DNA of 35,852 nt. It comes from Motilibacter aurantiacus (GTDB lineage: Bacteria; Actinomycetota; Actinomycetes; Motilibacterales; Motilibacteraceae). Below the pieces are notes generated by a model that saw only the letters and a list, made by a program, of their open reading frames with translations, searched no databases and was not told the DNA's origin. Position 1 is the first letter of the stretch. Every line of letters starts with the position of its first letter. Location: contig NZ_JAANNO010000007.1 of NCBI RefSeq assembly GCF_011250645.1, positions 34,765-70,616 on the forward strand, in the 5' to 3' direction. Of the stretch, positions 1 through 35,852 are shown in pieces. The position numbers and the translations under genes are program-made.

Positions 1-1219
1 CCCGCGCGCCGCTTGTTGAGGATGTCGAAGGCGACGGCGGCGATGAGCACGAGGCCCTTGATGGTCTGCTGCCAGGCGGCGTCGACGCTCATGATGGACA
101 GGCCGATGTTGAGCACGCCCATGATGAGCGCGCCGATGATCGCGCCGGAGATCTTGCCGATACCGCCCGCGACCGCGGTGCCGCCGATGAAGGCGGCCGC
201 GATGGCGTCGAGCTCGTAGTTCTGACCGGCTGCCGCGACACCGGCACCCGCACGGGAGGTGGTGACGACCGCGGCGATACCGGCGAGCAGCCCCATGTTC
301 ACGAAGATCATGAAGTTGACGCGCTTGGTGTCGACGCCGGAGAGCTTCGCCGACTGCAGGTTGCCGCCCATCGCGTAGATGTGCCGGCCGAAGACGGTCT
401 TGCCCATGATGAACGTGTAGAGCACGACGAGGATGCCGACGATGATGAGGACGTACGGCGTGCCGCCGGTGCTGTTGGCCAGCTGCCAGGTGACGAAGCC
501 GATGATCGCCGCGATGACGACGATCTTGGCGAGGAACGCGCCCGCGGGCTCGGTGGTCAGGCCCTCACGGGTCAGCGCGACGCGCGCGCGGACCTGCGAG
601 CCGACGAGGCCGGCGATCGCGACCAGGCCGATGACGACCGTGACGACGTCGAGGTTGCCGGCGAAGCCGAGCCAGTTCGGGATCGACCCGTTGCTGATCT
701 GGATGAAGTCGTTCGGCAGGCCGGCCACGGTCGTGCCGACGAGCACGATGGCCAGGCCACGGAAGATGAGCATGCCGCCGAGGGTCACGATGAAGGCGGG
801 GATGCCGACGTACGCGATCCAGAAGCCGTGCCAGACGCCGACGAGCGCGCCGATCGCGACCGAGGCGACGACCGCCAGCACCCACGGTATGTCCCAGTCG
901 CTCATCATCAGGGCACAGAGCCCGCCGATGAACGCGACGACCGAGCCGACCGACAGGTCGATGTGGCCCGCGACGATCACCATGACCATGCCGATGGTCA
1001 AGATGAAGACGTACGCGTTCTGGCCGATGAGGCTGGCGACGTTGTTCGGCGCGAGCAGCCGGCCGTCGGTGAGGATCTGGAAGAGCAGGACGATGATCAG
1101 CAGCGCCGCCACCATGCCGTACTCACGGACGTTGCTGCTGAGGTACTGCTTCAGCGAGGGCCCGGCCGGCGCGCCCGCGCTCGGCTCACTGGGCCGCACG
1201 TCCTTGGTGAGGGCGCTGC

Positions 1220-1223
<4 letters not shown>
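1..1223 (-). CDS. xylH: Sugar ABC transporter permease, XylH/GguB type (3' end cut by window edge)
   Basis: Membrane subunit of a monosaccharide importer, passing xylose or related sugars through the cytoplasmic membrane. The 407 visible codons encode many hydrophobic helices and the family-typical stretch [16 protein letters not shown] near residue 85. The last visible residues (ILNKRRA) match the usual C-terminus, so only a few codons are probably missing. The start is a GTG that overlaps the xylG stop in a GTGA tetranucleotide, which indicates translational coupling. It is the third gene of xylF-xylG-xylH. The family is certain; the exact sugar is inferred from the ChvE-like binding protein and the nearby xylAB genes. 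Confidence 0.93.
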
Positions 1224-2776
<1,553 letters not shown>

Positions 2777-2821
2777 GTCTGCGTCGCTCGCTAACTCGAA
2801 AAGTGTCCCGACGGGGCCTCG

Positions 2822-2850
2822 GCCGGGCCCTGCGTCATGCAGGGCCCGGC
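2822..2850 (-). terminator. Intercistronic hairpin between xylF and xylG
   Basis: A perfect 12-bp inverted repeat (GCCGGGCCCTGC and its complement) around a 5-base loop lies between the xylF stop and the xylG start. There is no U-tract. In binding-protein-first sugar operons such a hairpin usually acts as a partial terminator or as a 3' stabiliser that lets the binding protein be made in excess. The structure is seen directly; the role is inferred from its position. Confidence 0.7.
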
Positions 2851-2938
2851 TCGCAGGAGGTTACGGAACGGTCGAGGGTGGGCGAGCGAACGGTCGGGAG
2901 CGGGCCCGCCCAGAGCCCCGGGGGTTCCTGGCTCGGTC

Positions 2939-4066
2939 TTAGAGGCCGAGGTCCGAGGCGCTGTAGAAGCCGGTCTCGACCAGGTCCGTCTGGACCGAGT
3001 CGGCCGTGACGACCTGCGGCGGCAGCTGGTAGGTCGGGACGACCTTGTTGCCGTTGTCGTAGGTCTCGGTGTCGTTCACGTCGACGGTCTCGCCCTTGAC
3101 GACCTGGTCGACCATCTTGGCGACCTGGTCGCCCAGGGTCCGGGTGTCCTTCCAGACCGTCATGGACTGCTTGCCGGCGAGCATGTTCTTCACGTTCGCC
3201 TGGTCCGCGTCCTGACCGGTGACGAGCGGCCAGTCGGCCTCGGTGTAGCCGGCGCCGTCGAGGGCCTGCTCGATGCCGAGCGCGAGCGAGTCGTTCGGCG
3301 ACAGGACGACGTCGACCTTCTTGCCACCCGTGTAGAAGGAGTTGAGCCGGGTCTCCATCTCCGACTGCGCAGTGGAGGACTGCCAGCCCTGGATGCCGAT
3401 GCTGGCCCAGGCGTCGTTGTTCTTGGGCGCCTTGCCCGACGGGACGACGAGCTTGCCGCTGTCGATGTAGGGCTTGAGGACGTCCCACGCGCCGGAGAAG
3501 AAGAACTTGGCGTTGTTGTCGTCCGGCGAGCCGGCGAAGGGCTCGAGGTTGAACGGGCCGGAGGCCGTGTCCAGCTTGAGCTGGTCGACGATGTACTGGC
3601 CCTGCAGCTGGCCGACCTTGTAGTTGTCGAACGTCGCGTAGTAGTCGACGCTGTCCGTGTCGTTGATCAGCCGGTCGTACGCGATGACCTTGATGTTCTG
3701 CGCGGCGGCCTTCTGCAGCACCGGGCCGAGCGCGGTGCCGTCGATGGCGGCGACCACGAGAACCTTGGGGTTCTGGTTGATCACGTTCTCGATCTGCGTG
3801 ATCTGCTGGTCCACCTTGTTGTCGGCGTACTGCAGCGTGGTCTCGTAGCCCATCGTCTTGAGCTGCTCGGTGAGGCGCGCGCCGTCCTTGTTCCAGCGCT
3901 CCAGGCTGCGAGTCGGCATCGAGACGCCGATGAGGCCGCCACCGGCGCCCCCGCTCGCACTGGCGCTGGCGCCCTCGTCGGACGAACGCTCGCTGCTGCA
4001 CGCGGTCAGCCCGCCGGCCAGCAGCGCGACGCTGACGGTCGCGAGGAGCCTCTTCTTGGTCGACAT
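2939..4066 (-). CDS. xylF: ChvE/XylF-type sugar-binding lipoprotein
   Basis: Extracytoplasmic sugar receptor of the xylFGH importer. The 375 residues begin with a lipoprotein signal peptide (basic MSTKKR, hydrophobic core, lipobox LTAC with Cys23), followed by a Ser/Gly/Ala-rich linker and a periplasmic-binding fold of the Peripla_BP_4 type. Segments such as KVLVVAAIDGTALGPVLQKA, VIAYDRLI and VDYYATFDN strongly resemble ChvE, the multiple-monosaccharide binding protein. The ATG start has a GGGAAGG ribosome site. It is first in its operon and its promoter carries an operator-like element shared with xylA. ChvE family members bind xylose, arabinose, glucose or galactose, so the specificity is inferred from context. 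Confidence 0.93.
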   Translation of the reverse strand: MSTKKRLLATVSVALLAGGLTACSSERSSDEGASASASGGAGGGLIGVSMPTRSLERWNKDGARLTEQLKTMGYETTLQYADNKVDQQITQIENVINQNPKVLVVAAIDGTALGPVLQKAAAQNIKVIAYDRLINDTDSVDYYATFDNYKVGQLQGQYIVDQLKLDTASGPFNLEPFAGSPDDNNAKFFFSGAWDVLKPYIDSGKLVVPSGKAPKNNDAWASIGIQGWQSSTAQSEMETRLNSFYTGGKKVDVVLSPNDSLALGIEQALDGAGYTEADWPLVTGQDADQANVKNMLAGKQSMTVWKDTRTLGDQVAKMVDQVVKGETVDVNDTETYDNGNKVVPTYQLPPQVVTADSVQTDLVETGFYSASDLGL

Positions 4067-4178
4067 CCTCGACCTTCCCTTCCTGTCCCCTGACGGAGCC
4101 CGGTAGAGCCCCGGGTAGAGCTAGGCCTCGACGGGAGGGCGTGGCGGGTGACCCCGCCCCGGTCCCTCGAGCTGACCC

Positions 4179-4202
4179 TTTGTTTACGCATCGAACATAC
4201 GC
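4179..4202 (-). promoter_or_regulatory. xylF promoter -10 with XylR-type operator
   Basis: On the minus strand a TATGTT -10 hexamer (4194-4199) lies inside a 24-base element that is identical at 19 of 24 positions to the one at the xylA promoter. On the plus strand it reads TGTTTA-N5-CGAACA, an imperfect inverted repeat. A start site near 4187 would give a leader of about 120 bases. No good -35 is seen (TGTCCG at 4218-4223), which suggests dependence on an activator. Assignment to the ROK repressor is inferred from the xylA-xylR copy. Confidence 0.65.
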
Positions 4203-4225
4203 AACTTCCAGAGCCCTCGGACACA

Positions 4226-4238
4226 TGTTGCCGCAACA
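4226..4238. promoter_or_regulatory. Inverted repeat TGTTG-CCG-CAACA upstream of xylF
   Basis: A perfect 5-3-5 inverted repeat is centred about 45 bases upstream of the predicted xylF start site, just behind the weak -35. This is where a class II activator would bind. The repeat is visible directly; the binding protein is unknown. Confidence 0.4.
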
Positions 4239-4715
4239 ATCCGGTAACAGCCGCCAGGACCCCCGCGTGGTGCCCCGCTCGGAGCATCAACCGGCCTGGT
4301 CAGACCCCCTCGAACGTGTCAAACCTCCCCGGTCAGGCTTCCGGAAGTAGCCCGTAAGTTGCACGAAACCACGCCTGATCCGTTATGAAGCTGTGACCTG
4401 CTCGAGCGGCTCCGGACTGGACAACACCACCACCCCGGAGGTTTAGTTCCGAGGCCCAACCAATCGCCCCGCCTGCCCGCCACGCAGGCGCCGCGGTCGT
4501 CGCGAGGAGGGCGCAGCAGCCGGCACCGTGGCCCGCTGCCCGGCCTGCAGGGCTCGTACGCGGCCGTGCACGCCGCGCTGCAGCCCGCCCCGCCGCTGTC
4601 CCCGCCCCCGTCCACCGAGGCACCTCCTTCCGTGCGAGCAGCCCCGGCTGCCCGCACGGCCGTCCGCAGCGCCGCCGGCCTCCCGGCGCGCCCCGTCCCT
4701 CCCCGGGAGACATGC
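4239..4715. other. Intergenic leader region of the beta-xylosidase gene
   Basis: No gene is supported here. On the plus strand a possible promoter is TTGCAC about 19 bases before TATGAA (around 4360-4390). A perfect 10-base palindrome CTTCCGGAAG lies near 4338-4347. The xyl-type operator seen before xylF and xylA is not repeated on the beta-xylosidase side. The GC-rich stretch 4440-4700 is open in several frames but lacks a ribosome site for any upstream start, so I treat it as untranslated leader. Confidence 0.4.
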
Positions 4716-7475
4716 ATGGCACGACGCTCGGTGCCCCTCACGCTGGCCCTCGGGCTCACCGTGACGGGCCTGGCCCCCGCCGCCCTGGCGGGGCCCGGTC
4801 AGCAGGCGCTGGCCGCCCAGGTCTCGGATCAGCGCCCCATCTACCTCGACACGGCGTACTCCCCGCAGGAGCGCGCCGCCGACCTGGTGTCCCGCATGAC
4901 GCTCGCCGAGAAGGCGAGCCAGATGAACAGCAGCGTCTCCCCCGCCATCCCCCGGCTGGGCATCGCCCAGTACGGCTGGTGGAACGAGGCGCTGCACGGC
5001 GTCGCGCGCGAGCAGCTGGTCGACAACCAGAACGCGACCGTCCTCAACAACACCACGTCGTACCCGCTGAGCCTGTCCCTCGGCTCGACGTGGGACCCGG
5101 CCCTGCAGTACACGGAGGCGACCGCGATCTCCGACGAGGCGCGCGAGGTCGTCAAGGACAACAAGTTCGACCTCGACTTCTACTCGCCCACCATCAACCT
5201 CGCGCGTGACCCGCGCTGGGGCCGGACGGACGAGTCGTTCAGCGAGGACCCGCTGCTGACGACCAAGATGGCCAACCAGTTCGTCAACGGCATGGAGGGC
5301 AAGACCCCGGAGGGCAAGCTGCCGGCCGCGGCCAACGGCTACTACAAGACCCTCACCACGATCAAGCACTACGCCGCGAACAACAGCGAGTACAACCGCC
5401 TCGGCGGTGACTCGGTGATGTCCGACCGCGACCTGCGCGAGTACTACACGAAGCAGTTCCGCGACGTCATCAAGGACACGCAGCCCGGCTCGATCATGAG
5501 CTCGTACAACAAGGTCAACGGCGTCCCGGCGGCGGCGAGCACGTACCTGATCGACAACCTGGCCCGCCAGACCTTCGGCTTCCAGGGCTACTTCACCTCC
5601 GACTGCGACGCCATCTGGACGATCCAGCAGCGCAACGGCGGCCGTTACCCGACGTGGATCCCGCAGGGCTACGACCACGTCCCGAACCAGTACGAGCGCC
5701 ACGCCCTGGCGAGCGCCGCGGGTGAGGACCTGGACTGCAACACCGGCTACCACGACGCGTGGAGCTACGCCAACACGATCCCCACCGCCGTGGCGCAGAA
5801 GATCAAGACCCAGAACGACACGTTCAACGAGAACGACGTCGACCTGAACGTCCTGCGCCTCTTCACGGCGCGCATCTCTCTCGGGGAGTTCGACGCCGAG
5901 ACGGCGGTGCCGTGGATCCAGCAGGCGCGGCAGCGTCTCGCGAAGGGCACCTGGGTCAACAGCGACGCGAACGACGCAGTGACGCAGACCCCCGAGCGGC
6001 TCGCCCTGGCCCGCAAGGTCGGCGCCGAGAGCATCGTGCTGCTCGAGAACGACACCGCCGCGAACGGCAGCACGCTGCTTCCGCTGAAGGTTCCCGCCTC
6101 CGGCGCGTACAAGGTCGCCGTCATCGGCTGGTACGGCAACCCGCCGAAGGACCAGACCTACCTGGGCGGCTACTCCGCCGACTTCACCGCGGCCGGCCAG
6201 CGCAACATCGTGAGCGGCTACGAGGGCCTCAAGTCCGCCATCGAGGCGATGAACCCCGGCGCCACGGTGGACTACCTCAAGGGCACCGAGAGCCAGCGCG
6301 GCGCGCTCGTCCCCGCCGACGTGGCCGCCACCGCCGGCTACGACGCGGTCGTGGTCTACGTGGGCAACGACCACACCGACGCGGCCGAGGACAAGGACCG
6401 CACGACGCTGACCCTGCCGGGGTCGCAGGAGGCCCTGATCAACCAGGTCGCGGCGGTCAACCCGAACACGATCGTCTACATGGAGACGATCGGCCAGGTG
6501 AACGTCGAGAGCTTCAAGGACAAGGTCCCGGCGATGCTGTGGAGCTCGTTCAACGCACAGCGTCGCGGCGAGGCCCTCGCGGACGTCGTGCTCGGCACGG
6601 TCACCCCCGGCGCGCACCTGCCGTTCACCTGGTACCGGAGCGAGGCGCAGCTGCCGCCTATCGGCGACTACGACCTGCACGCGAACGCCACCTCGCAGGG
6701 CCGGACGTACATGTACTTCACCGGCACGCCGACGTACCCCTTCGGCTACGGCCTGAGCTACACCAGCTTCGAGCTGTCCAAGCTCCGGCTGAACAAGACG
6801 TCGGTCGACGCCAACGACACGATTCGCGTCCGCGCCGAGGTCGAGAACACCGGTGCGACCGCCGGCGCGCAGGTCGCCCAGCTGTACGTGACCACTCCCG
6901 ACGCCCCGGCCGCGAAGCAGCGCCCGATCAAGCGCCTGGTCGCGTTCGAGAAGGTGGCCCTCGCCCCCGGCGAGAGCACGCACGTCAACTTCGACGTCAA
7001 GGTCCGCGACCTCGCCTTCTACGACGAGGCCGCCGGCAAGTGGGTCGTCGACACCGGCCGCTACGGCTTCGAGCTGGCGAGCTCCGCCACCGACGTGGTG
7101 CAGACGCGGTACGTCACGGTCTCCGGCGCCCTGGACGCGGTCCCGTCCGTCGTCACGGCCAAGCCGGTCGTGGCGGGGGCCGACGAGGCCGCTGACATCG
7201 CCCAGCGCCTCGTCTTCCCGGTCGGCGCCACCGTCGACCCGCAGCTGACGGTCTCGCTCAGCGACGACCGCCTCTTCGGCTACATCCTCAAGGGCAGGAG
7301 CACGGCTCTGCCGGCGGGCATGACGGTGAAGATCAGCAGCAACCGCAGCAACGTGGTCAGGGTCGACTCGACCGACACCATCCGCGCGGTGAAGCCCGGC
7401 GCCGCGACGATCACGGCGCAGGTCAGCTACAACGGCGAGAAGGCGAGCGGGAGCTTCGTCGTCTACGTGAAGTAG
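4716..7475 (+). CDS. Secreted GH3 beta-xylosidase with C-terminal Fn3-like and Ig-like domains
   Basis: Probably releases xylose from xylo-oligosaccharides outside the cell. The chosen ATG follows a GGGAGA site and begins a Sec signal peptide (MARRSVPL to ALAGPG), giving 919 residues; upstream in-frame starts lack both. The GH3 N-terminal domain has GWWNEALHGVA (from about residue 87), a hallmark of the xylosidase branch, and the nucleophile Asp296 in TSDCDA. A GH3 C-terminal domain (about 420-650), an Fn3-like domain (about 700-780) and a BIG2-like domain (about 805-919) follow. It sits divergent from xylFGH, which would import the product. Arabinofuranosidase or dual activity is also possible in this GH3 branch. 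Confidence 0.92.
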   Translation: MARRSVPLTLALGLTVTGLAPAALAGPGQQALAAQVSDQRPIYLDTAYSPQERAADLVSRMTLAEKASQMNSSVSPAIPRLGIAQYGWWNEALHGVAREQLVDNQNATVLNNTTSYPLSLSLGSTWDPALQYTEATAISDEAREVVKDNKFDLDFYSPTINLARDPRWGRTDESFSEDPLLTTKMANQFVNGMEGKTPEGKLPAAANGYYKTLTTIKHYAANNSEYNRLGGDSVMSDRDLREYYTKQFRDVIKDTQPGSIMSSYNKVNGVPAAASTYLIDNLARQTFGFQGYFTSDCDAIWTIQQRNGGRYPTWIPQGYDHVPNQYERHALASAAGEDLDCNTGYHDAWSYANTIPTAVAQKIKTQNDTFNENDVDLNVLRLFTARISLGEFDAETAVPWIQQARQRLAKGTWVNSDANDAVTQTPERLALARKVGAESIVLLENDTAANGSTLLPLKVPASGAYKVAVIGWYGNPPKDQTYLGGYSADFTAAGQRNIVSGYEGLKSAIEAMNPGATVDYLKGTESQRGALVPADVAATAGYDAVVVYVGNDHTDAAEDKDRTTLTLPGSQEALINQVAAVNPNTIVYMETIGQVNVESFKDKVPAMLWSSFNAQRRGEALADVVLGTVTPGAHLPFTWYRSEAQLPPIGDYDLHANATSQGRTYMYFTGTPTYPFGYGLSYTSFELSKLRLNKTSVDANDTIRVRAEVENTGATAGAQVAQLYVTTPDAPAAKQRPIKRLVAFEKVALAPGESTHVNFDVKVRDLAFYDEAAGKWVVDTGRYGFELASSATDVVQTRYVTVSGALDAVPSVVTAKPVVAGADEAADIAQRLVFPVGATVDPQLTVSLSDDRLFGYILKGRSTALPAGMTVKISSNRSNVVRVDSTDTIRAVKPGAATITAQVSYNGEKASGSFVVYVK

Positions 7476-7495
7476 CCCGCCGTCCCACCCCGGGA

Positions 7496-7529
7496 GAGCG
7501 TCACACCCCAGGCGGGGTGTGGCGCTCTT
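7496..7529. terminator. Bidirectional terminator between the beta-xylosidase and ackA genes
   Basis: A 15-bp stem with one G-U pair and a 4-base loop (AGGC) begins about 20 bases after the GH3 stop. It includes the last codons and stop of ackA, which runs the other way. It has little U-tract, as is common in actinobacteria, and probably ends transcripts from both sides. Confidence 0.75.
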
Positions 7530-8652
7530 CCGCGTCCGCGCCCGGTGCGGCTTCCCCGGCCGCCGCCCGCACGGACCGGGCCATCTCGATGTCCTCCCGG
7601 GCGCCGACGACGAGCGTCCGCACGGTGGCGCCGCCAGCGCTGACGTCCCGGTCGCCGCGCCCCTGCGCCACCGCGTCGGGGTCGACCCGGATGCCGAGCG
7701 CCTCCAGCTGCCCGAGGTCGACCAGCCCGGGCGCGTGCTCGCCGATGCCGCCGGTGAGCACCACGGCGTCGGCCCCCCAGGCCGAGGCGAGCATCGCGCC
7801 GAGCTCCCGGCGCAGCCGGTGGTTCCACACCTCGAGCGCCAGCCGGGCGCTCTCGTCCCCCGCCGCGGCCGCCGCCGCTATGTCCCGCGTGTCGCCGCTC
7901 GTGCCGCTCAGCCCGGCCAGCCCGCCCCCGCGCTCGATCCCGGCCGCCAGCCGGTCGACCGAGAGCCCGCCCTCCTGCAGCAGCCACAGCATCAGGCCCG
8001 GGTCGACCGAGCCGCTGCGGGTGCGCATCACCAGGCCCTCGGAGGGGGTGAAGCCCATCGTCGTGTCGACCGACCGGCCGTCCCGCACGGCGCACAGCGA
8101 CGAGCCCGAGCCCAGGTGGCAGGTCACGAGCCGCAGCTGCTCCACAGGGCGCCCGAGCAGCTGGGCGGCGCGGCGGGAGGCGTACGCGTGCGACAGGCCG
8201 TGGAAGCCGTAGCGCCGCAGCCCCCAGCGCTCCCGCCACTGCGCGGGCAGGGCGTAGGTGTGCGCGGCGACGGGCAGCGTCGCGTGGAACGCCGTGTCGA
8301 AGCAGGCGTACGTCGGGGTGTCGGGCAGCGCCCGGCGGACCGCGCTCACCCCGGCCAGCGAGCGCGGCTGGTGCAGCGGGGCCAGCGCTGTCAGCCCGGT
8401 CAGGCGCTGCTCCTCGGCCTCGTCGATGCGGGCGGCGTCGGTGCGGGTGCCGCCGTGGACGAACCGGTGCGCCACGGCCACCGGAGCCGTGGCCAGCCCG
8501 GCGAGGAAGGTCTCGATGCCGGCGGTGTCGCGCGCCCCCTCCCAGCGCTCGAGGCCGGACTCGGCGACGATCTCGTCGCGCTCGTCGAGGAGGGACAGCT
8601 TCAGGCTGCTCGAGCCGGCGTTGACGACGAGCAGCGGGGCGAGGTCGTTCAC
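7501..8652 (-). CDS. ackA: Acetate kinase
   Basis: Interconverts acetyl phosphate plus ADP and acetate plus ATP in the cytoplasm. The 383 residues carry the family motifs: NAGSSSLK near the N-terminus, HRFVHGGT, HLGSGSSL, the stretch GFTPSEGLVMRTRSG, and LTGGIGEHAP near the C-terminus. The GTG at 8652 is preferred over the GTG at 8685 because it starts the protein just before the conserved LLVVNAGSSS, and a TACCGT -10-like hexamer at 8686-8691 would place the transcript start between the two. No phosphotransacetylase gene is beside it. The C-terminal residues HTPPGV are encoded inside the terminator hairpin. Confidence 0.93.
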   Translation of the reverse strand: MNDLAPLLVVNAGSSSLKLSLLDERDEIVAESGLERWEGARDTAGIETFLAGLATAPVAVAHRFVHGGTRTDAARIDEAEEQRLTGLTALAPLHQPRSLAGVSAVRRALPDTPTYACFDTAFHATLPVAAHTYALPAQWRERWGLRRYGFHGLSHAYASRRAAQLLGRPVEQLRLVTCHLGSGSSLCAVRDGRSVDTTMGFTPSEGLVMRTRSGSVDPGLMLWLLQEGGLSVDRLAAGIERGGGLAGLSGTSGDTRDIAAAAAAGDESARLALEVWNHRLRRELGAMLASAWGADAVVLTGGIGEHAPGLVDLGQLEALGIRVDPDAVAQGRGDRDVSAGGATVRTLVVGAREDIEMARSVRAAAGEAAPGADAEERHTPPGV

Positions 8653-8734
8653 GCCCCCAGTCTGCTCACTGGGCCGGGCGATCACACGGTACGAAGGGCC
8701 TGTCCGCGGGCGGGGGATCGTTCGGCCCGAGCGG

Positions 8735-9142
8735 TCAGGGCAGCAGGCCGGCCCGGCGGGCCGCGTCGACCGCGGCCGCGCTCGTGCGCACGCCCAGCTT
8801 GCGCCGGGCCGCGACGAGGTGCTGGGCGACGGTGTTCGGGGCGAGGCCGAGCCGCGCGGCGGCGCCGGTCCCGGTGGAGCCCGCGGCGAGCAGCGAGAGG
8901 ATCTCGAGCTCGCGGCCGGTCAGGCGGACGGTGCCGTTGGTCCCGGTGCGGGCGGCGCCCTGCAGGCGGGTGAGCTCGTCGGCGGCGAGCAGCGCGACGC
9001 GGCCGCCGTTCGGGCTCTCCAGCGTGAGGCTGAGCCGGCCGGCGGCAACCTCGTCGAGGAGCGCGCCCCAGCTGTCCGGCGGCAGCGGGGAGCCCCCGCG
9101 CACCCCGTCCGCGTCGGCGTCGCGCGTGCCGGGCTCAGCCAT
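8735..9142 (-). CDS. Small LuxR-type HTH transcription regulator
   Basis: A 135-residue protein with a C-terminal LuxR/GerE helix-turn-helix: LTGRELEILSLLAAGSTG, then ARLGLAPNTVAQHLVAARRKL. No receiver or sensor domain is recognisable in the first 70 residues (ELTRLQGAARTG precedes the HTH), so the signal it reads is unknown. The ATG at 9142 is preceded by GGAG at about 10 bases; a TTG one codon upstream is less likely. It lies 82 bases upstream of ackA on the same strand and could regulate it or share its transcript, which is inference from position only. Confidence 0.8.
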   Translation of the reverse strand: MAEPGTRDADADGVRGGSPLPPDSWGALLDEVAAGRLSLTLESPNGGRVALLAADELTRLQGAARTGTNGTVRLTGRELEILSLLAAGSTGTGAAARLGLAPNTVAQHLVAARRKLGVRTSAAAVDAARRAGLLP

Positions 9143-9288
9143 CAAGAGGGCTCCATCCAGGGCCGGAGAACTGCAGTGCTGGCGTTCCTCGAGAATCGCC
9201 TGGGGAACCGTAGCAACTTCAGGGGTACCGTGCGATCATCTAAGCAGCCTGTGCTAGTGCGCCCGCACCAATGCTCCGACACGTGAAG

Positions 9289-9317
9289 GCCCCCCGCAGG
9301 AAACCACGGGGGGCTTT
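9289..9317. terminator. Terminator after the cheB-R-Y-X-Y operon
   Basis: An 8-bp G/C stem (GCCCCCCG and its complement) with a 10-base loop lies 48 bases past the last che operon gene on the minus strand. After one mismatch the stem extends with A-T and G-C pairs. It also has a short T run on the plus strand, so it could end transcripts in either direction. The remaining 9143-9364 region shows no gene that I can support. Confidence 0.7.
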
Positions 9318-9364
9318 CGCGTACGAATGTCGGGGCAAAGCGCCCCGTCTCCTCGTGCGATTGG

Positions 9365-9847
9365 TCACGCGAGCACGATGGAGATGCGCCCCTTGCCGTA
9401 GCCCGCGACATCCACTCCGAGGTCGAGCCGGCGCCCGAACGCGCGCAGGATCGCGGAGATGTCGTTCGGGGGCGCCTCCCCCAAGCCGTACGTCGCGTAC
9501 AGCTTGACGTGCGGCTGCCCTTCGGCGTTGAACAAAGACGCGAGAACGTTCAGCACCTCGTCGAGGTTCTCCTTGATCGAGGTCGGGAGTTCCCTGTCCT
9601 CGATGCAGGCCTCCGCCCCACCCACCGGCACCAGCCCGATCGCCGCACCCGCGAAGGCCGAGAGGGACAGGTCGGTCACGATGACCGCGGCCGTCCCCAG
9701 CGAGTCGTCGACGTAGACGGCGATGCTCACGGGGTCGGTCGGGGAGGGGACCACCGGCTCGCCGGGCGAGAGGGTGATGTCCCGGAAGAGCAGGCCGCCG
9801 AGAGCGTCCCGGACGTCCTTCTCGTTCGGCAGCAGGCTGATGGCCAT
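9365..9847 (-). CDS. CheX/CheC-like chemotaxis protein of unknown exact role
   Basis: A 160-residue protein ending the che operon, 61 bases after cheY2, with its own AAGGAG ribosome site. I do not recognise a named family with certainty. Its layout resembles CheX/CheC phosphatases: a beta-rich stretch (SIAVYVDDSLGTAAVIVTDL), an alanine-rich helix (LSAFAGAAIGLVP), then a helix ENLDEVLNVLASLFN. That helix keeps the E-x2-N pair (Glu97, Asn100) used by CheC/CheX/FliY phosphatases, with Glu93 where Asp or Ser is usual. Location next to a canonical CheX suggests a divergent second phosphatase or a CheY-binding scaffold. The CheX relation is inference. Confidence 0.6.
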   Translation of the reverse strand: MAISLLPNEKDVRDALGGLLFRDITLSPGEPVVPSPTDPVSIAVYVDDSLGTAAVIVTDLSLSAFAGAAIGLVPVGGAEACIEDRELPTSIKENLDEVLNVLASLFNAEGQPHVKLYATYGLGEAPPNDISAILRAFGRRLDLGVDVAGYGKGRISIVLA

Positions 9848-9908
9848 TGTCCGAGATCTCCTTGTGTCTAGGGGCCGGCGAGGGAGGGCGCGGCCGTAGC
9901 TTCCGGTA

Positions 9909-10271
9909 CTAGTCGAGCACCGGCTCGAGGGCCTCCCGGAAGGCCTCGGGCGTGAAGGGCTTGGCGATGAGGAAGAGCGCGCCGGAGTTGGCCGCCCGCT
10001 CGCGCATCTCGGGCGAGCCCTCGGAGGTGACGAACCCGAAGCTCACGGTCGAGCCGCTGGCGCGCAGCCGGTCGAGCAGCTCGATGCCGGTCATGTTCGG
10101 CATGTTCCAGTCGCTGAGGACCAGGTCCGGCTCCTCGCTCTGGACCTTGCTGAACGCGTCGGCGCCGTCGACGGCCTCGACGAGGTCGTGGCCGGAGAAG
10201 CCGGCCTGGCGCAGCGTGCGGGTGACGATCTGCCGCATCACCTTGCTGTCGTCGGCGATGAGGATCTTCAT
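9909..10271 (-). CDS. cheY: CheY-type response regulator (second copy)
   Basis: A stand-alone receiver domain of 120 residues that should carry the phosphoryl signal from CheA to the flagellar switch or act as a phosphate sink. The acidic pair is Asp7-Asp8, the phospho-acceptor is Asp54 in SDWNMP, the switch Thr is in FGFVTSEG and the conserved Lys is in LIAKPF. The ATG overlaps the cheX stop by four bases (ATGA), so the two are coupled. It differs clearly in sequence from the CheY at 10729-11124, so the two copies probably have different jobs. Confidence 0.93.
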   Translation of the reverse strand: MKILIADDSKVMRQIVTRTLRQAGFSGHDLVEAVDGADAFSKVQSEEPDLVLSDWNMPNMTGIELLDRLRASGSTVSFGFVTSEGSPEMRERAANSGALFLIAKPFTPEAFREALEPVLD

Positions 10272-10732
10272 GACGTGGCTCCTTCCGTGGAGGTCGAGGA
10301 CCAGACGGTGATCTCGACGTGCTGGCCCAGCCACTCGAGCGCGGCCTGGGCGACGATCTCTGCGCCGCGGCTGGCGACGTGCGCGGTGCCGTGGGCGACG
10401 ACGGGGAGCGACAGCGAGCTGGGTCCGGGCAGCACGCTCTTCACGTTCCCCCCGACGATGTTCACAAGCTCGCCGACGGCGTCGTCGACGTCCCCCGGCT
10501 CGAGGCCCGCAGGGTCCATCTGCAGAAGCGCGCTTCCAACGTCCTGCGCGGTCCGCGCGCTCATCGAGATGACGACGACGCCGTTCCACTCGCCGGCGAT
10601 GGAGACGCTCGCGGTCACCTCCGCAGGGTCGCCGACCCCGGGGATCGACGGCGTCGGCTCCGAGCCGAGGTAGGACGTCCAGAGGTCGCCGGCGATGGCG
10701 AGCAGGTCGTCGACGGCAAGGGTGGCGGTCAT
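10268..10732 (-). CDS. cheX: CheX-type CheY-P phosphatase
   Basis: A 154-residue protein expected to dephosphorylate CheY-P and so end the signal. It carries the CheC/CheX/FliY phosphatase signature D-x3-E-x2-N in DDAVGELVNIVGGN (Asp84, Glu88, Asn91). The rest has the alternating beta and alpha pattern of CheX, for example SVSIAGEWNGVVVISMS. It overlaps the CheY genes on both sides by ATGA tetranucleotides, so it is translated together with both possible substrates. No CheZ is seen, so this is the obvious phosphatase of the system. Confidence 0.88.
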   Translation of the reverse strand: MTATLAVDDLLAIAGDLWTSYLGSEPTPSIPGVGDPAEVTASVSIAGEWNGVVVISMSARTAQDVGSALLQMDPAGLEPGDVDDAVGELVNIVGGNVKSVLPGPSSLSLPVVAHGTAHVASRGAEIVAQAALEWLGQHVEITVWSSTSTEGATS

Positions 10733-11124
10733 GCGGTCACCTCCGCGCTGACGAGGCCGAGCAACGCGAGCTTGTCGGCGATCGCGTCGGCCGTGAACGG
10801 CTTGATCACGTACTCGTGCGCCCCGGCGGCGAGCGCGCGCACGATGTTGCCGTGCTCGCTCTCCGTCGTGACCATCATGAGGGTGACGTTGCGGTACTCG
10901 TCGCGCTTGCCGACCTGCTTGATGAACGTGAGCCCGTCCATCACCGGCATGTTCCAGTCGACGAGGCAAAGGACAGGGGTGTCGCCCTCCGCGTGCAGGG
11001 CGTCCAACGTGTCGAGCGCCTCCTGGCCGTTGCCGGCCTCGGAGACGGTGAATCCCTGCCCGACGAGAATGCGGCCAAGGATCGTCCGCATGGCCCGCGA
11101 GTCGTCAATGACGAGAGCGCGCAT
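10729..11124 (-). CDS. cheY: CheY-type response regulator (first copy)
   Basis: A 131-residue single receiver domain. Asp7-Asp8 form the acidic pocket, Asp56 in LVDWNMP is the phospho-acceptor, MMVTTESE holds the switch Thr and YVIKPF the conserved Lys. The ATG at 11124 has an AAGGAG site seven bases upstream; longer in-frame starts inside cheR lack one. It starts one base after the cheR stop and overlaps cheX by four bases. Confidence 0.94.
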   Translation of the reverse strand: MRALVIDDSRAMRTILGRILVGQGFTVSEAGNGQEALDTLDALHAEGDTPVLCLVDWNMPVMDGLTFIKQVGKRDEYRNVTLMMVTTESEHGNIVRALAAGAHEYVIKPFTADAIADKLALLGLVSAEVTA

Positions 11125-11125
11125 G

Positions 11126-11968
11126 TCAGGCTCCTTTACTTCCGATGAATTTTGCCGGTCGATGGACGGGTGCGCCGGCGACGAGGACCCGCTCCCACGA
11201 GTCATCGACACCGAGAGTGGTCTCGGCTCCCCCGAGCAGCAGGCATCCGCTCGGCTTGAGAGTTCCGGCGACCCGTCGCAGGATCGAACGCTTGGTCGCC
11301 GTGTCGAAGTAGATCAGGACGTTGCGCAGCAGGACGATGTCGAATTGCGGCATCACCGGGAACGGCGCCGCGAGGTTGAGCCGCTGGAATTTGATGTTGG
11401 CCTTGAGCTCCGGCGACACCTCCCATTCGGTGCCCCTGCGCGTGAAGTGCTTCACGAGAAGCGGCGCGGGGAGCCCGCGGTTGACCTCGAGCTGGGAATA
11501 GCGCCCGGCCCGCGCCCGCGCGAGCATCTCCTCGGAGATGTCGGTCCCGAGGATCTCGAAGCGCCAGCCCGCGGCCCGCACCTTGTCCTGGATGCTCATC
11601 GCGACCGTGTACGCCTCCTGGCCGCTGGAGGAGGCGGCCGACCAGATGCGCAGCACCCGGTCGGGGCGCCCGCTGCGCAGGATCTCGGGCACGATGTGGT
11701 CCGACACCGCCCGGAACGGCGCGCCGTCCCGGAACCACGAGGTCTCGTTGGTGGTGAGGGCGTCGACGATCTTCGCCTGCTCACGCGGGTCGCGCGAGGC
11801 TCGCAGCCCGTCGACGTACGCACTGACGTTGGGCTTGCCGGCCGCGCGGGCGAGCGGGGTCAGCCGCGCCTCGACGAGGTACTCCTTGCCGGGCTCGAGG
11901 ACGATCGCCGCCTCGCGGTAGACGAGCTCGCGGACGAAGTCGAACGCGGTCGTCGCGAGTGTGCTCAT
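11126..11968 (-). CDS. cheR: Chemotaxis protein methyltransferase CheR
   Basis: Methylates glutamates on chemoreceptors with S-adenosylmethionine, the adaptation arm opposed to CheB. The 280 residues have the small helical N-domain (FVRELVYREAAIVLEPGKE, then LVEARL) and a Rossmann methyltransferase domain with RIWSAASSSGQEAYTVAMS as the SAM-binding region, then ILGTDISEEML and FDIVLLRNVLIYFD. Its ATG overlaps the cheB stop in an ATGA tetranucleotide. Substrates would include receptors like the one at 16818-18425. Confidence 0.95.
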   Translation of the reverse strand: MSTLATTAFDFVRELVYREAAIVLEPGKEYLVEARLTPLARAAGKPNVSAYVDGLRASRDPREQAKIVDALTTNETSWFRDGAPFRAVSDHIVPEILRSGRPDRVLRIWSAASSSGQEAYTVAMSIQDKVRAAGWRFEILGTDISEEMLARARAGRYSQLEVNRGLPAPLLVKHFTRRGTEWEVSPELKANIKFQRLNLAAPFPVMPQFDIVLLRNVLIYFDTATKRSILRRVAGTLKPSGCLLLGGAETTLGVDDSWERVLVAGAPVHRPAKFIGSKGA

Positions 11969-13149
11969 GGTCGTGTTCCCCTGGTCAACGCAGCCTCCGT
12001 GGTGGCGCTAGCGGGCCGGGGGCGCCCGGCCAGGCCTATCGAGTCGACGATCGCGCCGGGCACCGCGTCCAGCGGCAGGACAGCGTCGGCGAGCCCCGCC
12101 GCGGTGACGGCGCCGGGCATGCCCCAGACCACGGACGTCGCCTGGTCCTGGGCGAGAACCCGCGCCCCACGGGCCTTGAGCGTCTGCGCACCGGCCTTGC
12201 CGTCGCTGCCCATGCCGGTCAGGACGACGGCCAGCACGCTGCCGCCGAAGGTCGCGGCGACGCTGCGGAAGAGCACGTCGACTGCGGGCCGGCAGAAGTT
12301 CTCCGGCGGAGCGGTCGTCAGGTGGGCGAAGAGGCCGGTGCCCCGGCGTACCACCTCGAGGTGCCGGTCGCCGGGTGCGATGAGCACCCGGCCGGGGACC
12401 AGCTGATCGTCCTCGGCCGCCTCGCGCACCTCCAGCGCGCTCGAGCGGTCGAGCCGCTCGGCCAGCAGCCGGGTGAAGATCGGCGGCATGTGCTGGACGA
12501 CCGCGACGGGCACCGGGAGGGTGCCGGGCAGGCCGGACAGGACGCGGGCCAGCGCTTCGGGCCCTCCCGTCGACGAGCCGATCACGAGAATGTCCGGCCG
12601 CTTGGCCGCCGGGGTCAGCCGGGCCACCGGGGCGGCGGCGCCGGGACGCCGTGCGCCCGTGCCGACGGCTCCCGCGGGCGCGCCCAGCGTCCCCGTGCGG
12701 CGCCCGGGTGCCGCGCCCGCGCCGCCCGGCTGCTGCGGGCCCTGCCCGCAGAGCGAGCGCAGCTTCGGCACCAGCTGCTCGCGCACGCTGCGCACGGACT
12801 GGGTCAGCGCGGTCGTGTTCGAGGGCTTGGTCACGTAGTCGCTGGCGCCCAGCGAGAGCGCCTCGATCGTCGCCGACGCGCCCCGCTCGGTGAGCGTGCT
12901 GAACATGATCACCGGCGTCCGCGGGTGCGTCTGCCGGAGCCGCTTCAGCGTGCCGAGCCCGTCGAGCTCGGGCATCTCGATGTCCAGGGTCACCGCGTCC
13001 GGGGAGAGCTCGACGAGCTTGTCCAGCGCGATCCGGCCGTTCTGCGCCGTGCCGACCACGCTGATGCCGGGCTCGGCGTCGAGGACCTGGGCGACGATGC
13101 GCCGGACGACGGCGGAGTCGTCCACGACGAGCACTCGTATGTCACCCAC
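11965..13149 (-). CDS. cheB: Chemotaxis response regulator methylesterase CheB
   Basis: Removes methyl groups from chemoreceptors when phosphorylated by CheA. The 394 residues contain an N-terminal receiver (Asp10-Asp11, acceptor Asp56 in LDIEMPELDG, KPS lysine), a Gly/Ala/Pro-rich linker (about 140-185) and the methylesterase domain. Catalytic elements are Ser in GSSTGGPEAL, His in QHMPP and Asp in LTGMGSDGKAG. The GTG start at 13149 gives VGDIRVLVVDDS, the expected receiver beginning, after a purine-rich GGGGTGG. It heads the che operon and has a sigma-28 type promoter candidate 53 bases upstream. Confidence 0.95.
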   Translation of the reverse strand: MGDIRVLVVDDSAVVRRIVAQVLDAEPGISVVGTAQNGRIALDKLVELSPDAVTLDIEMPELDGLGTLKRLRQTHPRTPVIMFSTLTERGASATIEALSLGASDYVTKPSNTTALTQSVRSVREQLVPKLRSLCGQGPQQPGGAGAAPGRRTGTLGAPAGAVGTGARRPGAAAPVARLTPAAKRPDILVIGSSTGGPEALARVLSGLPGTLPVPVAVVQHMPPIFTRLLAERLDRSSALEVREAAEDDQLVPGRVLIAPGDRHLEVVRRGTGLFAHLTTAPPENFCRPAVDVLFRSVAATFGGSVLAVVLTGMGSDGKAGAQTLKARGARVLAQDQATSVVWGMPGAVTAAGLADAVLPLDAVPGAIVDSIGLAGRPRPASATTEAALTRGTRP

Positions 13150-13201
13150 GGGCCACCCCGTCCTAGTTCGGTTGGTCCGGGCGTTTTCCCGGACCCGCAC
13201 C

Positions 13202-13228
13202 TCATCGGCGCCCGCCGTCATCCCTTGA
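13202..13228 (-). promoter_or_regulatory. Sigma-28 (FliA/WhiG) type promoter of the cheB operon
   Basis: On the minus strand TCAA (13225-13228), exactly 15 bases, then GCCGATGA (13202-13209). The FliA/WhiG consensus is TAAA-N15-GCCGATAA, so the match is 3/4 and 7/8 with ideal spacing. It lies 53 bases upstream of the cheB start. A similar element precedes cheA. Confidence 0.65.
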
Positions 13229-13311
13229 GGTGAACGCCTCCGATGCGTAGTTGCCCGGTCGCGGCCAGTGCACTCCTTGACTCTTACCGCTCGTAGTGGG
13301 AGGAACAGCGG

Positions 13312-15114
13312 GTGACCCTCCGCAAGGCGGCGATAGTCGCCCTTCTCGCCCCCGTCCTCCCGCTGGGCCTGCTCGCCGCGCCGGCGGGCGCGGCCCGTCC
13401 CGTGGAGCCGCCACGCGCCCCCGTCGCGACCGGCTACGGCGGTGCCGTCGCCTCGGTCGACCCCTACGCGACCCGCATCGGCATCGACGTGCTGAAGGCC
13501 GGCGGCAACGCGGTCGACGCGGCGGTGGCCACCGCGGCCGCCCTCGGGGTCACCGAGCCGTACTCGGCCGGCATCGGCGGCGGCGGCTTCTTCGTCTACT
13601 ACGACGCCCGGACCAAGCGGGTGCTGACGATCGACGGCCGCGAGACGGCTCCGCTGGCGATGGGGCCGGGCGCCTTCGTCGAGAACGGCACGGCCATCCC
13701 GTTCGCCGACGCCGTGAGCAGCGGGCTCTCCGTCGGCGTCCCCGGCACGCCCGCCACGTGGGAGGAGGCGCTGCGCCGGTGGGGCACGCTCGACCTGCGC
13801 CGCGCCCTGGCGCCCGCCGAGCGGCTGGCCGAGCGCGGGTTCGTCGTCGACGAGACGTTCCGCCAGCAGACGGCGGACAACGCCGCGCGCTTCCGCGACT
13901 TCACCTCGACCCGGGAGCTCTTCCTCCCCGGCGGACAGCCCCCGGCCGTCGGCAGCGTGTTCGTCAACGAGGGCCTCGCCGAGACGTACGACCAGCTCGG
14001 CCGGCGCGGGACGGACATCTTCTACCGCGGGGCGATCGGGCGTGACCTCGTCCAGACGGCCCAGCAGCCGCCCGTGGCCCCTGGGGTGACCCGCAACGTC
14101 CGCCGCGGCCTCATCACGATGGACGACCTGCGCGACTACGACGCCCCGCTGCGCCGGCCGACCCAGGTCAGCTACCGCGGACTCGACGTCTACAGCATGG
14201 CGCCGCCGTCCAGCGGCGGCTCCACCGTGGGCGAGGCACTCAACATCCTCGAGCGCTTCCCGCTGGCCACCGCGTCCGAGACCGCGCACCAGCACCTGTT
14301 CGCCGAGGCCAGCGCGCTCGCCTTCGCCGACCGCAACCGGTACGTCGGCGACGCCGAGCACGTCGACGTACCCCTGCGCCAGCTGCTGTCCGACGGGTTC
14401 GCCGCTGAGCGCGCCTGCCTGGTCAACCCCGCCGCCGCGCTGCCCAAGCCGCTCGCCCCGGGCGTCCCGGACGGCTCGTACGCCGGGTGCGGCAGCACCG
14501 CGGCCGCCGGCGCCCCCGACACCAAGGGCGTCTCGACGACCCACCTCACGACGGCCGACAAGTGGGGCAACGTCGTGTCCTACACGCTCACCATCGAGGC
14601 CACCGGCGGCAGTGGCATCGTCGTGCCGGGGCGGGGGTTCCTGCTCAACAACGAGCTGACCGACTTCAACTTCACCGACACCCAGGGCGGCAACGACCCG
14701 AACCTGCCGGGCCCCGGCAAGCGGCCGCGCAGCTCCATGGCGCCGACCATCGTGCTGCAGGACGGGAAGCCGCTGCTGGCGGCCGGCTCGCCCGGTGGCG
14801 CGACGATCATCACGACAGTGCTCGCCGTGCTGACCAACCGGCTCGACCGCGGCATGCCGCTGGTGCAGGCCATCGCGGCGCCGCGGCAGTCGCAGCGCAA
14901 CACCGCGTCGATCCAGGCCGAGCCCGCGTTCCCGCGCGCCGAGCTGCAGGCCCTCGGCCACACGTTCACCAGCACCGCCGAGATCGGCGCGGCGACGGCC
15001 GTGGAGTTCCTGCCCGACGGGCGCGTCCAGGCGGCCGCCGAGACGGCACGCCGGGGTGGCGGCAGCGCGATGGTGATGTCGTCCACGCCGGTGCCGGCGG
15101 CGAAGCGCAGGTAG
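13312..15114 (+). CDS. ggt: Gamma-glutamyltransferase (secreted)
   Basis: An Ntn-hydrolase that cleaves or transfers the gamma-glutamyl group of glutathione-like compounds outside the membrane. The 600 residues start at a GTG with a GGAGG site and a Sec signal peptide (VALLAPVLPLGLLAAPAGA). The family core is visible: GGNAVDAAVATAAALGVTEP, YSAGIGGGGFFVYYD, and the autoprocessing site TTHLTTADKWGN, with Thr409 as the expected catalytic residue of the small subunit. NNELTDF and the GGS-type motif ASPGG-like AGSPGGATI follow. It stands alone, ended by its own hairpin, and shows no link to its neighbours. Confidence 0.94.
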   Translation: MTLRKAAIVALLAPVLPLGLLAAPAGAARPVEPPRAPVATGYGGAVASVDPYATRIGIDVLKAGGNAVDAAVATAAALGVTEPYSAGIGGGGFFVYYDARTKRVLTIDGRETAPLAMGPGAFVENGTAIPFADAVSSGLSVGVPGTPATWEEALRRWGTLDLRRALAPAERLAERGFVVDETFRQQTADNAARFRDFTSTRELFLPGGQPPAVGSVFVNEGLAETYDQLGRRGTDIFYRGAIGRDLVQTAQQPPVAPGVTRNVRRGLITMDDLRDYDAPLRRPTQVSYRGLDVYSMAPPSSGGSTVGEALNILERFPLATASETAHQHLFAEASALAFADRNRYVGDAEHVDVPLRQLLSDGFAAERACLVNPAAALPKPLAPGVPDGSYAGCGSTAAAGAPDTKGVSTTHLTTADKWGNVVSYTLTIEATGGSGIVVPGRGFLLNNELTDFNFTDTQGGNDPNLPGPGKRPRSSMAPTIVLQDGKPLLAAGSPGGATIITTVLAVLTNRLDRGMPLVQAIAAPRQSQRNTASIQAEPAFPRAELQALGHTFTSTAEIGAATAVEFLPDGRVQAAAETARRGGGSAMVMSSTPVPAAKRR

Positions 15115-15122
15115 CCCGACGC

Positions 15123-15154
15123 GGGGCGCCCCCCTGCTCCTGCGGGGGCGCCCC
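15123..15154 (+). terminator. Terminator after ggt
   Basis: A perfect 11-bp stem (GGGGCGCCCCC and its complement) with a 10-base loop starts eight bases after the ggt stop. There is no U-tract. It could also serve the convergent dehydrogenase gene at 15220. Confidence 0.75.
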
Positions 15155-15219
15155 GGTCCCGCTCTCGTCGCCCGCACGGGCGGCGGCCGTACGTCGCCAG
15201 GGCCGGGGCGACCCGCAGC

Positions 15220-15927
15220 TCAGGCCGTCGCGCCGAGCCGGTAGAACGCCGCGGGGTCGCCGGCCAGGCTCGCCTTGACCGTCCGGCTCCAGTCGTCCAC
15301 GAGGACCTCGAGGTCGCCGTCCTGCACGCCGTCCAGCACGATCCGCACGACCTCCGCCGGGTCGGTCTTGTCGCCGTCGTACCACGCCATCATGTCGGTG
15401 TCGGCGGCTCCGAGGTGCACGCCGGTCACTTGCGTGCCCTGCCCGGCCAGCTCGATCCGGACGCCGTTGGTCATCGCCCACGCCGCGGCCTTCGCCACGG
15501 CGTACGCGTTCGCGCCGCTGGTGGAGAACCAGGACAGCGCGGACAGGACGTTGAGCACCGCGCCGCCGCCGTTGGACGCGAGCACGGGCGCGAACGCGCG
15601 CACCATCGACAGCGTCCCGAACAGGTGCGTCTCGAGCTCGAGCCGGACCGTGGCGAGGTCGCCGGTCACCAGGTCGGCGCCGGTCGAGATCCCCGCGTTG
15701 TTGACGAGCACGGTCACGTCCGGGGCGGCGCCCGCCGCGGCCGAGACGGAGGCCGGGTCGGTGATGTCGAGCGCGAGCACCTCGGCGCCCGGCAGGTCGA
15801 CGGTGCGCGGGTCGCGCGCCGTGGCGTACACCTTCGCGGCGCCCCGCTCCAGCAGCTGGGCGGCGAAGTGCCGGCCGAGGCCGCGGTTCGCCCCGGTCAC
15901 GAGCGCCACGGAGTTGGTGAGGTCCAT
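15220..15927 (-). CDS. Short-chain dehydrogenase/reductase
   Basis: A 235-residue NAD(P)-dependent oxidoreductase of the classical SDR family. It shows the nucleotide-binding TGANRGLGRH near residue 13, a NNAG motif, and the catalytic YAVAK (Tyr-x3-Lys) preceded by the Ser in LNVLSALSWFS. The ATG at 15927 has GGAAGG about seven bases upstream. The substrate cannot be told from sequence. It is divergent from a MerR regulator, and its promoter has the stretched spacer and central repeat typical of MerR control. Confidence 0.88.
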   Translation of the reverse strand: MDLTNSVALVTGANRGLGRHFAAQLLERGAAKVYATARDPRTVDLPGAEVLALDITDPASVSAAAGAAPDVTVLVNNAGISTGADLVTGDLATVRLELETHLFGTLSMVRAFAPVLASNGGGAVLNVLSALSWFSTSGANAYAVAKAAAWAMTNGVRIELAGQGTQVTGVHLGAADTDMMAWYDGDKTDPAEVVRIVLDGVQDGDLEVLVDDWSRTVKASLAGDPAAFYRLGATA

Positions 15928-15978
15928 CGCAATGCCTTCCACGTCCGGTCCCCGGCCGTTCTGCCGGGAGGTGCGGCT

Positions 15979-16010
15979 ACGGTAGGAGTTGACGTTGGCG
16001 TCAAGGGCAA
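15979..16010 (-). promoter_or_regulatory. MerR-type promoter and operator between the dehydrogenase and merR genes
   Basis: On the minus strand TTGCCC (16005-16010) and TACCGT (15979-15984) are separated by exactly 20 bases. The spacer contains the perfect inverted repeat TTGACG-TTGG-CGTCAA (15989-16004). A 19-20 base spacer holding a dyad is the known architecture of MerR-activated promoters. It drives the dehydrogenase gene. Confidence 0.68.
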
Positions 16011-16032
16011 GTCTTTCGGCGAGGAGGCCTCG

Positions 16033-16401
16033 GTGCGGATCGGAGAGGTCGCGGCCGCGGCCGGCGTGAGCACGCGGGCGCTGCGCTACTACGAGGAGCA
16101 GGGGCTGCTCAGCTCCGTGCGCAGCCCGAGCGGCCAGCGGCACTACGACGCGGGCGCCGTCGAGCGGGTCCGCTGGATCCAGGCGCTGTACGCCGCCGGC
16201 CTGTCGAGCAAGGCCATCACCGCGCTGCTCCCCTGCGTGCACACCGGGATCGCGACCACGCAGATGCTCGACCGCCTGGCAGCCGAGCGTGACCGCCTCG
16301 ACGCCCAGATCGCCGACCTGACCGCCACCCGGGAGCGGCTCGACGCCGTCATCGCCGCCACGCACGAGCACACCGGCACCGCCCTCGGCTCCGCGTCCTG
16401 A
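16033..16401 (+). CDS. MerR-family transcription regulator
   Basis: A 122-residue regulator that would twist a long-spacer promoter into an active form. It begins with the MerR winged helix (RIGEVAAAAGVSTRALRYYEE, cited in two parts: RIGEVAAAAGVS and TRALRYYEEQGLL), then SGQRHYD, followed by a dimerisation coiled coil (LAAERDRLDAQIADL). There is one Cys (LLPCVHTG) and no metal-binding loop at the C-terminus, so a metal sensor is unlikely. The GTG at 16033 starts the protein right at the conserved HTH. It likely controls the divergent dehydrogenase through the dyad at 15989-16004. Confidence 0.88.
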   Translation: MRIGEVAAAAGVSTRALRYYEEQGLLSSVRSPSGQRHYDAGAVERVRWIQALYAAGLSSKAITALLPCVHTGIATTQMLDRLAAERDRLDAQIADLTATRERLDAVIAATHEHTGTALGSAS

Positions 16402-16519
16402 GGCGGGGCGCGGACGCGTCTCTCCCGTCCGCCGGGCCCCGCGTCGGGCCTCGGGACGGGACGTCGTCGGGGCGGTCGCGCCGACGCTCACGCCCGACCC
16501 GGTCACGTACCGTCGACGT

Positions 16520-16624
16520 GTGGACGAGAAGACGCGCAAGCGGGTACGCATCGCGGCCTGGGCGCTCGGCCTGCTGGCCGGGGTCAGCTACCTGATCAGC
16601 GGCTTGAGCGACCTGCTCGGCTGA
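16520..16624 (+). CDS. Possible 34-residue single-pass membrane protein, leaderless
   Basis: A short frame starting at GTG encodes a basic head (DEKTRKRVR), one hydrophobic helix (IAAWALGLLAGVSYLISGL) and a short tail. Almost every third codon position is G or C, as in the surrounding genes, which supports coding. There is no Shine-Dalgarno sequence, but TACCGT (16508-16513) ends six bases before the GTG, the spacing expected of a leaderless actinobacterial transcript. Function is unknown. It lies between merR and the chemoreceptor gene. A chance frame remains possible. Confidence 0.45.
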   Translation: MDEKTRKRVRIAAWALGLLAGVSYLISGLSDLLG

Positions 16625-16817
16625 GCGACGCCCCACTTCCTCGGTCGTGCGCCCGGCCCCGCGGACGCCCCCGAACCAGTTGCCGGAGCGCACCTGATGG
16701 GCCGAGCGGGCGATCCCTGCCTCGGTCGCTCATTCGGCCAGGCCCTGCACCGAATTGAAGGTCGTTGAACACGCAACGAACTTCGAGAAGCCGGCGACCC
16801 CGGCCGGAAGAGGGGCC
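16625..16817 (+). other. Leader region of the chemoreceptor gene
   Basis: No gene is visible. An inverted repeat CGTTG-AACACG-CAACG (16763-16778) lies about 40 bases upstream of the start codon. I could not find a convincing sigma-28 or housekeeping promoter here. Confidence 0.3.
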
Positions 16818-18425
16818 ATGACCATGAGCGCAGACCCGAGCTCGCCGTCCCTGCCGACACGTTGGCTCGGCAACCGCCGAGTCGCCACCAAGATCCTGCT
16901 GGCCGTGCTGGTGGCGGCCGTCGCCGCGCTGACGACCGGTGTCGTCTCCCTGCTCAAGCTCTCGGCGGTGGACACGGCGGGCGGAGGCATCTACAGCTCG
17001 AGCTTCGTCGCCTCTGAGCAGCTGGACGCGCTGAGCAGCGCGGTCTGGAAGAGCCGGGTGGACGTGCTCTACCACGCGCTCAAGGACGACGAGGCCGCGA
17101 AGGCCGAGCGCGAGCGGCTGCTCGTCGAGGACGACGCCGCGGTCGACGAGGCGCTCGCCGGGTACGCCGGGCTGGGCCACGACGTCAGCCGGCTGCAGTC
17201 GTCGGTCGACGGCTACCGGCAGGTCCGCGACGAGAAGCTCGTCCCCGCCAGCCGGGCGCTGGACCAGGCGGCCGTCGACGAGGCACTCGCCGAGATCTCG
17301 CCCTTCGTGACGACCCTCATGGACGACGTGCGGCAGCTGGCGAAGGCCCAGCACGTCGACGCGGAGAGCCGAGCGGGGCAGGCGCACGAGACCTACGAGA
17401 GCGGGCGCAACACGCTGCTGGTGGTCCTCGCCGTGGGGCTGGCCCTGGCCGTGGGGGCGGCCGTGATCGTCGCCCGGCAGATCGTGCGGCCGTTGCAGCA
17501 GGTCAACGACGTGCTGGCCGCGGTCGCCGACGGCGACCTCACCCGTACGGTCGGGCTGCGCAGCCACGACGAGGTCGGCGAGATGGCCGGCGCCCTGGAC
17601 CGGGCCACGGCGGCGGTCCGCGAGACGGTGGCGACCATGGCACGCAGCTCCGACGACCTCGGGAGCACCGCCGGGCAGATCGCCGGCACGAGCCGCACCA
17701 TCTCTGATGACTCGCGCAGCGTGACGGCTCAGGCCACGACCACCTCGGCCACCGCCGAGCAGGTCAGTGCCGCCATCGCCACCGTGGCGGCCGGCGCCGA
17801 GGAGATGGGCGCGTCGATCCGCGAGATCTCCCAGAGCGCCGCCGAGGCCGCCCGCGTCGCCGCCGGGGCCGTCACCGTCGCGGGCTCGGCCCAGGCGTCG
17901 GTCGAGCGGCTGGGCGCGAGCTCGGCCGAGATCACCACCGTGGTCAAGCTCATCACCTCGATCGCGGAGCAGACCAACCTGCTCGCGCTCAACGCCACCA
18001 TCGAGGCCGCCCGCGCCGGCGAGGCCGGCAAGGGCTTCGCCGTCGTCGCCGGCGAGGTCAAGGACCTCGCGCAGGAGACCGCTCGCGCGACCGAGGACAT
18101 CAGCCGTCGGGTGGAGACGATCCAGTCGGACACGGCGGGCGCGGCCGCGGCCATCGCCGAGATCACGGCCGTCATCGGCCGGGTCAACGACTTCTCCACC
18201 ACGATCGCGGCGGCGGTGGAGGAGCAGACCGCCACGACGGCGGAGATCGGCCGCAGCGTCGCGGAGGCGGCCGCCGGCAGTGCCGACATCGCCGTCGACG
18301 TGACCGCCGTCGCCCGCACCGCCGGCTCCACCCTCGACACCGTGGGCAGCGCCCAGGCCGCGTCGGTGCGGCTGGACGAGGTGTCCGCGGCCCTGCACCA
18401 GCAGGTGTCCCGCTTCCGGGTCTGA
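16818..18425 (+). CDS. Methyl-accepting chemotaxis receptor
   Basis: A 535-residue transmembrane chemoreceptor that should control CheA through CheW. It has an N-terminal TM helix (about residues 30-50, [20 protein letters not shown]), an extracytoplasmic helical sensor of about 150 residues resembling the four-helix-bundle type, a second TM helix ([19 protein letters not shown]), a HAMP domain ([20 protein letters not shown]) and the signalling domain with the conserved tip [19 protein letters not shown]. The ATG at 16818 has AGAGGGG upstream. No C-terminal CheR-binding pentapeptide is seen. The ligand is unknown; a sugar or binding-protein signal is a guess from the neighbourhood. Confidence 0.94.
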
Positions 18426-18437
18426 CCCGGCACGAGG

Positions 18438-18476
18438 CGAGGGCCCGCCGCGACAGGTCGTCGCGGCGGGCCCTCG
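18438..18476. terminator. Bidirectional terminator between the chemoreceptor gene and xylB
   Basis: A perfect 16-bp stem with a 7-base loop lies between two convergent genes, 12 bases after the receptor stop and 26 bases beyond the xylB stop. It has no clear U-tract. Confidence 0.82.
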
Positions 18477-18502
18477 TCGGTGCCGAGCCGTGGTGCCCGG
18501 CC

Positions 18503-19918
18503 TCAGGCCCCGGGCCGGTCGATGGTCAGCTCGCGTGCCTCGGCGTAGCGCTCGCGCACGAACGGGGTCGGCTCGGCCTCGTACGTCTCGGTCCCCGCGC
18601 GCTCCCAGGCCGGCGCCTCGGCCGCACCGGAGAGCACCCAGGCGGCCTGCCGGGCGGCGCCGTCGGCGACGTACTCGCCGGGCGGCGGGACGAGCACGGG
18701 CCGGCCGAGGACGGCCGGGGCGAGGCGGCGTACGGCCTCGGACCGGGCACCGCCGCCCACCAGGAAGACCCGCTCGACGCGCGCCCCCTGCTCGACGAGC
18801 GCGTCCACCCCGTCGGCGAGGCCGCAGAGCAGCCCTTCGACCGCGGCCCGGGCCAGGTGCGCCGGGGTGGAGGTGGACAGCCGCATGCCGTGCAGGGCGC
18901 CGGTGGACTCCGGTTTGTCGGGGGTCCGCTCGCCCTCGAGGTACGGCACGAGCGCGAGCCCGCCGGCCCCGGCGGGCGCCGAGAGCGCGAGCCGGGACAG
19001 CTCGTCGTGGTCGACGCCGAGGATGCGGGCCATGGCGTCGAGGACGCGGGCGGCGTTCAGGGTCGCGACGAGCGGGAGGAAGCGCCCGGTGGCGTCGGCG
19101 AACCCGGCCACGGCGCCCGAGCCGTCGGTGGCCGGCACCTCGGAGATCGCGCTCGCGACACCGGACGTGCCGATGGAGACCACGACGTCGCCGGGGCGGG
19201 CGGCCAGCCCCAGGGCAGCGGCCGCGTTGTCGCCGGTGCCGGGGCCGATGAGCGCGCCGGCCGGAGTGGCCCCGCCCGCCTCGGACGGAGCGAGGACACG
19301 TGGCACGACGGCCTCGTGACCGAGGCCGCGCACCAGAAGATCGGTTCGGTATTCACCGGTCGCGGCCGACCAGTAGCCCGTGCCGCTCGCGTCGCCGCGG
19401 TCGGTGAAGAGCGCGTCGAGCCCCGGCGAGCCGGCCAGCTTCCACGACAGGTAGTCGTGGGGCAGGCAGACCGCCGCAGTGCGATTCGCGTTGTCGGGTT
19501 CGTTGTCCCGCAGCCAGCGCAGCTTCGTGACGGTGAAGCTGGCGACGGGTACCAGGCCGGTCGCGTCGACCCAGGCCTGCCGCCCCGCCTCGCCGCCGCC
19601 GAGCTCGGAGATGAGCTCGGAGGCGGCACCGGCGGAGCGGGTGTCGTTCCAGAGCAGGGCGGGGCGCACGACCTTGCCCGACTCGTCGAGGCAGACCATG
19701 CCGTGCTGCTGGCCGCCGACCGCGACCGCGGCGACGTCGTCCAGCCCGCCGGCCTCGGCGATCGCGGTGTCGAGCGCCGACTCCCACTCCTGCGGGTGTA
19801 CCTCGGTGCCGTCCGGGTGGGCCGCGCGGCCCTCCCGGACGAGCGCGCCGGTCTCGGCGTCACGGACGACGACCTTGCAGGACTGGGTCGAGGAGTCGAC
19901 CCCTGCGACGAGCGTCAT
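18503..19918 (-). CDS. xylB: Xylulokinase
   Basis: Phosphorylates D-xylulose to xylulose 5-phosphate, the second step of the isomerase pathway. The 471 residues form an FGGY-family kinase: phosphate-binding [13 protein letters not shown] at the N-terminus, the xylulokinase motif [15 protein letters not shown], and the catalytic-base segment [11 protein letters not shown] followed by SIGTSGV. The ATG has a GGAAGGGA site. It lies 49 bases downstream of xylA and shares its promoter. The length is near the usual 480-500. Confidence 0.95.
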
Positions 19919-19967
19919 TGCGTCCCTTCCTGGAGAGATGCCGAGACCGGCGGGCGTCAGGAGTGCG

Positions 19968-21155
19968 TCAGCGGGCGCCGAGCAGGTGCTCGACGGCCAG
20001 CTGCTGCAGGCGGGCGAAGTCGTAGCCCTCCAGGCCCTTGGCCTGGGCGTCGAACTCCTCGTACGCGGACTTGTCGTTCAGCAGCTGCTCGTAGGTCTCG
20101 CCCTCGCCGAGGGTCGGGACCGACAGCTCGGCCACCCGGGCGGCCTCGAGCGCCTGCTGCACCTCGGGGTCGGCGCGGAAGGCCTTCGAGCGCTCCTTGA
20201 GCATGAGGTAGACGGACATGTTCGACTTCGCGGTCTCCCACACGCCGTCCATGTCCTCGGTGCGCATCGGCTTGTAGTCGAAGTGCCGGTCCGCCGTGTA
20301 GGTCGGGCCGCCGCCGGGCGCGCCGTTCTCGAGCAGGTCGACCGTCGAGAACGCCTGCAGCAGGTCGCCGAGGCCGAAGACGAGGTCCTGGTCGTAGCGC
20401 GGGCCGTGCTGGCCGTTGAGGTCGATGTGGAAGAGCTTGCCGTGCCACAGCGCCTGCGCGATGCCGTGGGTGTAGTTCAGGCTCGCCATCTGCTCGTGGC
20501 CGACCTCGGGGTTGAGGCCCACCATGTCGGCGTGGTCGAGCTCGTTGATGAGCGCGAGCGCGTGCCCGATGGTCGGGAGCAGGATGTCGCCGCGGGGCTC
20601 GTTCGGCTTGGGCTCGAGGGCGAACTTCAGCCCGTAGCCCTTGTCGATCGAGTACTGCGCGAGCGTGTCGAGCGCCTCCTTGAAGCGGTCGAGCGCGGCG
20701 CCGACGTTCTTGCCCTGATCGACCTCGGAGCCCTCGCGGCCGCCCCAGAACACGTAGATCTCCGCGCCGAGCTCGGCGGCGAGGTCCATGTTCTCCATGA
20801 CCTTGCGCAGCGCGTAGCGGCGGACGGAGCGGTCGTTGCTCGTGAACCCGCCGTCCTTGAAGACGGGCTGGCCGAACAGGTTCGTCGTCACCATGGGGAC
20901 GACGAGGCCGGTCTCCTCGAGCGCCTTCTTGAACGAGTCGATGATCTGCCGGCGCTCGTCCTTCGACGAGCCGAACGGGATCAGGTCCTCGTCGTGGAAG
21001 GTGATGCCGTAGGCGCCGATCTCGGAGAGCTTGTGGACCGCGTCCACCGCGTCGAGGTGCGGACGGGTGGCCTCGCCGAACATGTCACGGGCCTGCCAGC
21101 CCACGGTCCAGAGGCCGAAGGAGAACTTGTCCTCACGTGTCGGCTGCGTTGCCAC
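19968..21155 (-). CDS. xylA: Xylose isomerase
   Basis: Interconverts D-xylose and D-xylulose in the cytoplasm. The 395 residues match actinobacterial class I isomerases in length and motifs: [10 protein letters not shown] at the start, the catalytic [18 protein letters not shown], the metal-binding [15 protein letters not shown] and HIDLNGQ. The GTG at 21155 follows GGGAGGA at six bases and is the only start that fits the family N-terminus. It heads xylA-xylB, and a repressor site overlaps its promoter. Confidence 0.97.
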
Positions 21156-21170
21156 GATGTTCCTCCCAGG

Positions 21171-21215
21171 TTTGTTTAGGTCTTGAACATAAGCCCCTCC
21201 CTGTGGCACTGTCAA
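21171..21215 (-). promoter_or_regulatory. xylA promoter with overlapping XylR operator
   Basis: On the minus strand TTGACA (21210-21215) and TATGTT (21186-21191) are 18 bases apart, a strong promoter. An operator (21171-21194), reading TGTTTA-N5-TGAACA on the plus strand, covers the -10 and the likely start site, so a bound repressor would block it. The same element sits before xylF. On the plus strand TTGAAC (21183-21188) and CACTGT (21207-21212) could form a weaker xylR promoter, placing autoregulation in the same site. Confidence 0.8.
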
Positions 21216-21219
21216 TGCC

Positions 21220-22506
21220 ATGAGTGACATCCGGGCTGCGAGCTGGCCGGCCCCCCGCCGGTCGCGCCGCGCACCCGGCCCGGCCCGGCAGAGCGCGATG
21301 CGCGAGCACAACCTCGCCCTGGCGCTCCGCGAGATCGCGTTCGCCCCCACGCCCGTCTCGCGGGCGGACATCGCCGGCGCCACCGGCCTCACCCGGGCCA
21401 CCGCCTCCAGTCTGGTCGACGCCCTGGTGGGGGCGGGCCTGGTGGTGGAGTCCGGCCCCACGGCCCGCGCCCGCGGCGGCCGCCCGGCGACCGGGCTCGT
21501 CCTGTCCGAGGCGGGGCCGGCGGGGGTGGGCATCGAGGTCAACGTCGACTACGTCGCGGTCTGCGTGATGGACCTGTCCGGCGTGGTGCGCAGCCGCCAC
21601 ATCGAGGCCGGCGACTGGCGCGACGAGCCGGCCCCCGCGGTGCTGGGCCGGACCGCGCGGATCGTGGCGCAGGTGGCGGCCGAGTCCGAGCGCGCCGGCC
21701 TCCGGCTGGCGGGGGCGGCGCTCGCCGTCCCCGGCCTCGTCCGCGCCCCGTACGGCCCGCTCCAGCTTGCCCCCAACCTCGGCTGGCACGACCTCGACGT
21801 GCTGGAGGTGCTGCGCGCCGCGCCCGACCTGCCGGCGATGCCGTTGACCGTCGACAACGAGGCCAACTTCGCCGCGCTCGCCGAGCTCTTCGCCACCCCG
21901 GCGGAGGCCGGCGCCAGCGTGCCGCGCAGCTTCCTGCACGTGTCCGGCGAGATCGGGATCGGCTCCGGCATCGTGCTCGACGGCGCTCTCGTGCGCGGCC
22001 GGCACGGCTGGAGCGGCGAGCTCGGCCACCTCACCGTGTCTCCCGACGGCCCCGACTGCACGTGCGGGGCGCGCGGCTGCCTCGAGCAGTACGCCGGCCT
22101 CGACGCCATCCTGCGCGCGGCCGGGCTGCCGGCGTCCCGGGGCACCTCGCTGGGCGGCGTCCCCGCCGTCGACCGCATCGTCGAGGCGGCCCGCGCCGCC
22201 GACCCGCGCATGCTCGCGGCCCTGGAGTCCGCAGGCACGGCGCTCGGGGTCGCCCTCGCCGGCGCGCTCAACCTGCTCGACCTCGACGCCGTCGTGCTCG
22301 GCGGGGCGTACGCGCCGCTCTCGCCGTGGATCCTGCGGTTCGTGCAGCAGGAGGTCTCCGGGCGGCTGCTCTCGGCCCCCTGGTCCGCCCCGCACGTGCG
22401 CGCCTCCCGGCTGGAGGCGGACGCCGCGGTCCTCGGGGCCGCCCGCTCGGTCGTGCAGGGCGTCGTCGACGACCCGGCCGCCTGGGTCGCCCGGGTCGGG
22501 GCCTGA
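21220..22506 (+). CDS. xylR: ROK-family xylose repressor XylR
   Basis: A DNA-binding repressor released by a sugar. Its 428 residues have an N-terminal winged HTH ([20 protein letters not shown]) and a ROK sugar-kinase-like domain with the zinc motif: His270 in GELGHL and CTCGARGC (Cys280, 282, 287). The kinase-type ATP loop is not evident, as in other ROK repressors. It is divergent from xylAB with only 64 bases between the starts, so it very likely controls them. The ATG at 21220 has no ribosome site; a leaderless start or the ATG at 21298 are alternatives. A 2-codon frame (21215-21223) overlaps the start. Confidence 0.9.
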
Positions 22507-22513
22507 CCACACG

Positions 22514-23266
22514 GTGGCGCGGGCACCGGAGCAGGTCCGGGAGGAGTCGACCGCGCTCGACGGGCGCGTCGTGCGCTCGCTGGAGGCGGGCCCGGCCGAC
22601 GCCGCGCTCACGGTCGCCCTGGTGCCCGGGCTCGGCGCGCTGGGCTACCTGCTCCCGACCGTGCGCGCCGTCGCGGCCCGCGGGGGCCGGTGCGTCCTGC
22701 TCGACCTGCCGGGCTTCGGCTCGCGGCGCCCACGGCCCTGCCCGCCGACCGTCGCGGGTGCTGCCGGCGCGCTCGCCGCGTGGGCCCGCGCGGCGGCCCC
22801 TCCCGGCCGGCTGGTCCTCGCCGGCCACTCCACCGGCGCCCAGGCCGCGCTGCACGCCGCGCTGCTGCTGCAGCCCGACGCCGCGCCGCAGGCCCTCGTC
22901 CTGGCCGGCCCCACCGTCGCCCCGGGGCAGCGCGGGCTGCTCCGCCTCGCCGCACGGGCGCCCGCGGCGTACCGGCGGGACTCGCCGCGCGAGCTGGCCG
23001 TGCTGCCGGACTACCTGCGCGCCGGTGGGGCGCTGCTGACCCTGCTGCGCTCCGCCGTCGCCGACCGGCCGGAGGAGGCGATCGCGCGGCTGCAGGCCCC
23101 CGTGACGGTGACCGCGGGACGCCAGGACGCGTTCGCGCCCCGCGCGTGGCGCGAGCAGCTGGTGCGGGCCGCCGGTGGCCCGGCCCGGCAGGTCGAGCTC
23201 GACGGCTCGCACAACAACCCCTTCACCCACCCGGCCCAGCTGGCCGAGGTCCTGGCGACCGCCTGA
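22514..23266 (+). CDS. Alpha/beta-fold hydrolase
   Basis: A 250-residue hydrolase of unknown substrate. The nucleophile elbow is GHSTG, the acid is probably the Asp in AGRQDAFAP and the base the His in DGSHNNPF. VALVPGLGALGY holds the oxyanion region. The GTG start is seven bases after the xylR stop, so it is probably co-transcribed with it. An esterase acting on acetylated or feruloylated xylo-oligosaccharides would suit the context, but nothing in the sequence proves this. It has no signal peptide. It converges on the permease gene with one base between. Confidence 0.82.
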   Translation: MARAPEQVREESTALDGRVVRSLEAGPADAALTVALVPGLGALGYLLPTVRAVAARGGRCVLLDLPGFGSRRPRPCPPTVAGAAGALAAWARAAAPPGRLVLAGHSTGAQAALHAALLLQPDAAPQALVLAGPTVAPGQRGLLRLAARAPAAYRRDSPRELAVLPDYLRAGGALLTLLRSAVADRPEEAIARLQAPVTVTAGRQDAFAPRAWREQLVRAAGGPARQVELDGSHNNPFTHPAQLAEVLATA

Positions 23267-23267
23267 A

Positions 23268-24104
23268 CTACCTGCCGCCGCCACCGGCGAGCCCGGCCAC
23301 GACGGCCCGGCGGGCGAACAGGCAGGCGACGAGCGCGGGCAGCAACGACAGCACGACCGCGGCGAGCAGCCCCGGGACGTCGGTGCCGAACTCGTCCTGG
23401 AAGTCGTAGAGCCCCAGGGGAAGCACCCGGCGGCTCTCCGACTGCGTCAGCACCAGGGGGAACAGGAAGCCGTTCCAGGCCTGCAGGGCTGCGTAGACCG
23501 CCGCCGTCGACGTCCCGTGTCGGGTGAGCGGCAGCACCAGCCGGACGAGCGTCCGCGCCGGCCCGCTGCCGTCGAGGGCCATGGCCTCGTACATCTCCTC
23601 GGGCACGTCGCGCATCGCCGCGGTGAGGATCAGCACGCAGACCGGCAGGCAGAACGCAGCCGTCGGCAGCACGACCGCGAGCAGCGTGTCGTAGAGCCGC
23701 AGCTGCGAGATCAGCAGGAAGACCGGGACGATGACCGCCTGCGCGGGGATCGCCAGGCCGAGCAGGAACAGCCGGAAGGCGTGGGCGGAGAGCCGGGTGC
23801 CCGACCGGACCACGGCGTACGCGGCCGGCACCGCGAGGGCGAGCACCAGGGCGACCACTGCGGCGGCGACGACGGCGGAGTTCATCAGGTAGCCGAGGAA
23901 GCCGCTGCGCAGGGCGTCGAGGTAGTTCTCCGGCGTGAGCCGCTCGGGCAGCGAGAGCGGCCCGACGTCGAGGTAGTCCTCCCGGCGGCGCAGGGAGGCG
24001 ACCACGACCGCGTAGACCGGGACGGCGACGACGAGCAGCCAGCCCAGCACGCCGACCGCGGCGATGCCGCCGATCCCCGGACCGCGGTGGCGCCTGCCGT
24101 TCAC
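23268..24104 (-). CDS. Sugar ABC transporter permease, MalG type
   Basis: The second membrane subunit of a CUT1-type sugar importer, 278 residues with about six hydrophobic helices. The cytoplasmic EAA loop that contacts the ATPase is EEMYEAMALDGSGPARTLVR, followed by LVLPLT. The GTG start overlaps the stop of the upstream permease (GTGA). It is last in the binding protein-permease-permease operon. Confidence 0.92.
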   Translation of the reverse strand: MNGRRHRGPGIGGIAAVGVLGWLLVVAVPVYAVVVASLRRREDYLDVGPLSLPERLTPENYLDALRSGFLGYLMNSAVVAAAVVALVLALAVPAAYAVVRSGTRLSAHAFRLFLLGLAIPAQAVIVPVFLLISQLRLYDTLLAVVLPTAAFCLPVCVLILTAAMRDVPEEMYEAMALDGSGPARTLVRLVLPLTRHGTSTAAVYAALQAWNGFLFPLVLTQSESRRVLPLGLYDFQDEFGTDVPGLLAAVVLSLLPALVACLFARRAVVAGLAGGGGR

Positions 24105-25036
24105 AGCCCGTCCCGGGCACTGGTCGCGCTCATCCGGCCGAAGCCCGTGAGCCGCACCAGGAGCAGCGAGACCGCGGTGGAGACGAGCACGAGGGCGAAG
24201 GCGATCGCGCTGGCGTAGCCCATCTCGAAGCCCTCGAAGCCGTTGCGGTAGACGAGCAGGGGCACGACCGTCGTGGACGTCCCCGGGCCGCCCCCGGTGA
24301 GGATCAGGACGGTGTCGAAGAACGTCAGCGACCCGACCACCATCAGCACGGACGAGGCGACGACCGTGTTGCGCAGCTGCGGCAGGGTGATGCTCCAGAA
24401 GCGCCGCGCCCGTCCGGCGCCGTCGAGGGCCGCCGCCTGGTGCAGCACCTCCGGGACCTGCCGGGCCGCACCCTGGTAGAGCAGCGCGTGGAACGGGATG
24501 AACTGCCATCCGAGCACGAACAGCAGTGCGCTGAAGGCCCCTTCAGGAGTCGAGAACCAGCTGGCGTCGTCGAAGCCGAGCACCGGGGCGACCTCCGCCA
24601 CGAGCCCGAAGTTGGGGTCCAGCAGGGACTTCCACACGAGCGCGACCGCCGCGCTCGACAGCAGCAGGGGCAGCAGGAACACCGCCGAGAGCACGGCGCG
24701 GTGACGTCCGCGCCCGGCCGACCACACGCCGAGCAGCAACGCGGCCGGCGTCTGGAAGGCCCAGGTCCCGACGGTCAGCAGGAGGCTGTGCCAGGCCGCC
24801 TCCCGGACGTCGCGGTCGGAGAGCAGCCGGGACCAGTTGGCCCACCCGACCCACTCGGGCGCGCCCAGCCCGTTCCAGCTCGTGAACGACAGGTAGGCGA
24901 CGATCGCCAGCGGTGCCAGCGCGAAGAGCGCGAAGAAGCCCAGCGCGGGGACGGCCCAGAGCGCGCCGGGCCGCCCCGTCCGCAGCCGCGTGCCTGCGTC
25001 CCGGGGCACGGCACGGCCCGGCCTTCCGCTCGACAC
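24101..25036 (-). CDS. Sugar ABC transporter permease, MalF type
   Basis: The first membrane subunit of the CUT1 importer, 311 residues. A basic N-terminal tail precedes the first helix (GALWAVPALGFFALFALAPL). The EAA loop reads EVLHQAAALDGAGRARRFW, followed by SITLPQL. The GTG starts one base after the binding-protein stop. The family and pairing with 23268-24104 are clear; the substrate is inferred to be a xylo- or other plant oligosaccharide. Confidence 0.92.
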   Translation of the reverse strand: MSSGRPGRAVPRDAGTRLRTGRPGALWAVPALGFFALFALAPLAIVAYLSFTSWNGLGAPEWVGWANWSRLLSDRDVREAAWHSLLLTVGTWAFQTPAALLLGVWSAGRGRHRAVLSAVFLLPLLLSSAAVALVWKSLLDPNFGLVAEVAPVLGFDDASWFSTPEGAFSALLFVLGWQFIPFHALLYQGAARQVPEVLHQAAALDGAGRARRFWSITLPQLRNTVVASSVLMVVGSLTFFDTVLILTGGGPGTSTTVVPLLVYRNGFEGFEMGYASAIAFALVLVSTAVSLLLVRLTGFGRMSATSARDGL

Positions 25037-25037
25037 G

Positions 25038-26351
25038 TCAGCCGCGCGGCAGCGCCGTCAGCGCCTCGACGAGCTCGGCCGGGGCGAGCTGGGCGGCGAA
25101 GAGCTTCCGGATCAGGGTGAGCATGCCGGTCGCCTGCGCCGACGGAAGCGCCTGGTCCCAGGACACCGTGAACGTCGACGCCCGCTGGACCAGGTCGTAC
25201 TGGAAGCGGGCGAAGGCCGGGTCGGCGCTCCGGTCGAGGAAGGACGCGGCGTCGGTGGTCGTGGGAACGGCGCCCTGGCCGACGAGGTCCGCGGCGTACG
25301 CGTCCTCGGCCGCCGTCCGGAGGAACGCGAACGCGGCCTCCGGGTCCCGCACGCCCGCGGTGACCGACCAGAAGTTGTTCGGGTTGCCGACGACGGCGTC
25401 CGGGTCGCCGCGCCCGTCGGTCACGGTCGGGAAGGTCGTCCAGCCCAGCCTCCCGCGGGCGAACTCGGGGTCGGCCGCGAGCTGGTTGGCGTACTCCCAG
25501 GAGCCCATGAGCTGCATCGCCGCACGGCCGCGCGACAGCAGGGCCGAGGCCCCACCGGCGTTGTAGCCCACCGCCGAGAAGCTGTGGCCGAAGGCGCCGC
25601 GCTCGATCAGGTCGACCACGGCCTTGGCGGCACGCAGCACGGCCGGGTCGCGCCACCCGCGGACGTCGCCGTTCTTGACCCGCTCGAAGACCCCCGGCCC
25701 GCCGAAGCGGTCGACGAGGTACTCGAGCCACATCAGCTCCGCCCACGCGTCCGCCCCGGCCAAGGCGAAGGGGGTCACGCCCTGCTCGGTGAAGATCGCG
25801 ATGAGCGCGGTGACGTCGTCCCACGTCTCGGGCGGGCTCACCCCGGCGTCGGCGAAGACCGCCTTGTTGTAGAACACGAGCACGGGCTGCGTCCCGCGCA
25901 TGGGGATGCCGTAGTAGCGGTCCCCCACCATCCCCGCCTGCAGGACCGAGGGCAGGAAGGCCTTGCCGAAGGCGGTGTCGGCCTGCAGCATCGGGGTCAG
26001 GTCGAGCAGCTCGCCCGCGTCGGCGTACTCCTTGACGCTCGCGCCGCCCCAGTTGAAGAAGACGTCCGGCGCCTTGGACGACCCGATGGCGACCCGGAGC
26101 TTGTCCTCGTAGCCGTCGCCGGGCACCCGGTTGAGCCGCGCGCGGCCGGCTCCGGAGGCGTTGAACCGGTCGACCGCCGCCTGCTGGACCTTGTCGGCGG
26201 CGTCCTGCCACACCCACACGTCGAGCGCGCCGGGGCCGACGCCGTGCCCGGGGCCGCCCGGGCCGCAGGCCGGCAGGGTGAGCAGGCCGAAGGCTCCGAC
26301 GGCCGCCCGCCCGAGGAACGCGCGGCGCGACAGGACCTCGCCCACGCCCAT
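25038..26351 (-). CDS. Sugar-binding lipoprotein of a CUT1 ABC importer, Tat-exported
   Basis: The extracytoplasmic receptor of the importer, 437 residues. The signal has a twin-arginine motif (SRRAFLGRA, Arg9-Arg10) and a lipobox ending at Cys29 (LPAC), so it should be exported folded and lipid-anchored. The mature part has the SBP_bac_1 layout: LDVWVWQDAADKVQQAAVDR, APDVFFNWGG, GIPMRGTQPVLVFYNK, MQLMGSWEYANQL. The ATG has GGAAGG about nine bases upstream. No ATPase gene follows the two permeases, so a shared MsmK-type ATPase elsewhere is expected. A LacI regulator is divergent. Confidence 0.93.
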   Translation of the reverse strand: MGVGEVLSRRAFLGRAAVGAFGLLTLPACGPGGPGHGVGPGALDVWVWQDAADKVQQAAVDRFNASGAGRARLNRVPGDGYEDKLRVAIGSSKAPDVFFNWGGASVKEYADAGELLDLTPMLQADTAFGKAFLPSVLQAGMVGDRYYGIPMRGTQPVLVFYNKAVFADAGVSPPETWDDVTALIAIFTEQGVTPFALAGADAWAELMWLEYLVDRFGGPGVFERVKNGDVRGWRDPAVLRAAKAVVDLIERGAFGHSFSAVGYNAGGASALLSRGRAAMQLMGSWEYANQLAADPEFARGRLGWTTFPTVTDGRGDPDAVVGNPNNFWSVTAGVRDPEAAFAFLRTAAEDAYAADLVGQGAVPTTTDAASFLDRSADPAFARFQYDLVQRASTFTVSWDQALPSAQATGMLTLIRKLFAAQLAPAELVEALTALPRG

Positions 26352-26536
26352 GTCCGAGCCACCTTCCGACGCCGTCGAGGCCCGCCCGCCAGCACCCTTG
26401 TCGGCACCAGTATCCCCGGCTGAAGCTGTTGCACGAGATCTGCACCGAACCTGGTCGCCCGAGCGAGTAGATCTGGCGCTCTCGCCGGAACTTTGGCCGC
26501 CCGCCGCATAACCTGTCGCCGACAGAGGGAGGCACC
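26352..26536. promoter_or_regulatory. Divergent control region between the sugar importer and lacI-type genes
   Basis: Two copies of AGATCTG (26436-26442 and 26469-26475) are 33 bases apart, about three helical turns. A perfect 6-1-6 inverted repeat CTGTCG-C-CGACAG (26513-26525) lies just before the regulator's GTG. TAACCT (26510-26515 region) is a possible -10 for the regulator. The classical even-centred LacI palindrome is not visible, so the operator is not assigned. Confidence 0.35.
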
Positions 26537-27559
26537 GTGGCCGCCGATGACGGGGTACGCGTCACCATCACCACCATCGCCCGCGAGGCCGGGGTGTCGG
26601 TGCCGACCGTCTCGCGGGTGGTCAACGGGCGGGCGGACGTGGCGCCCGACACGCGCGCCCGCGTGGAGGAGCTGCTCAACCGGTACGGCTACCAGCGGCG
26701 CGGCTCGCGACAGGGCGCGGAGCGGGCGGGCCTGCTCGACCTCGTCTTCAACGACCTGGACAGCCCGTGGGCGGTGGAGATCCTGCGCGGGGTGGAGGAC
26801 GTCGCCCACCCGCAGGGCGTCGGCACGGTCGTCTCGGCCATCCACCGGCACCGCTCGGCCACCCGGCAGTGGCTGCAGAACCTGCAGGCCCGCGCCTCCG
26901 ACGGGGTCATCCTCGTGCTCTCGGACCTCGACCCCCACGTGCAGGCCGAGCTGCGCCGGCTCGACGTCCACACCGTGGTCATCGACCCGGCCGGGGTGCC
27001 CACCCTCGACGTGCCCACGATCGGCGCGACCAACTGGGCCGGGGGCCGCAGCGCCACCGAGCACCTGCTCTCGCTGGGCCACCGCCGCATCGGCCTGATC
27101 GCCGGGCCCAAGCGCCTGCTCTGCAGCCGTGCCCGGCTCGACGGCTACCGCGCCGCCCTGGAGTCGGCCGGCGTGGAGGTCGACGACGAGCTGATCTACG
27201 AGGGCGACTTCTACCACGAGGCCGGGTTCACCGGCGCCTGCCAGCTGCTCGCCCTGCGCCAGCCGCCGACCGCGATCTTCGCCTCGAGCGACCAGATGGC
27301 GTACGGCGTGTACGAGGCGATCCGCCAGCGCGGCCTGCGGGTGCCCACGGACGTCAGCGTCGTCGGCTTCGACGACCTTCCCGAGGCACGCTGGGCGTCG
27401 CCCCCGCTGACGACGGTCCGCCAGCCGCTGGTCGAGATGGGCATGCTCGCCGCGCGCACGATCCTGCAGCTCTCGCGCGGCGAGCCCCTGGTCACCCCGC
27501 GCCTGGAGCTGGCCACCGAGCTCGTCGTCCGGCACAGCACGGCCGCCCCGCGCGGGTGA
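26537..27559 (+). CDS. LacI-family transcription regulator
   Basis: A 340-residue sugar-responsive repressor. The HTH and hinge are TIARREAG-like at residues 10-30 (actual: IAREAGVSVPTVSRVVNG), followed by a periplasmic-binding-type effector domain with GLIAGPKRLLCSRARLDGYR, PPTAIFASSDQMAYG and VSVVGFDDLPEARWASPPLT. The GTG has a GGGAGG site. It is divergent from the CUT1 importer and probably controls it. The effector sugar is unknown. Confidence 0.93.
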   Translation: MAADDGVRVTITTIAREAGVSVPTVSRVVNGRADVAPDTRARVEELLNRYGYQRRGSRQGAERAGLLDLVFNDLDSPWAVEILRGVEDVAHPQGVGTVVSAIHRHRSATRQWLQNLQARASDGVILVLSDLDPHVQAELRRLDVHTVVIDPAGVPTLDVPTIGATNWAGGRSATEHLLSLGHRRIGLIAGPKRLLCSRARLDGYRAALESAGVEVDDELIYEGDFYHEAGFTGACQLLALRQPPTAIFASSDQMAYGVYEAIRQRGLRVPTDVSVVGFDDLPEARWASPPLTTVRQPLVEMGMLAARTILQLSRGEPLVTPRLELATELVVRHSTAAPRG

Positions 27560-27576
27560 CAGCGGGTGCGTGAGTC

Positions 27577-27646
27577 GGGCGGGTGACATCCGCGCGGATG
27601 ACGTCGCGCGGGTGACGTCGGGCGGGTGACGTCGGGCGCGACCACG
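27577..27646. repeat. Tandem 14-bp repeat between convergent genes
   Basis: About four to five units of CGSGCGGGTGACGT, 14-15 bases each, fill the gap between the lacI-type gene and the dehydrogenase. The clearest units are 27591-27604, 27605-27618 and 27619-27632; the unit before has one extra base and the one after is degenerate. The end of the lacI-type coding sequence (CGCGGGTGA) resembles a unit. No terminator hairpin is seen in the gap. Confidence 0.7.
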
Positions 27647-27656
27647 CGGCCCGGGC

Positions 27657-28391
27657 TCAGCCGTGGTGGGCCATCGGCCAGATCGTCCACAGCGTCGTGC
27701 GCAGGCGCCGGGGCTGCTTCATGGCCGTGACGATCTGGAACGCCACGTCCTCCGGGCGCAGGTAGTCCGCGAGCGCCGGGTCGCCCTCGGTGCGGCCGCG
27801 TCCGATCGCGAACTCCGTCTCGACACCGGCCGGGCAGATGGCCGAGACGCGGATCCCCGACGTGTGCAGCTCGCGGTCGAGCGCTCCGGCCAGCCCCACC
27901 TGCCCGAACTTGGTGGCGGCGTAGACCGCCTCGTTGGCGTCGCCGCGCAGGCCGGCGACGCTGGCCACGAGGACGAGGTCGCCTCCCCCGCGGCGCTTGA
28001 GCTCGGGGACGGCGGCCCGCACGGACCAGACCGTGCCGGCCAGGTTGGCGTCCAGCATCTCGGCGAGCTCGTCGTCGGTGCCGTCCTCGATGCCGCCGTA
28101 GAGCCCGATCCCGGCGTTCGCCACCATGGCGTCGAGCCCGCCGAACCGCTCGACCGCGGCCCCGACCAGCCGGCGCAGGTCCTCCGGCTTGCGCACGTCG
28201 GTCTGCACCGCCACGGCGTTGTCCGGGCCGAGCTCGGCGACCAGCTCCTCGAGCCGCTCGGCACGTCGCGCGCCAAGGGCGACCTTGGCCCCCTCCTCGA
28301 CGAGCAGGCGCGCGGTGGCGGTCCCGATGCCCGCACTGGCGCCGGTCACGGCGACGACGCGCCCGGTCAGGTCGGTGGTCTCGATCGGCAT
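27657..28391 (-). CDS. Short-chain dehydrogenase/reductase (clavulanate-dehydrogenase-like class)
   Basis: A 244-residue NADP(H)-dependent oxidoreductase. It has VVAVTGASAGIG at the N-terminus, ANAGIGLYGG, the catalytic Ser in VASVAGLRG and YAATK (Tyr-x3-Lys), then ICPAGVETEF. A basic residue pair (GARRAERL) at the end of the second strand favours NADP. The substrate is unknown. The ATG at 28391 is family-typical. It stands alone, converging on the lacI-type gene. Confidence 0.88.
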   Translation of the reverse strand: MPIETTDLTGRVVAVTGASAGIGTATARLLVEEGAKVALGARRAERLEELVAELGPDNAVAVQTDVRKPEDLRRLVGAAVERFGGLDAMVANAGIGLYGGIEDGTDDELAEMLDANLAGTVWSVRAAVPELKRRGGGDLVLVASVAGLRGDANEAVYAATKFGQVGLAGALDRELHTSGIRVSAICPAGVETEFAIGRGRTEGDPALADYLRPEDVAFQIVTAMKQPRRLRTTLWTIWPMAHHG

Positions 28392-28403
28392 GGAGGTCGG
28401 CCT

Positions 28404-28719
28404 TCTTCCTCGTACGGGGGGTGAGCGCCCATCACAGTTCGGTCACGGCCCGAGCCAGGGGTTATCGCTCACATGAGTGCTTCCGCCCCACAGTTCCCGA
28501 TACGCGCCGCGTGACACGCGGCCAAGGAGCAACAGAGGGCGAGCACCGGCTTCACCCAGGGTTTGTTGCTTCGAGCCATAACTAGAAAGATCTGCTGTCG
28601 AACTATTGTCCGCCCAACCAGAACCTGGTTAGGGTCCGCAGCAGGTGGGGGGCGAGCTCTCCGCCCGGGCACGGACCGGGTCCGCCGTGCCCTTCGCGTC
28701 TAGAAGGAGAACCACAAGC
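28404..28719 (+). promoter_or_regulatory. Promoter, operator-like repeat and hairpin leader of the Tat isomerase-like gene
   Basis: On the plus strand TTGTCC (28606-28611) and TAGGGT (28630-28635) are 18 bases apart. The spacer contains a perfect inverted repeat AACCAG-AAC-CTGGTT (28616-28630) that would let a regulator block or realign the promoter. The leader that follows can fold into GGGCACGG/CCGTGCCC (28667-28674 with 28685-28692). Further upstream a 17-base palindrome GCCGCGTG-A-CACGCGGC occupies 28506-28522. No riboswitch class that I recognise fits. A strong AGAAGGAGA site (28702-28710) decides the ATG at 28720. Confidence 0.5.
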
Positions 28720-29697
28720 ATGTGCTACGGCTATGACGGCAACGCTGCCCTCTGTCAGTCCCTGGAGCACCGCGGACTGAACCGCCGTTCCTTCCTCCGC
28801 GGCGCGCTCGGCGCCACCGTCGCGGCCGGCATCGGCGGCGCGGCGCTCGCGGGCGCCCGCCCGGCCGAGGCCGCCATCCCGCGCGTCGGCTCGACCAAGG
28901 TCGTCAACCACCGGATCAGCATCCAGCTCTACACGCTGCGCTCGGTCATGACGAACGCCACGACGGCGACGAACGTCCTCGAGCAGCTCGAGGAGATCGG
29001 CTACCGCAACGTCGAGCTGGCCGGGCTCTACGGCATGACGCCGGCGCAGATGCGCGACCTGCTCGACGACCTCGGCATCAAGGCGTCCTCGAGCCACGAC
29101 GGCATCTCGGCCAACCTGACGCAGGCGGCGCAGAAGTTCGCCAACGCGAAGATCCTCGGCCAGGAGTACAGCAACGTCCCCTACCTCGCGTCGACGCGCG
29201 CCGACGACTGGCGCCGCTGGGCCGACCAGATGAACGCCGAGGCCGCGATCGCGAAGCAGAACCGGATCCGCTACGGCTACCACAACCACGCGCACGAGTT
29301 CACCACCGACCTCGGTGGCGGCCTCACCCCGTGGGACATCTTCATGGACCGCCTCGACCCGAAGCTGGTCCACCTCCAGGTCGACCTCTACTGGGTCGTC
29401 ACGGCCGGCTTCAACCTCGGCGTGTCGGACCCGGTGCAGTTCGCGATCGACGTCATCGAGGACTCCCCGCTGCGCACGCGCCAGTTCCACGTCAAGGACC
29501 GGCACGGCGCCAACCCGACGACGCCCGGCCAGCAGCCCGGCGACATGGCGGACCTCGGCACCGGCATCATCGACTTCGCGCGCATCTTCCAGGCCCACAA
29601 GGCCGAGCAGTACGTCGTGGAGAACGACACCCCCGACGTCACCCCGCTGCAGACGGCCGAGATCGGCTACAACTACCTGCGCGGCATCCGCTACTGA
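28720..29697 (+). CDS. Tat-exported sugar phosphate isomerase/epimerase-like protein
   Basis: A 325-residue TIM-barrel protein of the xylose-isomerase-like (AP_endonuc_2) superfamily. The N-terminus has a 17-residue extension, then a twin-arginine signal (NRRSFLRGALG, Arg22-Arg23, then a hydrophobic Gly/Ala stretch ending near AEA). The barrel shows SIQLYTLRSV, IGYRNVELAGLYG, YGYHNHAHEF, LVHLQVDLYWV and QFHVKDRHG, which hold the expected metal ligands His, Asp and Glu. Export argues against a phosphorylated cytosolic substrate; free or glycosidic sugar is more likely. Its exact reaction is unknown. Confidence 0.85.
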   Translation: MCYGYDGNAALCQSLEHRGLNRRSFLRGALGATVAAGIGGAALAGARPAEAAIPRVGSTKVVNHRISIQLYTLRSVMTNATTATNVLEQLEEIGYRNVELAGLYGMTPAQMRDLLDDLGIKASSSHDGISANLTQAAQKFANAKILGQEYSNVPYLASTRADDWRRWADQMNAEAAIAKQNRIRYGYHNHAHEFTTDLGGGLTPWDIFMDRLDPKLVHLQVDLYWVVTAGFNLGVSDPVQFAIDVIEDSPLRTRQFHVKDRHGANPTTPGQQPGDMADLGTGIIDFARIFQAHKAEQYVVENDTPDVTPLQTAEIGYNYLRGIRY

Positions 29698-29727
29698 CGT
29701 AGCGGTGCGCGGGCTCTCCTGACGCAC

Positions 29728-29764
29728 CGAAGGGCCGGGGCGGCATCGCCGCCCCGGCCCTTCG
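29728..29764. terminator. Bidirectional terminator after the Tat isomerase-like gene
   Basis: A perfect 17-bp stem with a 3-base loop (ATC) lies between two convergent genes, 30 bases from each stop. Confidence 0.85.
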
Positions 29765-29794
29765 TCGTACCCGCCCCCTGCTGCTCCGGCCTGC

Positions 29795-30706
29795 TCAGGC
29801 CGTGGGCAGCGCCAGCTCCAGCGGCCCGACCAGCGCCTCCCGGTCCTCCTCGCCCAGCAGGTCGGCGACGACCAGCGCGTGCACGGCCCCCGACGCGAGG
29901 TTCCACGTCCCGTACGCGGCGGCCCGCGCGCTCAGCCCCGCCCGGTGCAGTGCGGAGACGGCGAGCAGCTGCGCCGCCGCAGCGCACCGCGTACGCCCGG
30001 ACAGGTGGGCGGCCCAGGACGCCGCGTGCACGGCGACGGCCCACGGCCGGCCGGACCGGCGCGACGCCTCCACCCCGTCGGACAGCCCGGCGAGCCCTCG
30101 GGCGTCCAGCGCGGACAGCCGCGCGAGCAGCGCGCGTACCTGCTCCTCGTTGGGCCCCAGGCAGGGGGCGACGGGCGCCAGCTGCTCCAGGGCGTCCCGC
30201 CAGGGGGAGACGAGCAGCGCGCGAGAGCCGGCCGGCAGCCGAGGCATGGCGTACGCGGCGGCCACCGCGTCGCACACGACCGACACCGCACGCGAAGCGG
30301 TCTCGTCCTGGACGGCCACGCCACCGGCGCGGGACCAGGCCCAGTCGAAGACGTCGGTGCGCAGGCAGGTCAGCAGGTCCTCGAGCCCGCCGATGCCGCT
30401 CACCTCCAGCCGGCGCAGCGCCGCGAGGGTCGCGGGAGCGTCCCCCGCCGTCCCGGCCCCGCTCGAGCCGGTGGCAGGGCCGAGCCCTGCGGCGACGGCG
30501 CGCACGGTGGCGTCGTCCTTTGTCGCACGAGCCAGCTCGGCCCAGGCCTCGGCCCGGTCCTGCTCGGGCCGGGCGGCCGCGGCGAGCGCGGGCAGGTGCT
30601 CGGCGCCGAGGGCGAGCGCGGTGACGAGGACGTCGGCGGCCTCCGCCCCACCCGCGCGACGGATCAGGTCGAACCCGAGGACGGGAGCACTGACCAGGGA
30701 GTACAC
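29795..30706 (-). CDS. Hypothetical protein, 303 residues
   Basis: I do not recognise this family. The protein is Ala/Leu-rich and appears entirely helical and soluble, with no signal peptide, TM helix or known motif. Parts that might be useful for searching are LGFDLIRRAGGAEAADVLV, LTCLRTDVFDWAWSRAGG and HAASWAAHLSGRTRC. The GTG at 30706 has GGAGG eight bases upstream, and third codon positions are G/C-rich, so it is a real gene. It lies downstream of cheA-cheW on the same strand but behind their terminator, with its own leader, so it is probably a separate unit. Confidence 0.75.
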   Translation of the reverse strand: MYSLVSAPVLGFDLIRRAGGAEAADVLVTALALGAEHLPALAAAARPEQDRAEAWAELARATKDDATVRAVAAGLGPATGSSGAGTAGDAPATLAALRRLEVSGIGGLEDLLTCLRTDVFDWAWSRAGGVAVQDETASRAVSVVCDAVAAAYAMPRLPAGSRALLVSPWRDALEQLAPVAPCLGPNEEQVRALLARLSALDARGLAGLSDGVEASRRSGRPWAVAVHAASWAAHLSGRTRCAAAAQLLAVSALHRAGLSARAAAYGTWNLASGAVHALVVADLLGEEDREALVGPLELALPTA

Positions 30707-30796
30707 GGATGGGCCTCCAGACCGCCGCGTGGATCGAACCCCTCCAGGGTCCCCCGTCGGGCGACGTCTGGCACTCCCCCGGTCGGAGGGTTCGCG

Positions 30797-30831
30797 ATCA
30801 CTCTCCGCACGTGATGGTCACGCTACGTGAC
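30797..30831. promoter_or_regulatory. Cluster of inverted repeats upstream of the hypothetical gene
   Basis: ATCAC-N9-GTGAT (30797-30815) overlaps closely with the perfect GTCACG-CTA-CGTGAC repeat (30817-30831), about 90-130 bases upstream of the gene at 29795-30706. They may be binding sites of one regulator. No promoter hexamers are convincing. The rest of 30707-30922 shows no gene. Confidence 0.35.
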
Positions 30832-30922
30832 ACCCCCGGCGTCGGAGCAGCCGGTCGCACGTCCTACCCGGTAGAGCGGGTGGACGTGGGACGGGCGGGT
30901 CGGCGGCACGGGCCGACGACGA

Positions 30923-30957
30923 CGTACGCCCTCCCGCCGGGGGCGGGAGGGCGTACG
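30923..30957 (-). terminator. Terminator of cheA-cheW
   Basis: A perfect 16-bp stem (beginning CGTACGCCCTCCC) with a GGG loop starts 14 bases after the cheW stop on the minus strand. No U-tract. Confidence 0.82.
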
Positions 30958-30971
30958 CGATGCGGCGGAGG

Positions 30972-31391
30972 TCAGGCGACGTCCACGGCCTTGTCGATGT
31001 CGAGCTTGAGCAGGAGACGGTCCTCCAACTTGTACGCCCCGACGATCAGCTCGCGCTCCTTGGCGCTCAGCGTCTCCGGCGGCGACTCGAAGAGGTCGTC
31101 GCCCACGGTGACGACATCGCCGATCGCGTCGACGAGCAGGCTCAGCACCTCGCCGTCGACCCGGACCACGACGTTCATCGGCTCGCTGCCGTTCCCGGCC
31201 GGCTCGAGCTCGAGCCGGCGGCGCAGGTCGACCGAGGTGACGACCTGGCCGCGCAGGTTCATCAGGCCGCCGATCGCCGGGGAGGCGAGGTAGACCTTGG
31301 TGCTCGGCTGGTAGCGGAGCACCTCCTGCACGCGGCTCACCTCGACGCCGAACAGGTGGTCGGCCAGGGTGAAGGTGGCCAGCTGGGTCAT
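30972..31391 (-). CDS. cheW: Chemotaxis adaptor CheW
   Basis: Couples CheA to chemoreceptors. The 139 residues form a single CheW domain: ATFTLADHLFGVEVSRVQEV, the NLRGQVVTSVDLRRRL motif in the middle and VVRVDGEVLSLLVDAIGDVV. The ATG overlaps the cheA stop in an ATGA tetranucleotide, so production is matched to CheA. The C-terminus is canonical (LLKLDIDKAV). Confidence 0.95.
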   Translation of the reverse strand: MTQLATFTLADHLFGVEVSRVQEVLRYQPSTKVYLASPAIGGLMNLRGQVVTSVDLRRRLELEPAGNGSEPMNVVVRVDGEVLSLLVDAIGDVVTVGDDLFESPPETLSAKERELIVGAYKLEDRLLLKLDIDKAVDVA

Positions 31392-33856
31392 GACAGCATC
31401 CCTTCGAAGGAGAAGGCCTCGTCAGCGAACCCGGCGTCACCGGACTGCTCGGGCAGGGGGTCGATCGGGAACCGCGGGTCGGCCGCGAGGATGGCCTGGC
31501 GCACGTCGAGCAGCTCGACGACCTGCTGCTGGATGAGCGCGCTGCCCAGCAGGCCGATGTCGTCGACGTCGCTGCGCGAGTGCACGCCCTCCTCCACGAT
31601 GTCGAGGATCCGGTCCACGACGAGCGCGACGCTGCGGCCGCCCCGCGAGGAGACGATCATCGGCAGGCGCTCGCCGGTGCCCTCGTCGTAGCCGCCGAGG
31701 TGGCGCGACAGGCGGACCAGCGGGAGGATCTCGCCGCGGTACTCCACGACCTCGCGGGCGCCGACGTGCTGCACCTTCTCGCTCGGGAACTCCTCGAGGC
31801 GGGTGACCATGTCGAGCGGGATCGCCACCCGACGGTCGCCGGCCACCTGGGCGACGAGGAGGCGCTCGACCTCGGCCACCGCGGCGGACTGCGCCTCGAG
31901 CTGCGCCGCACGCTCGGCGGCCTCGCTGCGCATCGTGCCGGCGGCCAGCGCCTGCACGTCGAGGATGAGCGCGACGGTGCCGTCGCCGAGGATCGTCGCG
32001 CCGGAGTAGACCCCGATGCCCTTGAGCCGGGAGCTCAGCGGCTTGACGACGATCTCCTCGCTGTTGAGGACGCGGTCGAGGATGAGGCCGAACGGGCGGC
32101 CGTCGGACTGCAGCACCGCGATGTTGACGTTGCCCTCGTCCCGGCGGCTCTTGTCCAGCCCGAGCACGTCGGCCAGGTCGACGAGCGGGAGCAGCCGGCC
32201 GCGCAGGCGGTAGACCGGCGCGCCGGACACCGTCTCGATGGCGGTCGTGCCGCGGCGGGCGTCGATGCTGACGACCTCCAGCAGCGAGATCTGCGGCACG
32301 GCGTAGCGCTCGCCGCAGCACTCGACGGTCAGCGCGGGCACGATCGCCAGCGTCAGCGGGATGGTCAGGCGGAACGTGCTGCCCTGGCCCGGCACCGAGG
32401 TGAGGTCGACGGTGCCGCCGATCTTCTCGATGTTGGTGCGGACGACGTCCATGCCCACGCCGCGGCCGGACACGTTGGTGACCTTCTCCGCGGTGGAGAA
32501 GCCCGGCTTGAAGATGAGGCTGAGGACCTCGCGCTCGCTGAGCGCCGCGAGCTGGGCGCTCGTGATGACGCCCTTCTCGACGGCCTTCGCACCGATCTTG
32601 ACCGGGTCGATGCCCGCTCCGTCGTCCACGATCTCGACGACGACGCGGCCGCCCTCGTGGAACGCGCGCAGGCGCAGCACGCCGGTGTCGGCCTTGCCCG
32701 CGGCGCGGCGGCGCGCGGGGGTCTCGATCCCGTGGTCGACCGAGTTGCGGACGATGTGGGTCAGCGGGTCCTTGATCGCCTCGAGCAGCGTGCGGTCGAG
32801 CTCGGTCTCCTTGCCGTACATCTCCAGGGAGACCTGCTTGCCCAGCATGGTCGACAGGTCGCGGACGACGCGCGGCAGCTTCGACCAGACGTGGTCGATC
32901 GGCTGCATGCGCGTCTTCATGACGCCCTCCTGCAGCTCGCTCGTCACGAGGTTGAGCCGCTGGGTCATGCGCAGCAGCTCCATGTCGTGGTCGGCGCTCG
33001 CGCGCTGCACGATCTGGTTGCGGGTGAGCACGAGCTCGCCGACGAGGTTCATGAGCAGCTCGAGCTGGTCCACGTCCACGCGGATCGTGCTGTCGGCAGC
33101 GGAGCGGCGGGCCTGCGGCTCGGTGTTCGGCTCGGGCGCGTGCTCGACCGGCGCGGCCTTGGCCACGGGCGCCGCGGGCGCCGGTGCCGGCGCGACCGGC
33201 TCGGCCACGGGGGCGGCCTCGACGACCGGAGCCTCGACGGGGGCGGGCGCCTCGGCCACGGGGGCCTCGGCGGGCTTCTTGGCCGCGCGCTTGCGCGGCG
33301 TGGCCGCCCGCGGGGTCGCGGGCTTCTTCGCGGCGGCGCGACGCTTGGGGGCCGGGGCCTCGGCGGCCGGCTCCTCGACCGGCTCGTCGGCGGCGGGCTC
33401 CTCGGCCACGGCCGCGGCCTCGGCCGCCGGCGCGGGGGCCGGGTCGGCGGCGGGCGCGGAACCGGCGTTCAGGCACGCCTCGACGGCGGCCACGGCACCG
33501 GAGATGTCGACGTCGCCCTCGCCGCCCTCGGACTCGATCTTAGAGAGCAGCAGGCGGACCACGTCCACCATCTGCAGCAGCGCATCGGTCGTCGCGGGCG
33601 TCATCGAGAGCTCGCCGTCACGCAGGCGGCTGAGCAGGTTCTCACCGACGTGCGTGACCGACTCCAGGCGCGTGAGGGCGAGGAAGCCGCTCGTGCCCTT
33701 GATGGTGTGGATGGTGCGGAAGATGCTCGACAGCAGGTCGCGAGAGCCGGGCTCGCGCTCCAGCGCGACGAGGTCGCGGTCGAGCTGGTCGAGGTTCTCG
33801 TGGCTCTCCACGAGGAACTCCTGGACGATCTCGTCCATGCCCTCTAGGCCGTCCAT
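31388..33856 (-). CDS. cheA: Chemotaxis histidine kinase CheA with tandem CheW-like domains
   Basis: The 822-residue kinase of the pathway, longer than the usual 650-720. Order: Hpt/P1 domain with phospho-His50 (IHTIKGTSGF); a low-complexity Ala/Pro/Glu linker (about 133-254) where P2 should be, with a basic patch at about 171-195; dimerisation helices (LMNLVGELVLTRNQI); ATPase with N-box Asn371 (HIVRNSVDHGIE), VDDGAGID and GRGVGMDVV; then two CheW-like domains, about 505-640 and 660-800 (NVRG-type cores YRLRGRLLPLVDL and VEYRGEILPLVRL). The ATG at 33856 has AGGGAG at ten bases; the ATG at 33838 is an alternative. A sigma-28 type promoter candidate precedes it. Confidence 0.95.
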   Translation of the reverse strand: MDGLEGMDEIVQEFLVESHENLDQLDRDLVALEREPGSRDLLSSIFRTIHTIKGTSGFLALTRLESVTHVGENLLSRLRDGELSMTPATTDALLQMVDVVRLLLSKIESEGGEGDVDISGAVAAVEACLNAGSAPAADPAPAPAAEAAAVAEEPAADEPVEEPAAEAPAPKRRAAAKKPATPRAATPRKRAAKKPAEAPVAEAPAPVEAPVVEAAPVAEPVAPAPAPAAPVAKAAPVEHAPEPNTEPQARRSAADSTIRVDVDQLELLMNLVGELVLTRNQIVQRASADHDMELLRMTQRLNLVTSELQEGVMKTRMQPIDHVWSKLPRVVRDLSTMLGKQVSLEMYGKETELDRTLLEAIKDPLTHIVRNSVDHGIETPARRRAAGKADTGVLRLRAFHEGGRVVVEIVDDGAGIDPVKIGAKAVEKGVITSAQLAALSEREVLSLIFKPGFSTAEKVTNVSGRGVGMDVVRTNIEKIGGTVDLTSVPGQGSTFRLTIPLTLAIVPALTVECCGERYAVPQISLLEVVSIDARRGTTAIETVSGAPVYRLRGRLLPLVDLADVLGLDKSRRDEGNVNIAVLQSDGRPFGLILDRVLNSEEIVVKPLSSRLKGIGVYSGATILGDGTVALILDVQALAAGTMRSEAAERAAQLEAQSAAVAEVERLLVAQVAGDRRVAIPLDMVTRLEEFPSEKVQHVGAREVVEYRGEILPLVRLSRHLGGYDEGTGERLPMIVSSRGGRSVALVVDRILDIVEEGVHSRSDVDDIGLLGSALIQQQVVELLDVRQAILAADPRFPIDPLPEQSGDAGFADEAFSFEGMLS

Positions 33857-33911
33857 CTGTGACGATCTCCCTTCGGCGGAGCAGGCCCACCGATGGGCCT
33901 TGACGCACAAT

Positions 33912-33938
33912 GAATCGGCGGCCCTGCTCCCGGCTGTA
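33912..33938 (-). promoter_or_regulatory. Sigma-28 type promoter of cheA-cheW
   Basis: On the minus strand TACA (33935-33938), exactly 15 bases, then GCCGATTC (33912-33919). This matches TAAA-N15-GCCGATAA at 3/4 and 6/8 with ideal spacing, 56 bases upstream of the cheA start. It resembles the element upstream of cheB. Confidence 0.55.
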
Positions 33939-33977
33939 GAGGTTGAGCGCGACAGATCTGCTGCCGACTCTTCCTTC

Positions 33978-35627
33978 ATGTCCGCCCCCCGCCGTGACCC
34001 GGCCCTGGCTCCGCTCCCGCGCCCACGCGCACCGCAGGGCGTCGAGCCCGCCGCGCGCCCCGCGACCGGCCGGGCGCGGGCGCTGCTCGACGCGGTCGTC
34101 GCGATCGGCGCGGACCTCACGCTGGGCGCGGTGCCGGAGAACGTCGTCCGCGCCGCCGTCGGGCTCGTCCCGGCCCGCACCGCCGTGCTGGCCGTCCTCG
34201 GCCCGGACCGGCAGCTGCGCCGCGTCGCGGCCGCGCAGCGGGAGGGCGGTCCCGCGACCGTGTTGGAGGAGGCGCAGGCGCGGGCGGCGTACGCCCGGCT
34301 GCTGGCCGCCGAGCCGGACGGTGGCACGGTCCGGGTGCCCGTCACCGAGCGCGGCACGGCGCTCGGAGCCCTGCTGCTCGCGGCCGACGGCCAGCTGCAG
34401 GGCGCGCTGACCGAGGAGGACCGGGACACCGTGGCGGCGCTGGCGGCCGCCGCAGGCGTGGCGCTGGGCAACGCCCGCGTCCTCGAGGAGGCCGACCGGC
34501 GGCGCCGCTGGCTCGAGGCGGCCGGTGAGATCACCTCCTCGCTGCTCGGCGACGCCGACCGCGACACCGAGCTCGGGCTGGTGGCCCGGCGGGCCCGGGA
34601 GGTCGCCGAGGCGGACATCGCCCTGATCATGCTGCCGTTCGGGCGCGACGAGCTCGTGGTGGAGGTGCTCGCCGGCACCGGGGACGGCGACCCCTGCGGC
34701 CTCACGGGCGCCCGCATGCCGCTCGAGGGCTCGCTCTGCGGGCAGGTCGTCCTCCAGGGGCAGGCCGTCGTGGTGGACGACCCGCCGCTGACCGGCGGCG
34801 AGGTACGCGCCGACGTCGAGATCGCGCAGCTTCCCGGCACCGTGCTGGTGACCGGCGCGACGCTGCTCGTGCCGCTCGGCGCCGCTCACGACGTACGCGG
34901 TGTCCTGGCCGTCGCCCGCAGGCCCGGCGCGCCGAACTTCAGCACCATCGACGTCCAGCTCGCGACGACCTTCGCCAACCAGGCCGCCCTGGCGCTGGAC
35001 CGGCACCGGGCGCAGTCCGACCGCGCCCACCTCGCGGTCTACGAGGACCGCGACCGGATCGCCCGCGACCTGCACGACCTGGTGATCCAGCGCCTGTTCG
35101 CCACCGGGCTCGGCCTGCAGGGGCTCAGCCGCACCTCCGACGAGCGGACGAAGGCCCGGCTGGCGGTGGCGGTCGACGACCTGGACGCGACGATCCGCGA
35201 CATCCGGACGACGATCTTCGAGCTCAACCGCCGCGTCGACAGCGACGACCTGCGCGGCCAGGTGCGCGACGTGCTGGCCGAGGCCGAGCGGGCGCTGGGC
35301 TACCCGGCCCGCCTGCAGCTGCGCGGCCCGATCGCCGAGGGCGTGCCGGACGAGGTACGCCCCCACCTGCTCGCCGTCCTGCGCGAGTCGATGTCGAACG
35401 TCGCGCGCCACTCCGGCGCCGACGCCGTCGCCGTCGCGTTGACCGTCGACCGCGGGCTCACCCTCGTCATCGAGGACAACGGCTCCGGCCTCGGGGAGCG
35501 GGCGCGCGGCGGCAACGGGCTGCGCAACATGCGCCGGCGGGCGGAGATGTTCGGCGGCGGGATGTCCGTCGAGACCCGCGAGGGCGGCTCGGGGACGCGG
35601 CTGGAGTGGCGCGTGCCGCTGGGGTGA
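33978..35627 (+). CDS. GAF-GAF sensor histidine kinase (HisKA_3, DevS/NarX-like)
   Basis: A 549-residue cytoplasmic sensor kinase. Two GAF-like domains (about 40-165 and 180-340) precede a HisKA_3 dimerisation domain with phospho-His366 in RIARDLHDLVIQRLF, and an HATPase with LLAVLRESMSNVARHSGA, IEDNGSGLG and GNGLRNMRRRAEMFGG. The arrangement matches DevS/DosT, whose GAF domain can bind heme, but no heme ligand can be assigned here. No TM helix is seen. The ATG at 33978 lacks a ribosome site and may be leaderless; its leader overlaps the cheA promoter region. No response regulator gene is in view, though one may lie beyond the right edge. Confidence 0.9.
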   Translation: MSAPRRDPALAPLPRPRAPQGVEPAARPATGRARALLDAVVAIGADLTLGAVPENVVRAAVGLVPARTAVLAVLGPDRQLRRVAAAQREGGPATVLEEAQARAAYARLLAAEPDGGTVRVPVTERGTALGALLLAADGQLQGALTEEDRDTVAALAAAAGVALGNARVLEEADRRRRWLEAAGEITSSLLGDADRDTELGLVARRAREVAEADIALIMLPFGRDELVVEVLAGTGDGDPCGLTGARMPLEGSLCGQVVLQGQAVVVDDPPLTGGEVRADVEIAQLPGTVLVTGATLLVPLGAAHDVRGVLAVARRPGAPNFSTIDVQLATTFANQAALALDRHRAQSDRAHLAVYEDRDRIARDLHDLVIQRLFATGLGLQGLSRTSDERTKARLAVAVDDLDATIRDIRTTIFELNRRVDSDDLRGQVRDVLAEAERALGYPARLQLRGPIAEGVPDEVRPHLLAVLRESMSNVARHSGADAVAVALTVDRGLTLVIEDNGSGLGERARGGNGLRNMRRRAEMFGGGMSVETREGGSGTRLEWRVPLG

Positions 35628-35642
35628 CCCCGCCGGCTGTGC

Positions 35643-35698
35643 GCGGCCCTCCGGCCGCAGGGCACGGCCTCGGGCCCCGGGGCCCACGTGTGGGCCCC
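35643..35698 (+). terminator. Hairpins after the sensor kinase gene
   Basis: Two perfect inverted repeats follow the stop: GCGGCC-CTCC-GGCCGC (35643-35658) and GGGGCCCAC-GT-GTGGGCCCC (35679-35698). Either could end the transcript. The remaining 35699-35811 stretch shows no supported gene. Confidence 0.55.
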
Positions 35699-35811
35699 TG
35701 CAGGCGGTCCGAGGTGGCGCCCAGGGGTCGCAGGTCGACGGCTCGGGCGGCTGTCGGGTGACGAGGGCGCTCAGCCGACGCTCCTTCGCGGCCGGCGCAC
35801 GCGCGTCCCGC

Positions 35812-35852
35812 GCCGCACACGACGAGAGCCGCACACGACGAGAGCCGCACAC
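35812..35852. repeat. 16-bp tandem repeat running off the right edge
   Basis: Two exact copies of GCCGCACACGACGAGA (35812-35827, 35828-35843) and nine bases of a third (35844-35852) reach the window edge. The array may continue. The unit is not a multiple of three and no frame across it looks coding. Confidence 0.8.

Follow-up and report, generated by a model that had tools for sequence, protein, structure and literature searches.

The window analysed here is a stretch of 35,852 nucleotides from Motilibacter aurantiacus, and all positions are counted from its first letter. We studied a 160-amino-acid protein, for which we use the working label X160, encoded beside chemotaxis (che) genes. The features of the locus, all on the minus strand, are as follows.

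9275..9330, minus strand: hairpin, probable transcript end (-33.8 kcal/mol, z -4.94, 0/200 shuffles equally stable)
9365..9847, minus strand: X160, predicted CheC/CheX-superfamily protein (ORF, AlphaFold model, fold comparison, profile match to CheX)
9548..9571, minus strand: codons of E93-N94-L95-D96-E97-V98-L99-N100, with E97 and N100 as the predicted catalytic pair (codons, conservation, CheX alignment)
9858..9863, minus strand: AAGGAG, probable ribosome-binding site of X160 (direct sequence reading)
9909..10271, minus strand: cheYb, 120 aa, the X160-linked response regulator (Response_reg 5.8e-25, CheY clade, linkage)
10268..10732, minus strand: cheX, canonical, D-x3-E-x2-N (Pfam CheX 1.7e-17, motif, predicted model)
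10729..11124, minus strand: cheYa, CheY with Tyr three residues ahead of the KPF Lys (Response_reg, CheY tree)
11126..11968, minus strand: cheR (Pfam CheR 4.2e-53)
11965..13239, minus strand: cheB, 5' end approximate, from the open frame only (frame conserved beside cheR in relatives)

The X160 reading frame runs from an ATG at 9847 to a stop ending at 9365, and its codon-position GC (0.69/0.44/0.94) is the local coding-frame pattern. The first-pass annotation of this DNA had placed a 160-residue product at the right coordinates and left the strand unsaid; the plus-strand translation of 9365-9847 was discarded, as it is not X160. The gene order on the minus strand is cheB, cheR, cheYa, cheX, cheYb and X160. 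X160 is thus the last gene of the run, and the earlier statements that it closes the che operon and follows a canonical CheX (Pfam CheX 1.7e-17) and two CheY proteins (Pfam Response_reg 5.8e-25 and 1.3e-23) both held. The cheX gene overlaps both cheYb and cheYa via ATGA, and 61 bases separate cheYb from X160. Both CheYs retain the Asp in DWNMP, the Thr and the KPF Lys; D54 and K104 of CheYb were numbered by counting along the translation. The hairpin lies directly 3' of the X160 stop, has no T run and was absent from the consensus-scan output; it is the probable end of the che transcript. Rfam gave no useful match over the che operon, and a promoter scan found no promoter.

At 31.0-34.8 kb lie CheW and a CheA frame that contains two CheW stretches; the A-W and B-R-Y-X-Y blocks share the window about 18 kb apart. 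Adjoining cheW, a 303-aa ORF (29795-30706, minus strand) with coding-like GC had no Pfam match up to E 0.001 and is possibly another unannotated chemotaxis-linked protein. On the other side of the operon, a small protein carrying a DNA-binding domain of the LuxR type (GerE; 8735-9145, minus strand) sits between the che genes and ORF 7501-8685, which we take, from its translation alone, to be acetate kinase-like. Outside the window, the same genome encodes a second CheA-type kinase (H-kinase_dim match; G000 contig C10:17269-17469).

We predicted the structure of X160 with AlphaFold as a single chain from 54 sequences, and the model reached pLDDT 93.7 and pTM 0.90. Among the 50 PDB entries listed in comparison with this model, 27 CheC/CheX/FliM/FliY entries had Z 9.0-12.5 and the next had Z 3.5, while Foldseek with the model gave E values down to 3.5e-6. 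Structure prediction against CheX and CheC had been proposed at first pass as the check that could refute the assignment; the matches at Z 9.0-12.5 to superfamily entries ruled out an unrelated fold. By group, Z was 10.4-12.5 for FliM, 10.9 for FliY, 9.6-10.7 for CheC-type and 9.0-10.7 for CheX-type entries, and many of the matches lay within 1-2 Z of one another. The best was a FliM middle domain (Z 12.5, rmsd 3.4 over 149 residues); CheX in 3hzh gave Z 10.7 with rmsd 3.9 over 145. As a yardstick, the operon CheX was predicted likewise (37 sequences, pLDDT 89.4), and its model gave Z 14.7-17.7 to CheX-type entries, with Z 17.7 to Borrelia CheX in 3hzh, and 7.4-9.8 to FliM. As judged from the models, X160 belongs to the CheC/CheX/FliY/FliM superfamily (Pfam CheC-like clan). 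The models also set it apart as a separate branch and no canonical CheX, because its Z values are nearly even across FliM, FliY, CheC and CheX while the operon CheX is close to CheX structures. The description of X160 as CheX-like thus stood for the fold (model) and the catalytic pair (profile, below), but not in the sense of a canonical CheX.

X160 had no match in Pfam, NCBIfam or PADLOC up to E 10 or in PHROGs up to E 1, and a sequence search of the PDB gave nothing below E 1. The Pfam CheX model (PF13690) matched 1/26 X160 relatives (E 0.23), and the window protein fell below the curated cut-off. Four remote members were scanned with Pfam: L132 reached 26.2 bits to CheX (cut-off 27) and three had no match. 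A literature search covering titles and abstract openings found no description of the family among the matches listed.

The closest named relative, from Motilibacter deserti, is 96% identical, and a congeneric genome carries a 96% identical copy at the same contig position. The genome of the window has one convincing copy, with a second match at only E 0.26. We found X160 in 33/393 genomes of the class (34 before G033 was dropped, with 17/137 genera in that initial search); the G033 match had E 8e-4 over 107 aa at first, then E 0.04 elsewhere in the genome. Searches with a profile built from a pattern-derived set (A3) found it in 15/396 genomes of a phylum sample, own genome included, and in 7/198 genomes of a class sample centred on a Planctomycetales genome, counting the central genome. 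A pattern-based search of genome contigs yielded 72 loci, mostly from Actinomycetota, a few being MAGs labelled Proteobacteria, Planctomycetes and Myxococcales. Among 72,556 plasmid records one, from a Comamonadaceae strain, carried X160 under the annotation of hypothetical protein. These results indicate that X160 is a real, conserved and unnamed branch of a known enzyme superfamily, CheC/CheX. Chemotaxis phosphatases are surveyed by looking for CheZ, CheC and CheX, and the X160 branch could be missed in such counts because it is unmatched by Pfam and NCBIfam models; at least one survey, in the part drawn on here, argues from the absence of these three (PMC10782961).

The motif ENLDEVLN occupies residues 93-100 of X160 and contains E97-x2-N100, the pair that the first reading had pointed out. 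When the X160 profile was aligned with an operon-type CheX profile by hhalign (probability 58, score 31.2, 126 columns), E97 and N100 fell on the catalytic Glu and Asn of CheX, and the alignment was unguided by the motif. In the controls, column shuffles of CheX scored at most 18.3 (n=60), reversed CheX 15.9 and reversed FliM 20.1, and the maximum over all 300 shuffles of five families was 21.0 (a shuffled CheW). Real FliM, CheW, CheR and CheYb profiles scored 11.8-12.5 against X160. The FliM value of 12.5 lies inside its shuffled controls (up to 20.5), and Pfam FliM left X160 unmatched up to E 10; the missing FliM profile match says little because CheX itself fails to match the FliM profile (probability 0.3, P 0.19), so that hhalign also misses this known relationship. 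Shallower alignments gave the same register with weak support (probability 11.8, P 0.0025), and a pairwise MAFFT alignment of X160 and CheX, in which the motifs were unpaired, was set aside.

We then counted conservation in 50 relatives from whole-protein searches rather than in A3, because the A3 search used the motif pattern. E97 was kept in 49/50 and N100 in 48/50, at identities to X160 down to 24%; one of the 50, L110, from the Planctomycetales genome at the centre of the class sample, was first found by pattern, and without it the counts are 48/49 and 47/49. The set includes the near-identical L021-L023 and excludes the G910 fragments (L133, L134) and the matches without a locus in G270, G157 and G026, while L118, which has an in-frame stop, was used as a between-stops segment only. 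Relatives retaining both residues occur across Actinomycetota and in Planctomycetes. N94 was rejected as an invariant residue: it is present in 54/54 members of A3, but the search pattern, [ED]N[LVF][DRY]EV[LC]N[IV], fixed it, and the whole-genome matches from other classes have F 8, C 3, N 1 and A 1 (n=13). A further signature, R140, D142 and GYG in the C-terminal part, is found in nearly all members from Actinomycetota.

E93 occupies the position of the invariant Asp of the neighbouring CheX family. The first-pass annotation had singled out this Glu as standing where CheC and CheX have Asp or Ser; this holds against the Asp of CheX, but not as an oddity of X160, since E or D is found there in 29/30 relatives of the class, 13/13 from other classes of the phylum and 5/7 of the planctomycete sample. 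Position 93 therefore seems to be a loosened but still acidic form of the CheX site rather than an indication of lost catalysis.

Two relatives depart from the pair in different ways. L013 has Gln for N100, which keeps the amide, and its genome has CheA. In L029 (genome G065; L165:1495-1989), E97 is replaced by Arg and N100 by Thr; FliM was found in G065, CheA and CheX were not, and no Che gene was found beside L029, where the ORFs, named from their translations rather than by family search, are presumably flagellar-type. On this sequence evidence L029 appears to be a natural relaxed copy, a remnant. G372 also had no CheA or CheX found, yet kept both E97 and N100.

We assessed co-occurrence in the 393 genomes of the class and found CheA (PF02895) in 35 (19/137 genera), CheX (PF13690) in 33 and X160 in 33. 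X160 occurred together with CheA in 31 genomes and with CheX in 30, and the association with CheA was strong by a test that ignores kinship (Fisher P 3e-39). X160 without CheA found was limited to G065 and G372, and G236 had X160 and CheA with no CheX found. G043, G060 and G075 (84-87% complete) had CheA and CheX but no X160 found, suggesting that X160 may be dispensable; G069 had a weak CheA, with no X160, CheX or FliM found. FliM was found in 31/33 X160 genomes, the exceptions being G003 and G026 (each >250 contigs). X160 presence tracks CheA, and G033 has FliM with neither CheA nor X160; X160 is therefore distributed with chemotaxis and not simply with the flagellum.

The gene neighbourhood revealed a constant partner. 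A CheYb-like gene lies upstream of X160 in 72/72 loci and is the next Che gene in 71/72, although many of these loci are closely related to one another, chiefly those of Nocardioides. In L102 the two genes are separated by a CheX-like stretch. Among loci from whole-genome searches, the CheYb-like gene is upstream in 28/29 of the class (the exception being L029) and in 20/20 of L113-L118 and L120-L133. In a FastTree tree of 91 X160-linked CheYs, 59 CheYa and 27 others, 90/91 linked CheYs formed one clade with support 0.93 that contained 0/59 CheYa and none of the others; the lone exception, L100, has a CheY 32% identical to CheYb. CheYb and CheYa differ at 20 listed positions. Three residues ahead of the KPF Lys, at what we take to be the position of E. 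coli Y106, CheYb has Leu (74/91) and CheYa has Tyr (57/59). X160 is firmly linked to one CheY lineage. CheX lies in the same stretch in 64/72 loci and was not found in 8/72 (stretches up to about 16.5 kb).

The Comamonadaceae plasmid CP099603.1 carries the CheYb-X160 pair at L199:5610-6468 in a che cluster with an MCP, CheW-type proteins, CheR, CheD and CheB. The 12.4 kb stretch contains no annotated CheX, and the CheX profile was unmatched among the four small proteins tested. The pair is followed by another hypothetical protein (L199:6513-6974), which had no Pfam match.

Taken together, X160 is probably a divergent phosphatase of the CheC/CheX/FliY superfamily with a single active site that serves CheYb, while the canonical CheX would serve CheYa or both. 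The first-pass suggestion of a second CheY-P phosphatase for one CheY is accordingly the best-supported reading, with E97 and N100 conserved and one CheY lineage attached, and the function itself is what we infer. CheX depends on an acidic residue plus an amide (ExxN), as stated in the part of PMC3510030 drawn on here, and in the mechanism outlined in the corresponding part of PMC3035606 the Asn positions a water molecule and the acidic residue forms a pair with the Lys of the receiver. For CheX N99 in 3hzh, PMC3035606 gives a distance of about 6 A between the amide and the point where the phosphoryl group is added. Modelled on this known CheX mechanism, helix 89-106 of X160 would dock on phosphorylated CheYb, E97 could form a salt bridge with CheYb K104, the KPF Lys, and the N100 amide would hold the water that attacks the D54 phosphoryl group in line. 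A dedicated CheYb-P phosphatase with CheX chemistry would be the most likely account and the most economical one. The choice of CheYb over CheYa as substrate is suggested by gene linkage alone, and gene neighbourhood alone does not prove substrate choice. Several points go against this reading: the top structural matches are FliM middle domains, not CheX; X160 has neither the G-G-x2-K nor the downstream Pro, both invariant in the operon CheX family; G043, G060 and G075 have CheA and CheX with no X160 found; G372 kept E97 and N100 with neither CheA nor CheX found; and the profile match is weak when the alignments are shallower.

It is unlikely, though still the strongest competitor, that X160 dephosphorylates CheYa and CheYb alike, so that the operon would hold two overlapping phosphatases. 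Its catalytic pair is identical to that of CheX, and CheX shares the stretch in 64/72 loci, as such an overlap would have it; however, CheYa and CheYb are distinct lineages, and the fixed pairing with CheYb persists in the 8/72 loci whose stretches yielded no CheX and on the betaproteobacterial plasmid, whose 12.4 kb stretch has none annotated. We give still less credit to the idea that X160 binds CheYb-P without hydrolysis, as a sink, carrier or localisation factor that retains the E/N pair for binding. X160 lacks the Gly-Gly and Lys found after the catalytic Asn in CheX, and its R140/D142/GYG signature has no known role. Both points would suit a binder, but retention of E97 and N100 down to 24% identity is easier to explain by catalysis than by binding alone, and the sole exception in a CheA-bearing genome (L013, Gln) retains the amide. 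The catalytically altered CheY-binding factor offered at first pass is disfavoured for a similar reason, as both catalytic residues are kept and the change at E93 is conservative. That X160 is a motor (C-ring) part akin to the FliM middle domain, docking CheYb at the switch, is very improbable: in structure it does match FliM middle domains best (Z up to 12.5), and the G065 remnant lies amid flagellar-type ORFs, but 31/33 X160 genomes of the class sample have a separate FliM, X160 tracks CheA rather than FliM (G033 has FliM, no CheA and no X160), and the profile favours CheX (31.2) over FliM (12.5), a comparison of little weight since it also misses the CheX-FliM kinship.

Returning to X160 as a phosphatase for CheYb, we tentatively raise a wider possibility, that CheYb and X160 form a self-contained, portable regulator-phosphatase module. 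Such a module would add another branch, for output or as a phosphate sink, which has an off-switch of its own and does not depend on CheX. Chemosensory systems of Actinomycetota, Planctomycetes and some Proteobacteria would have inherited it in one piece, and it would have been overlooked as X160 escapes family models. If each CheY has its own phosphatase, a single kinase could send out two signals that last for different times, and X160 makes it possible to test directly why two CheYs are retained in many actinobacterial systems.

Compared with known systems, X160 resembles CheX (Borrelia burgdorferi 3hzh, Thermotoga 1xko) in its overall predicted fold, in the single E-x2-N on a long helix of the second half, in its place beside CheY in a che operon, and in catalytic residues that share the profile register. 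CheX crystals show a dimer. Unlike CheX, X160 has E or D rather than D four residues ahead of the Glu, no Gly-Gly or Lys past the Asn, a helix at 128-135 where the CheX model shows short strands and, among Actinomycetota, a conserved R140, D142 and GYG not shared with CheX. The D-x3-E-x2-N-x2-G-G-x2-K context of the operon CheX family is not present in X160, and its Z to CheX-type entries is 9.0-10.7 against 14.7-17.7 for the operon CheX. FliM is a motor protein that is not known to carry E-x2-N, and the genome has a separate FliM gene. CheC and FliY carry two E-x2-N sites, whereas X160 has one (97-100) and none in its N-terminal helix. With these two proteins it shares the fold (Z 9.6-10.9) and the same kind of catalytic pair, as described in the part of PMC3035606 drawn on here. 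The F5 chemosensory class has a CheA with a duplicated CheW domain and the order AW...BR, according to the relevant parts of PMC10746217 and PMC10782961. F5 systems are described for later actinobacterial classes in PMC10746217, where the portion of the text used here names CheX and no second relative; X160 may be counted as CheX in the figure or tables of that paper, and it would fit the F5 setting of these classes as presented there.
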